NCBI RefSeq assembly: GCF_013363975.1
Contig: NZ_JABWGN010000011.1
Coordinates: 61,588 to 125,587, forward strand
Direction: 5' to 3'
Length of the DNA: 64,000 nt
Origin: Nonomuraea montanisoli
GTDB lineage: Bacteria; Actinomycetota; Actinomycetes; Streptosporangiales; Streptosporangiaceae
Each line of letters begins with the position of its first letter. Position 1 is the first letter of the stretch. Under the pieces are notes generated by a model. It was not told where the DNA came from. It searched no databases and worked only from the letters and a program-made list of their open reading frames with translations. Of this stretch, positions 1-64,000 are shown piece by piece. Position numbers and translations under genes: made by a program.

Positions 1-85
1 CACGATCACCCAGGCCAAGTCCGACGGCACGTACGAGAAGATCTACGTCAAGTGGTTCGGCAAGAAGCCCGGCGAGCTGGGTTGA
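1..85 (+). CDS. C-terminal end of an ABC-type solute-binding protein (partial)
   Basis: Only the last 27 codons are present, read in the frame beginning at base 2 and ending in TGA at 83-85. The residues include SDGTYEKIYVKWFGKKPGEL, the usual C-terminal helix of family-3 amino-acid-binding proteins (a DGTY-x-KIY-x-KWFG pattern before a short tail). In that family the protein is secreted or lipid-anchored and delivers polar amino acids to an ABC permease. The permease genes are not in the window, and the next gene starts 250 bases away, so this is the end of its transcription unit. Family assignment rests on one short segment. Confidence 0.6.
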   Translation, partial: TITQAKSDGTYEKIYVKWFGKKPGELG

Positions 86-121
86 TCCATGACGGATCGC
101 CTCCCACCACCGGTGGCGGCC

Positions 122-162
122 GGGGGGGGGGGGGGCGGCCGGCCCCCCCCCCCCCACCCCCC
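122..162. repeat. G14 / C13 homopolymer inverted repeat
   Basis: A run of 14 G (122-135) is followed by CGGCCGG and a run of 13 C (143-155), then A and six more C. The two runs can pair into a very stable hairpin around the GGCC core. It lies in the gap after the solute-binding protein gene and before the first small secreted protein gene (337). It could act as a terminator stem (no T-run follows) or form quadruplex structures, and the exact run lengths are prone to sequencing or assembly error. No gene was found in the rest of 86-336. Confidence 0.75.
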
Positions 163-336
163 TCGCTGAAAAAGGCAGTGCAGAAAAGACGCTCGATCCG
201 TAGCTGGAACGGAGAAAACTCCAGCCCGTCTTTCCGCGCCTTCGGCATGACCATCGAAGCGCAACAACTGCCATTCCCGTAGCGCGAGCAGAGCGCACGG
301 ATGGCGCGTTCACTCACCATTCTTCGGGGGAATTCC

Positions 337-636
337 ATGTTCAAGCGAGCGATGGCCGGCCTCGCGGCCGCCTCGGTGCTCTCCGGCGGCTTCGTCACGC
401 TGGTCGCGGCCACGACCACGTCGAGCGCCAGCGCTTCTGTCGGCACGACCGGCGCCGCCACGTGTGGACACAGCTGGGGCTGTGGCTGCCGCTGGCGTTG
501 CGGCGGGTGGGGCGGCCGCGGCAACGACGGCCGTTCGCGGGTGAGGATCCGCCTGCACATCCACAACAACAACGTCAACAACAACGACAACCGCGCCGAC
601 GCCGACGCCGTCGCGGTCAACCGCGAAGAGGACTGA
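337..636 (+). CDS. small secreted Asn/Asp-rich protein, copy 1 of a tandem trio
   Basis: 99 residues. ATG at 337 is preceded by GGGGGA with 5-base spacing; an upstream in-frame ATG at 301 lacks this site. A lysine/arginine start and hydrophobic stretch (about residues 5-25) ending in a Ser/Ala-rich segment looks like a signal peptide. The mature part has a Cys/Trp/Gly-rich section (four Cys, HSWGCGCRWRCGGW) and a C-terminal motif HNNNVNNNDNRADADAVAVN shared with the next two genes. Only this copy carries the cysteines. Function unknown. The acidic Asn/Asp repeat could bind metal or form a surface layer, but nothing proves this. Confidence 0.75.
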   Translation: MFKRAMAGLAAASVLSGGFVTLVAATTTSSASASVGTTGAATCGHSWGCGCRWRCGGWGGRGNDGRSRVRIRLHIHNNNVNNNDNRADADAVAVNREED

Positions 637-656
637 CCCACCGGGTCCGGCCCACC

Positions 657-679
657 GGGACGAGCCCTGAACTCGTCCC
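657..679 (+). terminator. hairpin after secreted copy 1
   Basis: GGGACGAG (657-664) pairs perfectly with CTCGTCCC (672-679) around a 7-base loop, starting 20 bases after the stop codon. There is no T-run, as is common in actinomycete terminators. Confidence 0.5.
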
Positions 680-800
680 CCGAGTGCCTGTGTCCGTCGT
701 GGCTGCCGGGAGGGTCCTGCCCTCCTGCGAAGCAGCCGCGTGGGCGCAGGCACTCGCCTTGTCCGCGCAGATGAGTCATCACACTTCGAGGAGTTCTTTC

Positions 801-1079
801 GTGTCCACGTACAAGCACGCGATCGCCGGTGTCGTCACCGCTCTCGCTCTGACCGGCGGCGTCGTCGCGATCGCCGCCGGCACCATGTCGTCCGCCTCGG
901 CCACGACCCCCGGCTTCCAGGCCGACGGCGGCCACCGCAACCGGGTGAAGGTGCGCATCACGCTCCACAACAACAACGTCAACGACAACGACAACCGCGC
1001 CGACGCCGACGCGGTCGCCGTCAACGTCGAACGTCCGCGCCCGACGGTCACGGTCACCACCAAGGGCCCCGGTCAGTAG
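801..1079 (+). CDS. small secreted Asn/Asp-rich protein, copy 2
   Basis: 92 residues. GTG at 801 follows CGAGGAGTT with good spacing. The N-terminus STYKHAIAGVVTALALTGG is almost identical to copy 3 and forms a signal peptide with an Ala/Ser-rich cleavage region near residue 34. The core motif is LHNNNVNDNDNRADADAVAVN, followed by a Pro/Thr tail (PRPTVTVTT). No cysteines. The leader sequence CACTTCGAGGAGTTCTT is repeated before copy 3, so copies 2 and 3 are a recent duplication of gene plus ribosome-binding region. Function unknown. Confidence 0.75.
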   Translation: MSTYKHAIAGVVTALALTGGVVAIAAGTMSSASATTPGFQADGGHRNRVKVRITLHNNNVNDNDNRADADAVAVNVERPRPTVTVTTKGPGQ

Positions 1080-1098
1080 GAGCCCGACGCACGTCTCC

Positions 1099-1146
1099 GG
1101 AGAGCCCGCGCCCCCACGGCCCAGCTCGCGGGGGCGCGGGCTCTCC
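1099..1146 (+). terminator. strong 17-bp hairpin terminator after copy 2
   Basis: Bases 1099-1115 pair perfectly with 1130-1146 (GC-rich stem with core GAGAGCCCGCGCCCCC) around a 14-base loop, followed by CTTT. It separates secreted copies 2 and 3, which argues that copy 3 has its own promoter. Confidence 0.8.
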
Positions 1147-1192
1147 CTTTGCCCGGGGGCAACCTGTCATCGCACTTCGAGGAGTCCTTCTC

Positions 1193-1495
1193 ATGTCCGT
1201 CCACAAGCACGCGATCGCCGGTGTCGTCACCGCCGTCGCTCTGACCGGCGGCGCCGTGGTGATCGCCACCGGCACCACCACCGTGTCGAACGCGTCGGTC
1301 ACGACCCCGAACTTCCAGCCGTGGCCGCGCTGGCGTCTCCGCAACGACAACGAGAACTTCGGCCGCATCCGCATCCGCATCCGGAACAGGAACAACAACG
1401 TCGCCGTCAACCGCAACGACGCCGACGCCGACGCGACGGCGGTCAATGTCCGGCCGCGACCGACGTTCACGCCGACCCCGCCTCCCGGGAAGTAG
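1193..1495 (+). CDS. small secreted Asn/Asp-rich protein, copy 3
   Basis: 100 residues. ATG at 1193 follows TTCGAGGAGTCC. The signal peptide region (SVHKHAIAGVVTAVALTGG) matches copy 2. The mature part has an Arg-rich alternating stretch (GRIRIRIRNRNNNVAVN) followed by NDADADATAVN and a Pro/Thr tail. The alternating Arg/Ile segment is predicted beta-strand-like. Compared with copy 2 the Asn and Asp blocks are rearranged, so the family is diverging quickly. Function unknown. Confidence 0.75.
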   Translation: MSVHKHAIAGVVTAVALTGGAVVIATGTTTVSNASVTTPNFQPWPRWRLRNDNENFGRIRIRIRNRNNNVAVNRNDADADATAVNVRPRPTFTPTPPPGK

Positions 1496-1602
1496 GCGGG
1501 CCCGGCAACTCGCCCGCAGTCACGGGGCGACACTCCGGCGCGCGAGGGTGAGCCACCTGTCCGCGCCGGGGTGCCCGGCGGCACGCGCCCGGCGGCCGGT
1601 GC

Positions 1603-2523
1603 TCAGGCGGACTTGCGCGCCTTGCGCTTGGGCGCGGCCTTCTCCTCGGCCTTCTCCTCGGCCTTCTCCGTGCCCTTGCGCGTGCCCTTGCCCGCCCCGG
1701 ACGCGGCCCGGCCCGCCGGCTTGCGGCCCTTGGCGGGCTCGCCGCCGCGTTCCCGCTTGGCGGCCTCCACGCTGGCCCGCAGCGCGGCCATGAGGTCCAC
1801 GGCCGGGCCGCCCTCCTCCTCGGCCTCCTGCGGCGCGACGACCTCCCTGCCCTCCACCTTGGCCTCGATGACCTGCTGGAGCGCCTCACGGTAGGCGTCG
1901 CGGTACTCCGTGGGGTCGAAGTCCGACTCCATCGTCGTGATGAGGGACTCGGCCATCTTGAGCTCCTGTGGCCGTACCTCGATGTCCTCCTCCAGGAACT
2001 CGAAGTCCGGCTTGCGGATCTCGTCCGGCCAGAGCATCGTCTCCAGGACGAACACCCCGTCGCGCACCCGCAGCGTCGCCAGCGACTCGCGCTGGCGCAG
2101 CGCCACCTTGACGACCGCCACCTGTCCCGAGCTCTCCAGCGCGTCGCGCAGCAGCACGTACGGCTTGGAGCCCTGCGCGTCCGGCTCCAGGTAGTACGCC
2201 TTGGCGAAGTAGATGGGGTCGATCTGCTCGGCGGGAGTGAACTGGAGCACGTCGATGCGGCGCGACGTGCTGAGCGGCAGGTCCTCGAAGTCCTCGTCGC
2301 TCAGCACCACCATCTCGCCGCCGGCCAGCTCGTACCCCTTGGCGATGTCGGAGTAGGGGACCTCCTCGCCGTCCACCGTGCAGACCCGCTTGTAGCGGAT
2401 GCGGCCGCCGTCCTCGCGATGGACCTGGTGGAAGGCGACGTCCTTCTGCTCCGTGGCGGAGAAGAGCTTGACGGGGATCGTGACCAGCCCGAAGGAGATC
2501 GCACCCTTCCAGATGCTGCGCAT
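1603..2523 (-). CDS. ku: Ku, DNA end-binding protein of non-homologous end joining
   Basis: 306 residues. Begins MRSIWKGAISFGLVTIPVKL, the signature N-terminus of bacterial Ku, and keeps the whole Ku70/80 beta-barrel core through about residue 250. A Lys/Ala/Glu-rich tail (about 250-306, KGTRKGTEKAEEKAEEK) is the basic C-terminal extension typical of actinobacterial Ku and may help slide on DNA. ATG at 2523 is chosen because GAGGAG lies 5 bases upstream; a GTG six bases earlier would overlap that site. Ku homodimers thread onto double-strand breaks and recruit LigD. It is divergent from the LigD-type polymerase gene at 2672, forming a two-gene repair locus with a shared 148-bp promoter region. 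Confidence 0.96.
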   Translation of the reverse strand: MRSIWKGAISFGLVTIPVKLFSATEQKDVAFHQVHREDGGRIRYKRVCTVDGEEVPYSDIAKGYELAGGEMVVLSDEDFEDLPLSTSRRIDVLQFTPAEQIDPIYFAKAYYLEPDAQGSKPYVLLRDALESSGQVAVVKVALRQRESLATLRVRDGVFVLETMLWPDEIRKPDFEFLEEDIEVRPQELKMAESLITTMESDFDPTEYRDAYREALQQVIEAKVEGREVVAPQEAEEEGGPAVDLMAALRASVEAAKRERGGEPAKGRKPAGRAASGAGKGTRKGTEKAEEKAEEKAAPKRKARKSA

Positions 2524-2671
2524 GGTCACTCCTCAAGCGGTAACAGATGACTGGCCAAGGAGCACATACCCGTCGCGGGGCGACCAATGCCATACCCGGC
2601 GCCACCCCGAAGGGTTAGACCCGATCTCCCCGGGGAGGTGGCCTGACGCGTGCGAGAACGGAGGTCGCCCG

Positions 2672-3547
2672 GTGAGCAAGGTCCCCGTCCGCGTCGACGG
2701 GCGCGAGCTGGTGCTCAGCAACCTCGGCAAGATCCTCTATCCCGAGGACGGCTTCACCAAGGCCGAGGTCATCGACTACTACACCCGCGTCGCGCCCGCC
2801 CTCCTCCCCCACCTCCGGGGCCGTCCACTGACGGTCAAGCGCTACCCCAACGGCGTCGAGGGCCCGTTCTTCTTCGAGAAGAACGCCCCCGAGCACACCC
2901 CCGGCTGGGTGCGCAGGGTGCGCCTCCCGGTGCCCGGCAGCATCAAGAACCGCGAGACCATCGACTTCGCCGTCGTCGACGACCTGCCCACGCTCGCGTA
3001 CTACGCCAACCTGGCCGCGCTGGAGCTGCACGTCCCGCAGTGGCGGGTCTCCGGCGACGGCGCGGCGCTGCCGCCCGACACGCTGGTCTTCGACCTCGAC
3101 CCCGGCCCCCCGGCCACCGTCGTCGAGTGCTGCGAGGTGGCGCTCCTGCTGCGCGACGTGCTGCGCGCCGAGGGGCTGACCGCCCGGCCGAAGACCAGCG
3201 GCAACAAGGGCATGCAGCTGTACGCCGACTGGGACTGCCGCGAGGAGCCGTCCGCGTACGCCAGGCGGCTCGCCCAGGTCCTGGAGAAGGAGCGCCCGGA
3301 CCAGGTGGTGAGCGTCATGGCCAGGAAGGCGCGCCCCGGCAAGGTGTTCATCGACTGGAGCCAGAACAACCCGGCCAAGACGACCGTGGCGCCCTACTCG
3401 CTGCGCGCCCGGCAGCACCCGACCGTCTCCACGCCGCTGCTCTGGGAGGAGGTCGAGGGCTGCGAGCACCCCGACGACCTGGTGTTCACCGCACCGGACG
3501 TGCTCGACCGGGTCGCGCAACACGGCGATCTGTTCGCCCGGGCGTAG
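2672..3547 (+). CDS. ligD: LigD-type NHEJ polymerase (primase-polymerase domain only)
   Basis: 291 residues from GTG 2672, with GGAGG 7 bases upstream. It is an archaeo-eukaryotic primase-like LigD polymerase domain: the metal-binding motif VFDLDPG (about 140), the nucleotide-binding SGNKGMQLY (about 176) and VFIDWSQN (about 227) are intact. It fills gaps and adds ribonucleotides at Ku-bound ends. The gene lacks ligase and phosphoesterase domains, so the ligase must be encoded elsewhere, as in other actinomycetes with split LigD proteins. The divergent ku gene supports the role. A TAG stop at 3545-3547 is also the first three bases of a TAGTCT box before the next gene. Confidence 0.93.
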   Translation: MSKVPVRVDGRELVLSNLGKILYPEDGFTKAEVIDYYTRVAPALLPHLRGRPLTVKRYPNGVEGPFFFEKNAPEHTPGWVRRVRLPVPGSIKNRETIDFAVVDDLPTLAYYANLAALELHVPQWRVSGDGAALPPDTLVFDLDPGPPATVVECCEVALLLRDVLRAEGLTARPKTSGNKGMQLYADWDCREEPSAYARRLAQVLEKERPDQVVSVMARKARPGKVFIDWSQNNPAKTTVAPYSLRARQHPTVSTPLLWEEVEGCEHPDDLVFTAPDVLDRVAQHGDLFARA

Positions 3548-3585
3548 TCTGGTGACGGTCCACACAGTCTGGCCGACGGTCCACA
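3546..3585 (+). promoter_or_regulatory. tandem direct repeat before the acidic protein gene
   Basis: Two copies of AGTCTGGN(1-2)GACGGTCCACA start at 3546 and 3566, one DNA helix-turn pair apart (20 bases). The first overlaps the ligD stop codon and contains TAGTCT, a possible -10 box. The spacing fits a tandem operator or a promoter-region duplication. The following GGAAGGGG (about 3589-3596) is the ribosome-binding site of the gene at 3604. Confidence 0.45.
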
Positions 3586-3603
3586 TCTGGAAGGGGACTT
3601 CAC

Positions 3604-3807
3604 ATGTCGGAGATCGACGACGACCGCACCTTCGAGGACGAGGACGAGATGTCGATCGAGGCGCCGGAGGCCGACGCCCTGGATCAGCACCGTCCAGCCC
3701 GCGAGGACACCGGAGGCCGGCGCCCCAGCCTTCCGCTGGAGGCCGACCCCGCCGACGCCGCCGACCAGGACCGCGTCGTGGACCTCGATGACGACGACTA
3801 CCGGTGA
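3604..3807 (+). CDS. small acidic protein of unknown function
   Basis: 67 residues, about a third Asp/Glu, with no hydrophobic segment and no cysteine. A strong GGAAGGGG lies 7 bases before ATG. The C-terminus (PADAADQDRVVDLDDDDYR) resembles the conserved tail of small acidic actinobacterial proteins that I recall but cannot name. It is probably cytoplasmic and largely disordered. It sits between ligD and a tetR gene with its own start region. Function unknown. Confidence 0.65.
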   Translation: MSEIDDDRTFEDEDEMSIEAPEADALDQHRPAREDTGGRRPSLPLEADPADAADQDRVVDLDDDDYR

Positions 3808-3825
3808 GGTCGCCTGACCCGCACG

Positions 3826-3847
3826 TAGGATGTGCCGACACGGCACA
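3826..3847 (+). promoter_or_regulatory. -10 box and inverted-repeat operator of the tetR gene
   Basis: TAGGAT (3826-3831) is a good -10 hexamer. It abuts a perfect inverted repeat TGTGCCG-ACA-CGGCACA (3831-3847) covering the expected transcription start. A 7-bp half-site with a 3-base spacer, placed 26 bases before the TetR start codon, is the usual layout of an autorepressor operator. No clear -35 was seen. Confidence 0.6.
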
Positions 3848-3872
3848 CTGAACAGACCCATGGGAGACCCGC

Positions 3873-4493
3873 GTGACAGCAACCCCGGACGCCAAGCCCC
3901 GGGGCACCCGGCTGCCCCGACTCGCCCGCCGCCGGCAGCTGCTCAGCGCCGCCCAGGAAGTGTTCGTCGAGAACGGCTACCACGCGGCCGCCATGGACGA
4001 GATCGCCGACCGGGCCGGGGTCAGCAAGCCGGTGCTCTACCAGCACTTCCCCGGCAAGCTCGAGCTGTACCTCGCGCTGCTCGACATGCACGTGGACGAC
4101 ATGGTCAACCGGTGCCGCGAGGCCCTCGCCTCCACCCACGAGAACAAGCTGCGGGTCCAGGCGACGTTCGCGGCGTTCTTCGACTTCGTCTCCAGCCAGG
4201 GCGAGGCGTTCCGGCTGGTGTTCGAGTCCGACCTGCGCAACGTCGCGCCGGTGCGCCAGCGCGTGGAGCGCTCGCTGCGCGAGTGCGCGGAGATGGTCAG
4301 CGCGGTGATCCAGGAGGACACCGGCTGCACCAGCGACGAGGCCCATCTCCTGGGCGTCGGCCTGGTCGGCATGGCCGAGGTGAGCGCCCGCTACTGGGTC
4401 ACCACGCACGGCTCCATCCCCAAGGAGGCGGCCGAGCAACTCGTCGCCCGCCTCGCCTGGCGTGGCATCAGCGGTTTTCCGCGTACGGCTTAA
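3873..4493 (+). CDS. TetR family transcriptional regulator
   Basis: 206 residues from GTG 3873. The N-terminal helix-turn-helix is clear (residues about 15-62: RRRQLLSAAQEVFVENGYH ... IADRAGVSKPVLYQHFPGK). The C-terminal ligand/dimer domain is all-helical and of usual length. A perfect inverted repeat at 3831-3847 is a likely autoregulatory operator. Gene order (tetR, DUF3107, ferritin-like, rhlE) matches M. tuberculosis Rv3208-Rv3211, so it is a conserved actinobacterial regulator rather than part of a local accessory operon. The ligand is unknown. Confidence 0.92.
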   Translation: MTATPDAKPRGTRLPRLARRRQLLSAAQEVFVENGYHAAAMDEIADRAGVSKPVLYQHFPGKLELYLALLDMHVDDMVNRCREALASTHENKLRVQATFAAFFDFVSSQGEAFRLVFESDLRNVAPVRQRVERSLRECAEMVSAVIQEDTGCTSDEAHLLGVGLVGMAEVSARYWVTTHGSIPKEAAEQLVARLAWRGISGFPRTA

Positions 4494-4614
4494 CCCGTTC
4501 GCTGGGCGCGATCACCCCGCCCGCCCGGCCCCCGCAGGGGTGACCATGAGAGTGCCAGCCCCCGTCGAGCGCGAGCTCGGAGCGGCCGCGTCCACAGGCA
4601 CGAAAGGGAGCATG

Positions 4615-4845
4615 ATGGAAGTCAAGATCGGTGTACGGTCCGTGCACCGCGAGCTCGTCATCGAGACCGAGCTGTCGGCCGAGCAGGTCGAAGAGGAGAT
4701 CAGGAACGCCCTGGCGGTCGAGCGCGGCGTGGTCGCGCTGACCGACGTCAAGGGCAGGCGCGTCCTCGTGCCGACGTCGTCGCTGGGGTTCGTCGAGATC
4801 GGCGAGGACGAGTCCCGCCCGGTCGGCTTCGGCGGCACCCTCTGA
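4615..4845 (+). CDS. DUF3107 family protein (Rv3208A/TB9.4-like)
   Basis: 76 residues. AAAGGGAG ends 4 bases before ATG 4615; the ATG at 4612 would be too close. The protein MEVKIGVRSVHRELVIETE... with RRVLVPTSSLGFVEIGE and a GFGG end matches the DUF3107 family, small actinobacterial proteins next to this tetR gene. The fold is probably a compact alpha/beta unit. Biochemical role unknown. It is followed by a clean terminator at 4856. Confidence 0.9.
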   Translation: MEVKIGVRSVHRELVIETELSAEQVEEEIRNALAVERGVVALTDVKGRRVLVPTSSLGFVEIGEDESRPVGFGGTL

Positions 4846-4855
4846 CATGAGCCAC

Positions 4856-4880
4856 GGGTGAGGGGCTCATCCCCTCACCC
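4856..4880 (+). terminator. terminator of the DUF3107 gene
   Basis: GGGTGAGGGG (4856-4865) pairs perfectly with CCCCTCACCC (4871-4880) around a 5-base loop, 11 bases after the stop codon. Confidence 0.75.
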
Positions 4881-5250
4881 GCCGGGCTCTCCCCCGCGCT
4901 GTCCCATCCCCTGACCGGGTTTCTGTGCCGGGACGACGGTGTCGCCCGATCGGGCGGGCGCGCGAGCCGAAACGGCTGTACCGTGCCATTATGAGGGCCT
5001 GGCGCCGCCACGGCGGTTCCTTGACGAGATGCGGACCCGATCGCTGGACCCCGCGCCCCGTGCTCCGCAGGGAGAGCGCACGCTGCCCAGCCACCGAACC
5101 ACCGCGGGAGGCGCTGCCCGCCCGCCGGCCTCCCCGGGGCTGCCGCCTCGCCCGCCAGGGCATCCGCGCGCACCATCCCTGACCCGCCCCACCGGTGACC
5201 CGCCGCGCCGGCCCCCCAGGGGGCGTCACAGGTCGCAGGAGCGTCGCGGG
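4881..5250. other. gene-free stretch
   Basis: 370 bases of GC-rich DNA between the DUF3107 terminator and the 3-prime end of the ferritin-like gene. The reading frames present have no family match, no ribosome-binding site and shadow-like composition. I see no RNA gene or clear regulatory site. It would be the 3-prime region of the leftward ferritin-like gene. Confidence 0.6.
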
Positions 5251-5312
5251 CTCGTCAGAGGCTCAGGGCCGTCATGCGCAGCTCGTCAGAGGCCCAGGGC
5301 CGTCATGCGCTT
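5251..5312. repeat. 31-bp tandem duplication of a gene 3-prime end
   Basis: CTCGTCAGAGG-C/T... is present twice with period 31 (5251-5281 and 5282-5312), with one base difference in the first 27. The inner copy contains the last codons and stop (5286-5288) of the leftward ferritin-like gene; the outer copy lies just downstream of that stop. See the finding on duplicated gene ends. Confidence 0.8.
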
Positions 5313-5912
5313 GCCGTGCTCCTCCGTCAGGCGGGCGAACATCCGTGAGATCTCGGCCTGGTCGTCCGCGTCGGCGGGCACCAGCATGCGCGCCAGCTCC
5401 GGCCGCGCCGCCGCCACGCGCTGCCCCTGGCTGAGCGCCTCGCCGACGAGCCGCCGCGCCCACAGCGCCAGCCGTCCCGCCGCGACCGGATCGGCCTCCA
5501 GCGCGGCCCTGACCCGCTCCACCGCGAACTGCGAACGGCCCTCGTCGGCGAGCACCACGTCCACCAGCTTGGCGAGCGGCGGGTCCAGCCGCCTGGCCGC
5601 CTCCCGGTAGAAGTCGAGCGCGATCCCCTCCCCCACGTACGCCTTGACCAGAGCCTCCAGCCAGTCGCCCGGCGCGGTCTGGGCGTGCCAGCCGTCGAGC
5701 GCCGCCACGAACGGCGACATGGCCTCCTCGGGATCGGCGCCGAGCTCGGCGAGCTGGTCGCGCAGCAGCCGGAAGTGCGCGTACTCCGCCACGGCCAGCT
5801 CGCTCAGGGCGGCCCGGTCCGTCAGGGAGGGCGCCAGCGTCGCGGCGTCCTCGGTCATCCGCGCGAACGCGCTGAGCTCGGCATACGCCAGGACACCGAG
5901 CAGATCGACCAC
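5286..5912 (-). CDS. ferritin-like-fold protein (Rv3210c-like)
   Basis: 208 residues, all-helical. It has the ferritin-like pattern of paired acidic helices (AYAELSAFARMTEDA, AVAEYAHFRLLRDQL with an ExxH, KAYVGEGIALDFYREAA, LADEGRSQFAVERV). The second ExxH usual in di-iron members reads EGRS here, so the metal site may be incomplete. The GTG at 5912 is preferred because AAGGAG lies 9 bases upstream, inside what would be codons 2-3 of the alternative ATG 5930. The family lies next to RhlE in many actinobacteria. The closest known enzyme class is the tRNA-hydroxylase MiaE-like ferritins; whether it is an enzyme is unknown. Confidence 0.85.
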   Translation of the reverse strand: MVDLLGVLAYAELSAFARMTEDAATLAPSLTDRAALSELAVAEYAHFRLLRDQLAELGADPEEAMSPFVAALDGWHAQTAPGDWLEALVKAYVGEGIALDFYREAARRLDPPLAKLVDVVLADEGRSQFAVERVRAALEADPVAAGRLALWARRLVGEALSQGQRVAAARPELARMLVPADADDQAEISRMFARLTEEHGKRMTALGL

Positions 5913-6034
5913 ACCAGGAGACTCCTTCATGGAACGCAGCGTACTTCGCGAAATCTTCGGGAACATCCGGAAGCTCGGTCAGCGTTGTGGTATCGAGTAC
6001 ACTGCTCTGTGAAAGTGCGACCGCACTGTGTAAA

Positions 6035-6052
6035 TTCGGGGGATCCCCCGAA
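6035..6052 (+). promoter_or_regulatory. 18-bp perfect palindrome in the rhlE leader
   Basis: TTCGGGGGATCCCCCGAA is a perfect palindrome 32 bases before the first in-frame ATG of the helicase. It would fold into a tight hairpin in RNA or serve as a dimeric protein site in DNA. It is followed by ACCCCCG, which could compete for the G5 arm. Confidence 0.6.
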
Positions 6053-6083
6053 AACCCCCGACTCCCCGGGCCCGCGGTCGCTT

Positions 6084-8108
<2,025 letters not shown>

Positions 8109-8126
8109 CGCACGGGCACGAGCGAG

Positions 8127-8158
8127 CAGGGCGCGCACCTTCACGGGTGCGCGCCCTG
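8127..8158 (+). terminator. terminator after rhlE
   Basis: CAGGGCGCGCACC (8127-8139) pairs perfectly with GGTGCGCGCCCTG (8146-8158) around a 6-base loop, 18 bases past the stop. Confidence 0.85.
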
Positions 8159-8275
8159 TCGCGTTTCACCTCAGGGCCCCCCAGGAAGGACAGACGGCGC
8201 AAGTCGCCAGAAGTCGCACCAGCGTCCTCAGTTCGCCGGTGTCGGAGCGCTGACCTCGGGGTATTGTTGCCCCAC

Positions 8276-9166
8276 GTGAGTACGCCGCGATTCCTGAACC
8301 TGCCACCTGGCGTCACGCCGCTGAAGCTGGAAACGCCCCAGGGCGTTTTCGCGGCGCTGGAGGCGCTACCCGTGAGCGGCGTGGTGGAGCGCTGGCCGGC
8401 CCTGCTGGTGCCCGGCCTGACCGGGAGCAAGGAAGACTTCATCGCGGTCCTGCAGACGCTCGCCCAGTCGGGCCGCCGGGTGCTCGCGGTCGACCTGCGC
8501 GGGCAGTACGAGACGCCCGGCCCCGACGACCCCGGCGCCTACACGTGCGCCGCGCTCGGCGCCGACATCGACCTGCTGGCCCAGATCGTCGGCGACGGCG
8601 AGCCGCTCCACCTGGTGGGCCACTCCTTCGGCGGGCTGGTCACGCGGGAGGCGGTCATCGACGGGCGCACGAAGTTCGCCTCGTTCACGCTGATGAGCTC
8701 GGGCCCGGCCGCGATCGTCGGGCGGCGGGCGCACGCCAGCCGCCGGATCATGGAGGAGGTGCCGCGGTTCGGCCTGGAGCAGGTGTGGCACGACAGCTTC
8801 GAGCCGGAGGCCCTGTCGGCGGGGGTGCCCGACGACATCCTGGCGTTCCTGCGCAAGCGGCTGCTGTCCAACTCCCCGGTCGGCCTGTCGCGCATGGCGC
8901 GGGAGGTCGTGACCATGCACGACCGCACCGAGGAGCTGCGTCAGGTCGAGGTGCCGACGCTCGTCCTGTACGGGGAGCACGACGACGGCTGGCCGGCCGA
9001 CGTGCAGGCCGAGATGGCCGGAGCGCTCGGCGCGGAGATCGTGGTGGTGCCCGGCGCCGCCCACTCGCCGGCCGTGGAGGCCCCGGAGACGACGGCCGCG
9101 GCGCTCATCAGGTTCTGGAACCGGGCCGAGACCCGCCACATGGACACCAGGTCCGCCTCCGTGTAA
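8276..9166 (+). CDS. alpha/beta-hydrolase
   Basis: 296 residues from GTG 8276. TATTGT (8262-8267) lies 8 bases before the GTG and no ribosome site is seen, so the gene is probably leaderless. Alpha/beta-hydrolase fold: oxyanion region LVPGLTGSKEDF, nucleophile elbow GHSFGG (Ser about 120), acid in LVLYGEHDDGWP and a late histidine in GAAHSPAVEAP. The substrate is not deducible. The MpaB-like gene follows after 14 bases, suggesting co-transcription. No signal peptide. Confidence 0.9.
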   Translation: MSTPRFLNLPPGVTPLKLETPQGVFAALEALPVSGVVERWPALLVPGLTGSKEDFIAVLQTLAQSGRRVLAVDLRGQYETPGPDDPGAYTCAALGADIDLLAQIVGDGEPLHLVGHSFGGLVTREAVIDGRTKFASFTLMSSGPAAIVGRRAHASRRIMEEVPRFGLEQVWHDSFEPEALSAGVPDDILAFLRKRLLSNSPVGLSRMAREVVTMHDRTEELRQVEVPTLVLYGEHDDGWPADVQAEMAGALGAEIVVVPGAAHSPAVEAPETTAAALIRFWNRAETRHMDTRSASV

Positions 9167-9180
9167 TCCTGCTGCCCATC

Positions 9181-10083
9181 ATGGCCGGCATCGACGAGAT
9201 CGTCGTCCAACCTCCCGAGAGCGCCACCTGGCGGGTCCACCTCGACCGCGCCATGTGGGTCGGCGGTGTCCGCGGCCTCATGCTCCAGGCGCTGCATCCG
9301 GTCGCCATGCGCGGCGTCTGGCAGAACTCCTCCTTCCAGGACGACCCGTTCGGGCGGCTGCGCCGCACGGCCGACTTCGTGGGCCGGATGACGTTCGGCA
9401 GCCCCGAGGAGGCGGCCGAGATCGGCCGGCGGGTGCGGGGCATCCACCGGAGCCTGCGCGCCACCGATCCCGTCACGGGCGCGACGCGCCGCGTGGACGA
9501 CCCCGAGCTGCTGCTCTGGGTCCACTGCGCCGAGGTGTCGTCGTACCTGGAGGTGGCCCGGCGCGGCGGGCTCGGCCTCACGGAGGAGCAGGCCGACCGC
9601 TACCTGAGCGAGCAGCGCAGGAGCGCCACGTACGTGGGTCTGCACGCCGAGGACGTGCCCGGCTCGTGCGCCGAGATGGACGCCTACTTCAAGGCGGTAC
9701 GGCCGTCGCTGCGCGTCACCGAGGAGGCCGCGGCGACCGTGCGGTTCCTGCTGTGGCCGCGGCTGCCTCGCGAGCTGCGGATGCTGTCGGCGGGCAAGCC
9801 GCTCTACTTCCCGTTCGGGGCGCTGTGCTACTACTCGCTGCCGGAGTGGGCGCGGCGGATGTACGGCGTGCTGCCCGAGGTGCCCCCCGGCCTGGTGACG
9901 GCGGGGCTGCGGGCGTTCCGGCTGCTGTTCAACGGCCTGCCGGAGCCGATGCACGACCGGGCGTTCATGCCGGCCACGCGGGCCATGCTGCGGGGCTGCC
10001 GCGAACGGCTCGGCGCGGCCGGCTACGACGTGAGCAGGGGTCTGCGCGGCCTGACCGACCCGCGCCGCCGGCCGATGCGCTGA
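9181..10083 (+). CDS. oxygenase MpaB family protein (DUF2236)
   Basis: 300 residues, ATG 9181, 14 bases after the hydrolase stop. The sequence carries the DUF2236/MpaB pattern: LMLQALHPVAMRGVWQNSSF with the conserved His, FGRLRRTADFVGRMTFGS, then RVDDPELLLWVHCAEVSSYL. Members related to rubber oxygenase Lcp bind haem b through these histidines. Many actinobacterial copies have unknown substrates. Soluble, no signal peptide. Its pairing with an alpha/beta-hydrolase suggests successive steps on a hydrophobic substrate, which is inference. Confidence 0.88.
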   Translation: MAGIDEIVVQPPESATWRVHLDRAMWVGGVRGLMLQALHPVAMRGVWQNSSFQDDPFGRLRRTADFVGRMTFGSPEEAAEIGRRVRGIHRSLRATDPVTGATRRVDDPELLLWVHCAEVSSYLEVARRGGLGLTEEQADRYLSEQRRSATYVGLHAEDVPGSCAEMDAYFKAVRPSLRVTEEAAATVRFLLWPRLPRELRMLSAGKPLYFPFGALCYYSLPEWARRMYGVLPEVPPGLVTAGLRAFRLLFNGLPEPMHDRAFMPATRAMLRGCRERLGAAGYDVSRGLRGLTDPRRRPMR

Positions 10084-10135
10084 CCGGTGCCGCGCCAGGA
10101 CGCGTCGGCCCGGCTGTCCAGGACGACATCGAAGG

Positions 10136-10163
10136 GCCTGATCCTCTCTCCGAGAGATCAGGC
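10136..10163. terminator. bidirectional hairpin between convergent genes
   Basis: GCCTGATC (10136-10143) and GATCAGGC (10156-10163) pair around a 12-base loop. It lies between the convergent MpaB-like and MerR genes and could serve both. Confidence 0.55.
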
Positions 10164-10188
10164 CGCGTGATCGACGAAAGTGCCGGCG

Positions 10189-10542
10189 CTAGTCCTGGGC
10201 AGGCTGATCGCGGGAGCTGTTGATCCGCAGCGCCTCGGCGAGCTGGTCCTCCAGGATGATGATGCGGCAGGCGGCTTCCAGCGGTGTGCCCTGGTCGACC
10301 AGTTCGCGGGCCCGCGCGGCCAGGCGGAGTTGGTAGCGGGAGTAGCGGCGGTGACCGCCGCTGGAGCGCTGCGGCTCGATCAGCTTGGCGGCGCCCAAGG
10401 AGCGCAGGAACGCCGGGGTGACCTGGAGCAGCTCCGCGGCCGCGCCCATGCTGTAGGCGGGGTAGTCCTCGTCGTCGAACCTGTCGTCGGCGCTGCCGTG
10501 CCCGAACAGGGCGGCGCCGGCGGTTGGGGGTGTTTGATCCAT
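10189..10542 (-). CDS. MerR family regulator (short form)
   Basis: 117 residues. MerR-type winged helix at about residues 30-75 (YSMGAAAELLQVTPAFLRSL ... SSGGHRRYSRYQL), followed by a short coiled-coil helix and no effector domain. An acidic N-terminal extension of about 30 residues precedes the DNA-binding unit. GAAAGG lies 5 bases before ATG. Such short proteins act as co-activators or chaperone-operon regulators in actinomycetes; the target here is unknown. A 14-bp hairpin (10566-10596) sits immediately upstream in its leader. Confidence 0.88.
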   Translation of the reverse strand: MDQTPPTAGAALFGHGSADDRFDDEDYPAYSMGAAAELLQVTPAFLRSLGAAKLIEPQRSSGGHRRYSRYQLRLAARARELVDQGTPLEAACRIIILEDQLAEALRINSSRDQPAQD

Positions 10543-10565
10543 ACGGGCCTTTCATCATGCGACAG

Positions 10566-10596
10566 GGGGCCCCGGCGCGTGTCGCGCCGGGGCCCC
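10566..10596 (-). promoter_or_regulatory. very stable 14-bp hairpin in the merR leader
   Basis: GGGGCCCCGGCGCG (10566-10579) pairs perfectly with CGCGCCGGGGCCCC (10583-10596), loop TGT. It is 24 bases upstream of the MerR start codon. It could terminate leftward transcription arriving from the 10.6-11.4 kb region or regulate the merR transcript. A smaller hairpin CCGGCCATTTGGCCGG lies at 10618-10633. Confidence 0.6.
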
Positions 10597-11416
10597 GAAG
10601 AGGTTCAACACCATCTACCGGCCATTTGGCCGGCTCACTGTTATCCGCATCGGCCGAAGTGCGCGGCGATGCGGGGATCGCGGATGCGTGACCGTAGACC
10701 ACCTTCCTATCTGTGGAACTGCGGTACCCGTGCGGCGAGGACTTCAGCCGGCGACGGGCGATCCTGGATGGCGTCCAACACTCCCTTCATTACTTTGTTC
10801 TGACCCTTACCAACGGCAGCGCGTCCACGATCAGGGCCCCTTACCACTGCGCTGGCCCGTCACGTCCGACCTTCTGCCCTCAACTTCCACTTCGTACGAC
10901 ATGCCGGGTAGTTCGTCGTGATGCTGGTCTTCCTGTGCTACCCGGTTTTCGTTCCTTACGATGACAGAAACATTAGCCCCGCTGGCCGCGAATGTCTACT
11001 CTCGCCACTACAGATTTCCGGCACCCGCCAAAGCAGCTGCTCAGGCGGCGACGCCGTGGTGGGGCGTGAGCAGTTGGAGCCCGAGGGCGCGTCGCACGTC
11101 GGCACTCGGCGCGGCAGAGGACAGCGGCAGAGGACATGGGCCACGGGGTCTGAGGGGACGAGGGCGGGCACATGGCCGTCCCGCGGGCCGCTCGCCGGCG
11201 GGGACAGCCGGCCGGCTGCGCGTGTATGCACGGACGCTGCCTGGAGGCCGGATGTGCGTGTGTGGCCAGGCGCTACCTGTCGGGGTCCAGCACAGCGCCC
11301 GAGCACAGGGCGTCACCCTCGCTCGGGCGGCTGCTGCCACGTACCTGTCCCGGGTCCCGCCGGCCTCGACCGCAGCCTGGCGGTGGCGGCGTCGGCGTCG
11401 GCGAACGCCCAGCCGG
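10597..11416. other. 820-bp region without a supported gene
   Basis: Base composition drops below the genome level between about 10680 and 11030 and codon-position bias is absent in all frames, so this looks non-coding or decayed. It holds a 16-base hairpin (10618-10633), a 27-codon leftward reading frame at 10707-10790 (listed separately), and a 13-bp tandem duplication GCGGCAGAGGACA near 11111-11136. Long GC-rich frames between 11041 and 11400 lack ribosome sites and family resemblance. Confidence 0.5.
10707..10790 (-). other. short reading frame resembling the N-terminus of crotonyl-CoA carboxylase/reductase
   Basis: 27 codons from ATG 10790 to TAG 10707, beginning MKGVLDAIQDRPSPAEV. From memory, Ccr proteins begin with a K-x-ILDAIQ pattern and reach PESYR about 25 residues later; here the frame ends RVPQFHR and stops. 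The rest of ccr is not present. It may be a gene remnant in the low-GC stretch, or a chance match. An AAGGG lies 14 bases upstream, too far for a good ribosome site. Low confidence. Confidence 0.3.
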
Positions 11417-12337
11417 CTATTCGGCCAGGCCGTCCCAGGGGTTGCGGTCGGGGCCGGCGGTCCGGCCCTCGGGGCAGTGGCGGCGGAAGTCGCACCAGGA
11501 GCAGATCGGCCCCGGGTTGGGCGCGAACAGCGCGTCCACCTCGGCCGGCACCTGCGGCGCCTCCTGCGCTGCCCGCTCCTGTGCGGCCTGTCCCTGCCTG
11601 GCCCGTCCCCGGGCGGAGCCGGGAGGCGCGGCCACGGCCTCGCGGTAGCGCTCGTCGGCGACCGACGCCTCCTCCGCCACCTCCTCGGCCCGCCGCAGGT
11701 GACGTCCCAGCGACTCGTCCGTGTGCCGCCACTCGACGATCTCGCCGGTCGGCAGATGGTGCAGCTCTACCTGGTGGCAGGGCGTGCGCATCATCCGGGA
11801 CGCCGCGATGGCGTAGACGGCCAGCGCGAGCGACGAGCGGGCGTCGTCCTGGGTGAGCGGGCGCCGCCCTGTCTTGTAGTCGACGACCACCAGCTCCTCG
11901 CCCCGCCGGTCGAGCCGGTCGATCCGCCCGGACAGCGCGACGACCTTGGTACGGGTGGCGACGGTGCGCTCCACACCGACCGGGTCGTCGGCGGGGTCGA
12001 GGGTGCTGACGTAACCGGAGACGAGGTCACGGGCGCGGCCGAGCCAGCGCGCCGACTGCTCCTCGTCGCGGAAGCCCTCCTTGATCCACCCGTTGGTGAG
12101 TAAAAGGGCCGCGGTCAGCGGGGTGCGCCGCTCGTACGGCTCGCGCCACCAGCCGGCCAGCGCGTTGTGCACGCTGGCGCCGACGCTGTTGTGGGCCCAC
12201 CCCGGCCCCTTGGCCGGCTGCGGCCGGTCGAGGTAGGTGAACCGGTAGCGGCGCCGGCAGTCGAGCCAGGTGTTGAGCCGCGACGGCGTGCACGAGTAGA
12301 GCCGCCGCGGCATCCCCTCCAGGGGAAGCTGCTCCAT
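11417..12337 (-). CDS. RecB-like PD-(D/E)XK nuclease
   Basis: 306 residues. The N-terminus RLYSCTPSRLNTWLDCRRRYRF is typical of RecB/AddB-type nuclease domains (S-x-S-L-x-x-Y/W-x-x-C-P-x-x-Y/F). The catalytic part is SGRIDRLDRR followed by VVVDYKTGR (D ... D-Y-K). A C-terminal CSWCDFRRHCPEG with an early Cys completes a four-cysteine iron-sulfur-type site as in AddB/Cas4 relatives. It stands alone without a helicase domain. ATG 12337 is favoured by GGAGG 8 bases upstream; ATG 12343 and GTG 12352 are also in frame. The first codons lie beside a 118-bp tandem repeat that supplies its translation start region. Confidence 0.88.
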   Translation of the reverse strand: MEQLPLEGMPRRLYSCTPSRLNTWLDCRRRYRFTYLDRPQPAKGPGWAHNSVGASVHNALAGWWREPYERRTPLTAALLLTNGWIKEGFRDEEQSARWLGRARDLVSGYVSTLDPADDPVGVERTVATRTKVVALSGRIDRLDRRGEELVVVDYKTGRRPLTQDDARSSLALAVYAIAASRMMRTPCHQVELHHLPTGEIVEWRHTDESLGRHLRRAEEVAEEASVADERYREAVAAPPGSARGRARQGQAAQERAAQEAPQVPAEVDALFAPNPGPICSWCDFRRHCPEGRTAGPDRNPWDGLAE

Positions 12338-12340
12338 GTT

Positions 12341-12611
12341 CATGGCCTCCACTCCGCGGAGGCGGCTCGCTCGCTCAGACCCGCCGCCTTCCCTCGTCGC
12401 TCTGGTCGCTACGCTCCCGCCACTCCTCAGTCCAGGCGACGGCGCTCCCTCGCGGGCTCATGGCCTCCACTCCGCGGAGGCGGCTCGCTCGCTCAGACCC
12501 GCCGCCTTCCCTCGTCGCTCTGGTCGCTACGCTCCCGCCACTCCTCAGTCCAGGCGACGGCGCTCCCTCGCGGGCTCATGGCCTCCACTCCGCGGAGGCG
12601 GCTCGCTCGCT
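12341..12611. repeat. 118-bp tandem repeat, 2.3 copies, at the nuclease start
   Basis: Copies start at 12341, 12459 and 12577 (last one partial, 35 bases). Period is 118 with no base differences seen between the first two. Each unit holds the palindrome CTCCGCGGAG and, on the minus strand, a ribosome-site-like GGAGTGGAGG before ATG opening a 28-codon frame (starts MSPRGSAVAWTEEW, ends GRRRV, TGA). The copy nearest the gene provides the GGAGG and GTG/ATG codons of the nuclease gene. It fills the space between that gene and the MBL-fold gene. Confidence 0.9.
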
Positions 12612-12627
12612 GGAGGGTCGCCGCACC

Positions 12628-13341
12628 CTAGTCGTCGTCCGGGTCGAGTTTGATGCCGGCGATGCGGGTGCCGTCGGTGAGCGGGCCCTGCTCCTCGTCG
12701 GCGGCGGTGCGGGTCAGCGAGCCGGACACCCAGTCGTCGAAGTGGGGCTCCAGGTCGCCGATGGTCACCTCGTCACCGTGGACGGGCAGCACCCGGGTGT
12801 CGCCCGGCAGGGTGAACAGGCGCCCGCCGATGGCGGTGAGCTGGTCGGGCAGGGCGGGATACTCGCCGCCGAGCTTGCCGGGGCCGTCGGCCTGCAGCGT
12901 CTTGCCGGTGAACACCGCGCCCAGGGCCTCGGAGTACAGCGACACGCCGCCGGGGCTGATGCCGGGCGTCTCCATGACGTCGAGCTGGATGTCGGCGACG
13001 CCGAAGACGCCGTCGTCCTCCATCTCGATGTCGGGCCACGTCTCGGACCAGGTCTCCCGCCACAGCGGCTTGTCCTTGGGGTGGAGGGCGATGACGGCCT
13101 CGTCCCGGCTGGCCACCTCGATGGCCGCACCGACGTGGTCGGGCAGGCCATGGGTGCAGATGACGGCGAGCACCTCACGCTCGCCGACCTTCTCCAGGAT
13201 CTTGTCGGCGTCACGCGCCGGGTCGATGACGATCACCTCGTCGTCGTCGCCCACGATCCACGTGTTGTTCTCGACCTTGTGCTCGGCGCCGTCGATGTCG
13301 ACGACGCCCTCGGTCACCACTCGCTCGATACGCGCTGTCAC
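12628..13341 (-). CDS. metallo-beta-lactamase-fold protein lacking key metal ligands
   Basis: 237 residues from GTG 13341 (VTARIERVVTEGVVDIDG). The length and sequence order follow the MBL-fold family normally reading CTHGHNDHV, TPGHSPGSV, GDTLF and GHG. Here they read CTHGLPDHV (second His to Leu), TPGISPGGV (His to Ile) and TGKTLQ (bridging Asp to Lys); only the last His (PVHGDEVTIG) is normal. Zinc or iron binding should fail, so it is probably a pseudoenzyme with a binding or regulatory role. Genuine members of this subfamily often lie by mycothiol-dependent formaldehyde dehydrogenase, absent here. The ribosome site is weak, so an upstream in-frame start (to 13386) is possible. Confidence 0.85.
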   Translation of the reverse strand: MTARIERVVTEGVVDIDGAEHKVENNTWIVGDDDEVIVIDPARDADKILEKVGEREVLAVICTHGLPDHVGAAIEVASRDEAVIALHPKDKPLWRETWSETWPDIEMEDDGVFGVADIQLDVMETPGISPGGVSLYSEALGAVFTGKTLQADGPGKLGGEYPALPDQLTAIGGRLFTLPGDTRVLPVHGDEVTIGDLEPHFDDWVSGSLTRTAADEEQGPLTDGTRIAGIKLDPDDD

Positions 13342-13382
13342 GTTTCCGAAGCCTAGTCCGTCCGGCCGTCGCAGCGTACTGC

Positions 13383-14015
13383 TCAACGGCCGAGGCGTGG
13401 CGAGAACGCGCCGAAAGGCAGGTCGAACTCATGGTCGCGCAGATCGAGAAGGCTCAGGTCGGTGAGGGCGATCAGGCAGCCCGCGTCGGCGGGCCAGGCG
13501 ATCGTCCAGATCCAGTTGCCGAGCGCCTCGCCGGCGTAGACGGCGCGGTCGGCCGCCCCGCCGACGCACCACAGCGGCGTGGGGTGGCCGAGCACCTCGA
13601 CCTTCGCGTTCGGCGGCCCCGCGTCGAACCCCGCGCCCGGGTCGGGCCCGCTCAGCCCGGCGAACGCCGCGCCCAGCCCCACGCCCGGCTCCTCGGCGAC
13701 GACCAGCAGGTCGGCGGGCCCGTGGCTGAGCGACGGGCCGCTGAGCGCGACCACGCTGGCCCGGCCGCCGCTGCGCTCGTCACCCGCCTCGGCGAACCCC
13801 GTGACCAGCCACCCGGCGGGCAGCGGCCAGGGCATCCACACGGGGACGACCGAGCTCTTGCGCAGCGCCTCGGCGGCGACGTCGGAGGCCGGATACGGGG
13901 GCTGGAAGGGCAGCACGTCGCCGTGCGCGTCGCACCGCCATGCGCTGGACCACACGTTGGGCCCGTGAAGCGGGCCAAAGCACCGTGGGCAGGTCGGAGC
14001 CGCTTTCACAGTCAT
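13383..14015 (-). CDS. DUF6758 family protein
   Basis: 210 residues. Starts TVKAAPTCPRCFGPLHGP, a CxxC zinc-ribbon half, with the partner in WRCDAHG. Then VPVWMPWPLPAGWLVTGFAEAGDERSGGRA and VVAEEPGVGLGAAFAGL, all typical of actinobacterial DUF6758. It is probably cytoplasmic with one zinc ribbon. Biochemical role unknown. ATG 14015 is used; a GTG at codon 3 is possible. It is divergent from the Nudix gene with 67 bases between start codons. Confidence 0.85.
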   Translation of the reverse strand: MTVKAAPTCPRCFGPLHGPNVWSSAWRCDAHGDVLPFQPPYPASDVAAEALRKSSVVPVWMPWPLPAGWLVTGFAEAGDERSGGRASVVALSGPSLSHGPADLLVVAEEPGVGLGAAFAGLSGPDPGAGFDAGPPNAKVEVLGHPTPLWCVGGAADRAVYAGEALGNWIWTIAWPADAGCLIALTDLSLLDLRDHEFDLPFGAFSPRLGR

Positions 14016-14082
14016 CAACGGTGCGTCGTGGAGCACGGTGCCGTCAAGGCCGTGGCCGTCCTGTCGCCGTAATGTTGGTCAG

Positions 14083-14484
14083 GTGCGCGTAAATTGTGTG
14101 GGCGCGGTGATCACGGACGGGCAGGGCAGGCTGCTGCTCGTGCGGCGCGGCCACCCGCCGGGCGAGGGCCTGTGGTCGATCCCGGGCGGCCGGGTCGAGC
14201 CGGGCGAGACGGACGTCATGGCCCTGGAGCGCGAGGTGCTGGAGGAGACGGGCCTGCGCGTGGCCGTGGGCCGGCTCGCGGGCGTCGTGGACCGGCCAGG
14301 GCCGGGCGGGGTGACGTACGAGATCCGTGACTATCTGGCCGCCGTGACGGGCGGCGCGCTGGCCGCCGCCGACGACGCGGCCGAGGCGCGCTGGTGCTCG
14401 CCTCGGGACGTGGCCCGGCTGCCGCTGACCGAGGGGCTGGCCGAAATACTGCGCGAGTGGGGCGTGTGGCCCCTGCCCGCGTGA
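14083..14484 (+). CDS. Nudix hydrolase
   Basis: 133 residues. The Nudix box is perfect: G-x5-E-x7-REVLEETGL (GRVEPGETDVMALEREVLEETGL region, residues about 42-64). GTG 14083 lies 7 bases after TAATGT (14070-14075), so the transcript is likely leaderless. It hydrolyses a nucleoside diphosphate linked to another group; the substrate is not predictable, though the short single-domain form resembles MutT-like housecleaning or NADH-type enzymes. The stop codon is embedded in the first unit of a 23-bp tandem repeat. Confidence 0.93.
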   Translation: MRVNCVGAVITDGQGRLLLVRRGHPPGEGLWSIPGGRVEPGETDVMALEREVLEETGLRVAVGRLAGVVDRPGPGGVTYEIRDYLAAVTGGALAAADDAAEARWCSPRDVARLPLTEGLAEILREWGVWPLPA

Positions 14485-14663
14485 CCCGCCTGACCGGCAT
14501 GCCATGACAGGCCGGGCAGGCGCGACGTGACCCGCCTGCCCGGCAGAACGTGACCCGCCTGCCCGGTGGGACGTGACCCGCCTGCCCGGTGGGACGTGAC
14601 CCGCCTGCCCGGTGGGACGTGACCCGCCTGTCCGGTGGGACGTGATCCGCCTGGCGCCGGCTC
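14480..14663. repeat. 23-bp tandem repeat, about 7 units, at the end of the Nudix gene
   Basis: Unit CGTGACCCGCCTGCCCGGTG plus GGA. Units start at 14480, 14503 (diverged), 14526, 14549, 14572, 14595, 14618 and 14641. The first unit carries the TGA stop of the Nudix gene and each further unit repeats that stop context. The array fills the space up to the convergent 1167-residue gene. The period is not a multiple of three. Confidence 0.9.
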
Positions 14664-14704
14664 GGCGGCCTGTCTCTCGTGTCCCTGACGATCCCCCTGG
14701 GCGG

Positions 14705-17700
14705 TCAGCGGCTGGACGTCAGGGTGGAGGTCCACAGGATCAGGTGGTCGGCGTCGTAGGTGGTGCTGCGGCCGAGGCCCACCACCTCCGATCCGGCCAC
14801 CGTGACCGCCGCCAGCCACTGCATGCCCGGCCCGCCGAGCCGGTCCTTGGTCAGGTCGGAGCGGGTCCAGGACGTGCCGTCCTGGGAGATCCACGCGGCG
14901 CTGTCGGCGTCGCCCGGCGTGCCGTGCCAACCGACCGCCACCAGCCCCTGGTCCGTCGCCGCCAGGTCGTCCACGTCCGCCGCCTTCTCGACCGGCAGCC
15001 ACGCCGTGCTCCAGGTGGCGCCGTCGTCCCGCGAGACCGCCGCGAAGACCCGGCGCGCGCCCTGCACGCGGGCGGCTCCGATGGCGACCAGTCTGTCCTG
15101 GTACGCGGCGACGTGGCTCAGCCCGGCCGAGGACGCCCCGTCCGGGAGGACCCGCTTGCGGGCCTTCCAGTTGAGGCCGTCCTCCGACACCCAGACCACG
15201 CCGCGCTCCCCGTCGCCGCCGCCGGCCACACCCACCGCGACGTAGCCGTCCGGGGTGGCGGTCAGGTCGTGCACGCGGACGCCGGCGCCGCCCTGCGGCA
15301 GCTTGCGCGAGCGGGTGAACCTGCGCAGGTCGCGGGTGAACCAGAGCGCCGGACCGGTCGCGCCGGAGGCGTTCGTGTCCTCGCCGGCCAGCACGTACCC
15401 GTCCGGACCGGCCGCCACGGCCGTCACGGCGAGACGCGGGTGGTCCTGCGCGCGGGCCAGGTCGCCGGTCGCGGGGATCGTCCTCCAGGAGCGGCCGTCG
15501 TCGGAGGAGACGAGCAGCGGCTCGGTGACGCCGATGCCCGCCTGCGTGGAGCCGGCCGCGAGCCAGCCCCGGCGGCCGTGGACGACGTCGGCGAGCTGCT
15601 GCTCGCGCGGGCCGCCGAGGCTCATCGAGGTCCAGCTCTTCCAGTTGAGGCTGGTCCAGATGCCCGCGTCGCCGGAGGCGCTGCCGACCGCGACGTACCT
15701 GCCGTCGTGGGCGGCCAGGCCGTTGGTCTGGCGGGCGATCCGCGACAGGCCCTCCACGTCGGCCAGCCGTACGCGGGACGCGGCACCGCGCGGCGGCGCG
15801 GACAGCAGCACGAGCTGGTTGTCGACGTCCGCCGCCGCCCGGTCGCCGCCCGCGAGCAGCGTGCCGGACCGCGTGATCGAGAACCCGCGCAGCGTGGCTC
15901 CCTTCAGACCCGACAGGTCCGCCCGTTTCGTCCAGGTGCGTCCGTCGGAGCTGTTCAGCACCGCGTACGAGTCCAGCTTGGCCTGCGCCACCACGGCGAC
16001 GCCGCCCGGATGGGTGATCACCGATTCGACGCCGGGGCTCTCGCCGTCGAGCCCGCCGATCGAGCCGCACTGCGCCCACTGCTCCCCGGACGGTGAGCAG
16101 TAGACCCGTACGGTGCCCTCGATCGTGCGCTGCCGGGTGGGCACGAGCACGAACTGCTTCGGCAGCACGGCCAGCGACCCGGCGCGCGGCAGCGCCTCCG
16201 GGAGCTGGAACCCGGTCGCCCGCCAGGTGCGCCCGCCGTCGGCCGAGCGCACCACCCGGGAGCCCTCGCCCTGCGTCGGGCGGGCCACCGCGACGACCGT
16301 GTCGCCCCTGGCCACGACCGCCCGCAGGTCGAACGCGTCCAGCTCGCGCAGATCCGTCCGCCGCCAGGCGCGCCCGTCGGCCGACCACCAGGCCACCGGG
16401 CCCACCCCGCCGTCCGCCAGTGCCGTGCCGCCCACCGCCACGAACCCCGACCGGGTCACCGCGATGTCGGCCACCACGTCGCCGTTGCGGAACGCCGCGA
16501 GACCGCTCTCCTCCACGGCCGTCCAGGCCAGGCCGTCGGCGCTCGTCCACAGGCCGCGTCCGCCGCCGGCCGGGTCGCCGCCGATGGCCAGCCAGCGGCC
16601 GTCGCCGCCGACGACCCGCCGCACCGTGGAGGTGGTCGCGCCGCCGCTCACCCGGCCGAGCCGCCAGGTCTTCCCGCTGTCGGAGGAGACGAGGAACAGC
16701 GGGCGCGGGGTCGGGCTGGTCGTGTCGCTGCCCACGGCGACCACGGTCGCGCCGGTGGAGGCCATGTCGTTGAGCACCTGGTTGGAGCCGTCGCCGGCGG
16801 ACGGCACCGTGAACAGGTCGTCGCCGGACCGGCCGGTGCCGGCCGCCAGGCGCAGCGCGGGGCCGGCCGGGGTGCTCCACCGCCACACGATCACGGTGGC
16901 GGCGATGATCAGGGCGAGCGTCAGGACGACGGCCACGGGGGCGACCATCCCGCGCCGGCCGCGCACCGGGCCGGCCCTGCGGACGGCCGAGGGGGCGGGG
17001 CCCCGGTGGTGGCGGCCGCCGGGGACGCCGGAGCGGGGCGGGCCGGAGGCGACGAGCAGGTCGGGTCGCGTCGGCCGGCCGCCGGGCGGCCTGCCCACCC
17101 GCCGCACCTCGGGCTCACGGCCGGACTCGTCCCCGCGCTCGTCCCCGTGTTCGTCCCTGTGTTCGTCTACGTGCTCTTCTCTGGGCGCGTCCGCGCGTTC
17201 TTCTTCGAGCGCTTCTTCGGGCTCGTCTTCGGGGTACCCGCCGAGGGCGGCGTGACCGGGCACGCCGTGACCGGGCGCACTGTGACCGGGCGCGTGGTGC
17301 GGCGCGTCGGCGCCTTGCTCGTGAGGCGTGGCGTCGCGGTGCAGGGCGTCTGCCCGGAAGGCGGCGTTCCCGTGGACAGACGCGTCACCCTGGGCGGACG
17401 TGCCCTCGTGGGCGGACGCGTCCTCGTGCAGTGAGCCCTGGGTATGGGGCGGGGCGTCGATCAGGGGAAAGGGGGCGGCGACGTACGGGCGGGCCCGGGA
17501 GGGGAGGCCGTCGGACTCGTCCTCGTCGGGGCCGCGGGCGGCGTCCGGGCCATGAGCGGCACCCGGGCCATGGGTCACGGGCGGATCGATGATCCGGGGA
17601 GCCCTGTGGACGTCCTCCGGGCTGATGATCGCATCAGGGTCCCGGGGCGGGTTCGGGTCCGGCGCGCTGTCGTCCTTCTCGAACCACGAGCGCGGCACCA

Positions 17701-18208
17701 CCCCGGTCGGCAGCACCCCCGGATCCACCACCTCGGGCGGCGCCACCCCCGCCGGCACGACGCCGGGCGGCAGGTCGTCCCTCCGCTCCGCCGCATGGGC
17801 CGGGCGGCTCTCGTCCTGGCGCGGTGGGCGGGGCGGCTGGGGACGGGGCGGGCCGCTGGCGACGAGCTTGTCGGGCCGGTTCACCAGCCGCCGGGGCCTG
17901 CGGCGCGGCTCGGCCTCCGGTTCGGCGGTCGGCGAGCTGTACGGCCGGCGTCCCCGGGGCGGCTCCTGCGGCTCCTCGTCCTCGGGCACGGGCGACGAGA
18001 ACGGCGGCATGCCCCAGGGCGACGCCAGCGGTAATCCCCTGGCCCGGTCGTCCGTGGGGCCGGGCGGGGAATGCCTGATGCGCGGCTCGTCACGGGCTGA
18101 CGGGTCCGGGGTGGACGAGGGCGTCACGGACGGGTCGGGGGCAGGGGCCGGGTGAGGGTCGTCGTCACCCGGCGGTCGCCGTGGCGGGTCGCTGGGGCCG
18201 GAGGCCAC
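14705..18208 (-). CDS. membrane-anchored extracellular beta-propeller (sialidase/BNR-like repeats) with disordered cytoplasmic region
   Basis: 1167 residues from GTG 18208 (GGAGG 8 bases upstream). Residues 1-420 are Pro/Glu/Asp/His-rich and predicted disordered, containing three copies of VASGP (at the start, about 116 and 386, the latter two within P-D-x-LVASGPP). One transmembrane helix follows (about 421-443, VAPVAVVLTLALIIAATVIV). The outer part has at least eleven blocks ending in a BNR-like S-x-D-G-x-x-W (SSDSGKTWRLG, SADGRAWRR, SSDGRTWTK, SEDGLNWKA, SQDGTSWTR), expected to build two propellers. No catalytic residues of sialidases were recognised. It probably binds a wall or surface ligand; function unknown. 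Confidence 0.82.
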   Translation of the reverse strand: MASGPSDPPRRPPGDDDPHPAPAPDPSVTPSSTPDPSARDEPRIRHSPPGPTDDRARGLPLASPWGMPPFSSPVPEDEEPQEPPRGRRPYSSPTAEPEAEPRRRPRRLVNRPDKLVASGPPRPQPPRPPRQDESRPAHAAERRDDLPPGVVPAGVAPPEVVDPGVLPTGVVPRSWFEKDDSAPDPNPPRDPDAIISPEDVHRAPRIIDPPVTHGPGAAHGPDAARGPDEDESDGLPSRARPYVAAPFPLIDAPPHTQGSLHEDASAHEGTSAQGDASVHGNAAFRADALHRDATPHEQGADAPHHAPGHSAPGHGVPGHAALGGYPEDEPEEALEEERADAPREEHVDEHRDEHGDERGDESGREPEVRRVGRPPGGRPTRPDLLVASGPPRSGVPGGRHHRGPAPSAVRRAGPVRGRRGMVAPVAVVLTLALIIAATVIVWRWSTPAGPALRLAAGTGRSGDDLFTVPSAGDGSNQVLNDMASTGATVVAVGSDTTSPTPRPLFLVSSDSGKTWRLGRVSGGATTSTVRRVVGGDGRWLAIGGDPAGGGRGLWTSADGLAWTAVEESGLAAFRNGDVVADIAVTRSGFVAVGGTALADGGVGPVAWWSADGRAWRRTDLRELDAFDLRAVVARGDTVVAVARPTQGEGSRVVRSADGGRTWRATGFQLPEALPRAGSLAVLPKQFVLVPTRQRTIEGTVRVYCSPSGEQWAQCGSIGGLDGESPGVESVITHPGGVAVVAQAKLDSYAVLNSSDGRTWTKRADLSGLKGATLRGFSITRSGTLLAGGDRAAADVDNQLVLLSAPPRGAASRVRLADVEGLSRIARQTNGLAAHDGRYVAVGSASGDAGIWTSLNWKSWTSMSLGGPREQQLADVVHGRRGWLAAGSTQAGIGVTEPLLVSSDDGRSWRTIPATGDLARAQDHPRLAVTAVAAGPDGYVLAGEDTNASGATGPALWFTRDLRRFTRSRKLPQGGAGVRVHDLTATPDGYVAVGVAGGGDGERGVVWVSEDGLNWKARKRVLPDGASSAGLSHVAAYQDRLVAIGAARVQGARRVFAAVSRDDGATWSTAWLPVEKAADVDDLAATDQGLVAVGWHGTPGDADSAAWISQDGTSWTRSDLTKDRLGGPGMQWLAAVTVAGSEVVGLGRSTTYDADHLILWTSTLTSSR

Positions 18209-18220
18209 GCGGCGCACCTC

Positions 18221-18409
18221 CTAGTCGAGCTCGTCGAACGGGTCGAACCTAAGGAACAGGGCAGAAACCACACTTCCGGGATCCGGCCGGGCGATGAGGA
18301 CCGCTCCAGGGCTTGTGTCCACTTGCAGGTGCCTGTTTCGGGTCCATGCGCCCAGAGCATGGAAGGTTGGCACGCGTCGACAAGTACCCCGCCAGGCAGA
18401 GATGATCAC
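18221..18409 (-). CDS. possible short ORF upstream of the beta-propeller gene
   Basis: 62 codons ending 12 bases before the GTG of the 1167-residue gene; the next gene's GGAGG directly abuts its TAG. The last 33 residues (ending SALFLRFDPFDELD) have normal amino-acid balance, the first half does not, so the true start may be an internal GTG (about 18319), or the frame may be the remnant of a longer gene. No family recognised. The rest of 18209-18506 holds nothing I can support. Confidence 0.3.
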   Translation of the reverse strand: MIISAWRGTCRRVPTFHALGAWTRNRHLQVDTSPGAVLIARPDPGSVVSALFLRFDPFDELD

Positions 18410-18506
18410 CTCCGCTATCCTCGCCTCCCCACAGGATCCAGACCAGCACGCCGAAGCCAGAATGGCGAGACCTCTCTAGCGAGATTCCTCAGACCAGCCA
18501 CCGGAT

Positions 18507-19619
18507 TCATCCGGAAAAGACGTTGATTGACCGCTTTTTCGCGAGATAGAGAACCCCACCGGCGAACACCCCGAGCTGCACGACGGTCCCCGCGAGCGCC
18601 TGCCACGGCACCGCCCCCTGCCGCAGCGCCTGGTCCAGGTTCCCCGCCGCCGCGCTCAGCCCGAAGGCCATCATGTTGTTCACCACGTGCAGCGCGATCG
18701 GCGCCTCCAGCCCTCCCGTCCGTACGGCCAGCCACCCCATGACCGCCCCGAACGCGAACACGTCCACGATCCCCGCCCCCGTGTAGCCGTGCAGGGAGGC
18801 GAACAGCGCGGCCCCGAGCACGATCGCCCACACCGGGTTGCGCACGTGCGCGCCCACCGCCTGGAGCACCCAGCCGCGGAAGATGTACTCCTCGGCCGCC
18901 GCCTGGAAGGGCACCAGCAGCACGATCACCACCAGCGCCGGCAGGAACTCCGTCCAGCCCGCCCATCCGAACATGTCGGAGGTGTCCTCCCCGGTCAGCG
19001 CGAGCGCCGCCGCCTGGGCGGCCTGCCCCAGCACCAGGGCGAGCACGGCGAGCCCCGCGCACCACAGCAGCCACGGCCAGCGCAGCCGCCCGGCCACCGA
19101 CGAGAGCGTGCCGGGCCGGCGCCGCTGCACGAGCGCGGCCGTGCCGAACACCAGCGGCAGCACGGCCGCGATCGACAGCAGCAGCACCGCCATCCCGAAG
19201 ACCGGGTCGCCGAACGTCTCGTCCGGGGTGATCGGCATGGGCAGCCCGGCGAGCGCCGCGAGCACGGAGCCGGCGAGGACCACCACAACCCCAACGACCA
19301 CGAACCCGACGGCGACCGTCAGGGTCCCGACGATCTCCCGCCACGGGCGGGCGAGGGGCGTCCTGGCCAGGTGGTCGTAGCGGGCGCCCGACGGCGTGGG
19401 CGCGAACCAGGGCACCGGCTGCGGCAGCGCCGCCCCGGGATAGGGCGGCTGGCCGGGATACGGAGAGACACCAGGCTGGCCGGCGTACGGAGAGACGCCG
19501 GGCCCGCCGCCGTACGGGGCGTCTCCGGGCCGGCCACCGTACGGAGGAGCGGGTGCCGCGCCGTAGGAGGGGCCTTCCGGCCCGGGCGCCGGGGGCTGGG
19601 GTCCTGCGTTCTCCTGCAT
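18507..19619 (-). CDS. CPBP family intramembrane glutamic endopeptidase
   Basis: 370 residues. A Pro/Gly/Tyr-rich cytoplasmic N-terminus (about 1-85, repeated SPY/PPY-GGQPG segments) precedes about eight transmembrane helices. The CPBP (Abi/CAAX protease) motifs are present: AAEEYIFRG (motif 1, catalytic Glu pair), FASLHG (motif 2 His) and HVVNN (motif 4). Family members include CAAX-type proteases and bacteriocin self-immunity proteins; no bacteriocin gene is near. The Pro-Tyr repeats resemble N-terminal extensions seen in many actinobacterial membrane proteins. Confidence 0.9.
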   Translation of the reverse strand: MQENAGPQPPAPGPEGPSYGAAPAPPYGGRPGDAPYGGGPGVSPYAGQPGVSPYPGQPPYPGAALPQPVPWFAPTPSGARYDHLARTPLARPWREIVGTLTVAVGFVVVGVVVVLAGSVLAALAGLPMPITPDETFGDPVFGMAVLLLSIAAVLPLVFGTAALVQRRRPGTLSSVAGRLRWPWLLWCAGLAVLALVLGQAAQAAALALTGEDTSDMFGWAGWTEFLPALVVIVLLVPFQAAAEEYIFRGWVLQAVGAHVRNPVWAIVLGAALFASLHGYTGAGIVDVFAFGAVMGWLAVRTGGLEAPIALHVVNNMMAFGLSAAAGNLDQALRQGAVPWQALAGTVVQLGVFAGGVLYLAKKRSINVFSG

Positions 19620-19719
19620 CTTTACATTCTGTCCACCCGATGCGCATTAGTTCACAGACGGCGCCACGTTTTGGGCGGATGATCGGGCTGTCAGCATGTC
19701 GACCCTGGGAGCGGATCCA

Positions 19720-20481
19720 ATGTCAAGGCTGGGACCTGTCCTCACCCTGGCGGCCGGAGCAGTGCTCGCCGCGGGGCTCGGTGTCGCCAGCATCACCGCG
19801 ACACCCGTGGCGAACCGTACCCCCGCCGCGAGCGACACCGGCGCGTCCGGCGACGCGACCGCCAACGAGACCAACGACACCACCGATACCGGCGCCGAGA
19901 CCCCCGCGCCGGAGCAGAGCACCCAAAAGGGCACGAAGGAGAGCACCCCGGAGGCCACGCCGTCGCCGTCCCGCACGGCCAAGGGCCCGGTGAAGGCCGA
20001 CTACGCCGGCCGCGTCGACCGCAACGGCGGCCTCATCGCCATCTCCGTCCGCGGCGACAAGGCCATCGGCTACTTCTGCGACGGCCGTACCGAGGCGTGG
20101 TTCAAGGGCGACGCGGCCGAGGGGAAGATCGGCCTGGCGGGCTTCGGCGGCGCGGCGGCCGGGGCCGGCCTGGGCGGCGGCAAGGCCACGGGCTGGCTGA
20201 AGGTCGGCGGCAAGCGCTGGACGTTCACCGCGCCGACGGTCAAGAAGCCGTCGGGCCTGTACCGGGCGAGCGCCCAGGTGCGCGGGGCGAAGATCCGCGC
20301 GGGCTGGATCGTGCTGAAGCGCCCGCAGGGCGGCTTCACCCAGGTCGGCGCCGCGTTCGCGGGCGAGGAGCAGATCGACGTCCCCCAGCTCAACGGCGAC
20401 CGGCCGACCGACCCCGTGACCGCCGGTGACACCACGCTCTACCCGAAGGACGTCGACGGCTTCATCGAGGAGATGCGATGA
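19720..20481 (+). CDS. exported protein of unknown function, coupled to DUF6529
   Basis: 253 residues from ATG 19720 (GGGAGCGG upstream; a start at 19696 is less likely). Signal-like hydrophobic segment at residues 4-25, a Thr/Glu/Pro-rich linker to about 95, then a compact domain of about 145 residues with predicted strands (YAGRVDRNGGLIAISVRGDKAIGYFCDG ... WLKVGGKRWTFTAP). One cysteine. The stop overlaps the next ATG (ATGA), so the two proteins are translationally coupled and probably work together at the membrane. No family recognised. Confidence 0.75.
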   Translation: MSRLGPVLTLAAGAVLAAGLGVASITATPVANRTPAASDTGASGDATANETNDTTDTGAETPAPEQSTQKGTKESTPEATPSPSRTAKGPVKADYAGRVDRNGGLIAISVRGDKAIGYFCDGRTEAWFKGDAAEGKIGLAGFGGAAAGAGLGGGKATGWLKVGGKRWTFTAPTVKKPSGLYRASAQVRGAKIRAGWIVLKRPQGGFTQVGAAFAGEEQIDVPQLNGDRPTDPVTAGDTTLYPKDVDGFIEEMR

Positions 20482-21026
20482 CCACCACCGTGCGCCGCCG
20501 CCGGCCCACCGGCTCGGCCGTCCTGCTCACCCCGCTGCTCGTGGGCGCGCTCGTGGCGGTGGCGCTGGGCGTGTACGGCCGCCTCCACGCCCCCACGGGC
20601 TTCGCCGTCGGACCGGCGGGCTTCTCGGGGGCCCTGCCGATGAAGGCGTGGCTGACGATGGGCGCGTTCGCGCTGGCGATCGTCCAGGTCATCTCGGCCC
20701 TGTCGATGTGGGGCAGGCTGCCGATCCCCATCTCGCCGCTCGTGCACCGCTGGTCGGGCCGGCTCGCGTTCATCCTGACGATCCCGGTCGCGTTCCACTG
20801 CCTGTACGCGCTGGGGCTCCAGTACGACGTGCCGCGGGTGCTCGCCCACTCGCTGCTCGGCTGCTTCTTCTACGGGGTGTTCACCGCGAAGATGCTGGCC
20901 CTGCCCAAGCGGGGCACGCCGGGCTGGACGCTGCCGGTGCTGGGCGGGCTGGCGTTCACGGCGCTCGTGGGGCTCTGGCTGACCTCGGCGTTCTGGTTCT
21001 TCACCAGCGTCGGGGTGACGCTCTAA
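20478..21026 (+). CDS. DUF6529 integral membrane protein
   Basis: 182 residues with five predicted transmembrane helices. Conserved histidines lie in SPLVHRWSGRLAF, AFHCLYALGLQY and LAHSLLGCFFYG, the spacing expected for haem-binding four-helix cytochrome b561-like proteins. DUF6529 family by recognition. It overlaps the preceding gene by four bases and its TAA overlaps the stop of the convergent lyase gene (CTAA at 21023-21026). A redox role at the membrane is inferred. Confidence 0.82.
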   Translation: MTTTVRRRRPTGSAVLLTPLLVGALVAVALGVYGRLHAPTGFAVGPAGFSGALPMKAWLTMGAFALAIVQVISALSMWGRLPIPISPLVHRWSGRLAFILTIPVAFHCLYALGLQYDVPRVLAHSLLGCFFYGVFTAKMLALPKRGTPGWTLPVLGGLAFTALVGLWLTSAFWFFTSVGVTL

Positions 21027-21967
21027 CGGGCTTCGCCGGGCTGGAACGTCTTCGTACGGCTCAGCCCGGCGGCGCGCCCCTTGGCGGCGACGACCAGCGC
21101 CATCTTGCGCGACGCCTCGTCGATCATCTCGTCGCCCAGCATGACGGCGCCGCGCCGCTCGACCGTCGTGTGGTACTCGTACGCGTCGAGGATCAGCTCG
21201 GCGTGGTCGTAGTCCCCCTGGCTCGGCGAGAAGACCGCGTTGGCCGCGTCCACCTGTGACGGGTGCAGCACCCACTTGCCGTCGAAGCCGAGCGCGGCGG
21301 ACCGCCGGGCCACCCGCGTGAAGCCGTCGACGTCCTTGATCTGGAGGTACGGCCCGTCGATCACCTGGAGGTCGTGCGTCCGGGCGGCCATGAGCAGCCG
21401 CATGAGGATGTAGTGGTAGGCGTCGCCCTCGGTGTAGCCGGGCGGCTGCTCGCCCACGACCAGGGTGCGCATGTTGATGGAGGCCATGAAGTCGGCGGGG
21501 CCGAACACCAGCGTCTCCAGCCGCCGGGAGCAGCCCGCGATCGTGTCGACGTTGACCAGCCCGCGCGCGCTCTCGATCTGCGCCTCGATGCCGATGCGGC
21601 CCACCTCGAAGCCCATGGCCTTCTCGATCTGGGTGAGCAGCGTGTCGAGCCAGATCACCTCGGTGGAGTCCTGGACCTTGGGCAGCATGAGGCAGTCGAG
21701 CCGGTCGCCGGCGCCCTCGACGACCTCGATCACGTCCCGGTACGTCCACTGGGTCGACAGGTCGTTGACCCGGACGACGCGGCTCTTGCCGGTCCAGTCG
21801 CCCTCGCGCAGCGCGGTCACCACGTTGGCGCGGGCCTCGTCCTTGGCCAGCGGCGCGACGGAGTCCTCCAGGTCGAGGAAGACCGCGTCCACCGGCAGGG
21901 TCTGGGCCTTCTCCAGGAACCGGGGGTTGCTGCCGGGCACTGCCAGGACCGAACGACGTGAGCGCAT
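21023..21967 (-). CDS. CoA-ester lyase of the HpcH/HpaI (CitE-like) family
   Basis: 314 residues. MRSRRSVLAVPGSNPRFLEKA, FLDLEDSVAPLAKDEAR, LMLPKVQD, IGIEAQIESARGLVNVD and LVFGPADFMASI are the TIM-barrel motifs of malyl/citramalyl-CoA lyases with metal-binding Glu and Asp. ATG 21967 follows TAGCGT by 7 bases, so it is probably leaderless; upstream in-frame ATG 22048 is unlikely. The long insertion (YHYILMRLLMAARTHDLQVIDGPY) is shared with beta-methylmalyl-CoA lyase-like proteins. It cleaves or forms a short hydroxyacyl-CoA. It is divergent from the P450 gene. Confidence 0.92.
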   Translation of the reverse strand: MRSRRSVLAVPGSNPRFLEKAQTLPVDAVFLDLEDSVAPLAKDEARANVVTALREGDWTGKSRVVRVNDLSTQWTYRDVIEVVEGAGDRLDCLMLPKVQDSTEVIWLDTLLTQIEKAMGFEVGRIGIEAQIESARGLVNVDTIAGCSRRLETLVFGPADFMASINMRTLVVGEQPPGYTEGDAYHYILMRLLMAARTHDLQVIDGPYLQIKDVDGFTRVARRSAALGFDGKWVLHPSQVDAANAVFSPSQGDYDHAELILDAYEYHTTVERRGAVMLGDEMIDEASRKMALVVAAKGRAAGLSRTKTFQPGEAR

Positions 21968-22038
21968 GCCGCACACGCTAGTGGTTCCGCCTGGAGACGG
22001 TGACGGCCGGCGCGGTTCCCGGTCGGAATCGACATGTC

Positions 22039-22080
22039 TTGATCTCAAATGATGACATCATCTAGATTGTCATATCATCT
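22039..22080 (+). promoter_or_regulatory. P450 promoter with a 34-bp imperfect palindromic operator
   Basis: TTGATC (22039-22044), an 18-base spacer and TAGATT (22063-22068) form a good promoter. Bases 22047-22080 form a long imperfect inverted repeat centred exactly on TCTAGA (22061-22066), with the left arm also containing ATGATG-A-CATCAT. It is AT-rich in a GC-rich genome and overlaps the spacer, -10 and start point, the expected position for a repressor. GGAAGGGG (22081-22088) follows. Confidence 0.75.
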
Positions 22081-22095
22081 GGAAGGGGTGCGACG

Positions 22096-23397
22096 GTGAA
22101 CGTCCCGGAGATCGACCTCACCGATCCCGACGTGGTCGGCGACCCGTTCACGGCGTACGGCAAGGCGCGGGAGCGGTCACCGCTGGCCCGGGTGATCACC
22201 CCGGGTCTTCCGCCGCTGTGGACGCTGACCCGGCACGAGGGCGCCCGGGCGATGCTGGCGGACCCCCGGTTCGCGATCACCTCCGGCAGCTTCCTGCGGC
22301 CGGACGTGCCCGCGGACTGCCTGCCGTACATGCGGACGATGTCGGAGATGGACGGGCCCGAGCACCTGCGGCTGCGCCGGCTGGTCGCGCCCGCGTTCAC
22401 CGCGCGCCGGGCCGCGGCCCTCCGGCCCGCGATCGAGCGAGTCGTGGAACGCCTGCTCGACGCGCTGCCGAGCCACGCGACGAACGGCGCCACCGACAGC
22501 GGGACGGACCAGCCGGCGAACCGCGCCACCGGCAGCGGGACGGAGCTACCGGCGAACCGCGCCACCGGCAGCGGGACGGAGCTACCGGCGAACGGCGCCA
22601 CCGGCAGTGGGGTGGACCTGCTGCGGCACTTCGCCGCGCCGCTGCCGATGGAGGTCATCTGCGAGCTGGTGGGGGTGCCCGAGCCGGACCGGGCGCGCTG
22701 GCACGAGTACGGCGCGCTGGTCGCGGCGGGCGCGGGCCGGGGATTCGCCGCGGCCATCCCCGGGATCATGGCCGGCGCCAGGGAGGCGGTCGCCCGCCGC
22801 CGCGCCGAAGCGGGCCCCGACCTGCTGTCCGAGCTCATCCGCGCGCAGGCCGAGGACGGCGACCGGCTCACCGACACCGAGCTGGTCACGCTGGTCTGGC
22901 ACCTGGTCCTGGCCGGGCAGACGCCGGCGAACCTCATCGCGAACGCCGTGCACGCCCTGCTGTCCGAGCCGGATCAGCTCAAGGCGCTGCGCGAGGACCC
23001 CGCCCTCATGCCCCGCGCCGTCGAGGAGCTGATCCGCTGGTGCGGCCCGATCCTGCTGACGGTCCCCCGCCACGCGCGCGAGGACGTCGAACTGCACGGC
23101 GTCACGATCCGGGCGGGCGACGCCGTGACGGCCTCGGTCGCCGCCGCCAACCGGGACCCGCGCGCGTTCGCCGCCCCCGACCGGCTGGACGTCACGCTGT
23201 CCCGCGAGGCGACCCACCTGGGGTTCGCCCACGGGGCGCACTTCTGCCTCGGCGCCTCGCTCGCCAGGGTGGAGACCGAGGCGGCGCTGGCCGCGCTGCT
23301 GCGCCGCTTCCCGGGCCTCGCGCCCGCCCCGGAGAGGGCGCGGCGCGCCCCCGACCCGGGCACGTGGCGCCTGGTCTCACTCCCCGTGACTCTGTGA
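22096..23397 (+). CDS. cytochrome P450 with an internal 12-residue repeat insertion
   Basis: 433 residues from GTG 22096 (GGAAGGGG 7 bases upstream). Haem-thiolate loop FAHGAHFCLGASLAR, ExxR in EELIRW and I-helix LVLAGQTPANL (Thr retained) indicate a functional actinobacterial class I P450. Between helices C and D (residues about 132-172) lies an unusual insert of three 12-residue units (ATGSGTELPANR-like) plus a partial fourth, encoded by a 36-bp tandem repeat. No ferredoxin or reductase gene is adjacent. Its own operator-overlapped promoter suggests ligand-controlled expression. It overlaps the convergent hydrolase gene by 21 bases. Confidence 0.95.
   Translation: MNVPEIDLTDPDVVGDPFTAYGKARERSPLARVITPGLPPLWTLTRHEGARAMLADPRFAITSGSFLRPDVPADCLPYMRTMSEMDGPEHLRLRRLVAPAFTARRAAALRPAIERVVERLLDALPSHATNGATDSGTDQPANRATGSGTELPANRATGSGTELPANGATGSGVDLLRHFAAPLPMEVICELVGVPEPDRARWHEYGALVAAGAGRGFAAAIPGIMAGAREAVARRRAEAGPDLLSELIRAQAEDGDRLTDTELVTLVWHLVLAGQTPANLIANAVHALLSEPDQLKALREDPALMPRAVEELIRWCGPILLTVPRHAREDVELHGVTIRAGDAVTASVAAANRDPRAFAAPDRLDVTLSREATHLGFAHGAHFCLGASLARVETEAALAALLRRFPGLAPAPERARRAPDPGTWRLVSLPVTL
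22489..22611 (+). repeat. 36-bp in-frame minisatellite inside the P450 gene
   Basis: Units at 22489-22524, 22525-22560 and 22561-22596 plus 15 bases of a fourth. Units 2 and 3 are nearly identical; unit 1 differs at a few bases. Reading frame is preserved and it codes for a flexible Thr/Gly/Ser/Pro loop. Confidence 0.9.
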
Positions 23398-24267
23398 CAG
23401 CTCCAGCAGCCCCTCCAGCACGTCCGCCGAGCGGGTCCACAGCAGCGAGCCGCCCTCGTCGGGCAGCACGCGCAGCCGGGATCCGGGGATGCGGCGCGAC
23501 AGGACGGCCCCGTGGTCCGGGGAGTGGACGGTCCCGGGGTCGTGCCCGCCGCACCAGAGCTCGACCGGCACGGTGATGCTCTCCACCGCGAACGGCCACG
23601 GACGGTAGGCGAGCACCAGATCGCGCGCGTACCCGGCGGCGCCCTGCGCGAAGCCCTCCTCCAGCGCCCGCCGGTAGGCGGGGGCGAACGCCGGGTCGGT
23701 GTAGAGCGCGACGTCGGACGGATGGCTCAGCTCGGTCACGAGCCGCCACATCATCTCCGCGCCCGCGTCGCGCGTCATGGCCGCCTCCAGCCCGTCCGGG
23801 TCCTCCCCGGCCGCCCGTACGAGCCCCGCCACACCGGGATCCAGGAGCCCGGCCAGCTCGGGATGAGTGAGCTCGTCCAGCCCGGACACCACCGACGCCG
23901 CCGTCACGACCCCGGCGGCCGCGCACGCCAGCGCGAACGGCGCGCCGTGCGAGAAGCCCACCACCGCCGCGCCGCCCGTCAGGCCGAGCCCGCCGACGAG
24001 GTCGCGGACGTCGTCCGCCCAGGTCAGCAACGTACGCTCCGGGTCGGGATCGGAGGCGCCCAGTCCCGGCCGGTCCACCGAGACCAGCCGCACGCCGAGC
24101 CGTGCGAGGTCGTCCGCGCCGAAGCCGAGGCTCCTGCCGGTCGCCGCGCCGGGGAAGAACAGCACCGGCGTCCCGTCCGCCGGCCCCCACTCCGCCCAGC
24201 CGAGCCCCCGCCCGTCGCGCAGCGTCACCCGGCCCAGCCGCTCCGGCTCCCGCACCCCATATTTCAC
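23377..24267 (-). CDS. alpha/beta-hydrolase
   Basis: 296 residues from GTG 24267 (AGGAGGG 7 bases upstream). VLFFPGAATGRSLGF (oxyanion region), VSVDRPGLGASDP, nucleophile GFSHGAPFAL (Ser about 109), acid in ELWCGGHDPGTV, and a catalytic-His position in the C-terminal DHGAVLSRRIPG region. No signal peptide. The family of small-molecule ester or epoxide hydrolases cannot be refined. Its 3-prime end overlaps the P450 gene on the other strand. Confidence 0.88.
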   Translation of the reverse strand: MKYGVREPERLGRVTLRDGRGLGWAEWGPADGTPVLFFPGAATGRSLGFGADDLARLGVRLVSVDRPGLGASDPDPERTLLTWADDVRDLVGGLGLTGGAAVVGFSHGAPFALACAAAGVVTAASVVSGLDELTHPELAGLLDPGVAGLVRAAGEDPDGLEAAMTRDAGAEMMWRLVTELSHPSDVALYTDPAFAPAYRRALEEGFAQGAAGYARDLVLAYRPWPFAVESITVPVELWCGGHDPGTVHSPDHGAVLSRRIPGSRLRVLPDEGGSLLWTRSADVLEGLLELSQSHGE

Positions 24268-24361
24268 GACAAATCCCTCCTAGTACGTTCCCGACCGGCG
24301 ACTGTAGGCGGGCAGCCGCGTGGCCTGCCACCGGATTACCGGCCTGGACTACAGTCGGGAC

Positions 24362-24733
24362 GTGAGCGACACACGCGCGGCCATCGAGGAGGGCGCGAAG
24401 AAGTCCGGCGTCCTCTGGCTCGGCCTCGACCGCCCCCGCCTGGCCTGGCACGCCTGGCACGACGGCGCCGTCTACCTCGTGACCGGCGGCGGCGAGCAGG
24501 AGCTGCCGGGGCTCGCGGACCTCAAGCGGGTCCGCGTCACCCTGCGCAGCAAGGACAACGGCGCGCGGCTGGTGGACTTCGAGGCGGCCGTCGAGGTCGT
24601 GGACCAGGAAGCGGAGCGGGAGGCGGTCGCGGCGCTGGCCAAGGAGCGGCTCAACGCGCCCGACGGCGCCCATCTGACCGACCGCTGGGCCCGGGAGTCC
24701 ACGGTCGTCCGCCTCACTCCCCTCGACTCCTGA
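24362..24733 (+). CDS. small split-barrel-like (flavin/F420 type) protein
   Basis: 123 residues from GTG 24362, 6 bases after TACAGT (24350-24355), hence probably leaderless. The pattern SGVLWLGLDRPRLAWHAWHDGAVYLVTGGGEQELPGL followed by VRVTLRSKDNGARLVDFEAAVEVV resembles pyridoxamine-5-phosphate-oxidase-like split barrels of actinobacteria. The fold call is moderate. Role and cofactor are not determinable. The next gene is convergent. Confidence 0.65.
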   Translation: MSDTRAAIEEGAKKSGVLWLGLDRPRLAWHAWHDGAVYLVTGGGEQELPGLADLKRVRVTLRSKDNGARLVDFEAAVEVVDQEAEREAVAALAKERLNAPDGAHLTDRWARESTVVRLTPLDS

Positions 24734-24797
24734 CCCGGCCACCGGCCGCCCCGCTCCGGCCGCCGCGCTCCCCCTGCACGGTCAGGCGAAGGCGAAG

Positions 24798-25781
24798 TCA
24801 GCCGGAGGCGCGGTCGAGGCTGAGCCGTCCCTCCGCCTCGGCGGCGGACGCCGGCTCCCCGGCGGGCGCGGGCGCGCCGCCCCGGGAGGCCGCCGTCTGG
24901 GCGAGCAGCGCCCCCGACAGCACCAGCAGCCCACCGACGATCTGGAACGCCCCGAGCGCCTCGCCCACCAGCGCCCAGGCCACCACCGCGCCGCCGATGA
25001 CCTCCAGCGACGCCACCGTCGCCCCGACGGCCGCCGAGAGGCGGCGCACCGCGTTGACACCCAGGATGTACGCCGCGACGGTGGCGACCAGCACCATCCA
25101 CAGGTAGGCCGCGAACGCCGGCAGGGTGAGGCCGCCTCCCTCGGGCGTGGCCAGACGGGTGAACGCCTCCCACGGGATCCCCCAGGGCCGGGCGAACGGC
25201 ACGAGCACCACGGCCGCCCCGAGCATGCCCCAGGCGATGAGGCCCAGCGGGTCCACGTCGTCCCCGAAGCTATCGCTCATCAGGAAATATCCGGCGCAGC
25301 ACGCCCCGGCGATCAGCGCCAGCAGCAGCCCCAGCGCGTCCAGCCGCAGGCCGTCCCAGACCTCGACGACGATGCCGAGCCCGACGACGGCGACCACCGC
25401 GCCCAGGTACGCCGAGCGCGCCAGCCGGATCCTGCGCACGAACCGCACCCACACGACCACCATGACCGGCGCCATGTACTCCAGCAGCAGGGCGACCCCC
25501 ACCGGCAGCCGGGTCAGCGCGGCGAAGTAGAGCGACTGCACCCCGGCGACGGCCACGACGGCGTACACCCCGAAGAACGGCAGGCGCGAGCGCGGGATGC
25601 GCAGCGCCGACGGCTTGACCACCGCCAGCACGGCCACCATCAGCAGCCCCGCCCCGGCCATGCGGGTCCAGACCGCCTCGATGGGCGCCAGCCCCGCCGC
25701 GTTCAGGTACTTGGCCATGGGCCCGGAGAACGCGAAGCACCACGCCGAGACGAAGGCCATCGCGAGACCCGAATATCGCAT
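24798..25781 (-). CDS. EamA/DMT family transporter
   Basis: 327 residues with ten hydrophobic helices and two EamA repeats (YLNAAGLAPIEAVWTRMAGAG ... LEYMAPVMVVVWV and the second half ... LEVIGGAVVAWALVGEALGAFQIVGG). It is typical of RhtA/YdcZ-like exporters of amino acids or metabolites. ATG 25781 (MRYSGLAMAF) is the start; weak GGATGG upstream. A short charged Ala/Pro tail ends the protein. It is divergent from the MgtE/CBS gene with 93 bases between. Confidence 0.9.
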   Translation of the reverse strand: MRYSGLAMAFVSAWCFAFSGPMAKYLNAAGLAPIEAVWTRMAGAGLLMVAVLAVVKPSALRIPRSRLPFFGVYAVVAVAGVQSLYFAALTRLPVGVALLLEYMAPVMVVVWVRFVRRIRLARSAYLGAVVAVVGLGIVVEVWDGLRLDALGLLLALIAGACCAGYFLMSDSFGDDVDPLGLIAWGMLGAAVVLVPFARPWGIPWEAFTRLATPEGGGLTLPAFAAYLWMVLVATVAAYILGVNAVRRLSAAVGATVASLEVIGGAVVAWALVGEALGAFQIVGGLLVLSGALLAQTAASRGGAPAPAGEPASAAEAEGRLSLDRASG

Positions 25782-25874
25782 CGCCACACCATCCGTAATT
25801 ACCGTTCCTACCTTTTGATACTGACATGTCGGGCGCCCGGTGCGCAATGCCTCCCGGCTGTTAGCCTGCTGAAT

Positions 25875-27080
25875 GTGAAGATCTTCGTGGCCCGTCTGGC
25901 CGGGGTTTCGGTCTTCGACCCGGCCGGCGACCAGATCGGCCGGATCCGCGACGTCGTGGTCGGCCTGCGCGGCCCCCTGCGGCCCGCCGTCCACGGCATG
26001 GTGGTCGAGGTCCAGCCGCGCCGCCGCGTCTTCCTGCCCATCACCCGCGTACGCGGCATCGAGGCCGGGGCGGTCGTCTTCACCGGCCGGCTCAACATGC
26101 GCCGCTTCGAGAAGCGCTCGACCGAGACGCTGGTCATCGGCGAGATGCTCGACCGCGCCGTGACCGTCGACGGCGAGCGGATGACGGTCTTCGACCTCGC
26201 CATGGAGGAGACCAGGCCGTCGGCCTGGGAGATCACCAAGGTCGCCGCGTACCGGGGCCGGCGGCGGCGCGACCCCCGGATCGTCGCCTGGGAGGAGGTG
26301 TCCGGCTTCGACGAGCTCCAGCGGGACCAGGGCGCGGCCGGACTGATCGCCGCGTTCGAGTCGATGCGCGCCGCCGACATGGCCAGCGCCCTGCACGAGC
26401 TGCCCGGCAAGCGGCGCATCGAGGTCGCCCGCGCGCTCGACGACGACCGGCTCGCCGACGTGCTGGAGGAGCTGCCGCCCCGCGACCAGATCGGCATCCT
26501 CGGCACCCTCGAACCCGCTCGGGCCGCCGACGTGCTGGAGGAGATGGACCCCGACGACGCGGCCGACCTGCTCAACGACCTGCCCGCCGACCAGGCCGCC
26601 CACCTGCTGGCGCTGATGGAGCCGCAGGAGGCCGCGCCCGTACGGCGGCTGCTCACCTACCCGCAGGACACGGCCGGCGGCATGATGACCAGCGAGCCGG
26701 TGATCCTGCCCCCGAGCGCCACGGTCGCCGAGGCGCTCGCGCACATCCGGCAGAAGGACCTCTCGCCGTCCGTCGCGGCGCAGGTGTACGTGACCCGGCC
26801 GCCGAACGAGACGCCCACGGGGGCGTACCTGGGCGTCAGCCACTTCCAGCGGCTGCTGCGCGACCCGCCCTCGACGCTGCTGGGCTCGGTGCTCGACCCG
26901 TCGATCGACCCGATCCGGCCCGGCTTCACGCTGCCGGAGGTCGCCCAGTACCTCGCCAGCTACAACCTGGTGGCGGCGCCCGTGGTCGACGAGCTGGGGC
27001 GGCTGGTGGGCGCGGTCACGGTGGACGACGTGCTCGACCACATGCTGCCGGCCGACTGGCGCGAAGGCGCGCGCCCATGA
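25875..27080 (+). CDS. MgtE N-domain plus CBS-pair protein without membrane domain
   Basis: 401 residues. GTG 25875 lies 7 bases after TAGCCT (25862-25867), so leaderless. N-terminal PRC-barrel-like part (GVSVFDPAGDQIGRIRDVVV), an MgtE intracellular N domain with its repeated pattern (ALHELPGKRRIEVARALDDDRLADVLEELP ... VLEEMDPDDAADLLNDLP), then two CBS repeats (MMTSEPVILPPSATVAEAL, LPEVAQYLASYNLVAAPVVDELGRLVG). No transmembrane helices, unlike true MgtE channels. It overlaps the DUF1003 gene (ATGA). Same pair as M. tuberculosis Rv1232c-Rv1231c, suggesting a joint role in divalent cation handling. Confidence 0.9.
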   Translation: MKIFVARLAGVSVFDPAGDQIGRIRDVVVGLRGPLRPAVHGMVVEVQPRRRVFLPITRVRGIEAGAVVFTGRLNMRRFEKRSTETLVIGEMLDRAVTVDGERMTVFDLAMEETRPSAWEITKVAAYRGRRRRDPRIVAWEEVSGFDELQRDQGAAGLIAAFESMRAADMASALHELPGKRRIEVARALDDDRLADVLEELPPRDQIGILGTLEPARAADVLEEMDPDDAADLLNDLPADQAAHLLALMEPQEAAPVRRLLTYPQDTAGGMMTSEPVILPPSATVAEALAHIRQKDLSPSVAAQVYVTRPPNETPTGAYLGVSHFQRLLRDPPSTLLGSVLDPSIDPIRPGFTLPEVAQYLASYNLVAAPVVDELGRLVGAVTVDDVLDHMLPADWREGARP

Positions 27081-27544
27081 CCGCCGAGCGGCTGGACCAG
27101 CCGCGCGACCTGCGCCGCACCCTGCGCCCGCACTACGACCCGGAGGCGTTCGGCCGCCTGTCGGAGCGGATCGCCCGCTTCCTGGGGACCGCGCGGTTCA
27201 TCGTCTACATGACGGTGGTCGTGGCGATCTGGGTCATCTGGAACGCCGTCGCCCCGGCCGAGCTGGCCTTCGACCCGTACCCGTTCATCTTCCTCACGCT
27301 CATGCTGTCGCTCCAGGCGTCGTACGCGGCGCCGCTCATCCTGCTCGCCCAGAACCGGCAGGCCGACCGCGACCGGGTGCAGTACGAGCAGGACCGCGAG
27401 GCCGCCGACCGCAACCAGGCGGAGATCGAGTACCTGACCCGGGAGATCGCGGCGCTGCGGATGGCCCTGAACGAGGTCGCCACCCGCGACTACCTGCGCT
27501 CGGAGCTCCAGCACCTGCTGGAGGAGCTCAGGGAGCGCCCGTAG
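27077..27544 (+). CDS. DUF1003 membrane protein
   Basis: 155 residues. DUF1003 signature: two transmembrane helices (FIVYMTVVVAIWVIWNAV and FIFLTLMLSLQASYAAPLILLAQNRQADRDR) with the conserved Asn-Arg-Gln-Ala-Asp-Arg-Asp turn, followed by a coiled-coil (EYLTREIAALRMALNEVATRDYLRSE). It overlaps the MgtE/CBS gene by four bases, so the two are translationally coupled, as in the Rv1231c locus. Proposed role: membrane partner of the CBS protein. Confidence 0.92.
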   Translation: MTAERLDQPRDLRRTLRPHYDPEAFGRLSERIARFLGTARFIVYMTVVVAIWVIWNAVAPAELAFDPYPFIFLTLMLSLQASYAAPLILLAQNRQADRDRVQYEQDREAADRNQAEIEYLTREIAALRMALNEVATRDYLRSELQHLLEELRERP

Positions 27545-27626
27545 CGCCGGCATCGGGCGCGGGGGCCCCGTAGCGCCGGCGAGGCGGCGTCGGGCTCAGG
27601 AGGCGTCCGTAGCGCCGGCGAGGCGG
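27539..27626. repeat. three copies of a gene-end motif between DUF1003 and MarR genes
   Basis: CCGTAGCGCCGGCGAGGCG or a shortened version begins at about 27540, 27569 and 27608. The inner copy encodes the C-terminus of the leftward MarR gene (RLAGAT before its stop at 27596-27598); the outer ones lie beyond the stop and reach the DUF1003 stop. Confidence 0.6.
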
Positions 27627-28060
27627 GTCACGAGCTCGCGCACGTGGCCGATCTCGTCCGGGCCCAGGACGTCGAGGAAGTGCGCGCGGACGCCGCGCAG
27701 GTAGGTGGGCGTCGCCTCGGCCAGCCGGGCCGCCCCCGCGTCGGTCAGCACCGCGAACAGCCCCCGGGCGTCGCTCTCGCACGCCTCGCGGCTCACCAGC
27801 CCGTCGCGCTGCAGCCGGTCGATCAGCCGGGTCAGGCCGCTGCGAGACAGCAGCACCCGGCCCGCCAGGTCGTTCATCCGCAGCCGCCGCTCCGGCGCCT
27901 CGGCGAGCTGTGACAGCACGTCGTACGACGCGAGCGGCAGGTCGTGGGCGACCAGCAACTCGGCCTCCAGGTGACGCGTGATCCGCACCTGCGCCCGCTG
28001 CAGCATCCGCCAGACCGCCAGCTCCTCGACGGTGAGGCCCTCGTCGCGCAGAAGAGTCAC
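27596..28060 (-). CDS. MarR family transcriptional regulator
   Basis: 154 residues. Winged helix-turn-helix of MarR type: LASYDVLSQLAEAPERRLRMNDLAGRVLLSRSGLTRLIDRL and a wing LVSREACESDARGLFAVLTDAG. GTG 28060 lies 6 bases after TAAGGT on the minus strand (28072-28067), consistent with leaderless expression and a tight regulatory region shared with mrp. It is not part of the Rv1229c-Rv1232c order, so it is an insertion relative to that conserved block. Ligand unknown. Confidence 0.92.
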   Translation of the reverse strand: MTLLRDEGLTVEELAVWRMLQRAQVRITRHLEAELLVAHDLPLASYDVLSQLAEAPERRLRMNDLAGRVLLSRSGLTRLIDRLQRDGLVSREACESDARGLFAVLTDAGAARLAEATPTYLRGVRAHFLDVLGPDEIGHVRELVTRLAGATDAS

Positions 28061-28230
28061 GGAGTAACCTTAGTTTGTTGCACGCACACCTAAACAGTCC
28101 GTCGTGCAGCGTGGATTAACCGCGCCGCGCCTCTGGTTCATACCATGGAGGGGCATCCTCACCGGCGTGCAGCGCCTGTCACACAGAGACCACTAAGGAG
28201 GGACGGCACTCCCTTCGTGCCGAGACTTCG

Positions 28231-29370
28231 ATGGCACCAACCCAGGAACAGGTGACGGCCGCCCTCGCCACCGTCATCGACCCCGAGATCCGTCGTCCGA
28301 TCACCGATCTCGGGATGGTCAAGAGCGTCGACATCATGCCCGACGGCGTGGTGCGTGTCGGCGTCTACCTCACGATCGCGGGCTGTCCGCTGAAGGACAC
28401 CATCCGCCGCGACGTCACCGCCTCGGTCTCCCGGCTCGACGGTGTCACGGGTGTCGAGATCGAGCTGGACGTCATGAGCACCGAGCAGCGCAAGGAGCTG
28501 CAGACGAAGCTGCGCGGCGACCGGGCCCCCGAGAAGGAGATCCCGTTCAACCAGCCGGGCTCGCTGACCCGCGTCTTCGCGGTGGCCAGCGGCAAGGGCG
28601 GCGTCGGCAAGTCGTCGGTCACGGTCAACCTGGCCGCCGCCATGTCCGCGAGCGGCCTCAAGGTCGGCATCGTCGACGCCGACATCTACGGCCACAGCAT
28701 CCCCCGCATGCTGGGCGCCTCGGAACGGCCGACCAAGGTCGAGGACATGATCATGCCGCCCGTGGCGCATGACATCAAGGTCATCTCGGTGGGCATGTTC
28801 AAGCCGGAGGGCAACACGCCGGTGGTGTGGCGTGGCCCGATGCTCGACCGGGCGCTGCACCAGTTCCTGGCCGACGTCTACTGGGGCGACCTCGACGTCC
28901 TGCTGCTCGACCTGCCCCCGGGCACCGGCGACATCGCCATCTCGGTCGCGCAGCGCCTGCCGTCCGCCGAGATCCTCGTCGTGACGACGCCCCAGATGGC
29001 GGCCGCCGAGGTGGCCGAGCGGGCCGGCTCGATCGCAGCCCAGACCCACCAGCAGATCGCCGGCGTCATCGAGAACATGGCGTGGCTGCCGTGCCCCCAC
29101 TGCGACGAGCGCATCGCGGTCTTCGGCGAGGGCGGCGGCCAGACCGTCGCCGACGCGCTGACCCGCACGCTCGGCTCCCGGGTGCCGCTGCTCGGCCAGG
29201 TGCCGATCGACCTGCGGCTGCGCGAGGGCGGCGACGAGGGCAAGCCGCTGGTCCTGACCGACCCCGACGCGCCGGCGGCGGCCGAGCTCCGCTCGATCGC
29301 GGCCGCGCTGAGCAAGCGCGGCTCCAGCCTCAAGGGCATGCAGCTCGGGCTGTCGCCCAACCGCCGCTAG
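28231..29370 (+). CDS. mrp: Mrp/NBP35-type iron-sulfur cluster carrier ATPase
   Basis: 379 residues. An N-terminal MIP18/DUF59 domain (1-95, VIDPEIRRPITDLGMVKSV), then the P-loop ASGKGGVGKSS (121-129), switch region VDADIYGHSIPRMLG, LDLPPGTGD and the Cys pair WLPCPHCDERI that holds a bridging [4Fe-4S] at the dimer interface. It loads clusters onto apo-proteins. A very strong AAGGAGGG lies 29 bases upstream of ATG with a short hairpin between, an odd spacing. It is followed by a 26-base perfect palindrome terminator. Homologue of M. tuberculosis Rv1229c. Confidence 0.96.
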   Translation: MAPTQEQVTAALATVIDPEIRRPITDLGMVKSVDIMPDGVVRVGVYLTIAGCPLKDTIRRDVTASVSRLDGVTGVEIELDVMSTEQRKELQTKLRGDRAPEKEIPFNQPGSLTRVFAVASGKGGVGKSSVTVNLAAAMSASGLKVGIVDADIYGHSIPRMLGASERPTKVEDMIMPPVAHDIKVISVGMFKPEGNTPVVWRGPMLDRALHQFLADVYWGDLDVLLLDLPPGTGDIAISVAQRLPSAEILVVTTPQMAAAEVAERAGSIAAQTHQQIAGVIENMAWLPCPHCDERIAVFGEGGGQTVADALTRTLGSRVPLLGQVPIDLRLREGGDEGKPLVLTDPDAPAAAELRSIAAALSKRGSSLKGMQLGLSPNRR

Positions 29371-29386
29371 CTCCGCCGCACGTTCC

Positions 29387-29412
29387 GGGCCCGCTCGCAT
29401 GCGAGCGGGCCC
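29387..29412 (+). terminator. 26-bp perfect palindrome terminator after mrp
   Basis: GGGCCCGCTCGCA|TGCGAGCGGGCCC is a perfect palindrome starting 17 bases past the mrp stop, followed by GTCGCTTTTCC. It also serves the space before the convergent tatB. Confidence 0.9.
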
Positions 29413-29464
29413 GTCGCTTTTCCTCGGACGGGGGCTCGGCTTCTCGGGGCAGGAGCCGGACGGG

Positions 29465-29824
29465 TCAGGTGGCCTCGGAGTCGTACGGCGGGATCTCGCC
29501 GACGCCCAGCTCGTCCACCGGCTCCGGCAGGGCCGGGGCGGTGAGCACCGGCTCCTCCGCCGGCTTGGCGTTCCAGGAGTCCTCGATGTCGTCCAGCAGG
29601 TGCTTGCGGACGAACGCACGCGGGTTGAGATCGGCGGGGTCGAAGTCGCGGTACTCCGGCGGCAGGCCGGCCCGCAGATCGTCGCGCGCGTTGGCGGCCA
29701 TCCGGCGCAGGTTGCGCAGCGTCTTGCCGGCCTGCGCCGCCGCCTGAGGCAGCTTGTCGGGCCCGAAGACGAGAAGCGCGATGACGATCAGCGCCCCGAC
29801 CTCAAGCCACCCGAGTCCGAACAC
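29465..29824 (-). CDS. tatB: TatB, twin-arginine translocase subunit
   Basis: 119 residues. N-terminal transmembrane helix with GLGWLEVGALIVIALLVFGPDKLP (the FGP-K-LP hinge), then the amphipathic helix GKTLRNLRRMAANARDDL, and an acidic disordered tail. GTG 29824 follows AGGAG by 6 bases. The sequence start and gene order after htrA match Rv1224, so TatB rather than TatA. It forms the Tat receptor with TatC, which is encoded elsewhere. Confidence 0.93.
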   Translation of the reverse strand: MFGLGWLEVGALIVIALLVFGPDKLPQAAAQAGKTLRNLRRMAANARDDLRAGLPPEYRDFDPADLNPRAFVRKHLLDDIEDSWNAKPAEEPVLTAPALPEPVDELGVGEIPPYDSEAT

Positions 29825-29950
29825 CGTGAGCTCCTAGCGCAGTCCTGATGCACCGAGGACAACCCCGGCGTATTCCAGACTAAGGGCTCCGGCGGTCGGA
29901 TCGACCGCCCGCCCCTGACGCCTCGGCCTGCCCATCCGGCCGCCCCTGGA

Positions 29951-32149
29951 TCAGGACGGCGACGGCGTGGGCTCGTCGTCGGCCGTCACCGTGAGGGTCG
30001 CCGTGCGCTCCTGCCCCGCCCGCTGGTACTTGACCGTGATGTGGGACCCCGGAGCCTTGCTGCGGATGAGGGCGATCAGCTCGTTGCCGTCCTGCAGGCG
30101 CAGGCCGTCGAGCTCCAGGATGATGTCGCCCGCCTTCAGCCCGGCCTTGGCGGCGGGACCGCCCGGGTCGACCGGCTGGCGGCCCTCGGCGGGCTCGGAG
30201 GCGATGCGGACGCCCTGGCCCTTGTAGTCGGGGTCGAGCACGATGCCGATCTTGGGGCGCTTGGCCTTGCCGCTCGTCACCAGCTCCTCGGCCACGCGCC
30301 GCGCCTGGTTGACCGGGATGGCGAAGCCGAGGCCGATGCTGCCGCTCTGGTTGGTCAGCGAACGGCTCAGCGTGGCGATCGCGGAGTTGACGCCCACGAC
30401 CTCGCCCTTGCCGTTGACCAGCGGACCGCCGGAGTTGCCGGGGTTGATGGCGGCGTCGGTCTGGATGGCGCTGATGTAGGCGGGCTCCTCGCCGCCGCCG
30501 CCGCTCTCGTCGCCGGCGATGACCGGGCGGTTGAGGGAGCTGACGATGCCCGTGGTGACCGTGCCGGTCAGGCCGAGCGGGGAGCCGACCGCGAGGACGG
30601 GGTCGCCGACCACGACCTGGTCGGAGTTGCCGAGGGAGATCTCCGGGGTGCCGAAGGTGTCCTCGGGCTTGACCACGGCCAGGTCGGAGCCCGGGTCGCG
30701 GCCCACGATGCGGCCGGTCGTGGTCTTGCGGTTGTAGAACTGGATCTTGATCTCGCCACCCTTGGCGGCCATGGCGACCACGTGGTTGTTCGTCACCACG
30801 TAACCGTTCTTGATCAGGAAGCCTGAGCCGGTGGCGCCCTCGGTGTTGCTGCCGTTGCCCACCTCCAGCGAGACCACGCTGGGCAGCACCCGCGCGGCCA
30901 CGCCCGCCACCGAGTCGGGCGCCCGGTTGGTGGCGCCGCTCGGGAGCGGGCCGAGGCTGTAGGACGGGTCTGTGCCGTTGGTACGGGTGAGCAGGTAGGT
31001 GCCGACGCTGCCGAGCGCGGAGGCGACCAGGGCGACGACCACGGCCAGCACGACGAGCACACCGGTGCCGGGGCCGCGACGCGGGGCCGCCGTGGCGCCG
31101 CCGGAGGGCGGAGGGGCCCAGCCCGGGCCCATGCCGAGCGCGTGGCGCGGGGGCGGCGGGGGCGCGTCGCCGCCGTAGGGCGGGGCGCCCGCGGAGAGGC
31201 CGAAGAACGGGCTCTCGTAGGTGCGGGTGGAGGACTGCTCCTGGCCTTCGGCGCCGAACGCGGCCTCGCCGCCGTCGGGCCGGCCGAAGGGGTTGTCACC
31301 GGCGCGCGCGAAGGGGCCCTCGCCGCTGTCGGGTCGCCCGAAGGGCGTGTCAGTGCCGTCGGGTCGCCCGAAGGGCGCGTCACCGCCGTCGGGCCGGCCG
31401 AACGGCGGGTCGCCGCCCTCCGGCAGGCCGAAGGGCCTGTCGCCGGCGTCGGGCCGACCGGCGGGCTCGCCACCGGGCGCGCCGCTGTCCGGACCCCGCT
31501 CGTACGGCGAGCGGCCACCCGCTCCGCCGTCACCATGACCGCCCTCGTCCGGGCCGCCCTCGCCGGGGCCGTGCCCCGAGGCCGCCTGGAACGGCGACCC
31601 GCCGGGCCCGCGCCCGTCAGCGGAGCCGGCCCCCCGGTCACCGGACGGGCCCCCAGGAGACGAGAAGGAGGCCGAGGGGCCGCCGGACGAACCCTCCGGA
31701 GACCCGAAGGAAGGCGAGGGGCCGCCGTTGGAGCCCTTAGGAGACCCGAAGGAAGGCGAGGAGCCGCCATTGGGGCCCTCAGAAGAGCCGAAGGAAGGCG
31801 AGGGACCGCCATTGGGGCCCTCGGGAGACCCGAAGGAAGGCGAGGGACCACCGTAGGGCCCCTCGGGAGGGCTGAAGACGGGCGCGTCGCCCGGCGGCCC
31901 CGACGGGGCCCGCCAGCCACCCTGCGAGCCCACGGCACCCACGGCACCCACGGAGCCCTCCGGGCCCTCCGAGGCTCGCGACGGGTCGGAGGGTGAGCCC
32001 CACGGTCCCTGGGCGGCCGACGAGGGGGTCCCGGGCCCGCCGCCAGGCCGGTCGGCCTGGCCGTCCGCGGGCAGGAACTCCGGGCGCCCCTGCGGCGCAG
32101 GGAAGTCCGACGGCATGCGTCCTTCGCCCGGGCGCGTCTCGTCGGTCAT
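29951..32149 (-). CDS. htrA: HtrA/DegP-like membrane-anchored serine protease with PDZ
   Basis: 732 residues. Residues 1-360 are a Gly/Pro/Ser-rich cytoplasmic region with two repeat arrays: about five 14-residue units like SPEGPNGGPSPSFG (93-165) and about six 10-residue units like GRPDGGDAPF (230-298). One transmembrane helix (363-387). The extracytoplasmic protease has the triad His456 (TNNHVV), Asp489 (DPGSDLAVV) and Ser573 (NPGNSGGP), then a PDZ domain (GGPAAKAGLKAGDIILELDG). It lies directly downstream of the sigE and anti-sigma genes as in M. tuberculosis Rv1221-Rv1223, so it is the envelope-stress protease of the module. The N-terminal array is far longer than usual. Confidence 0.95.
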   Translation of the reverse strand: MTDETRPGEGRMPSDFPAPQGRPEFLPADGQADRPGGGPGTPSSAAQGPWGSPSDPSRASEGPEGSVGAVGAVGSQGGWRAPSGPPGDAPVFSPPEGPYGGPSPSFGSPEGPNGGPSPSFGSSEGPNGGSSPSFGSPKGSNGGPSPSFGSPEGSSGGPSASFSSPGGPSGDRGAGSADGRGPGGSPFQAASGHGPGEGGPDEGGHGDGGAGGRSPYERGPDSGAPGGEPAGRPDAGDRPFGLPEGGDPPFGRPDGGDAPFGRPDGTDTPFGRPDSGEGPFARAGDNPFGRPDGGEAAFGAEGQEQSSTRTYESPFFGLSAGAPPYGGDAPPPPPRHALGMGPGWAPPPSGGATAAPRRGPGTGVLVVLAVVVALVASALGSVGTYLLTRTNGTDPSYSLGPLPSGATNRAPDSVAGVAARVLPSVVSLEVGNGSNTEGATGSGFLIKNGYVVTNNHVVAMAAKGGEIKIQFYNRKTTTGRIVGRDPGSDLAVVKPEDTFGTPEISLGNSDQVVVGDPVLAVGSPLGLTGTVTTGIVSSLNRPVIAGDESGGGGEEPAYISAIQTDAAINPGNSGGPLVNGKGEVVGVNSAIATLSRSLTNQSGSIGLGFAIPVNQARRVAEELVTSGKAKRPKIGIVLDPDYKGQGVRIASEPAEGRQPVDPGGPAAKAGLKAGDIILELDGLRLQDGNELIALIRSKAPGSHITVKYQRAGQERTATLTVTADDEPTPSPS

Positions 32150-32224
32150 CTACGTCTCACCACTCCTTGCTCGACACCGCAATCCTGGTGCGATCGGCAT
32201 ACGAGAGTCGTAAAGCAATGGTCA

Positions 32225-32251
32225 GGAACCACGCCTCTACCGGCGGTTCCC
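32225..32251 (-). promoter_or_regulatory. possible ECF-sigma promoter / inverted repeat before htrA
   Basis: On the minus strand GGGAAC (32251-32246) is followed after 15 bases by GGTT (32230-32227), about 75 bases upstream of the htrA ATG. The element is also an inverted repeat GGAACC-N14-GGTTCC. Compared with the sigE promoter the spacer is two bases shorter, so the assignment is tentative. Confidence 0.4.
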
Positions 32252-32331
32252 CTCCAAAACCCCGAACTCCGATCGTATGCCCCCGACGCCATGGACTACG
32301 CCACCGAGTATCCCAGGCCGTCGTGTCCCGG

Positions 32332-32859
32332 TCAGGGCGTGGCGGTGGGCGGTGTGGCCTGGGAGGAGGCGGGCGTGTTCTGCCGGAAGAGCTCGACCGG
32401 GGGCGGCGTGTTGCTCTGCCCGGCGCCGGACACGGCGAAGAAGGTGCCGAGGGCCACGGCGGCGGAGACGACGCCGACGGCCACGTACGTGCCGCGCCGC
32501 CTACCCCGGCGGCCGGGGCCGGAAGCGCCGCCGCTCGCGTCCCTGCGGGGACGGTTGTCCAGGGGCGCGATGGTATGAGGGCCCGGCAGCGGGACACCTC
32601 CGAAGGTCCGCGCGGGGAAAGGCCGCTCGCGGGGCGGCAACGGGCCGCCCGGCTCGGCCATCCGCAGCAGCGACATCGTCAGATCGGCCGGCATGGCGAG
32701 CTCGTCGAGCGAGCGCAGGCGCGACTTCAGCGCCCGCATCGACTCGACCTCCCGCCTGCAGTCGGCGCAGAACGTCAGATGCGCCAGGGCGCGGTCACGC
32801 TCGGCGTGGTTGAGCTCGCCATCGACGAGCGCACTCACGCGTTCTCCAAGATGCGACAT
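32332..32859 (-). CDS. rseA: zinc-type anti-sigma factor, RseA-like
   Basis: 175 residues from ATG 32859 (GGAGGA 8 bases upstream). N-terminal ZAS motif: ERDRALAHLTFCADCRREVE (His-x3-Cys-x2-Cys) in the anti-sigma domain (1-70), a basic Pro/Arg linker, one transmembrane helix (about 124-145, TYVAVGVVSAAVALGTFFAV) and a short Pro/Thr-rich outside tail. Its ATG is one base beyond the sigE stop (TGATATG), so sigma and anti-sigma are made in stoichiometric amounts. It should hold SigE inactive and release it on envelope or redox stress. Homologue of Rv1222 in position and motif. Confidence 0.93.
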   Translation of the reverse strand: MSHLGERVSALVDGELNHAERDRALAHLTFCADCRREVESMRALKSRLRSLDELAMPADLTMSLLRMAEPGGPLPPRERPFPARTFGGVPLPGPHTIAPLDNRPRRDASGGASGPGRRGRRRGTYVAVGVVSAAVALGTFFAVSGAGQSNTPPPVELFRQNTPASSQATPPTATP

Positions 32860-32860
32860 A

Positions 32861-33466
32861 TCAGACTTCCTCCCCACGGGGCCCCGACGGGAATGCTGGC
32901 GGGGGGAGTTGTGAGTGTCGGGGGGCCCGGTGTTCGAGCGCCTCGCGCAACTGCGCCCGGCCACGGTGAATTCGGCTCCGGACCGTGCCCAGCTTGACCC
33001 CGAGCGTGGCCGCGATCTCCTCGTACGACAGGCCCTCGATGTCACACAGCACGATCGCCGCCCGGAACTCGGGGGCGAGCGCGTCGAGCGCGGCCTGGAT
33101 GTCGGGTTCGAGGTGGGCGTCGTCGAACGCCTGCGCCGGTGACGGCTCGCGGCCGCGCAGCCTCTCGGCGGCGTCGTCGGCCAGTCCCTCGAAGCGGATG
33201 CGCTGCTTGCGCCGCGCCATGTCGAGGAACAGGTTGGTCGTGATCCGGTGCAGCCAGCCCTCGAACGTCCCGGGCGTGTAGCTCGACAGCGACCTGAAGA
33301 CCCGTACGAAGACCTCCTGGGTGAGGTCCTCGGCGTCATGGACGTTGCCGGTCAGGCGGTATGCCAGCCGATAAACGCGCGCGGAGTGAGTCCGCACCAC
33401 TTCCTCCCAGGTGGGAGGTGTCCAATCAGACACGGGAGCATCGGCCTGGTGGTCACTTTCGTCCAC
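32861..33466 (-). CDS. sigE: ECF RNA polymerase sigma factor SigE
   Basis: 201 residues from GTG 33466, chosen because GAGGAG lies 5 bases upstream. In-frame starts at 33502 and 33553 would give N-terminal extensions, as for the multiple starts known for mycobacterial sigE. Region 2 ([30 protein letters not shown] ... [20 protein letters not shown]) and region 4 ([36 protein letters not shown]) match mycobacterial SigE closely. It is followed by its anti-sigma, htrA and tatB, and divergent from an O-methyltransferase as in Rv1220c-Rv1224. A GGGAAC-N17-CGTT element upstream implies autoregulation. Confidence 0.96.
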
Positions 33467-33570
33467 CAGAACTCCTCTCTCTGGGACCACCGCTACCGCC
33501 ATAGTGCCTGGTTTCGTCCCTTCATGCGCACTGCCTGCCTTCCGGACCGGCAAAGCCCGTTTAAACCTGC

Positions 33571-33598
33571 AACGCCTCAGCGTGCTCCTGAGTTCCCG
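33571..33598 (-). promoter_or_regulatory. ECF (SigE-type) promoter of sigE
   Basis: Minus-strand GGGAAC (33598-33593), 17-base spacer, CGTTG (33575-33571): the canonical -35/-10 of SigE-class ECF sigma factors. It lies about 105 bases upstream of the preferred GTG, and upstream of all three possible starts. Confidence 0.8.
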
Positions 33599-33615
33599 TC
33601 CTGCCGCTACTCCCC

Positions 33616-33667
33616 TAGGCTGCGATCGGTGACCAATCGCACGAAAGTGGGGGGAGGAGGCCGATGA
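33616..33667 (+). CDS. 12-codon leaderless upstream ORF coupled to the O-methyltransferase gene
   Basis: TAGGCT (33616-33621), 7 bases, then GTG 33629 opens a frame of 12 codons ([12 protein letters not shown]) whose TGA (33665-33667) overlaps the ATG of the next gene (33664). The Gly codons coincide with the strong GGGGGAGGAGG ribosome site of that gene. The peptide itself is probably unimportant; the arrangement would couple translation. No known family. Confidence 0.5.
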
Positions 33668-34302
33668 CCAGTCAGGCGGAGGCCACTCTGGCCTATGCGG
33701 AGCAGTTCCATCCCGAGGATGAGATCCTGCGCGCGGCGCGGCAGCGCGGGCTGGAGATGGGCGCGGTGCCCATCCTTCCCGGAGGCGGGGCGGCGCTCTG
33801 CTTCCTCGCCACGGCGCTCAACGCCAAGTCGGTCGTCGAGATCGGCACCGGCTGCGGCGTCTCGGGGCTCTGGCTGCTGCGCGGCATGCGCCCCGACGGC
33901 ACGCTGACCAGCGTGGACGTCGAGCCCGAGCACCAGCGGCTGGCGCGGCAGGCGTTCGCGGAGGCGGGCTTCGCGGGTGGCCGGGTGCGGCTGATCAGCG
34001 GCCGCGCGCTCGACGTGCTGCCCCGGCTGTCGGACGGCGGCTACGACATGGTCTTCGCCGACGCGGCCAAGCAGGAGTACGCGGACTACCTGGCCGAGTC
34101 GGTCCGGCTGCTGCGCGTGGGCGGCATCGTGGCCTTCGACAACGCGCTCTGGCACAACCGCGTGGCCGACCCGGCCCAGCGCGACCCCGACACGGTCGCC
34201 CTGCGCGAGCTGGGCAAGCTCGTACAGGGCGACGACCGTCTCCGGTCGCTGCTGATGCCGCTGGGCGACGGCCTGCTCGCCGCCGTCAAGATCGCCGGCT
34301 AG
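33664..34302 (+). CDS. class I SAM-dependent O-methyltransferase
   Basis: 212 residues, ATG 33664 with GGAGGAGG just upstream. Catechol-O-methyltransferase-like fold (family 3): [20 protein letters not shown] (SAM motif I), [34 protein letters not shown] (metal-binding Asp) and [18 protein letters not shown]. It is the positional homologue of Rv1220c, divergent from sigE. Substrate unknown. The gene may be coupled to a 12-codon upstream frame. Confidence 0.93.
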
Positions 34303-34400
34303 CGGTCACCTGCGGGCCAGTCGCTCCAGGCGGCCGGCGGTCACCCGCAGGTCAGCCGTGCCAGACCGGCCGGCGGTCACCCGCGGGTCAGCCACTCCAG
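34301..34400. repeat. three degenerate 36-bp copies of the pepA 3-prime end
   Basis: GGTCACC anchors lie at 34304, 34339 and 34375 (periods 35 and 36). Each copy reads, leftward, as an LEWLTRG-stop-like end; only the rightmost is the real end of the aminopeptidase gene (stop 34377-34379). The others lie between that stop and the O-methyltransferase gene. Confidence 0.75.
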
Positions 34401-35786
34401 CAGGACCCGCACCCCGAACCCCGTGGCGCCCTTGGTCAGGATGCCGTCGTCCACGGTGCTGCGCCCCACCCCGGCGATGTCGAGGTGCGCCCACGGCCGC
34501 CCGCCCGCGAACTCCCGCAGGAACAGCGCCGCCGTGATGGACCCGGCGCCGTAGGTGGACCCGCTCTCCACGTTGGCCAGGTCGGCGATCGGCGAGTCGA
34601 GGGCGGGCGCGTACTCGTCGATGAGCGGCATGCGCCACAGCCGGTCGTCGCTGTCGCGCCCCGCCGCGAGGAGCCCCTTGGCGAGGTCGTCGTCGGTGGA
34701 GTAGACGGCGCCGACGTTGCGGCCCAGCGCGACGCTGATGGCGCCCGTCAGCGTGGCGATGTCGACCACGGCGTCGGGGTCGAGCTCGGCGTCGGCGTAG
34801 GCGAGCGCGTCGGCCAGCACGAGGCGCCCCTCGGCGTCGGTGTTGAGCACCTCGACCGTGCGCCCGCCGTAGTGGGTGATGACGTCGCTGGGCCGCTGGG
34901 CGGTGCCGGACGGCATGTTCTCGGCCGCGGCGACCAGGCCGGTGACGCGGACCGGGGCGCCCATCCGGGCCAGTGCCCCGATGACGGCGATCACCACGGC
35001 GCCGCCCGCCATGTCGGTCTTCTGCGTCTTCATGTTCTCGGTCGGCTTGAGCGACAGGCCGCCCGAGTCGAACGTGATGCCCTTGCCCACGAGCACCACG
35101 TGGCGCTCGGCGGGCCCCTCGGGGACGTAGGAGAGCTGGATGAGGCGAGGAGGGTTGGCCGAGCCGCGGCCGACCGCGAGGATGCCGCCGAACCCGGCCG
35201 CCTGGAGCTCCTCCTCGTCCCACACCCGCACGGGCACGCCCTGCTCGCCGGCGCGCTCGGCCAGCCAGGCGGGCGTCTTGACCGACGACGGCGTGTTGGC
35301 GAGGTCACGGGCCAGCGCCACGGCCTGGGCGACGGTCTCGCCCCGCCGTACGGCCCGCTCGTCGGCGGAGACGAACCGCAGCGCGCGCACGGGCGTCTTG
35401 CCCGGGGCGCCGATGCGGAAGGAGTAGGCGGCGAGCAGCGCGGCCTCGGCGAACGCGGTGGCGTCGCCCTCGGGCACCACCACGGTCAGCTCGTCGCGGC
35501 CCCGGGCCCTGCGGGTGAGCCCGGCCGCCGCCTTGCGCAGGGCCTTCGGCGAGCCGTCGCCGACGCCGTACAGCAGCACGCGCCCGACGCCGTCCTCCCG
35601 CGCCACGGGGACCTCGATGATCTCGCCGACCTCCCCCTTGGCCTCGTAGTGGGCCAGCAGGCCGGGCAGGGGCACCGGCAGGTCGAGCTCGACCGCCGGG
35701 ACCAGCTCGGACGTGTAGGGGACAGCCAGCAGCTCGGCGCCGTCGGGGACGCCGGCGACCACCGATGCAGTGGTCTCAATGGGCAC
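34377..35786 (-). CDS. pepA: leucyl aminopeptidase (M17 family)
   Basis: 469 residues from GTG 35786 (GAGGAGAAGG upstream). The C-terminal catalytic domain has GKGITFDSGGLSLKP (metal Lys and Asp), MKTQKTDMAGGAVV and the M17 signature NTDAEGRLVLADAL. The N-terminal domain is the usual macro-like fold. The dinuclear metal enzyme removes N-terminal Leu and other residues in the cytoplasm and functions as a hexamer. Its 3-prime end is duplicated downstream. Confidence 0.95.
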   Translation of the reverse strand: MPIETTASVVAGVPDGAELLAVPYTSELVPAVELDLPVPLPGLLAHYEAKGEVGEIIEVPVAREDGVGRVLLYGVGDGSPKALRKAAAGLTRRARGRDELTVVVPEGDATAFAEAALLAAYSFRIGAPGKTPVRALRFVSADERAVRRGETVAQAVALARDLANTPSSVKTPAWLAERAGEQGVPVRVWDEEELQAAGFGGILAVGRGSANPPRLIQLSYVPEGPAERHVVLVGKGITFDSGGLSLKPTENMKTQKTDMAGGAVVIAVIGALARMGAPVRVTGLVAAAENMPSGTAQRPSDVITHYGGRTVEVLNTDAEGRLVLADALAYADAELDPDAVVDIATLTGAISVALGRNVGAVYSTDDDLAKGLLAAGRDSDDRLWRMPLIDEYAPALDSPIADLANVESGSTYGAGSITAALFLREFAGGRPWAHLDIAGVGRSTVDDGILTKGATGFGVRVLLEWLTRG

Positions 35787-35864
35787 GGAACCTTCTCCTC
35801 GAACGTCGGCGACCCTGGCGCGCGGATACGCCAGGGCCGTGGGACAGGTCTGTCTCGGGAGCTC

Positions 35865-36032
35865 TCAGCCGACGACGTTCTTCAGCGCCTCGCCGAGCGC
35901 CTTCGCCTCGTCAGCGGAGATCTCCACGACGAGCCGGCCGCCACCTTCCAGAGGGACCCGCATGACAATGCCGCGCCCTTCCTTGGTGACCTCGAGCGGA
36001 CCATCGCCGGTCCGCGGCTTCATCGCCGCCAT
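35865..36032 (-). CDS. DUF3117 small protein (Rv1211-like)
   Basis: 55 residues, MAAMKPRTGDGPLEVTKEGR..., nearly identical to the mycobacterial Rv1211 family by recall. GGAAGGG lies 8 bases before ATG 36032. It is a highly conserved actinobacterial protein of unknown function with a predicted beta-beta-alpha shape, and lies next to tag as in M. tuberculosis. Confidence 0.93.
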   Translation of the reverse strand: MAAMKPRTGDGPLEVTKEGRGIVMRVPLEGGGRLVVEISADEAKALGEALKNVVG

Positions 36033-36175
36033 GCGTGCATCCCTTCCTGCCTTGGGCTCCCGCGGCCCGCGATTTTTTGTCCGCCCGCCAGGGAGGGCGG
36101 TATTCACGTCTTCTGTGATGTCCTATTCTCCCGCATCGCGAGCGCTCATGGGTAACGATCTCCTCCCAGAATGCG

Positions 36176-36988
36176 TTGTCCAGGGTGGCGAAGACGTCCA
36201 AACTGGACAGCGTGCACGCACGAGCTGCCCTGTTCGACCTCTATGGGGACCACCTGCGCCCACGCGGCGGACGGGCCTCCGTGGCGGCTCTCGTACGCCT
36301 CATGAAACCGCTGGAGATCGCCGCTCCAGCCGTGCGCACCGCTGTTTCGCGCATGGTCCGGCAGGGCTGGCTGGAGCCCGTCAGATTGCCGCAGGGGGCC
36401 GGCTACGGGCTCACGCCCAAGTGCGTCAGAAGACTGGACGACGCCGCGTCGAGAATTTACCGAGCGGGAACACCGTCCTGGCAAGGCCGGTGGCATCTGA
36501 TCGTTTTGGAACCCGTGAAGGATCGGCCGCGTAGAGAGCGGGTCAAGGCCGTTCTCGCGTTTCTCGGCTACGCGCCGCTGTCGGAGGCGACCTGGGTCGG
36601 GCCGCGCTCCTCACGCGAGGTGGACCACCTGCTGGCGAGCGAGGGACTGCGGGCCGACCGGTTCGACGCGGCGCTGGAGGGCGACCCCCGCGAGCTGGTC
36701 GCGCGAGCCTGGGATCTGGCGGCCGTCGGCGAGGCGTACGAGCGATGGCTGTCGGAGGCTGCCACGCTGGTCGGGGCGCTGCCGGGCGACGCCCCGGACG
36801 ACCGGGTGTTCGCGACGAGGAGCAGGCTCGTGCACGGGTGGCGCAACTTCCTCTTCCGCGACCCCGGTCTGCCCCCCGAGCTGCTGCCGCCCGGCTGGCC
36901 CGGTGAGCGGGCCAGGACGTACTTCGAGCAGGAGGCCGCCCGCCTGCTGCCCTCAGCCGCCGCGTTCGTCGACAGGGAGCTGCCGTGA
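36176..36988 (+). CDS. PaaX family transcriptional regulator
   Basis: 270 residues if TTG 36176 is used; GTG 36185 or GTG 36212 are in-frame alternatives and none has a good ribosome site. N-terminal winged helix (ALFDLYGDHLRPRGGRASVAALVRLM ... APAVRTAVSRMVRQGWLEPVR) and the PaaX central and C-terminal domains (WHLIVLEPVKDRPRRERVKAVLAFLGY). PaaX represses phenylacetate degradation and is relieved by phenylacetyl-CoA. The stop overlaps the start of an enoyl-CoA hydratase gene, linking it to aryl- or acyl-CoA metabolism. Confidence 0.93.
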   Translation: MSRVAKTSKLDSVHARAALFDLYGDHLRPRGGRASVAALVRLMKPLEIAAPAVRTAVSRMVRQGWLEPVRLPQGAGYGLTPKCVRRLDDAASRIYRAGTPSWQGRWHLIVLEPVKDRPRRERVKAVLAFLGYAPLSEATWVGPRSSREVDHLLASEGLRADRFDAALEGDPRELVARAWDLAAVGEAYERWLSEAATLVGALPGDAPDDRVFATRSRLVHGWRNFLFRDPGLPPELLPPGWPGERARTYFEQEAARLLPSAAAFVDRELP

Positions 36989-37761
36989 TCCGCTATGACG
37001 TGACCGACGCCGTCGCCACCGTCACGCTCGACCGGCCGGAGGCGATGAACTCGCTGACGGCCGAGGTGAAGTCGGCCCTGCTGGAGGCGCTGCGCCACGC
37101 GGCCGCCGACGACGGGGTGCGCGCGGTGCTGCTGACCGGCACCGGCCGGGCCTTCTGCGCCGGCCAGGACCTGCGCGAGCACGCCGACAACCTGGAGGCG
37201 GGGCGTGGGCTCGCCGGGACCGTGCGCGAGCACTACAACCCGATGGTCGAGCTCATCGCCACCATGGGCAAACCGGTGGTGGCCGCCGTCAACGGCGTCG
37301 CGGCCGGCGCCGGCGCCTCGCTGGCCTTCGCCTGCGACCTGCGGGTGGCCTCGGACAAGGCCAAGTTCGCGCTCGCGTTCTCCGGCGTCGGCCTCGCCCC
37401 CGATTCCGGCGCGTCGTGGACGCTGCAGCGCCTCGTCGGCGCCGGGCGCGCCACCGAGCTCATGCTGCTCGGCGAGCCGCTCGACGCGGCGCGGGCGCTG
37501 GAGCTGGGGCTGGTCACCCGGGTCGTGCCGTCGGAGGACGTGCTCAAGACCGCCACCGAGCTCGCGGTACGGCTCGCGCAGGGCCCCACGCTCGCGTACG
37601 CGGCCACCAAGGCGGCGCTGGCCTACGCCGCCACGAACGCGCTGCCGGAGGCGCTGGAGATGGAGGCCGTCCTGCAGGATGCGTGCGCCGCCACCCAGGA
37701 CCACATCGACGCCACCCGGGCCTTCCTGGCCAAGCAGCGCCCGTCGTTCAACGGCCGCTGA
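36985..37761 (+). CDS. enoyl-CoA hydratase/isomerase (PaaG-like)
   Basis: 258 residues. GTG 36985 overlaps the PaaX stop (GTGA). Crotonase fold: LTGTGRAFCAGQDLREHADN (oxyanion motif), KPVVAAVNGVAAGAGASLAFACDLRVAS, GVGLAPDSGASWTL with the Asp (GLAPDSG) that is typical of PaaG-type isomerases rather than two-Glu hydratases. Likely acts on ring-1,2-epoxyphenylacetyl-CoA or a related acyl-CoA. Its 3-prime end overlaps the convergent tag gene by 14 bases. Confidence 0.92.
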   Translation: MIRYDVTDAVATVTLDRPEAMNSLTAEVKSALLEALRHAAADDGVRAVLLTGTGRAFCAGQDLREHADNLEAGRGLAGTVREHYNPMVELIATMGKPVVAAVNGVAAGAGASLAFACDLRVASDKAKFALAFSGVGLAPDSGASWTLQRLVGAGRATELMLLGEPLDAARALELGLVTRVVPSEDVLKTATELAVRLAQGPTLAYAATKAALAYAATNALPEALEMEAVLQDACAATQDHIDATRAFLAKQRPSFNGR

Positions 37762-38320
37762 GCGCGCTCTCCCGGGCGCGCGCCACGCACCCCTCGATGT
37801 GGTCGTTGACCAGGCCGATCGCCTGCATGAGCGCGTACGCGGTGGTCGGCCCGACGAACCGGAAGCCGTGCCGCTTCAGCTCCTTGGCCAGCGCCTTCGA
37901 GCCGGGCGTGACGGCGGGCACGTCGGCCATCGTCCGCGGCACCGGGGAGTCGGGATCGGCGTGGCGCCACACCAGCTCGGACAGGCCGTCGGGCAGGTCG
38001 AGTGCGACGCGGGCGTTGTTCACGACGGCTTCGATCTTGGCGCGGTTGCGGACGATCCCGGCGTCGCCGAGCAGCCGCTCGACGTCCTGCTCGGTGTAGG
38101 CGGCGACCTTCGGGATGGAGAAGCCGTCGAACGCGGCGCGGAAGTTCTCGCGCTTGCGCAGGATCGTCAGCCAGGACAGGCCGGACTGGAACGCCTCCAG
38201 CGCCACCCGCTCGAACACCAGGTCGTCACCGCGGACGGGACGGCCCCACTCGTCGTCGTGGTAGGCGGTGTAGATCGGGTCGGTCAGGCCCGGCCAGGTG
38301 CACCGGATCATGTCGGTCAC
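37748..38320 (-). CDS. tag: DNA-3-methyladenine glycosylase I
   Basis: 190 residues. IRCTWPGLTDPIYTAYHDDEWGRPV (Cys and aromatic pocket), LEAFQSGLSWLTILRKRENFRAAF, and the C-terminal VNDHIEGC with HhH-like helices; zinc ligands Cys and His conserved. It removes 3-methyladenine from alkylated DNA. GTG 38320 overlaps the stop of the upstream DivIVA-like gene (GTGA), so they form an operon, as in Rv1209-tagA of M. tuberculosis. Confidence 0.95.
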   Translation of the reverse strand: MTDMIRCTWPGLTDPIYTAYHDDEWGRPVRGDDLVFERVALEAFQSGLSWLTILRKRENFRAAFDGFSIPKVAAYTEQDVERLLGDAGIVRNRAKIEAVVNNARVALDLPDGLSELVWRHADPDSPVPRTMADVPAVTPGSKALAKELKRHGFRFVGPTTAYALMQAIGLVNDHIEGCVARARESALSGR

Positions 38321-39066
38321 GCGCGCTCGTCCCCGTCCTTGCCCGCCGCCGCCCGCACCGGCCGCCCCTCCCCCTCGTCGTGCCCGTCGATCCCGACCGC
38401 CTCGTCGTCCTTCTCGTCCTTCTCGTCCCGCTCGTCCCGCTCGTCGTCCTTCTCGCCGCTCCTGAACTCGGGCCCGGGCGCTCGCTCCGGCTGCTCAGTG
38501 TGTATCTCGGCGTGTATCTCGGTGCTCTCCGGCTGCTCGGTGTGCTCGGCGCTCTCCGGCTGCTCCGGGGCCGGGACGTCGTCCGTCGAGACGTCCCGCG
38601 CCGGGGCGAGGGCGGCCGGCGCGGCGACGACCGGGTCGCCGTTCTCGGGCAGCATGGGCAGTTCGGCCGGCCCCTCGGGCTCGTGATCGGTGCGAGGACC
38701 GCCGCCCGGCGAGGCGTACAGCTCCTGGCGCGCGTACAGGCGGCTCGACATCAGCTCCGAGACCCGCTGCTCCAGCACCGCGATGCGGGTGTCGCGCGCG
38801 CTGATCGCGCTGGCGGCCCTGCGCAGGGTCTCGTCGACGCTCTGCGTGTGATAGCCGACGAGATTGACCGGAAGCTGCAGCGCCATGAAGTCGACCGCCG
38901 TGAGCTGCCCGGCCTCGGGCAGGTCGAGAGGCGGCACGTCCGGCGGGAACTCGGTCAGCTCCCCGCCCCTGCCGAGGGAGACCAGCACCACGCAGGCCAG
39001 GATCGCGAGCGCGGCGATGGCGAGAATGACCAGCACATGGGCATCGTACTCATACCATCGAGGCAT
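38317..39066 (-). CDS. membrane-anchored DivIVA-domain-like protein (Rv1209-like)
   Basis: 249 residues from ATG 39066. One N-terminal transmembrane helix (about 10-31, VLVILAIAALAILACVVLV), then a DivIVA-like segment (FMALQLPVNLVGYHTQSVDETLRRAASAISARDTRIAVLEQRVSEL) with the G-Y-x-x-x-x-VD motif and a short coiled coil. A long Glu/Pro-rich and Asp/Glu/Lys-rich tail follows (DERDERDEKDEKDDE). Probably a polar or septal membrane-binding factor. It shares a CATG start tetramer with the divergent small gene at 39065. Coupled to tag by a 4-base overlap. Confidence 0.85.
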   Translation of the reverse strand: MPRWYEYDAHVLVILAIAALAILACVVLVSLGRGGELTEFPPDVPPLDLPEAGQLTAVDFMALQLPVNLVGYHTQSVDETLRRAASAISARDTRIAVLEQRVSELMSSRLYARQELYASPGGGPRTDHEPEGPAELPMLPENGDPVVAAPAALAPARDVSTDDVPAPEQPESAEHTEQPESTEIHAEIHTEQPERAPGPEFRSGEKDDERDERDEKDEKDDEAVGIDGHDEGEGRPVRAAAGKDGDERA

Positions 39067-39346
39067 GAGTCCCGCAGTTGTCGCACCCGGTGCGCCTCCG
39101 GACCCCTCCTGGACTCCCGCGGGCTCGCCCGCGGAGGCCGCCGCGCTGGCGCGCGCGGGCGCGACCGTGCTGGTCACGCTGCCCGCGCCGCTCGACGCGG
39201 CGCTGGCCGCCGCGGCCGTCTACCGCTGGCACGGCGCGGGCGTGTTCGTCACCGAACACACCGAGCAGGTACGCCAGGCGCTGGAGATGACCGACTCGCT
39301 CGCCGGCCGGCGTCCCCCCGCCCTGGCCCGCCGCGCCCTGGCCTGA
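39065..39346 (+). CDS. small protein resembling the C-terminus of dihydropteroate synthase
   Basis: 93 residues from ATG 39065, 6 bases after TACCAT (39053-39058), hence probably leaderless. The end HGAGVFVTEHTEQVRQALEMTDSLAGRRPPALARRALA resembles, from memory, the last helix and tail of FolP-type proteins (R-V-H-x-V ... R-PPA-x-ARRGLA). No pterin or PABA-binding motifs are present, so it is not an enzyme by itself. In M. tuberculosis folP2 lies near this spot but in the other relative orientation. Moderately confident it is a gene, low for origin. Confidence 0.55.
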   Translation: MSPAVVAPGAPPDPSWTPAGSPAEAAALARAGATVLVTLPAPLDAALAAAAVYRWHGAGVFVTEHTEQVRQALEMTDSLAGRRPPALARRALA

Positions 39347-39406
39347 GAGCCGGACGGGCAGGCGCCGCATCCTGGTCCGAGAGCCGGGCGTGTCGCGCGG
39401 GCGGGC

Positions 39407-39991
39407 TCAGCCCGTGGCCTCGCCGAGTTCCTCGGCCGTGGGGCGCACCGGGCGGGGGCGGCCCTCGATGTGGTCGAGCGCCTCCTCCACCGACGACGTC
39501 CACGCGATGGCGTCGAAGACGTTCGCCCGGGTGAACCCCTCGTCGTACATGTGCTCCACGAGCCCGCGCAGCGAGGCGTAGAGCCCCCACGGGTCGAGGA
39601 CCACCAGCGGCCGGTCGTGGATGCCGAGGACCCGGGCCGTCCAGATCTCGAACAGCTCCTCCAGCGTGCCGATGCCGCCCGGCAGCACGAGGAAGGCGTC
39701 GGACCGCTCGTCCATGGCCGCCTTGCGCTCGCGCATGCCGGGGGTGACGATCAGCTCGTCGGAGTCGCGGTCGGCGATCTCGATGTCCACCAGCACCTGG
39801 GGGATCACGCCGACCGTGCGGCCGCCCGCCGCGCGGGCCGCGGCGGTGACGGCGCCCATGCAGGAGACGGTGGCGCCGCCGCTGACCAGGGTGTGACCGC
39901 GCCTGGCCAGCTCGGCGCCGACGCTCGTCGCCAGCTCCACGTACTTGGGGTCGATCTTCTGACTGGAGGCGCAGAACACACAGACATTCAC
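39407..39991 (-). CDS. LOG family protein (nucleoside 5-monophosphate phosphoribohydrolase type)
   Basis: 194 residues from GTG 39991 (TAAGCT 8 bases upstream). NVCVFCASS, LVSGGATVSCMGAVTAAARAAGG and LPGGIGTLEELFEIW (PGGxGTxxE) identify the LOG/lysine-decarboxylase-like fold that cleaves cytokinin-type or other nucleotides to base plus ribose phosphate. Homologue class of Rv1205. A second, longer LOG protein is directly upstream in the same orientation. Confidence 0.9.
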   Translation of the reverse strand: MNVCVFCASSQKIDPKYVELATSVGAELARRGHTLVSGGATVSCMGAVTAAARAAGGRTVGVIPQVLVDIEIADRDSDELIVTPGMRERKAAMDERSDAFLVLPGGIGTLEELFEIWTARVLGIHDRPLVVLDPWGLYASLRGLVEHMYDEGFTRANVFDAIAWTSSVEEALDHIEGRPRPVRPTAEELGEATG

Positions 39992-40023
39992 GACATGACA
40001 GCTTAAATGCCGATTATGCGGGG

Positions 40024-40830
40024 TTACTGCGGCTCCGCCGGCTGGCTCGCGACCGCCTCCAGCTCCTCCTCGCGCTGCCGGGAGCGCGCCCGGTCGGCGT
40101 CGACGATGATCCGCACGGCCTCGTCCACGTCGTCCGTGACGGTGATCAGGTCGAGGTCCTGCTCGGCGATCTTCCCGGTGCCCAGGAGCGTGCTCTTGAT
40201 CCAGTCGACGAGCCCGCCCCAGAACTCCGACCCCATGAGCACGACCGGGAACGAGGTGACCTTGTGCGTCTGCACCAGCGTCAGTGCCTCGAACAGCTCG
40301 TCCAGCGTGCCGAAGCCGCCCGGCAGGGCGATGAAGCCGCACGAGTACTTCACGAACATGGTCTTGCGCACGAAGAAGTAGCGGAACTCGATGCCGAGGT
40401 CGACGTAGTCGTTCATGCGCTGCTCGAACGGCAGCTCGATGCCGAGCCCCACCGAGACGGCTCCGTCGACCTCGGTGGCGCCCCGGTTGGCCGACTCCAT
40501 CACGCCCGGCCCGCCGCCCGTGATGACGGCGTAGCCCGCCTCGGCGATGGCCCGGCCGAGCGCGCGGCCCATGGCGTACTCGGGCGTGCCGTCGGGGGTG
40601 CGGGCCGAGCCGAAGACCGTGACGGCGGGGGGCAGCTCGGCGAGCTGGCCGAAGCCCTCGACGAACTCCGCCTGGATGCGCAGCACCCGCCACGGGTCCA
40701 TGTGGACCCAGTCGGTGGGGCCCTGCCGGTCGAGCAGGCGCTGGTCGTGCGTGGAGTCGGGGACGAGCTTGCCACGGACCACGGCCTGGCCCTGGCGGCG
40801 CTCGCGACGCGTCGTGTCCATGCGGATCAC
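40024..40830 (-). CDS. LOG family protein, long form (TIGR00730 type)
   Basis: 268 residues from GTG 40830, favoured by AAGGAGGG 5 bases upstream; ATG 40821, 7 bases after TAGCGT, would be a leaderless alternative. AVTVFGSARTPDGTPEYAMGRALG, VITGGGPGVMESANRGA, and IALPGGFGTLDELFEALTLVQTHK give the Rossmann-like LOG motifs. The long N-terminal extension (RRERRQGQAVVRGKLVPDST) is typical of the actinobacterial subgroup. Two adjacent LOG proteins of different length probably act on different nucleotides. Confidence 0.92.
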   Translation of the reverse strand: MIRMDTTRRERRQGQAVVRGKLVPDSTHDQRLLDRQGPTDWVHMDPWRVLRIQAEFVEGFGQLAELPPAVTVFGSARTPDGTPEYAMGRALGRAIAEAGYAVITGGGPGVMESANRGATEVDGAVSVGLGIELPFEQRMNDYVDLGIEFRYFFVRKTMFVKYSCGFIALPGGFGTLDELFEALTLVQTHKVTSFPVVLMGSEFWGGLVDWIKSTLLGTGKIAEQDLDLITVTDDVDEAVRIIVDADRARSRQREEELEAVASQPAEPQ

Positions 40831-40977
40831 GCTAGCCCTCCTTCGGTGCCCCTGCGGCCGGGGCCGTCCCCTCCGGCGCCGGCTCACCTCCCCGTGGACC
40901 GGGCCGTGAACGGCCCACGGGCGGGCCGTCCCAGCAAAATAGCAGGTCAACGGCCGTCTGAGGAGCGGCAAAAAATC

Positions 40978-41046
40978 ATGAAAAAAGTAGGGAACCGGAT
41001 TTCGACCACCCTGCGTCTAACTGCCGAGGGTGCTGCTCGGGACTGA
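40978..41046 (+). other. 22-codon frame in an A-rich pocket next to dapE terminator
   Basis: ATGAAAAAAGTAGGGAAC opens a 22-residue frame (MKKVGNRISTTLRLTAEG...) ending at TGA 41044-41046. AGGAG lies 12 bases upstream. The A-runs at 40970-40986 stand out in this genome; on the minus strand they are two T6 runs and may instead be the tail of the dapE terminator. GGGAAC-N18-CGTC inside it could be an ECF promoter. Coding status doubtful. Confidence 0.25.
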
Positions 41047-41090
41047 AAGTGGCTTTCCCCGCCAAATGGCCGGCGAGGAAAGCCACTTTC
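41045..41090. terminator. 14-bp hairpin terminator downstream of dapE
   Basis: GAAAGTGGCTTTCC (41045-41058) pairs perfectly with GGAAAGCCACTTTC (41077-41090); the loop also folds (GCC-AAAT-GGC). On the minus strand it lies 35 bases past the dapE stop, with T6 runs about 60 bases further on. The rest of 40831-41125 contains no supported gene. Confidence 0.8.
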
Positions 41091-41125
41091 ACGTTCCGGG
41101 GTCTTCCGAGGGGCCCGCGGGCAGG

Positions 41126-42180
41126 TCAGGCCGAGAGCCAGGCGAGCATCGCCCGCTCGCTCTCCACGATCTTCGGCAGCGCCACGTACTCCCCCTGCTG
41201 GTGCGCCAGGTTGGGGTCGCCGGGACCGTAGTTGACGGCCGGAACGCCCAGCGCCGAGAACCGTGCCACGTCCGTCCACCCCAGCTTGGCCCGCGGCTCG
41301 CCGCCCACGGCCGCGGCGAAGGCGGCCGCCACCGGGTGCGTCAGGCCCGGCCGGGCGGCGGGGGCGCTGTCGGTGAACTCCACCTCGAACCCGTCGAAGA
41401 CCTCGCGCACGTGCTCCCGCGCCTGCTCCTCGCTGAGGTCGGGCGCGAACCGGTAGTTGACCGTGACCACGCACAGGTCGGGGATGACGTTGCCCGCGAC
41501 CCCGCCGCGCACGCCCACGGCGTTGAGGCCCTCGTGGTACTCCAGCCCGTCGACCACCGGCCGCCGGGCCTGGTAGGCGTTCAGGCGGGCCAGCACCGGC
41601 TCGACGCCGTGGATGGCGTTGACCCCGAACCAGGACCGGGCGCTGTGCGCGCGCTTGCCCCTGACCACGACCTCGGCCCGCAGCGTGCCCTGGCAGCCGC
41701 CCTCGATCACGCCGTCGGTCGGCTCCATGAGCACCGCGAAGTCGGCGGCCAGCCAGTCGGCGTGGTCGCGGGCGATCCGGTTGAGGCCGTTGCGCTCGGC
41801 CTCGACCTCCTCGCAGTCGTAGAAGACGTACGTGACGTCGCGGTTGGGCGCCGGGAGGGCCGCGGCGAGCTTCAGCGCGACGGCGACGCCCGCCTTCATG
41901 TCGGAGGTGCCGCAGCCGTAGAGCAGGTCGCCCTCGACGCGGCTCGGCAGGTTGCCGTGGACGGGCACCGTGTCGAGGTGCCCGGCGATCAGCACCCGCT
42001 CGCCGCGCCCGAGCGAGGTGCGGGCGACGACCGTCTCGCCGGACCGCTCGACCTTCAGGTGCGGCAGCACGCCGAGCGCCCGCTCCACCGCGTCGGCCAG
42101 CGCGCGCTCGCCGCCGCTCACCGACTCGATGTCGACGATCGCCGCGGTCAGGTCGCGGACGTCCTGGGTCAGGTCCAGCA

Positions 42181-42181
<1 letters not shown>
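41126..42181 (-). CDS. dapE: succinyl-diaminopimelate desuccinylase
   Basis: 351 residues from ATG 42181. M20 metallopeptidase motifs: IAGHLDTVP (His-x-Asp), GTSDMKAGVAVAL (bridging Asp), YDCEEVEAERNGL (Glu-Glu catalytic pair), GNVIPDLCVVTVNYR and a final AHQQGEYV His. It removes succinate from N-succinyl-LL-diaminopimelate, the step before LL-DAP epimerisation for peptidoglycan and lysine. Start overlaps the dapD stop (TGATG), so the two are translationally coupled. Actinobacterial length is normal. Confidence 0.95.
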
Positions 42182-43014
<833 letters not shown>

Positions 43015-43051
43015 GGCCACGGAGCTTATCCGGCCGGGTAGGTTTTCCAGA

Positions 43052-43882
43052 GTGCGCGTCCGCTTCTCCCGCGGTGTCATCACGATCGCCGCGATCGTCG
43101 TCGTGCTCGCGGTGGCGATCTCCGTGGGCCTGTACAACCTGCTCAAGAAGGTCCCGCAGCCGCTGGCGATCCCGGAGGCGTACTGCGTCGTCCGCGCCTC
43201 CACCCCCGGCGACGACCTCAGCCTCGACATCGAGCAGGCGCAGATGGCGGCCACCATCGCCGCCGTCGCGGCGCGCCGCAGGCTGCCCGAGCGGGCCGTG
43301 GTGATCGCGTACGCCACCGCGCTCCAGGAGACGAAGCTCAGGAACCTCGCCTACGGCGACCTCGACTCGGTCGGGGTGTTCCAGCAGCGCGAGTCGCAGG
43401 GGTGGGGCAGGAAGAAGCAGCTCATGGACCCGGTCTACGCGACCAACAGGTTCTTCGCTGCGCTGGTCAAGGTCAAGAACTACCGGAAGATCCCGCTGGC
43501 CGACGCCGCCCAGGAGGTGCAGCGCTCGGCGGGCGGCTACGCCTACGCCCCGCACGAGGACAACGCCAAGATCCTCGCCGCGGCGTTCACCGGCCGGGTG
43601 CCGCGCGCCCTGCACTGCTGGTATCCGCCGGCCAAGGGCCAGACGGCGCCGCCCAAGCCCAGGACCGCCGAGGCGCGCCGTCAGCTCGCGCGGGCCCTCG
43701 GCGACCCGGCGGTCACGAGCACGCGCCGGGGGTGGCTGATCGCCGCCTGGTCCGTCGCGTACGCCCAGAAGTACGGGCTGACCCGCGTCGGGTTCGGCGG
43801 CGCGGTGTGGAAGAACGAGGCGAAGGCGGAGGGCTGGACGACCGGCGACAAGTCCGGCGCCACCCGGGTGGAGCTGTCGTAG
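43052..43882 (+). CDS. membrane-anchored lytic-transglycosylase-like protein
   Basis: 276 residues. GTG 43052 lies 7 bases after TAGGTT (43039-43044), so leaderless; an upstream in-frame ATG at 43013 would share CATG with the divergent dapD start. One N-terminal transmembrane or signal-anchor helix (GVITIAAIVVVLAVAISVGLY). The core VIAYATALQETKLRNLAYGDLDSVGVFQQRESQGWG carries a lysozyme-like catalytic Glu (ALQETKL) and the S-x-G-x-F/Q-Q pattern of SLT enzymes. Likely acts on peptidoglycan; divergent from the diaminopimelate genes, which fits a wall theme. Family is often annotated only as hypothetical. Confidence 0.78.
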   Translation: MRVRFSRGVITIAAIVVVLAVAISVGLYNLLKKVPQPLAIPEAYCVVRASTPGDDLSLDIEQAQMAATIAAVAARRRLPERAVVIAYATALQETKLRNLAYGDLDSVGVFQQRESQGWGRKKQLMDPVYATNRFFAALVKVKNYRKIPLADAAQEVQRSAGGYAYAPHEDNAKILAAAFTGRVPRALHCWYPPAKGQTAPPKPRTAEARRQLARALGDPAVTSTRRGWLIAAWSVAYAQKYGLTRVGFGGAVWKNEAKAEGWTTGDKSGATRVELS

Positions 43883-43884
43883 CC

Positions 43885-43970
43885 GGGCGGGCTCACGCGG
43901 CACGGGGCCCCGGGTGCCGATCGGGCGGGCTCAGGGGGCGCCGACCGGGCGGGCTCAGGGGGCGCGGCTG
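43885..43970. repeat. 24-bp tandem duplication of the DUF4178 gene end
   Basis: GGGCGGGCTCAGGGGGCG occurs at 43923 and 43947 (period 24), with a third partial copy at 43885. The copy at 43947 contains the real stop (43955-43957) of the leftward gene; the others lie beyond it. Confidence 0.75.
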
Positions 43971-44611
43971 ACGACGGCGATGGAGCCGGGGGCCAGCGGG
44001 TTGGCGTAGCTGGCCGTCCACGAGCCGCCCTGGATGCGCTCGAACGACAGCAGCCTGCCGTCGGAGGCCCGGTAGTCGGCGAAGTCGAGCAGCCCGCGCT
44101 CCGGGAGGCCGGTGTCGCCCTCGCTGCGGAAGGCCGCGGTGCCGCGCTCGATCGGGAAGAACTCGACGCCCTCCATGACGATCATGCTCTTGGCCGGGAC
44201 CATGCCCTGGGTGGGCACCTCCGTCCACATGAACACCTCAAGGTGCGGCGGATCACCCTGGCGCGTCTCGACCGACAGCCACTGACGGCGGCGGGCGGTG
44301 TCGCGCAACAGGAACTCGGTCCACTCCTGGCCCTGCCACGAGATGTACATGGCGCCCAGCACGCGCGCGGGCGAGCCGTGGACCTCGATGCCGTCGCCGA
44401 CTTTGAGCGTGCGGGGGTCGGCGTAGTCGGATCCGGCATACCCCACCACGCCCACCGGCGCCGGCAGCGGGGTCTCGAGGGGAGCGACCTCGACCGGCGG
44501 CTCGGCCGTGCGGCCCTTCCTGTCCTGCCGCAGGGTGGCCAGGAAGGCCCCCAGCAGCAGGAGGACGGTGGCGATGCTCAGTCCGAGTACGACCATGGAG
44601 GTCATGCTCAT
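43955..44611 (-). CDS. DUF4178 membrane-anchored protein
   Basis: 218 residues. N-terminal transmembrane helix (SMVVLGLSIATVLLLLGAFLATL), short linker, then a DUF4178-like beta-rich domain: LKVGDGIEVHGSPARVLGAMYISWQGQEWTEFLLRD ... WLSVETR ... EVFMWTEVP and a repeat-like second half. The GGAG site is 11-12 bases from ATG 44611. DUF4178 proteins often accompany polyamine or spore-related operons; none is seen here. Function unknown. Confidence 0.75.
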   Translation of the reverse strand: MSMTSMVVLGLSIATVLLLLGAFLATLRQDRKGRTAEPPVEVAPLETPLPAPVGVVGYAGSDYADPRTLKVGDGIEVHGSPARVLGAMYISWQGQEWTEFLLRDTARRRQWLSVETRQGDPPHLEVFMWTEVPTQGMVPAKSMIVMEGVEFFPIERGTAAFRSEGDTGLPERGLLDFADYRASDGRLLSFERIQGGSWTASYANPLAPGSIAVVSRAP

Positions 44612-44701
44612 AGATCAGCTCGCTCCACTCGCGGTCTGTCTCGGCGAACGCCCTTATTAACGTGTGCGCGCCCGCCGGGGGTGACGGGCTGTGTCGGGAT
44701 C

Positions 44702-45772
44702 CTACTGGAGCCGGCGTACCGCCGCATCGACGCGCTCGTCGGTGGCGGTCACCGCGACGCGGATGTGCTGCGTACCAGCCGATCCGTAGAATTCACCCGG
44801 CGCGACCAAAATACCGATTTCAGCGAGCTTGCCGACCTGATCCCACGACTTTTCTCCGTTCGTCGCCCACAAGTAGAGACCGGCTGTCGAATGGTCGACG
44901 CGCCAGCCCGCCGCCTCCAGCGCGGGCCGCAGCCGCGCGCGTCGCGAGGCGTACAGCTCGCGCTGCTCGTCGGCGTGCCGGTCGTCGTCCAGCGCGGCGG
45001 CCATCGCCGCCTGCACCGGAGCCGGCATGATCATGCCCGCGTGCTTGCGGATCTCCAGCAGGCGGGCGACCAGCGCCGGGTCTCCCGTGACGAACCCCGC
45101 TCGGTAGCCGGCCAGGTTGGACCGCTTGGAGAGCGAGTGGACGGCGAGCAGCCCCTCGTGGGAGCCGCCGCAGACGTCGGGATGCAGGATGGAGATCGGG
45201 CGCTCCTCCCAGCCCAGCTCGATGTAGCACTCGTCGGAGGCCACGATCGTGCCGCGCTCGCGGGCCCAGGCGACCACCTTGCGCAGGTGCTCGGCCGGCA
45301 GCACCCGGCCCGTCGGGTTGCCCGGCGAGTTGATCCACACCAGGTCGGGACGCTCGGGGCCGAGCGCGAGCAGTCCGTCGGAGGCCAGCGCCGAGGCGCC
45401 CGCCAGCCGCGCGCCCACGTCGTAGGTGGGGTAGGCCAGTTCGGGCAGCACCACCCGCTTGGCGCCGAGATAGGTCGGCAGCCAGGCCACGAACTCCTTG
45501 GAGCCGATCAGCGGCAGCACGTCGCGCTGGTCCACCGTGACCTCGTGCCTGCGCCGCAACCACCCCGCCGCGGCCTCGCGCAACCGCGCGGTGCCGTGGG
45601 TCAGCGGGTAGCCGGGACTGTCGGAGGCCCCGGCCAGCGCGTCCTGGACCGCCCGGGGCACCGGGTCGACCGGGGTGCCGATCGACAGGTCGACGACCCC
45701 GTCGGGATGGGCGCGGGCGCGCTCCTTGTAGGGCTCCAGCTTGTCCCAGGGAAAGTCGGGCAGGTTGTTCAC
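44702..45772 (-). CDS. dapC: succinyldiaminopimelate aminotransferase
   Basis: 356 residues from GTG 45772 (GGAG 4 bases upstream); GTG 45814 would add 14 residues. Fold-type I aminotransferase: FPWDKLEPYKERARAHPDGVVDLSIGTPVDPVP is the DapC N-terminus, SPGNPTGRVLPAEHL, SDECYIELGW and the PLP lysine in VHSLSKRSNLAGYRAGF. It converts N-succinyl-2-amino-6-ketopimelate to succinyl-LL-DAP, between DapD and DapE. It follows the ferredoxin gene as in Rv1177-Rv1178. Confidence 0.94.
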   Translation of the reverse strand: MNNLPDFPWDKLEPYKERARAHPDGVVDLSIGTPVDPVPRAVQDALAGASDSPGYPLTHGTARLREAAAGWLRRRHEVTVDQRDVLPLIGSKEFVAWLPTYLGAKRVVLPELAYPTYDVGARLAGASALASDGLLALGPERPDLVWINSPGNPTGRVLPAEHLRKVVAWARERGTIVASDECYIELGWEERPISILHPDVCGGSHEGLLAVHSLSKRSNLAGYRAGFVTGDPALVARLLEIRKHAGMIMPAPVQAAMAAALDDDRHADEQRELYASRRARLRPALEAAGWRVDHSTAGLYLWATNGEKSWDQVGKLAEIGILVAPGEFYGSAGTQHIRVAVTATDERVDAAVRRLQ

Positions 45773-45892
45773 GGAACTCCAGGTCTCGGTGATGCGCCGC
45801 GGGACCGCGGGCACGTCGTCGAACCGGCGCGCCAGGGCGCCGGAGCACGCCGCCGCGCCGGGCCCGGCCGGTCGACCCGCGACGTACGGCGG

Positions 45893-46219
45893 CTAGTGGT
45901 CCTCGCCCTGCGGGGGCAGCGCCGCGACGACCGGGTGGTCCTTCTCGATCTTGCCGACCTTCGAGGCGCCGCCGGGCGAGCCCAGGTCCTCGAAGAAGTC
46001 GACGTTGGCCTTGTAATAGTCCTTCCACTGCTCGGGAAGGTCGTCCTCATAGAAGATGGCCTCGACCGGGCACACCGGCTCGCACGCGCCGCAGTCCACG
46101 CACTCGTCCGGGTGGATGTACAACATGCGCTCGCCCTCGTAGATGCAGTCGACGGGGCATTCTTCGATGCACGCCTTGTCCAGGACGTCCACGCACGGCT
46201 GCGCGATGACGTAGGTCAC
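45893..46219 (-). CDS. fdxA: seven-iron ferredoxin
   Basis: 108 residues from GTG 46219, with AAGGAG 6 bases upstream, giving the typical [26 protein letters not shown] start; ATG 46243 would add 8 residues. Cysteine spacing C-x7-C-x3-CP (3Fe-4S plus one 4Fe ligand) and [12 protein letters not shown] (4Fe-4S) define a 3Fe-4S/4Fe-4S ferredoxin. It is a cytoplasmic electron carrier, possibly for P450s. Downstream dapC is probably on the same transcript. Confidence 0.96.
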
Positions 46220-46323
46220 CTCGAGCTCCTTCTTCTCCGCCACATGGCTGAATCTGACCGCGGTTTGCTAGGCCCTAGTATTGCCGTGCTTGTCGGCTGG
46301 CCGAAACGGAGGGTGGCAAAGTC

Positions 46324-46554
46324 ATGGCCGCTCGCCTCGTGATCACCGTCACAAGCGCCGACGTGGGCGCCCGCATCACCACGCGCAGGCGGGTTCCCGG
46401 CGGGTTCCGCGACGCGGTGGGTGTGCTGGAGTCGTGGGAGCACGGCGTGTTGCGGGTGCGTAAAAAGGACGGCACGATCGTGGAGATCCCCGAGGAGAGC
46501 CTGGTGGCGGCCCGTGTCGTACCGGCCGCGCCTCCTCGACCTGGGCGCTCGTAA
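46324..46554 (+). CDS. small SH3-like barrel domain protein
   Basis: 76 residues. GARITTRRRVPGGFRDAVGVLESWEHGVLRVRKKDGTIVEIPEESLVAARVVP resembles, from memory, the N-terminal barrel domain found ahead of the GNAT domain in actinobacterial acetyltransferases. Here it stands alone: no acetyltransferase follows. GGAGGG lies 10 bases before ATG 46324; a TAGTAT box at 46276-46281 is a possible -10. It may bind nucleic acid or a protein partner. Function unknown. Confidence 0.7.
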   Translation: MAARLVITVTSADVGARITTRRRVPGGFRDAVGVLESWEHGVLRVRKKDGTIVEIPEESLVAARVVPAAPPRPGRS

Positions 46555-46570
46555 CGGCGAGTATCGCCGT

Positions 46571-47632
46571 GTGACCGTACGTATCTGTGCCGCCGCGGCA
46601 GCCATCCTCGTCAGCGCCGGGTGCGGCGCGTCGTCCACCACCAGCACGCCGTCCAAGCCGCTCCCGCCGGTGAACGTGCGGGCCCTGTCGCTGAAAGAGG
46701 GCTTCGGCGACATGGACCGGCTCGCGGCGGCGGCCCGCCAGGAGGGCTCACTCAACGTCATCGGGCTGCCCCACGACTGGATGAACTACGGCGGGCTCAT
46801 CGCCACCTTCACCGAGAAGTACGGCGTCAAGGTGAACGAGATCGAGCCCAACGCCAGCAGCGCCCGGCAGATCCAGGCCGCCTCGCAGCTCAGGCCCGAC
46901 GTGTTCGACCTCACCCTGGACGTCGCGGTGGCCCACGCCAACCGGTTCGCGCCCTACCGGGTGGCGGGCTGGCAGGACGTGCCGGACGACGTCAAGGACC
47001 CGTCCGGCTCCTGGTACGCCGCCTACGGGTCGTACATGTCGATCGGCTACGACCCGCGCGTGCCCGCGCCCGCCTCGTTCGCCGACCTCGCCAAGCCCGG
47101 CTACACGGTCGCGCTCGACGGCGACCCGCTGCGCTCGGAGGCGGCCTTCGACGGCGTCATGGCGGCCTCGCTGGAGCGCGGCACGCCGCACGTCCGGCGC
47201 GGGGTGGAGCTGTTCGGCAAGCTCGGGCAGGCCGGACGGCTCACCGATCCGGCCAGGGCCAACGTGATCGTGACCTGGGACCACGTCAACGCCCGCCGCG
47301 CCGCCCAGCGCCCCGACGGGTGGAAGGTGGTCATCCCGAAGGACGCGCCGCTCGGCTCGTACCACGTGCAGGCGATCTACAAGAACGCGCCGCACCCGGC
47401 GGCGGCCCGGCTGTGGGAGGAGTTCCTGTTCTCCGACGAGGGCCAGAACCTGCTGCTGCGCGGGTACGCCCGGCCGGCGCGCGCGGAGGCCATGCTCATG
47501 CACGGCAAACTGGACACCCAGATGGGCGCCAAGCTGCCCGTGCCGCCCGGCCCGCCGGTTCTCCTCACGATCCCGCAAACCGACGCTGGAAAGTCCTATC
47601 TGAAGAGAGAATGGACAAAGAGCGTCCGGTGA
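46571..47632 (+). CDS. lipoprotein, ABC-type substrate-binding protein
   Basis: 353 residues from GTG 46571, 17 bases after the previous gene. The signal ends in a lipobox VSAGC (Cys about 18). The mature part follows the family of PotD/iron-type periplasmic binding proteins: EGSLNVIGLPHDWMNYGGLIATFTEKYGVKVNE, DVFDLTLDVAVAH, and a late AARLWEEFLFSDEGQNLLLRGYARPAR, all usual for spermidine/putrescine or ferric binders. No permease or ATPase gene is adjacent, so it is an orphan receptor or works with a distant transporter. Confidence 0.87.
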   Translation: MTVRICAAAAAILVSAGCGASSTTSTPSKPLPPVNVRALSLKEGFGDMDRLAAAARQEGSLNVIGLPHDWMNYGGLIATFTEKYGVKVNEIEPNASSARQIQAASQLRPDVFDLTLDVAVAHANRFAPYRVAGWQDVPDDVKDPSGSWYAAYGSYMSIGYDPRVPAPASFADLAKPGYTVALDGDPLRSEAAFDGVMAASLERGTPHVRRGVELFGKLGQAGRLTDPARANVIVTWDHVNARRAAQRPDGWKVVIPKDAPLGSYHVQAIYKNAPHPAAARLWEEFLFSDEGQNLLLRGYARPARAEAMLMHGKLDTQMGAKLPVPPGPPVLLTIPQTDAGKSYLKREWTKSVR

Positions 47633-47732
47633 GACCGATGTGACTTGGTATGTCATAGCGACGCTCAGCCTCTAAAGTGAACGGGCAGCACGGCCACGGG
47701 GGCCCGATGTCTGAGAATGTGAGCTGATCGTC

Positions 47733-48509
47733 TTGCGATATGACACACCGAGCTTGGAGCGGTGGAGCAGTCGCGCCTACGACGGCAGTTTCGGCTACGT
47801 CTCCACCCAGGGCGCTCCCCTGGTCGACCTGCTGGACCCGCGGCCCGGGGAGCGCGTGCTCGACCTGGGCTGCGGCACCGGCGTCCTGACCGCGCAGATC
47901 GCCGCGCGCGGCGCCGAGGTGCTCGGCATCGACGGCTCCCCCGCCATGATCGAGAAGGCGCTCGCGCAGCACCCCGGCATCGACTTCATCGTCGGCGACG
48001 GCCACGACTTCACCGTCGTCCAGGGGTACGACGCCGTCTTCTCCAACGCCGCGCTCCACTGGATGAGCCGCGACCCCGCCACCGTGATCGCCAATGTCCG
48101 CGAGGCCCTGGTCCCCGGCGGCCGGTTCGTCGCCGAGATGGGCGGGGCCGGCAACTGCGCCGAGCTGACCGCCGCCATGCTGACGGCCTGGCGGGAGTAC
48201 GGACTGCGCGAGCCCGACCTGCCCTGGTACTTCCCCACGCCCGCCGAGTACGCCCGCCGCCTGGAGCAGGAGGGCTTCGTGGTGCGGCTGCTGGAGTACT
48301 TCGACCGCCCCACGCCTCTCGACGAGTGCCCCGGCGGGGCCGCCGACTGGGTGCGGATGTTCGCCTCCTCGGTCATCGAGGGCCTGCCTCCGGAGGTCGT
48401 CGCGCCGCTGCTCGGGCGGGTCAACGAGCTGGCCGCTCCCGCGCTGCGCAGGGAGACCGGCTGGATGGCGGATTACGTGCGTCTACGCTTCGCCGCTGTC
48501 CGGCGCTGA
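47733..48509 (+). CDS. class I SAM-dependent methyltransferase
   Basis: 258 residues from TTG 47733 (RYDTPSLERWSSRAYDGSFGYVS). SAM motif I VLDLGCGTGVLTAQIAARGAEVLGIDGS, then VGDGHDFTVVQGYDAVFSNAALHWM and the post-motif VPGGRFVAEMGGAGN. It is of the methyltransferase type 11/trans-aconitate-like group. Substrate unknown. The start codon is uncertain because no good ribosome site is present. The next gene cluster starts 50 bases downstream. Confidence 0.9.
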   Translation: MRYDTPSLERWSSRAYDGSFGYVSTQGAPLVDLLDPRPGERVLDLGCGTGVLTAQIAARGAEVLGIDGSPAMIEKALAQHPGIDFIVGDGHDFTVVQGYDAVFSNAALHWMSRDPATVIANVREALVPGGRFVAEMGGAGNCAELTAAMLTAWREYGLREPDLPWYFPTPAEYARRLEQEGFVVRLLEYFDRPTPLDECPGGAADWVRMFASSVIEGLPPEVVAPLLGRVNELAAPALRRETGWMADYVRLRFAAVRR

Positions 48510-48546
48510 TGCGTAGTCCATGATGCGTAGGGCTGTTTTGCCGGAC

Positions 48547-48652
48547 TATGGTCTGTTCCGTGGGCGGTGAGACTGTGCCCGCACCGCGATACGCACGTTT
48601 TGATGAGCTTGACGAGCCTTTGCGACGACACGGCGGCGTGAGGGGCCGGTGA
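48547..48652 (+). CDS. 30-codon leaderless small ORF at the head of the helicase cluster
   Basis: TATGGT (48547-48552), 7 bases, then GTG 48560 opens a 30-codon frame (begins MGGETVPAPR, contains RFDELDEPLRRHGG) ending in TGA 48650-48652, 10 bases before the 744-residue gene. The promoter-start geometry is the same as in at least eight genes of this window. It may be a translated leader that couples to the next gene, or a true small protein. No family. Confidence 0.5.
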
Positions 48653-48662
48653 ACGGAACGGG

Positions 48663-50897
48663 ATGAACTTCAGCCTGAGCGACCTCGTACCACCGTTGAG
48701 GTGGAGCGACGCGTCCACGATCACGCTGCTCACCGGGCAGCCGGACCTTCCGGACGCCTGGTGGCGCAGCCTGCCGCTGCCCCGCGTCCTCGCGGTCATC
48801 GGGCCGGAGGCGCTGGGAGAGCTGCTCACGGAGGTCGCGCTGGAGCAGTGGCCCGCCGCCGCCGTGGGCGACGTCCTGCCGGCGCTGCACGTCCTCGACC
48901 CCGAGGAGGCGGACGAGCCGCACGTCGCGATCGCGCTCGACCGGGCCGGCTCGTGGGCCGGGCTGCTCACGCTGACCGGGCGGGAGCTGGTGGACCAGCC
49001 GTTCATCCAGGCGCGCGCGGTGCTGGGGACGCTGTTCTCGGCGGTGTTCGCCCGGCTGTCCCCCGTGCCGTCGGGCCCTCCGGTGCCTTCTGCCCACGCG
49101 GTCGAGGCGCCCGCCGCGTTCGCCGCCCCGTCCGTGGCCGCCCCTTCTGCGGCCGCCGTGAGTCACGCGCCAGAGGCCGTGGACCGGCCGGAGCCGGAGC
49201 CTGAGGCGGCGCCCGAGGCGGGCGAGCCGGACGACGCCGAGGCCGGGCGAGACGAGGTCGCAGCCGCGCACGCCGAGCCGGGTCCGGCCGCGGCCGAGGA
49301 CGCCGAGCCCGAGCCCGGCCAGGCCGAGGCTGACTCCGACGAGCCGGAGCGTGCCGAGATCGAGCACGCCGGGGCTGAGCACGCCGAGGGTGGTCAGGAC
49401 GCGGCCGAGGACGCCGAAGCCGAGCACGCCGAGGGCGCGCGGTCTGAGGACGACGCGCGGCCCCAGGGCGAGGACGCCGAGCAGGCGGAGGCACCGGAGG
49501 TCGGCGACGCGCAGGCCGAGCACGCTGAGGGCGCACCGGCCGACGAGGCCGGGGAAGCCGAGGACGCCGGGGAAGCCGAGGACGCCGGGGAAGCCGAGGA
49601 GGCCGGGGATGCCGGGGATGCCGAGGCTCAGGACGAGGAGCCCGAGGAGGCCCGCGCCGAGGACACCCAGGACGACGAGGAGCTCGTCGAGCCGGAGCCC
49701 GCGCCCGACGGCGCCCCCGAGCCCGAGGACGCCGCGGCCGCCGCGGCGCAGCGTGACCTGTCCGACCTGATCGAGGCCGCCTTCGCCGGGCTCGACGACA
49801 AGAGCTGGGCCGTCGCCCAGAACCGCGTGTTCACCGACGAGCCGTCCGCCGTGGATCAGCTCGCCAAGCTGTTCGCCGTCCCGCCCGCCGAGATCGTCGA
49901 GACCGAGGCGGGGCTGCGCGCCCTCGTGGACCGGTGGCTGGGCAGCGACGAGGCGGCCCCGTTCCGGGCGCATCTGGACGAGCTACGCAGGACGATCGGC
50001 CCGGCCGCGCCGCGGGACGAGCTGATCGGCGCCGCCTCCTGGCACACCAAGGAGATCAAGGCACTGGAGGTGCCGGCCTGGCAGGTCGTGCTGGCCACAC
50101 TGCCGGCCCGGCCCGCGCAGGGACCTCCGCACGCCGCCGGCGGCGCGCCGGCCGCTCCCCCCGGGCCGCCCGGGAAGGCGGGCCCGTCCGTGTTCCACGC
50201 CTTCACCCCGGCCGCGCCGCCGGCCGGGCAGAGCAACGGCGGCTCCGGCGAGCACCACCCGGACGCCGCCGAGCAGCCCGCCGCCGAGCAGCCCGCCGCC
50301 GAGGAGCCCCCGGCCGTCGAGCCCGTACCCGTGCAGCACGACGTCCCCCGGGGCGGCGAGCAGCAGATCGGCAAGCCGTACCAGCCACTGAAGGACGTCT
50401 CCCAGACGCGGCGCTGCTTCCGCCAGCCGGACGGCAGATGGTGGCTGCGCGTGGACGTGACGGCCGAGCAGCTCGCGGGCGGCGAGTGCCCGCTGCCGAC
50501 CGGGTTCGCCGCCTACCTGGGGCTCTCGCCCGGCGAGACGCGCACGGTGCGCAGCGCGGCGGGCGAGCTGACGATGACCTGGCACGGCCGGCCGGTGATG
50601 GAGTCGGTGGAACGGCTGCTGGTGGACGTCGGCGCGAAGGAGGGCGGCCACCTGTTCCTCACGCTGTCGGACGAGGGCGTGCTGCGGGCCCGGCACCTGC
50701 CGGTCGCCGCGCAGGGCGCCGAGAAGATCACCAAGGCGCTCCGCCTGGTCGGCTACACCGCTCCGGGCGGCACGCGTGACCAGGCCGCCCGGGTGATCGC
50801 CACCCGGATCGGCCTGACGGGCCCCGTGGCCCTGCCGGACCTGCTGAACCGGCTGCGCGAGCGCGGCGACCGCGACCTGCTCGCCCTGCTGGACTGA
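48663..50897 (+). CDS. paralog A: large two-domain protein with acidic repeat insert and degenerate HTH
   Basis: 744 residues. Residues 1-130 (MNFSLSDLVPPLRWSDASTI) and 568-744 (KPYQPLKDVSQTRRCFRQ ... RLRERGDRDLLALLD) align with the ends of the protein at 52777. Residues about 137-362 are an Ala/Glu/Asp-rich insert with AEHAEG and AGEAED repeats. Residues 366-480 align with the sigma-region-4 segment of the paralog, but the recognition helix TRERIRQIE reads PPAEIVETE, so DNA binding by this helix is unlikely. The winged-helix part of the paralog is missing and replaced by a Pro-rich linker. The helicase gene starts 6 bases after the stop. Function unknown. Confidence 0.8.
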   Translation: MNFSLSDLVPPLRWSDASTITLLTGQPDLPDAWWRSLPLPRVLAVIGPEALGELLTEVALEQWPAAAVGDVLPALHVLDPEEADEPHVAIALDRAGSWAGLLTLTGRELVDQPFIQARAVLGTLFSAVFARLSPVPSGPPVPSAHAVEAPAAFAAPSVAAPSAAAVSHAPEAVDRPEPEPEAAPEAGEPDDAEAGRDEVAAAHAEPGPAAAEDAEPEPGQAEADSDEPERAEIEHAGAEHAEGGQDAAEDAEAEHAEGARSEDDARPQGEDAEQAEAPEVGDAQAEHAEGAPADEAGEAEDAGEAEDAGEAEEAGDAGDAEAQDEEPEEARAEDTQDDEELVEPEPAPDGAPEPEDAAAAAAQRDLSDLIEAAFAGLDDKSWAVAQNRVFTDEPSAVDQLAKLFAVPPAEIVETEAGLRALVDRWLGSDEAAPFRAHLDELRRTIGPAAPRDELIGAASWHTKEIKALEVPAWQVVLATLPARPAQGPPHAAGGAPAAPPGPPGKAGPSVFHAFTPAAPPAGQSNGGSGEHHPDAAEQPAAEQPAAEEPPAVEPVPVQHDVPRGGEQQIGKPYQPLKDVSQTRRCFRQPDGRWWLRVDVTAEQLAGGECPLPTGFAAYLGLSPGETRTVRSAAGELTMTWHGRPVMESVERLLVDVGAKEGGHLFLTLSDEGVLRARHLPVAAQGAEKITKALRLVGYTAPGGTRDQAARVIATRIGLTGPVALPDLLNRLRERGDRDLLALLD

Positions 50898-50903
50898 GGC
50901 GCC

Positions 50904-52724
50904 GTGCCGCGGCTCGCGATCGGCCCCGGGCTCCCCGGGCGGCTCAGCGCACTGGCACAGCCGGTGCGCAGGGACGCCGTGGTCGCGTTACGCCGCTTCC
51001 TGCTCAACGTGGCGGGCGGGCCCCATCCCGAGCGGGTGCGCGGCGCCCGGGACGCCCGGGTGGCGACGCTGCGCCTGGGCGAGGGGCATCGCGGGGTCGT
51101 GGTGCGGCAGCGGGACGTGTACTGGCTGCGCACGGTGCTGCCCGACGCGGAGGCGTGGTCGCACGCCCGCCGGCACCGGTACGGGATCAACCCGGTCCTC
51201 GGCGTGGTCGAGGAGTGGGACGCCGACGCGCTCGAACGCGTGGAGCCGGCGCTGCGCCGGTCGGCGGGCGCCACCCGGCTGTTCGACCCGATCTGCGACG
51301 GCGACCTGCTCGCGCTCGGCATCGACGTGCGCGCCCTGCCCCTGGTCCGGCTGATCACGGCCGAGACGGACGTGGAGGCGCTCGAACCCTTCCTGCCGCC
51401 CACCCAGCACGCCCCGCTGTCGGCGCTGGCGCGCGGCGGGTCGCTGTCGGAGGCGTGGCGGGAGCTCGACGGCTGGCGCGCCGTGGACGAGGAACCGCGC
51501 CAGATCGACACCGAGGACCTGCACGCGGCGCTGTGCCGCAGCCCGGACCGGGCCGTGTTCGTCGCCGACAAGGTGGAGCTGGACCGGGTGCTGGGCGCGC
51601 CGGAGTGGTGCACGTTCCTGCGCCCGCCGCAGCACCGGCTGGCCCGCGCCGGCCGCTACGAGCAGCCGGTGCTGGTCATCGGCGGCCCGGGCACCGGCAA
51701 GACGCTCGTGGCGCTGCACCGGGCCGCGCATCTGGCCGCCCGGGGCAAGGGCCCGGTGCTGCTGGTGACGTTCTCCCAGAGCCTGGGCGAGGACCTGGCG
51801 GCCCGGCTGGACACGCTCATCGACGACGAGACCGTGCGCAAGCGGGTCGAGGTGGGCAACCCCGAGCGGCTGGCCATGCGGATCGTCAGCGAGGCCGAGG
51901 GCCGCCGTCCCGCGCTCATGGGGCCCGGGGCGCGCACGCTGGCCGAGCTGACCGACGAGGCGCTGCGGCTGCTGTCGCGGGCGACGGGTGACCTGCTCGA
52001 CGACGTGGACCCGGGACGCAAGCCGTACCGGCACATCGTCGTGGACGACGCGCAGGACTACAGCCCGGCGCAGTGGCGGCTGCTGCGGGCGGCGGCGCCG
52101 CACGCGCACGACGACCTGTTCGTCCTCGGCGACCCGCACCAGCGGGTGACCGACACACGGGTGGCGCTCGGCGCGCTCGGCATCCCCGCCGAGCAGCGCA
52201 CGCTGCGGGTCTCCTACCGGCTGTCGCAGGAGGTGCTGTCGTTCGCGGTGCGCCTTCGGGGCGGCGGTCCGGTGGACGGCCTGGTCAAGGGCATGTCCCC
52301 GTTGTACGGACTGCACGCGGAGCGGATCGGCGAGCGGCCGGTGGTGCTGGCGTACGAGTCGCCGGAGGCGGAGCTCGCGGGCCTGGCCGCCACCGTCGGC
52401 GCCTGGCTGGAGGAGGGCGTGCCGCCCGGCGGGATCGCGGTGGCCGCCCGCACCCCCGCCCTGGTCCGGGCCGCCCGGCGGGCGCTGGGCGACCGGGACG
52501 TGCGGGTCTCGACGTTCCAGGGCCTGAAGGGGCTGGAGTTCGAGCGGGTGGCGGTCATCGGCGTGTCCGAGGGCGTGGTGCCCGAGACGCCGCCCGACGA
52601 TCCCGCCGCGAGAGCCCGCGCGCTCCAGCGTGAACGCGGCATGCTGTACGTGGCCTGTACCCGGGCCAGGTCGATCCTTTACGTCTCGCACTCCGGAAGA
52701 GGCAGCCCTTTTCTGTCGTTCTGA
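50904..52724 (+). CDS. RelE-like domain fused to a UvrD/Rep-type (SF1) helicase
   Basis: 606 residues from GTG 50904. Residues 1-105 (PRLAIGPGLPGRLSALAQPV ... GARDARVATLRLGEGHRGVVV ... YWLRTVLPDAEAWSHARRHRYGINPVLGVVE) resemble the RelE/ParE-like N-terminal domains seen on some UvrD-like helicases. The ATPase part has Walker A GGPGTGKT (260-267), motif II VVDDAQD (usual DExQD is DDAQD here), GDPHQR (409-414), VSYRLSQEVLSFA, TFQGLKGLEFERV and YVACTRAR. It is small for UvrD and lacks obvious 2B insertions. Translated almost contiguously with paralog A, followed by paralog B. Role in DNA or RNA processing unknown. Confidence 0.88.
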   Translation: MPRLAIGPGLPGRLSALAQPVRRDAVVALRRFLLNVAGGPHPERVRGARDARVATLRLGEGHRGVVVRQRDVYWLRTVLPDAEAWSHARRHRYGINPVLGVVEEWDADALERVEPALRRSAGATRLFDPICDGDLLALGIDVRALPLVRLITAETDVEALEPFLPPTQHAPLSALARGGSLSEAWRELDGWRAVDEEPRQIDTEDLHAALCRSPDRAVFVADKVELDRVLGAPEWCTFLRPPQHRLARAGRYEQPVLVIGGPGTGKTLVALHRAAHLAARGKGPVLLVTFSQSLGEDLAARLDTLIDDETVRKRVEVGNPERLAMRIVSEAEGRRPALMGPGARTLAELTDEALRLLSRATGDLLDDVDPGRKPYRHIVVDDAQDYSPAQWRLLRAAAPHAHDDLFVLGDPHQRVTDTRVALGALGIPAEQRTLRVSYRLSQEVLSFAVRLRGGGPVDGLVKGMSPLYGLHAERIGERPVVLAYESPEAELAGLAATVGAWLEEGVPPGGIAVAARTPALVRAARRALGDRDVRVSTFQGLKGLEFERVAVIGVSEGVVPETPPDDPAARARALQRERGMLYVACTRARSILYVSHSGRGSPFLSF

Positions 52725-52776
52725 ACACATAGTCTGAACTGCGGATATCTTCCCATTGCCGGTTGGTTGGACCCGA

Positions 52777-54624
52777 ATGAATCTCAGCCTGAGCGACCTC
52801 GCGCCACCCGTGCGCTGGACCTCTCCTGGTCAGGTCGCGCCCATCGCGGAAGATCCCCAGCTGCCCGAGGCGTGGTGGCAGGCGATCCCGCTCGACCGCG
52901 CCTGCGCCGTCATCGGCCCCCAGGGCGTCGCCGGCCACCTCGCCGACCTCGCCGTGGCCTGCTGGGGCCATCTGATCCTCGGCGACATCCTGCCGCTGCT
53001 GCGCTTCTCCGACCCGGCCGAGGCCGAGCGCACGCCGGAGATGCTGGGCAAGGACGTGGTGCAGAAACTGTTCGGCGGGGTGTTCGAGCGGCTGCTCGAA
53101 CCCGTCGCCGACGCCCCGGCGACGCCCGCCCGGCGCGACAAGCCGCTGCCCGACCTCATCGACGGCCTCTTCCGGTCCCTCGACGACCGGCAGCGGGCCA
53201 TCGCCCGCGACCGGCTCTACGCCGCCCAGCGGGTCACGCTCGACGAGCTGGCGCAGCGTTTCTCGGTCACCCGGGAGCGCATCAGGCAGATCGAGCGCGA
53301 CCTGCGCGACCACGTGGAGGCGTGGCTCGGCGGACCCGACGCGGTGCCGCTCGTCGCGCACGTCACCTGGCTGCGCGGCCGGCTGGGCTCCGCCGTGCCG
53401 TCCGACGACCTCGCCGCGGCCGTGCCGTGGCACCGCGCGGAGCTGCGCGCGCTCGGCATCCCCGCCTGGAGGTTCGTGCGCACCCTGCTGACCGGCTACG
53501 AGCAGGCCGAGGGCTGGCTCGTCGCGGGCGGCGCCGAGGAGCTGCGGGAGAAGACCCGCCAGCTCTTCACCGACGGGCCCCGCCCGCTGGCCGAGGCCGT
53601 CACCATGGTCGCCCAGCTCGGCGTGCGCGAGGACGTCGCCGAGCGCTGGATCAAGTCCGTGCCGCAACTGCGCGTGCTGGAGCAGCACGTCGTGCCGTGG
53701 CCGCGCAGCATCAACGAGAAGGCCGAGGCCGTGCTGGCCGTCGCCGGCAAGCCGCTGTCGCCCGAGGAGATCCAGGAGCGCATCGGCGAGGACTACAGCC
53801 TCGTCGGCATCCGCAACCAGCTCACCGCCGACGACCGGTTCCTGCGGGTCGACCGCAACAAGTACGGGCTGACCAGGTGGGGCGGCGACGAGTACCTCGG
53901 CATCCGGGAGATGATCGCCCGCGAGATCGAGCGGGCCGGCGGCGAGGCGTCCGTCAGCACCATCGTCACCAACCTCACCTCGCGCTACGACGTCAGCGAG
54001 AGCTCGGTGCGGGCCTACTCGGGCGGCCCCGGGTTCGAGCGGACCCAGCGCGGGTGGATCCGGGTCGCGGGCACGTCCCCGGCCGGCGGGACCGCCGAGC
54101 CGTACCAGCCGCGCAAGGACGTCTCGCTGACGCGGCGCAGCTTCCGCAGCCGCGACGGGCGGTGGTGGCACCGGGTGGACGTCAACGCCGAGCACCTGCG
54201 CGGGTCGGGCTCGCCGCTGCCGACCGGGTTCGCCGCCTACCTGGGCATGGCGCCCGGCGGGCAGCTCACCGCCTCGACGCCGTCCGGTGACGTGGTGGTG
54301 AGCTGGCACAACCAGCCGACCATGGGATCGATCCGCAACGTGCTGGCCGATTTCAAGGCCGGTGAGGGCGACCACGTCTTCCTGACCGTCTCCGACGGCG
54401 GCGAGCTGCTGACGCGGTACCTGCCGGCCGCGCCGGTGGCGATGCCGCCGCTCAACCGGGCGCTCTACCTCATCGGCTACACCGCGCCGGTGACCTCCGA
54501 GGCGGAGGGGCTGCGGCTGATCGGCGCCCGCGTCGGGCTGCCCGACACGGCGACGCGTGACGAGGTGCTGGCCCGGCTGCGGGAGCGCGGCGACCGCGAC
54601 ATCCTCGGCTTCCTGGGCGGCTGA
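52777..54624 (+). CDS. paralog B: sigma-region-4-like HTH and winged-helix DNA-binding protein
   Basis: 615 residues from ATG 52777 (MNLSLSDLAPPVRWTS), preceded by TAGTCT (52730-52735). Domains: N-terminal paralog domain (1-110); sigma-70-region-4-like HTH at 153-177 (VTLDELAQRFSVTRERIRQIE); helical middle; a winged-helix/HARE-like unit (about 300-430, LSPEEIQERIGEDYSLVGIRNQL ... VRAYSGGPGF); and the C-terminal beta-rich domain shared with paralog A (443-615). No region 2, so it is not a sigma factor. It likely binds DNA through two modules. It lies 52 bases after the helicase gene. Confidence 0.85.
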   Translation: MNLSLSDLAPPVRWTSPGQVAPIAEDPQLPEAWWQAIPLDRACAVIGPQGVAGHLADLAVACWGHLILGDILPLLRFSDPAEAERTPEMLGKDVVQKLFGGVFERLLEPVADAPATPARRDKPLPDLIDGLFRSLDDRQRAIARDRLYAAQRVTLDELAQRFSVTRERIRQIERDLRDHVEAWLGGPDAVPLVAHVTWLRGRLGSAVPSDDLAAAVPWHRAELRALGIPAWRFVRTLLTGYEQAEGWLVAGGAEELREKTRQLFTDGPRPLAEAVTMVAQLGVREDVAERWIKSVPQLRVLEQHVVPWPRSINEKAEAVLAVAGKPLSPEEIQERIGEDYSLVGIRNQLTADDRFLRVDRNKYGLTRWGGDEYLGIREMIAREIERAGGEASVSTIVTNLTSRYDVSESSVRAYSGGPGFERTQRGWIRVAGTSPAGGTAEPYQPRKDVSLTRRSFRSRDGRWWHRVDVNAEHLRGSGSPLPTGFAAYLGMAPGGQLTASTPSGDVVVSWHNQPTMGSIRNVLADFKAGEGDHVFLTVSDGGELLTRYLPAAPVAMPPLNRALYLIGYTAPVTSEAEGLRLIGARVGLPDTATRDEVLARLRERGDRDILGFLGG

Positions 54625-54675
54625 CCGCCGTTCTCGCGAGCGGTTCGCGGGGGCGGCCCGGTTAGGCTCGGAGCC

Positions 54676-55914
54676 ATGCTGCGGATCCACGACAGCCGGA
54701 CCGGGACCATCGGGGAGCTCGCGGTGGGGCGGGCGCTGCGGACGTACGCGTGCGTGCCCTCCGTGGACGGGCGGCCCCGTCTCGGCGAGCTGCGGCCGCT
54801 CCTGGTGGCGGACCTGATCAGGCGGGTGCTCGAACGCGGGCGTGTCCGGGTGCTGGCCTGCCGGCCGCGCGGCCTCGCGCCGGGCGGCTCCCTGCCTTCG
54901 TACGGCGGCTCTCCGGACTTTTCGGGGGGTGGCTTTTCGGGAGGCGGCGGTTCTCCGGGTGAGGCTGGGGAGCGGGACGCCGCCGACCTCAACGTCCGGC
55001 CGGCCGAGCACGCGCCGCTCCCGGACGAGACCGTCCCCCTCGCGGTGCGGCTCGTCGAGGCGCTCGTGCAGAGAGGGCACGCGTACGCGGCGCCGGGCGG
55101 GCCGGTCTTCTTCGACGCCGGGACGTACCCCGGCCTCTCTGCGGGCGTGCCGGAGGACGGCGAGGAGGCCGGTGGGCGGCGCTCCCCCGGCGACTGGGTG
55201 CTGTGGCGCCCGGCCGGCACGGAGCCGTCCTGGGAGTCCCCCTGGGGACGGGGCGTGCCGGGACCGCACGTGGCGTGCTCGGCCGTGGCGCTGGGGCTGC
55301 TCCGCGGCCGGGTGGACGTCCACGTGAGTGGCGGCGCGTACGACGATCGTGAGCGCGCGCAGGGCGACGCGGCGGCCGGTCAGGAGGTCGTGCGGCACTG
55401 GGTTCGCACGGCGGAGGTGTCGTTCGACGGCGGCTCGGCGGACGGCGGCTCGGCGGACGGCGGCTCGGCGGACGGCGGTTCGGCGGACGGCGTCGTGGAG
55501 GCGGAGGCGGAGGCGGACGGCGGGACGTCGCTGTCCGGCGGGACGTCGCTGTCGGGCGTCGTGGAGGCCGGGCTGGACCCGCTGGCCGTGCGCATGGCGT
55601 TCCTGGAGCACCATCACCGGCGGCCGATCGAACTCACCTGGGACGCCCTGCGCGCCGCCGACCGGGCCGTGCGTCACTGGCGGGCGCGGGTGGCGCGGTG
55701 GTCGGAGTCGCCCAGCGCGCCCATGGCGGCCGAGTACGTCAAGCGCGTCGAGGCCGCGTTCGACGACGATCTCGACACTCGGGGCGCGCTGCGGGTGCTG
55801 CGGGAGCTGGAGGACGACGCGTCGGTGTCGCCGGGCGCGCGGTTCGAGACGTTCCTGCACGTGGACCAGGTGCTGGGGCTCGACCTGTCCGCCGACATCG
55901 GCCGGACCCCCTGA
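54676..55914 (+). CDS. cysteinyl-tRNA-synthetase-like protein lacking catalytic motifs
   Basis: 412 residues. ATG 54676 lies 7 bases after TAGGCT (54663-54668), so leaderless. The order of CysRS/MshC landmarks is kept: LRIHDSRTGT start; TYACVPSVDG for YVCGITVYD (zinc Cys kept); WVLWRPAGTEPSWESPWGRGVPGPHVACSAVAL for the SPWG-GRPGWHIECSAM block. But HIGH reads RLGE, the GGGxDLxFPHHENE block reads SGGAYDDRERAQ (His lost), and KMSKS is replaced by a repeat region with GGSAD x4 and GGTSLS x2. It should not activate cysteine. Function unknown, probably a binding protein. Confidence 0.82.
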   Translation: MLRIHDSRTGTIGELAVGRALRTYACVPSVDGRPRLGELRPLLVADLIRRVLERGRVRVLACRPRGLAPGGSLPSYGGSPDFSGGGFSGGGGSPGEAGERDAADLNVRPAEHAPLPDETVPLAVRLVEALVQRGHAYAAPGGPVFFDAGTYPGLSAGVPEDGEEAGGRRSPGDWVLWRPAGTEPSWESPWGRGVPGPHVACSAVALGLLRGRVDVHVSGGAYDDRERAQGDAAAGQEVVRHWVRTAEVSFDGGSADGGSADGGSADGGSADGVVEAEAEADGGTSLSGGTSLSGVVEAGLDPLAVRMAFLEHHHRRPIELTWDALRAADRAVRHWRARVARWSESPSAPMAAEYVKRVEAAFDDDLDTRGALRVLRELEDDASVSPGARFETFLHVDQVLGLDLSADIGRTP

Positions 55915-55960
55915 TGCCCCCTCCCGGGCCTGTCCCCCACAGAACGTGATCATGAATGAA

Positions 55961-56020
55961 TGCCCGGTGACGCCGGGGTTCCAGCTCCTCCGGAACCCGG
56001 CCGCAAGCGGGCGAGAGGAG
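55961..56020 (+). promoter_or_regulatory. structured RNA-like leader before the acylase gene
   Basis: Several short stems lie close together: CCGGGGTTCC (55973-55982) with GGAACCCGG (55992-56000) and one bulge, CCCGG-TGACG-CCGGG as an alternative, and CCGC-AA-GCGG directly after. It may be the terminator of the preceding gene or a regulatory leader of the gene at 56082. No known riboswitch class was recognised. Confidence 0.35.
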
Positions 56021-56081
56021 TGATCGGGGCCTGTCAGACTAAGGGTCCGGCGCGGGAGGACGCGGAGGATCGGAGGTTTTC

Positions 56082-58616
56082 GTGAGGTTGAGGCCCTACG
56101 CCTGGCTGCCGTGGCCGTTGCGCTGGCTGGCGCGGGCGCTGACCGTTCTCCTCGCCCTCGCGCTGGTGCTGACGGGCGTCGTCGTCCACACCGTCCGCAA
56201 GTCGTACCCCCAGGTCGACGGGTCGCTGCGGCTGCCCGGCTTAGCGAGCAATGTAGAGATTTATCGCGATAAGTACGGAATTCCGCAGATCTATGCGGAC
56301 ACCTCCGAAGACCTGTTCATGGCGCAGGGATTCGTCCACGCGCAGGACCGCTTCTGGGAGATGGACTTCCGGCGGCACGTGACCGCCGGGCGGCTGTCGG
56401 AGCTGTTCGGCAAGGCCACGCTCGACAGCGACAAGGCGATCCGCACCATGGGCTGGCGCAGGGTGGCCGAGCAGGAGCTGTCCGAGCTGTCCGAGCGCAC
56501 CCGGCGCTACCTCGACGCGTACGCCAAGGGCGTGAACGCCTGGCTCAGGGCCAACCCCAACGCCTCCGACCGCAGCCTCGAATACTCCGTGCTCAAGCTG
56601 ACCGGCGTCGACGCCAAGCCCGAGCCGTGGACGGCGCTCGACTCCGTCGCCTGGCTCAAGGCCATGGCCTGGGACCTGCGCTCGAACATGGAGGACGAGA
56701 TCGACCGCGCGCTCGCCCTCACCAGGCTGCCGCGCGAGCGGGTGGAGCAGCTCCACCCCGGATATCCGTTCGAGGAGCACGCGCCGATCGTGACGCGCGG
56801 CGCGATCCGGCAGGAGCAGTTCGACCAGACGGCCTCGCCGCGCCGCGGCCAGGGCACGCGCCCGCGCCGGCCGGCCGCGGCCGCGCTCGCCCAGGCCGCG
56901 CGGACGCTGGACGCCGTGCCCGGCACGATGAGCGGCGCCGACCGCGACGGCATCGGCTCGAACTCGTGGGTCGTCTCCGGCGAGCACACCCGGAGCGGCA
57001 AGCCCCTGCTGGCCAACGACCCGCACCTGTCCGCCGCGATGCCGTCGGTCTGGTACCAGGCGGGGCTGCACTGCCGCGAGCTGTCGGAGCGGTGCTCCTA
57101 CGACGTGACGGGGTTCACGTTCTCGGGCGTGCCCGGCGTCGTCATCGGCCACAACGACAAGATCGCCTGGGGGTTCACCAACCTCGGGCCGGACGTGGCC
57201 GACCTGTTCCTGGAGCAGGTGTCGGGCGACACGTACCTGTACCGGGGCGAGCGGGTCAAGCTGGAGAAGCGGCAGGAGAAGATCAAGGTCGCGGGCGGCG
57301 ACACCGTCACCATCGAGGTGCGCTCCACCAGGCACGGCCCGCTGATCAACGAGGTCATGGGCGACGTGCGACCGTCCGACGGCGCGAACGCGGTGGCGCT
57401 CCAGTGGACCGCGCTCATGCCCGGCCGCACCGCCGACGCCATCTTCGCGTTCAACGAGGCGGGCGACTGGCACGAGTTCCGCGCCGCGGCGGCGCTGTTC
57501 GAGGTGCCCGCGCAGAACCTCGTGTACGCCGACACCTCCGGCAACATCGGCTACCAGGCGCCCGGCCGGATCCCGGTGCGCGAGAAGGGCGACGGCACCT
57601 GGCCGGTGCCCGGCTGGACGGGCGAGTACGACTGGAAGACGGCGCCCATCCCGTACGACCAGCTCCCGTCGGTCGAGAACCCGGCCGAGGGCTACATCGT
57701 CACGGCCAACAACGCCGTCATCGACCCGCGGCGCTACCAGCCGCTGCTGACCAAGGACTGGTCGTACGGGTATCGCTCGCAGCGCATCACCGACCGGCTG
57801 AGGCAGGCGACCGCCAAGGGCGACGTGGACGCCTCCACCATGGCCGCGATCCAGCGCGACACCCGCAACGGCCTGGCCGAGACGCTGGTCCCGGCGCTCA
57901 TGGACGTGCGGATGGCGGGCCCCGCCGTACAGGCGCGGGACCTGCTGAAGGGCTGGGACGGCTCGCAGGGCGCCGACTCCGCGCCCGCCGCCTACTTCAA
58001 CGCCGTCTGGCGTCACCTGCTGAGCGACGCCTTCGACGACGACCTGCCCGAGGCAGCCCGCCCGAGCGGCGGCGACCGGTGGTACGTGGTGGTGCGGCGG
58101 CTGCTCGACTCGCCCGACGACCCGTTCTGGGACGACACCACCACCAAGGGCTTCCGGGAGACCCGCGACGACATCCTGCGGCAGGCGATGGCCGACGCGT
58201 ACCAGGAGGTGTCCGAGGCGCTCGGCTCCGACGTCCGCGCCTGGCGCTGGGGCGACCTGCACCGGCTCACGCTCACCAACGCCTCGCTCGGCACCTCGGG
58301 GATCGCGCCGGTGGAGGCGCTGTTCAACCGGGGGCCGCTGAGCGTGGCGGGCGGCAAGGACGCGGTGGACGCCACCGGCTGGAACGTCGGCAAGGGGTAC
58401 GAGGTCACGTCGGTGCCGTCGATGCGGATGGTGGTGGACCTGGCGGACCTGGACAAGTCCCAGTGGATCAACCTGACGGGGGCGTCGGGGCACGCCTTCC
58501 ACGCCAACTACTGGGACCAGGCGGAGACGTGGGCGAGGGGCGAGCTGACGCCGATGCGGTCGAAGCTGGAGTCGGTGCGGCAGTCTGCGGTCCACACGCT
58601 CCGCCTCCGCCCGTGA
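56082..58616 (+). CDS. penicillin acylase family protein (S45 Ntn-hydrolase)
   Basis: 844 residues from GTG 56082 (GGAGG 5-6 bases upstream). An N-terminal hydrophobic anchor (about 11-36), alpha chain with the FMAQGFVHAQDRFWEMD motif, a linker of about 50 residues with basic Arg/Ala sequence, and the autoproteolytic junction GIGSNSWVVSG whose first Ser becomes the beta-chain nucleophile. Then AWGFTNLGPDVADLF (oxyanion Asn region), and NNAVIDPRRY. Substrate could be an acyl-homoserine lactone, a lipopeptide or a beta-lactam; sequence alone does not decide. Probably secreted or membrane-attached. Confidence 0.94.
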   Translation: MRLRPYAWLPWPLRWLARALTVLLALALVLTGVVVHTVRKSYPQVDGSLRLPGLASNVEIYRDKYGIPQIYADTSEDLFMAQGFVHAQDRFWEMDFRRHVTAGRLSELFGKATLDSDKAIRTMGWRRVAEQELSELSERTRRYLDAYAKGVNAWLRANPNASDRSLEYSVLKLTGVDAKPEPWTALDSVAWLKAMAWDLRSNMEDEIDRALALTRLPRERVEQLHPGYPFEEHAPIVTRGAIRQEQFDQTASPRRGQGTRPRRPAAAALAQAARTLDAVPGTMSGADRDGIGSNSWVVSGEHTRSGKPLLANDPHLSAAMPSVWYQAGLHCRELSERCSYDVTGFTFSGVPGVVIGHNDKIAWGFTNLGPDVADLFLEQVSGDTYLYRGERVKLEKRQEKIKVAGGDTVTIEVRSTRHGPLINEVMGDVRPSDGANAVALQWTALMPGRTADAIFAFNEAGDWHEFRAAAALFEVPAQNLVYADTSGNIGYQAPGRIPVREKGDGTWPVPGWTGEYDWKTAPIPYDQLPSVENPAEGYIVTANNAVIDPRRYQPLLTKDWSYGYRSQRITDRLRQATAKGDVDASTMAAIQRDTRNGLAETLVPALMDVRMAGPAVQARDLLKGWDGSQGADSAPAAYFNAVWRHLLSDAFDDDLPEAARPSGGDRWYVVVRRLLDSPDDPFWDDTTTKGFRETRDDILRQAMADAYQEVSEALGSDVRAWRWGDLHRLTLTNASLGTSGIAPVEALFNRGPLSVAGGKDAVDATGWNVGKGYEVTSVPSMRMVVDLADLDKSQWINLTGASGHAFHANYWDQAETWARGELTPMRSKLESVRQSAVHTLRLRP

Positions 58617-58710
58617 GCTGCGGGTCTGTGGCCCGTACGACCCTGGTCGTATCGCGGAACCAGCCCTCGGGTTGACGCGCCCGAGCCCTCGCCTTCCGCA
58701 CCATGGAGGC

Positions 58711-59598
58711 ATGAACAGGCTCTGGTACACGATCGCCGCGGTGATGGTCCTTGCGGGGCTCGCCCATCTCGGCCTGCTCCTCATCGACGGCGGCCCGTGG
58801 GACGGCCCCGTGTCGTGGCGCAAGCCGTTCACGTTCGGGGTGTCGTTCGGGCTGAGCGTGGCGACGCTGGCCTGGGTGACCGGGCTGGCCGGGCTGCGCC
58901 CACGGCCGCGCGCCGCGCTGGTCGGCGTGTTCACGGCCGCGTCCGCCGTCGAGCTGACGCTGATCACGATGCAGGCGTGGCGCGGGGTGCCGTCGCACTT
59001 CAACTTCGCGACGGGCTTCGACTCGCTGGTGAGCGCGACCCTGGCCGCGGGCGGCATGGTGCTGGTCGTGGTGACGATCTGCGCGACGGTGGCGGTGTCG
59101 CGCCGGCGGCCGGGGGTGGCGCCCAGCGTGCTGCTGGCCGTACGAGCGGGGTTCGGCACGCTGCTGGCCGCCATGGCGTTCGGCGCCGTCATGATCGCCC
59201 AGGGGGTGACCCAGGCGCGCACGGGCCACCAGGACACGGCCTACACGGTGGCCGCGGCCCTCAAGCCCGCCCACGCGGTGCTCATGCACGGCATCCTGCT
59301 GCTGCCGGCGCTGGCCCTGCTCGCGGGCCGCGCGCTGCCCGAGGAGGGGCAACGGCTGCGCCTGGTCCGGCTGGCGCTGGGGGCGTACGCGGTGGTGGCG
59401 GGGGTGGTGTGCGGCCTGTCGCTGGCGGGCGTCACGGCGGCCGCCCCGGCGACGGCCTCGGTCCTGTCGGCGGGCACCGTCTCCACGGTCGCCATCGCCG
59501 CCCTGTTGTGGCCGCGGCTGACGAGGGGACGGCTCGCCTCCGCCGGGGGCGCGCGGGGGCTCCGCCACGACCGCGAAGAAGCCCCCCGAACGGCGTGA
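58711..59598 (+). CDS. polytopic membrane protein of unknown function
   Basis: 295 residues with seven or eight predicted transmembrane helices. Notable conserved-looking segments are SWRKPFTFGVSFGLSVATLAW, MQAWRGVPSHFNFATGFDS and KPAHAVLMHGILLLP; His residues within helices could hold a cofactor. ATG 58711 has GGAGG too close (1 base), so the true leader is unclear. The family looks widespread in actinobacteria but I cannot name it. The 3-prime end is 11 bases from the convergent BRCT-like gene. Confidence 0.75.
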   Translation: MNRLWYTIAAVMVLAGLAHLGLLLIDGGPWDGPVSWRKPFTFGVSFGLSVATLAWVTGLAGLRPRPRAALVGVFTAASAVELTLITMQAWRGVPSHFNFATGFDSLVSATLAAGGMVLVVVTICATVAVSRRRPGVAPSVLLAVRAGFGTLLAAMAFGAVMIAQGVTQARTGHQDTAYTVAAALKPAHAVLMHGILLLPALALLAGRALPEEGQRLRLVRLALGAYAVVAGVVCGLSLAGVTAAAPATASVLSAGTVSTVAIAALLWPRLTRGRLASAGGARGLRHDREEAPRTA

Positions 59599-59609
59599 CC
59601 GTCAGGGCC

Positions 59610-60125
59610 TCAGCCCGTTTCCTGGTTCCGGCTGAAAGGGACCGCCCGTTCCGGTGGCGGTGCGGCGGTCGAACCGGAAGCCGCGCCGGTCACGACGCGC
59701 GCCCGACGGCGATGGCCGTCTCCCGGCCCGGCCTGGGCAGCAGGAACGCGTGGAGGCCACCAGGGCCAGGGCCAGGGCCGTGCGCGAGGTGCGGCGGGCG
59801 GGCTCATGGGCGATCCTCTGGGGGCGTCCCGCACCGCTTCCAGGGCGGCGGGCCCGGGGAAGGAACCGGACGCGCCCGGCCTCCGACGCCGGAGGGCGAG
59901 GAGGGCCTGCAGTTCCTCGCCGGGCAGCACCGGCACGCCCAGCCGCTCCGCCTCGCTGACGCGCTCGTTCGGGTAGACGTCGTCCCGCTCGAACACGGCG
60001 TCCACCAAAGGCGACACCTCGTCCACGACGTTCGCCCCGGCCCTCCGCAGCCGCATCTTCACCTTCGCGGCCGGCTGCCCGCGGAATCCGCCCGCCAGGA
60101 CGAAGGTCTTGCCTCGAAGATCCAT
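59610..60125 (-). CDS. BRCT-like domain protein with a suspicious tail
   Basis: 171 residues from ATG 60125. Residues 1-78 (MDLRGKTFVLAGGFRGQPAAKVKMRLRRAGANVVDEVSPLVDAVFERDDV ... LGVPVLPGEELQALLAL) fit a BRCT fold as in DNA ligase or stand-alone BRCT proteins. The remaining 90 residues are Pro/Arg/Trp-rich (RPWPWPWWPPR) and lack domain character. An alternative frame in that stretch (from about 59807) reads as a signal-peptide-like RRTSRTALALALVAST, so a frameshift or a fused gene remnant is possible. No ribosome site is evident. Confidence 0.65.
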   Translation of the reverse strand: MDLRGKTFVLAGGFRGQPAAKVKMRLRRAGANVVDEVSPLVDAVFERDDVYPNERVSEAERLGVPVLPGEELQALLALRRRRPGASGSFPGPAALEAVRDAPRGSPMSPPAAPRARPWPWPWWPPRVPAAQAGPGDGHRRRARVVTGAASGSTAAPPPERAVPFSRNQETG

Positions 60126-60177
60126 AGCTGGGCAGGAGAGGCGCCCCCTACGACGATCCGCGATCGATCTCCCAGCC

Positions 60178-61491
60178 TCACCCGCCGACCGGCTCACCGG
60201 CTCCCATCCGCTCACTCGCCGCCGAGACGCCGGACGTGGCCTCCTCACGCACGTCCCGGTGCGCCGCCGAGGCCCCGGACGTGGTCTCCTCGCTCGCGTC
60301 TCGATGCGCCGCCGAGACACGGGCCGAGGCGGGCACGCTCGCGTCCCGATGCGCCGCCGAGACACGGGCCGAGGCGGGCACGCTCGCGTCCCGGTGGGCC
60401 GCCGAGGCGCGGGCCGTGGCGACCTCGCGGACGGGCCGGCGCGCCGCCTCCCGGTCACGCCGCCGCCCGGCTTCCCGCGCCGGTTCACGACGCGAGGCGG
60501 GGACCGGCACAGGCACCTTGTCCTCCGCCGGCTCGCGAGAGGGAGCGCACGCGGGGGTGAAGGCGCGGGACTCCCCCACCGCCAGGTCCCACAGGTCCTC
60601 GCGGGCCAGGCCGTGGGCCTCCCACTCCGCGCGGGCCTGCTCCACCGGCACCATCAACGGCTCGCTCGACAGCACGAACGTCCCCCAGTGCATGGTGGCC
60701 ATCCGGCGGGCCCCCACGTCCAGGCAGCCGCGCACCGCCTCCGCCGGGTTGACGTGGGCCGCCTTGGCGAACCAGTGCGGGTCGTACCCGCCCACCGGCA
60801 TGAGCGCCAGGTCGAGCCCCGGGTAGCGTTCGCCGATCTGCGCCAGCCGCTCGCCGTACCCCGTGTCGCCGGCGAAGTAGACGGAACGGCCGATCACCCA
60901 CCCGCCCCACAGCGTCCTGCAGGTGTCGAAGACGCCGCGCCGGCTCCAGTGATGGGCGGGGACGAAGTCGAGCGTGACCCCGCCGACGGTCGCGGACTCC
61001 CACCAGTCCAGCTCGGTCACGTCCGTGAACCCGCGCCGGTCGAACCAGGGCTTTAACCGGGCCGGGACGAACATCGGCGTGTCACGCGGCAGCCGCCGGA
61101 CCGTGGGAGCGTCCAGGTGGTCGTAATGGTTGTGGCTGATGACGACGGCGTCGATCTTCGGCAGGTCGCTCCAGGCCACTCCGGGAGGAGTGAGGCGACC
61201 CCGCACCCCGGGGATCTTGCGTGACCAGACGGGGTCCGTGAGGATCGTCAGCCCCCCGATCTGCACGACGAAGGTGGAGTGGCCCACCCACGTCACCATG
61301 GTCCGGCCGGCCTCCGGGCGGGGCAGGCCGCCCTGGCGGCGCACCGGGATGAGGTCGGCGTCACCGAGGCAGGGCCGGACGCCGCCGTTCCAGGTGACGC
61401 TCAACAGTTCGCGGTAGGCGGGGAGGGGGGCCGTAAGTCGATCCTTGAAGCCATCTGGCCACTTTCGCGGTGGATTGGGAGACTTCGTCAT
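60178..61491 (-). CDS. MBL-fold hydrolase of NAPE-PLD/UlaG type with C-terminal repeats
   Basis: 437 residues. The catalytic domain (about 1-310) has TWVGHSTFVVQIGGLTILTDPVWS, the metal motif SHNHYDHLDAPT, FVPAHHWSRRG, YFAGDTGYG (bridging Asp) and ATMHWGTF, all intact, as in NAPE-PLD-like phosphodiesterases. After residue about 320 comes a Pro/Arg linker and a tail of 15-residue units (SVPASARVSAAHRDA) encoded by a 45-bp tandem repeat. The tail is dispensable-looking and hydrophilic. Substrate unknown; possibly a phospholipid or lactone. Confidence 0.9.
   Translation of the reverse strand: MTKSPNPPRKWPDGFKDRLTAPLPAYRELLSVTWNGGVRPCLGDADLIPVRRQGGLPRPEAGRTMVTWVGHSTFVVQIGGLTILTDPVWSRKIPGVRGRLTPPGVAWSDLPKIDAVVISHNHYDHLDAPTVRRLPRDTPMFVPARLKPWFDRRGFTDVTELDWWESATVGGVTLDFVPAHHWSRRGVFDTCRTLWGGWVIGRSVYFAGDTGYGERLAQIGERYPGLDLALMPVGGYDPHWFAKAAHVNPAEAVRGCLDVGARRMATMHWGTFVLSSEPLMVPVEQARAEWEAHGLAREDLWDLAVGESRAFTPACAPSREPAEDKVPVPVPASRREPAREAGRRRDREAARRPVREVATARASAAHRDASVPASARVSAAHRDASVPASARVSAAHRDASEETTSGASAAHRDVREEATSGVSAASERMGAGEPVGG
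60240..60420 (-). repeat. 45-bp in-frame repeat in the MBL gene tail
   Basis: Identical 45-bp units start at 60302 and 60347, flanked on both sides by diverged copies. It codes for the 15-residue repeats of the MBL-fold protein tail. Confidence 0.8.
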
Positions 61492-61537
61492 GATCCGCCC
61501 CTGCCCTGGGTGACGGATCAGTCACTTATGCCGCTTC

Positions 61538-61945
61538 TCACCTGCGCCAGCGCAGGGGCGCGCGCGGATAGCCGCCGTCGTCCAGGCCCGCCAGGCGTTC
61601 GAAGACGTTGTACGAGGCCTGATGCCCGCACACGATCACCGACACCAGCATGGACAGCAGATACAGCGGCAGCATCGGCAGCCCGACACACCAGGCCCAC
61701 TGGGTGGCGTGCCGGCCCTCATGGAGGATGAGCCGCTCGTCCAGCTCGGTCCGGCGGGTGAGGACGACGTTGCCGACGGTGAACGCGCCCGCGATGGGGA
61801 AGCGGTAACGGTAGCCGTGGGCGAGGATGAGCCCGTTGGGCCCGGACTGCCTGCTGGCTCCGCCGATGACGGAGATGAGAAGACCGAGCGGAGTGGAGAG
61901 ATTGACGTAGTTCACCACCCGCCGGAACCGGTAGCGCCCGTTCAT
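61538..61945 (-). CDS. small membrane protein with HExxH motif
   Basis: 135 residues. The sequence LILHEGRHATQWAWCVGLPMLPLYLLSMLVSVIV places a zinc-protease-type HEGRH (residues about 75-79) just before a hydrophobic helix; an earlier hydrophobic part (LSTPLGLLISVIGG) is weaker. HGYRYRFPIAGAFTVGNVVLTRR precedes it. This resembles actinobacterial hypothetical proteins with an HExxH helix near the membrane; no second catalytic Glu was assigned. Function unknown. It is divergent from the secreted protein gene at 62021. Confidence 0.7.
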   Translation of the reverse strand: MNGRYRFRRVVNYVNLSTPLGLLISVIGGASRQSGPNGLILAHGYRYRFPIAGAFTVGNVVLTRRTELDERLILHEGRHATQWAWCVGLPMLPLYLLSMLVSVIVCGHQASYNVFERLAGLDDGGYPRAPLRWRR

Positions 61946-62020
61946 GCGTCTCAGCCTTGACCAATCTTGACAAGTCGGAATAATGATCTGGGTCCTGAAA
62001 TCTCCCCTGAGAGCAGGATT

Positions 62021-63037
62021 ATGAGATTAATGACGCTGGGGGCGCTGCTCGGTGCGCTGGCCTTGGCCGGTGCCGGTGGCATCGCGATCACCCAGACCTC
62101 ATCCACTGATCCCCTGGGCTTGTCCGATCCCCCTCTTCGGGTCGTGGTCGCGTCGACCCACACACCCACTCCCACGCCGACGCCGACCCCCACGGTCGGG
62201 AAGTACACCGCGAAGACGAGGGTCGTCAAGAAGGACGGCGTCTCTCATCTGAACGTCTCGATCGCCTACGACGGCGCGGCGCGCTTCACGGTCAAGCAGC
62301 GGGTCTGCAAGGGCAGGTCGTGCAGGACGGCCACCACCGAGCTGCCCGTGACCACCGGCGCCGGACAGACCAGCAAGAAGCTCGGCAAGGGCACGTACAA
62401 GGTGCGGGGCAAGCCCCAGGTGAAGGCGCGGGCGCTGCCGTGGCCCACGCGCACCGTGACGGCCACCCCCACGGCGAACCCCACCACGACGGTCACGGCC
62501 ACCCCCGAGCCCGCCGACACGGTGACGGTCACCACGACGGCGAGCGGCGCCACGCAGCAGGTCACGTCGACCGTCACGGCGACGGCGCCGGCCCAGACGG
62601 TCACCGTGACGGCACCGGCGGAGACGGTGACGGCGACGGTCACGTTCATGTGCCGGCCGTCCACGGAGCCGCCCGTCCCGGTGACGCCGGAGACGCCTGT
62701 TCCCGGGGCTCCGTCGGACGTCGCCGTGACGTCCACGCCCACGGCGGTGACACCGCCGACCGACACTTCGGCCCCGGAGCCGCCCGCGACGCCGACCTCC
62801 ACCACGCCACCGGCCGACCCCGTCTCCCCCACCGTCACGGAAACGCCCACGGGCACGCCCACCGTCACGGAAACGCCCACCGCCACGCCCACGGCCCCGC
62901 CGGAGCCGATCCCCACCTGCCCACCGACCACGGCCCCGCCGTCCGACCCGCCGTCGGACCCGCCGTCGGAGGCACCCCCTTCGACGCCGCCCACACCGGA
63001 GCCGACCACACAGCCGACCACGACCCCACCCCAATAG
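62021..63037 (+). CDS. secreted Thr/Pro-rich protein
   Basis: 338 residues from ATG 62021 (GCAGG upstream; ATG 62030 is an alternative). Signal peptide (LMTLGALLGALALAGAGGIA), a small conserved-looking domain (residues about 62-135: KYTAKTRVVKKDGVSHLNVSIAYDGAARFTVKQRVCKGRSCRTATTELP with two Cys), then 200 residues of TVTVTA, PTVTETPTG and PSDPPS repeats typical of O-glycosylated wall linkers. No catalytic motif or LPxTG signal. Upstream TTGACC (61957-61962) and TAATGA (61981-61986) with 18 spacing are a possible promoter. Confidence 0.78.
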   Translation: MRLMTLGALLGALALAGAGGIAITQTSSTDPLGLSDPPLRVVVASTHTPTPTPTPTPTVGKYTAKTRVVKKDGVSHLNVSIAYDGAARFTVKQRVCKGRSCRTATTELPVTTGAGQTSKKLGKGTYKVRGKPQVKARALPWPTRTVTATPTANPTTTVTATPEPADTVTVTTTASGATQQVTSTVTATAPAQTVTVTAPAETVTATVTFMCRPSTEPPVPVTPETPVPGAPSDVAVTSTPTAVTPPTDTSAPEPPATPTSTTPPADPVSPTVTETPTGTPTVTETPTATPTAPPEPIPTCPPTTAPPSDPPSDPPSEAPPSTPPTPEPTTQPTTTPPQ

Positions 63038-63075
63038 GCGGGCCCGGGCGATCCTCAGGCCGATCCCGCCACGTC

Positions 63076-63124
63076 AGAGCCCGGCAAGCCACTCGCCTCG
63101 ACCGCGAGCCGCCTGCCGGGCTCT
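63076..63124 (+). terminator. long hairpin terminator
   Basis: AGAGCCCGGCA (63076-63086) pairs perfectly with TGCCGGGCTCT (63114-63124) and an inner CTCGC/GCGAG extends the stem. It follows the secreted protein stop by 38 bases. No gene was found in 63125-63287. Confidence 0.75.
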
Positions 63125-63287
63125 CGCATGCGCCGGGCTCTGTGGAAACCACGGCCCCGGCCGACGTCGCGCGCGTCGCGGCGCCCCGCCCCGCGCGCTG
63201 GAGGAGCGTGCCCCTGGACAGAGCCGAGCCACGTGCGGCGTCCGGGCCCTCCCGTGCTCCGCCGTAAAAGCAAGAAAAACCACGAAC

Positions 63288-63791
63288 TCAGCGCGAAGTC
63301 CCGTACCGGCCGTTGTGGTAAAGGAGGGGGGCGGAGTCGGACGGAGTGCCCAGATGGGTGACCTCGCCGACGATGATCGAGTGGTCCCCCGCGGGATGGA
63401 CCGCCGTCGTCCTGGCCTCCAGCGTGGCGATAGCCCCGTCGAACAGCACCACCCCCGACGGCGAGCGGTGGTGGGGCCAGCGGGAGAGCGGAGCGTCGAG
63501 CGGCCGGCCGCGGTGGGCGAAGAAGCGCGAGACGTCCTCCATGGACGCCGGCAGCACCGAGACCCCCCACACCCCGGCCTCCAGCACCGCCGCGTGGAAG
63601 CGCGCCGCCGTCTCGGCGCAGAAGAGCACCAGCAGCGGCTCCAGCGAGACGGACGTGAACGAGTTGACCGTCATCGCGTGATCCACGTCCCCGAGCCGGG
63701 TCGTGACGACCGCGACGCCGGTGGCGAACTTGCCGACGACCTTCCGGTACGTCCGCTGGTCCACGGGCCGGCTGAGGGAACCATGGTGCAC
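63288..63791 (-). CDS. flavin reductase family protein
   Basis: 167 residues from GTG 63791. FMN-binding split-barrel: YRKVVGKFATGVAVVTTRLGDVDHAMTVNSFTSVSLEPLLVLFCAETAARFHAAVLEAG, and the C-terminal IIVGEVTHLG. Flavin reductases of this type supply reduced flavin to two-component monooxygenases. The -10-like TAAAGT overlaps the TAA stop of the upstream membrane protein gene (6 bases before GTG), so it may be leaderless from an internal promoter while also lying in the same operon. Confidence 0.93.
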   Translation of the reverse strand: MHHGSLSRPVDQRTYRKVVGKFATGVAVVTTRLGDVDHAMTVNSFTSVSLEPLLVLFCAETAARFHAAVLEAGVWGVSVLPASMEDVSRFFAHRGRPLDAPLSRWPHHRSPSGVVLFDGAIATLEARTTAVHPAGDHSIIVGEVTHLGTPSDSAPLLYHNGRYGTSR

Positions 63792-63800
63792 GGATGTACT

Positions 63801-64000
63801 TTACGTCGGCTTTCGCGGAACGTGCCCGCGCAGGAGCCAGGAACCGCGCGACGACGTCGGCGACAGCAGGAAGGCCGCCGCGGCCGCCAGGACACCCCCG
63901 TACAGGTAGACGTAGCCGGCCGGGCTGTTGGAGATGACCAGGTCGCCCGACGAGAGCTGGACCGAGAACGGCATCGACACCAGCAGCCACCCGGCGGCTG
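63801..64000 (-). CDS. C-terminal part of a membrane protein (partial)
   Basis: 65 complete codons enter from the right edge and stop at TAA 63801-63803. The visible part has two hydrophobic stretches (GWLLVSMPFSVQL and GYVYLYGGVLAAAAAFLL) and ends RGHVPRKPT. It lies 9 bases upstream of the flavin reductase start, in the same orientation. Too little sequence to assign a family. Confidence 0.6.
   Translation of the reverse strand, partial: AAGWLLVSMPFSVQLSSGDLVISNSPAGYVYLYGGVLAAAAAFLLSPTSSRGSWLLRGHVPRKPT

What the first reader, a model, noticed from the sequence alone, without database searches (positions are those of the whole stretch)
48547..55914. Candidate undescribed system: two paralogous DNA-binding-type proteins flanking a RelE-UvrD helicase, plus a pseudo-CysRS
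The order is a leaderless 30-codon ORF, paralog A (744 residues), RelE/UvrD helicase (6-base gap), paralog B (615 residues, sigma-4 HTH plus winged helix) and a CysRS-like protein without catalytic motifs. A and B share N- and C-terminal domains but differ in DNA-binding parts; the tight spacing suggests one functional unit. I know no named system with this composition. One possibility is a helicase complex loaded or positioned by paralog B and modulated by A; defence or transcription-coupled roles are equally open.
Basis: partly seen in the sequence, partly recalled or inferred. Interest (0 to 1): 0.8.

Follow-up and report, generated by a model that had tools for sequence, protein, structure and literature searches.

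The report
Self-regulated helicase operon of defence-related parts
A family of soil actinobacteria carries a fixed three-gene unit, a DNA-unwinding enzyme flanked by two sister DNA-binding-type proteins behind a control site of its own, some of whose relatives sit in anti-virus systems; what it does in the cell is not yet known.

Summary
The window is Nonomuraea (Streptosporangiaceae). A (744 aa), RelE-like/UvrD helicase H (606 aa) and B (615 aa) are real and form one unit: of 150 family genomes, 64 have B, 63 of these have H directly upstream, and A lies directly before H in 60 of 60 listed pairs. Conserved upstream neighbours suggest vertical inheritance. The 30-codon ORF is not supported: its ATG lies inside a palindromic element, TTTGCCRGACTATGGTCTG, found before 36 of 39 A genes, in no control region, and once in each genome holding it. 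The pseudo-CysRS is only a neighbour. A is B without the HARE/winged-helix block and with a ruined sigma-4 recognition helix. H is laid out like ArmD of ARMADA; a relative sits in a DISARM locus, but canonical H lacks the relatives' conserved His. B-like proteins stand beside the Dnd/Pbe helicase-nuclease PbeA, also in this genome. Best reading: a domesticated, autoregulated offshoot of defence parts in which B recognises DNA and positions H, and A modulates B. The unit is well supported; the mechanism is inferred.

The parts
48537..48555 (+). conserved element TTTGCCRGACTATGGTCTG (palindrome CAGAC-TATG-GTCTG, here CGGAC-TATG-GTCTG, holding a TAnnnT -10-like TATGGT): predicted promoter/operator of the A-H-B operon
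   Evidence: 36 of 39 A genes at <=4 mismatches, beginning 42-135 bases before the A start; 0 of 30, 31 and 29 control regions before H, B and the methyltransferase; only site in the 9.76-Mb genome at <=3 mismatches, against one for the reversed control pattern; one copy in each of 58 of 150 family genomes
48663..50897 (+). A: paralogue of B without the HARE/winged-helix block, recognition helix degenerate, long low-complexity linker
50904..52724 (+). H: RelE-like N-terminal region plus UvrD-type SF1A helicase, laid out like ArmD of ARMADA II; about 80 aa lost in the six Nonomuraea compared
52777..54624 (+). B: N-terminal domain, sigma-70 region 4-type HTH (133-175), HARE-HTH/winged-helix block (about 301-440), C-terminal domain (441-613)
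54676..55914 (+). C: degenerate CysRS-like protein; neighbour, judged not part of the unit

Best explanation
A, H and B are one operon behind a promoter/operator of its own, fixed in the chromosome of one clade of Streptosporangiaceae. B is the DNA-recognition subunit: its sigma-4-type HTH and HARE/winged-helix block read DNA, including probably the operon's own palindrome. H is an ArmD-type helicase that B places on its target. A, which keeps B's N- and C-terminal domains but has lost B's HARE/winged-helix block and its recognition helix, pairs with B or H and tunes them. The unit was assembled from parts that elsewhere serve defence systems (B-like in Dnd/Pbe loci, H-like in DISARM/ARMADA) and then domesticated: the RelE-like domain has lost the His conserved in its relatives, and the locus stays in one place. 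Shown: the unit, its gene order, element, distribution, domain losses and purifying selection. Inferred: DNA binding, A-B-H contacts, autoregulation, helicase loading, domestication and the cellular role, which I guess to be guarding against foreign or abnormal DNA.
For: Gene order and gaps in 29 loci; H-B adjacent in 63 of 63 genomes holding both, A-H in 60 of 60 listed. A, H and B distances correlate at r 0.85 with each other and 0.64-0.65 with the neighbouring methyltransferase, 0 of 999 permutations as high (27 loci). dN/dS of B 0.15-0.22, H 0.29-0.35, A 0.39-0.59 in four groups. Private element, not found at the two broken loci. The stretch TRER[IV]RQ of the sigma-4 helix is kept in 30 of 30 B and in 0 of 28 intact A. 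A covers B 121-300 (86-100%) and 441-600 (94-100%) but hardly 301-440 (9-29%). B-like directly next to PbeA in 4 of 9 non-canonical B-like loci found by B searches; from the other side, 4 of 6 strong PbeA loci have it; the own genome is in both counts. H-like next to DrmA/DrmB/DrmC in L160. Walker A lysine at residue 266 in H and in ArmD. RelE-region His 7 of 7 in relatives, 0 of 28 in canonical H.
Against: No binding, complex or phenotype was tested. The B model is poor (pLDDT 58.6). Five of the nine B-like loci (L033, L063, L065, L066, L067) have no PbeA or H relative held beside them. G034 keeps B without A and most of H, and G025 keeps A without H and B, so parts may act alone or those loci may be decaying. 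Nonomuraea H lost about 80 aa, changed motif V, and in this strain changed Walker B Glu to Asp, so helicase activity here is doubtful. The RelE assignment is weak. L062, L092 and (at 5 mismatches) L073 miss the element's threshold.
Confidence: 0.42

Rival explanations
1. It is a working, stand-alone anti-phage system of the ARMADA/DISARM kind: B detects invader DNA, H unwinds or blocks it, and the RelE-like domain acts as an RNase.
For: H has ArmD's layout, and ArmD is needed for ARMADA defence (paper section read); relatives of H and B lie in DISARM and Dnd/Pbe loci.
Against: No recognised nuclease, DNA methyltransferase or YprA/BrxHII helicase among A, H, B and the genes beside them; a fixed place beside metabolic-type genes; RelE-region His lost in 28 of 28; no hit to a defence model for A and only the sigma-4 part of MzaA for B, although H hits GajB models.
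Confidence: 0.2
2. It is a transcription-linked complex: a sigma-4-like protein (B) and a HelD-like helicase (H) act on RNA polymerase, for example recycling it or steering it to promoters.
Confidence: 0.15
3. It is a genome-maintenance helicase with its own regulators, serving repair or replication restart.
For: UvrD/PcrA-like core, conserved place, purifying selection.
Against: Not found in 86 of the 150 sampled family genomes; parts of H lost in Nonomuraea; relatives of H and B in defence loci.
Confidence: 0.15

Closest known systems
ARMADA type II, protein ArmD (PMC12458937)
   Same: H has the same two-part build, RelE-like region then GajB/UvrD-like helicase, with the Walker A lysine at residue 266 in both
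   Different: no BrxHII-like helicase, PglX-like methyltransferase or YprA-like helicase recognised beside it; instead two B-type proteins; RelE-region His lost
Dnd/Pbe phosphorothioation loci with PbeA (HKD nuclease + SF2 helicase; TIGR04095)
   Same: a B-like protein with the same HTH, winged-helix and C-terminal regions is encoded directly next to the helicase enzyme, also in this genome (L060)
   Different: helicase is SF2 with an HKD nuclease, not SF1; Dnd modification genes alongside; no A-type protein seen there
RelE-UvrD helicases of actinobacteria, one in a DISARM locus
   Same: homologues 39-46% identical to window H (7 aligned); L160 lies beside DrmA, DrmB, DrmC and a kinase, L158 near a DrmB
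   Different: no A or B relative in the 11 fetched loci; conserved HDDAY-like motif
Gabija (GajA-GajB)
   Same: H matches GajB models of PADLOC (best E 3e-26)
   Different: no GajA-type nuclease match for A or B; H has a RelE-like N-terminus
MZA system, MzaA
   Same: sigma-4 HTH of B matches the end of the MzaA model
   Different: the match is 59 residues, 38 bits against a cut-off of 800

Membership tests
ARMADA type II | RelE-like + GajB/UvrD-like helicase (ArmD) | tested here: inconclusive
   UvrD core clear; RelE-like region by fold order and layout only; no direct alignment with ArmD was made
ARMADA type II | YprA-like and BrxHII-like helicases and PglX-like methyltransferase in the operon | tested here: not met
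   A, B and C give no such Pfam match; the gene before A matches general methyltransferase domains (Methyltransf_25/11) and the one after C is a penicillin acylase; the conserved neighbours are the same
DISARM | DrmA and DrmB | tested here: not met
   A and C have no PADLOC hit, B only MzaA; H's best 25 of 41 hits shown hold no Drm model
Gabija | GajA (OLD/TOPRIM nuclease) beside GajB | tested here: not met
   A and B have no such match in Pfam or PADLOC
Dnd/Pbe | Dnd modification genes and PbeA beside the B-like protein | tested here: not met
   met at the own genome's other locus L060, not by A, H, B, C or the two flanking genes scanned
MZA | full-length MzaA | tested here: not met
   38 bits against cut-off 800
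HelD/HelR RNA polymerase recycling motor | NCBIfam cut-off | tested here: not met
   56 bits against 750 (HelR) and 46 against 419 (HelD of Bacillus)
UvrD-type SF1A helicase | motifs I, II, III, V, VI and two-domain fold | tested here: met
   motif V altered and about 80 aa missing in Nonomuraea
RelE/ParE toxin superfamily | significant profile match | tested here: inconclusive
   not among the 25 of 29 Pfam families shown for 35 members; hhalign best E 0.012 over 30 columns, control stretches 0.14-0.8
B3/EcoRII-N DNA-binding pseudobarrel (C-terminal domain of A and B) | fold match | tested here: inconclusive
   Foldseek VRN1 prob 0.94 but E 0.34, ARF1/ARF2 lower; not among the 50 VIA rows; PF02362 not found in the own genome at E<=1; profile search of the PDB gave only an unrelated E 0.045 hit

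The most novel reading that the evidence does not exclude
B-type proteins (sigma-4 HTH + HARE/winged helix + shared C-terminal domain) are an unnamed class of DNA-recognition adaptors that plug into different helicase effectors, PbeA in Dnd islands and a RelE-UvrD helicase here; A-H-B is the domesticated form, with a DNA-blind sister subunit and one private operator per genome, so its targets can be read out directly.
Probability: 0.35. Interest if true: 0.72.

Novelty: new variant of a known kind. Interest (0 to 1): 0.55.

Why it matters
If B-type proteins are adaptors that aim helicases at DNA, one mechanism would link Dnd/Pbe and RelE-UvrD (DISARM/ARMADA-type) parts, and this locus gives a small, three-gene, single-operator version that can be tested in the laboratory. 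It would also be a case of defence parts turned into a fixed chromosomal function.

Tried and rejected
Small ORF: rejected, it overlaps a conserved element and its frame is not kept. Pseudo-CysRS as a partner: rejected. RNA families: none at the gathering score in 47500-58700. Consensus promoter and terminator scan of 48300-56200: none. Papers: eight searches. I saw listings and beginnings of abstracts, passages of PMC12458937, PMC12839542 and PMC10853773 and sections 5 and 6 of PMC12458937; none of this describes A-H-B. This is not proof of absence, as most subscription papers are not held. The TIGR04095 search 'rang' in 296 of 296 genomes at E<=0.001 because SF2 helicases score; I used only the six matches of 365 bits or more. 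The B fold search mostly returned sigma factors; no family is excluded by absence from it. EcoRII-N: 1 of 198 phylum genomes, not the own one.

Rows dropped: L064, L072, L086 and L094 were left out of the distance test; L094 out of the element count because A is cut by the contig end. In one search the 31 'B' controls include the lone A of L064, and the 30 H controls the H remnant of L072. Alignment A3 left out nine A proteins (L078, L084, L086-L088, L093-L095, L098); one search covers them. Alignment A2 (28 canonical H) left out L086 and the remnant L072. The nine B-like loci and the lone A-type loci are those found by the calls named, not a census. L150-L152, L156 and L157 were read by tblastn only; several neighbour genes were named by eye and only those were scanned. 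Start codons are the first in each frame, so 5 of 29 A-H gaps fall outside 3-18 bases (L062, L071, L086, L092, L095).
Full report
What is there. The window lies in a Nonomuraea genome: the nearest named relatives are N. lactucae (91%) and N. maritima (88%), and the same protein was found by name in Sinosporangium, Streptosporangium, Acrocarpospora, Microtetraspora, Microbispora, Planotetraspora, Herbidospora and Sphaerimonospora. The coordinates of A, H, B and C are right. Pfam gives UvrD for H, sigma-70 region 4 for B, a CysRS fragment for C and nothing for A.

One unit. In 29 loci including the window the order is A, H, B, with the methyltransferase before A in the 28 where the contig allows; 24 of 29 A-H gaps are 3-18 bases, H-B gaps are 31-64 and 23 of 29 are 47-51. 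Among 150 family genomes, 64 have a canonical B (in G068 and G121 split over contig ends) and 63 a canonical H; all 63 pairs are adjacent on one strand. A's C-terminal hit was listed in 60 of the 63 and is directly before H in all 60; for the other three (G031, G108, G148) the output was cut, and G031 has A at the place (L076). Two genomes hold remnants: G034 has B with only the end of H, G025 has A alone. Protein distances of A, H and B agree (r about 0.85) more than with the adjacent methyltransferase (0.64-0.65), in 27 loci. All three show dN/dS below 1, B lowest, in four groups of 4-6 loci. In 296 phylum genomes, five besides the own one have a match of B at E<1e-10, all partial.

The control site. 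The motif is present at up to 4 mismatches before 36 of 39 A genes (the genome of L084 and L170 is counted twice), beginning 42-135 bases before the start, and before none of 30 H, 31 B and 29 methyltransferase starts. Its 5-base arms pair perfectly in 24 of the 36. In the own genome it is the only site at up to 3 mismatches; the reversed control pattern also has one. In 150 genomes it occurs at up to 2 mismatches once in each of 58: 56 of these are among the 63 with canonical H; 53 lie on the same contig and strand 1.6-4.9 kb before H, two (G038, G094) on another contig, one (G062) elsewhere; two other genomes (G017, G105) have a 2-mismatch site. The reversed control pattern was found in five genomes, so the three off-locus hits are at chance level. 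The site holds a TAnnnT -10-like hexamer overlapped by the palindrome, so I read it as promoter plus operator; the consensus scan did not flag a promoter. That the operon's own proteins bind it is inference.

Domain anatomy. The TRER[IV]RQ stretch of B's sigma-4 helix is kept in 30 of 30 B and in 0 of 28 intact A (L071 A keeps TERI). In 28 A proteins compared with window B, mean coverage is 100% for B 1-80, 71-73% for 81-120, 86-100% for 121-300, 9-29% for 301-440 and 94-100% for 441-600; 301-440 holds the HARE/winged-helix block. Intact A proteins are 536-1580 aa. H has UvrD motifs; in the six Nonomuraea compared about 80 aa between motifs I and II are gone and motif V is altered; in this strain the Walker B Glu is Asp. 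The RelE-like region has the order strand, two helices, strands, helix. The seven RelE-UvrD relatives keep an H-D-D-A-Y-like motif (His 7 of 7, Tyr 6 of 7); canonical H has no His there in 28 of 28, and one (L097) keeps the Tyr. That this His is catalytic is my guess from RelE-type toxins (recalled). The shared C-terminal domain gave weak matches to plant B3 domains; unproven.

Where the relatives live. H-type N-termini occur in 108 of 150 family genomes and 36 of 246 class genomes, canonical ones included. In the 11 loci fetched around non-canonical ones no A or B relative was found; L160 is a DISARM locus with DrmA over its NCBIfam cut-off plus DrmB and DrmC, L158 has a DrmB, L163 a kinase, N6-methylase and PLD protein, L168 an N6-methylase and a McrBC protein. 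The 2025 ARMADA paper (sections 5 and 6 and passages read; [quoted passage not shown] its Walker A residue is K266, as in H. Of nine non-canonical B-like loci (L033, L060, L063, L065-L070), four (L060, L068, L069, L070) have PbeA directly next door; the own genome's L060 also has DndB, DndA, the Dnd-associated methyltransferase and TIGR04062 over their cut-offs, and DndD and TIGR04095 matches below theirs. Of six strong TIGR04095 loci in 296 class genomes (none over the cut-off of 600), four have a B-like end directly upstream (L293 weakly; L295 is L060 again) and two do not within the 1.5 kb held. The Dnd paper (passages read) describes PbeA as HKD nuclease plus SF2 helicase, and a HARE-HTH fused to a restriction-enzyme domain, for which it proposes a role in telling modified DNA; the passages I saw do not describe B-like proteins.

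Judgement. The parts have relatives in defence systems; the unit behaves like a fixed chromosomal operon. I therefore favour a domesticated, B-guided helicase over an active stand-alone defence system, with transcription or repair roles open. It fails tested features of ARMADA, DISARM, Gabija, Dnd/Pbe, MZA and HelD as systems, while H may work like an ArmD-type helicase and B like the partner of PbeA.

Noticed in passing
L060 (own genome, C12:12000-31000): A Dnd phosphorothioation locus with PbeA and a B-like protein (639 aa) directly next to it.
   Followed up: partly
L061 7497-9887: A lone A-type protein (796 aa) elsewhere in the own genome; similar lone A-type proteins in other genera, two of them (L149, L153) near what look by eye like suf genes.
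   Followed up: partly
window 50904-52724: Nonomuraea H lost about 80 aa between motifs I and II, has an altered motif V, and this strain has DDAQD instead of DEAQD: a possibly decaying or re-purposed helicase.
   Followed up: partly
L072 (G034) and L064 (G025): Natural partial losses: B kept without A and most of H; A kept without H and B. The conserved element was not found at either place.
   Followed up: partly
window 54676-55914: The CysRS-like gene's open frame holds an HxGN motif in 12 of 28 loci and KMSK in one: a decaying CysRS paralogue in a conserved neighbourhood.
   Followed up: partly
L098 (G009) A protein, and others: A's low-complexity linker varies widely, up to a 1580-aa protein.
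   Followed up: no
L067 (G262): A B-like protein (753 aa) several kb from a large protein that looks by eye like a DEAD-type helicase; not resolved.
   Followed up: no
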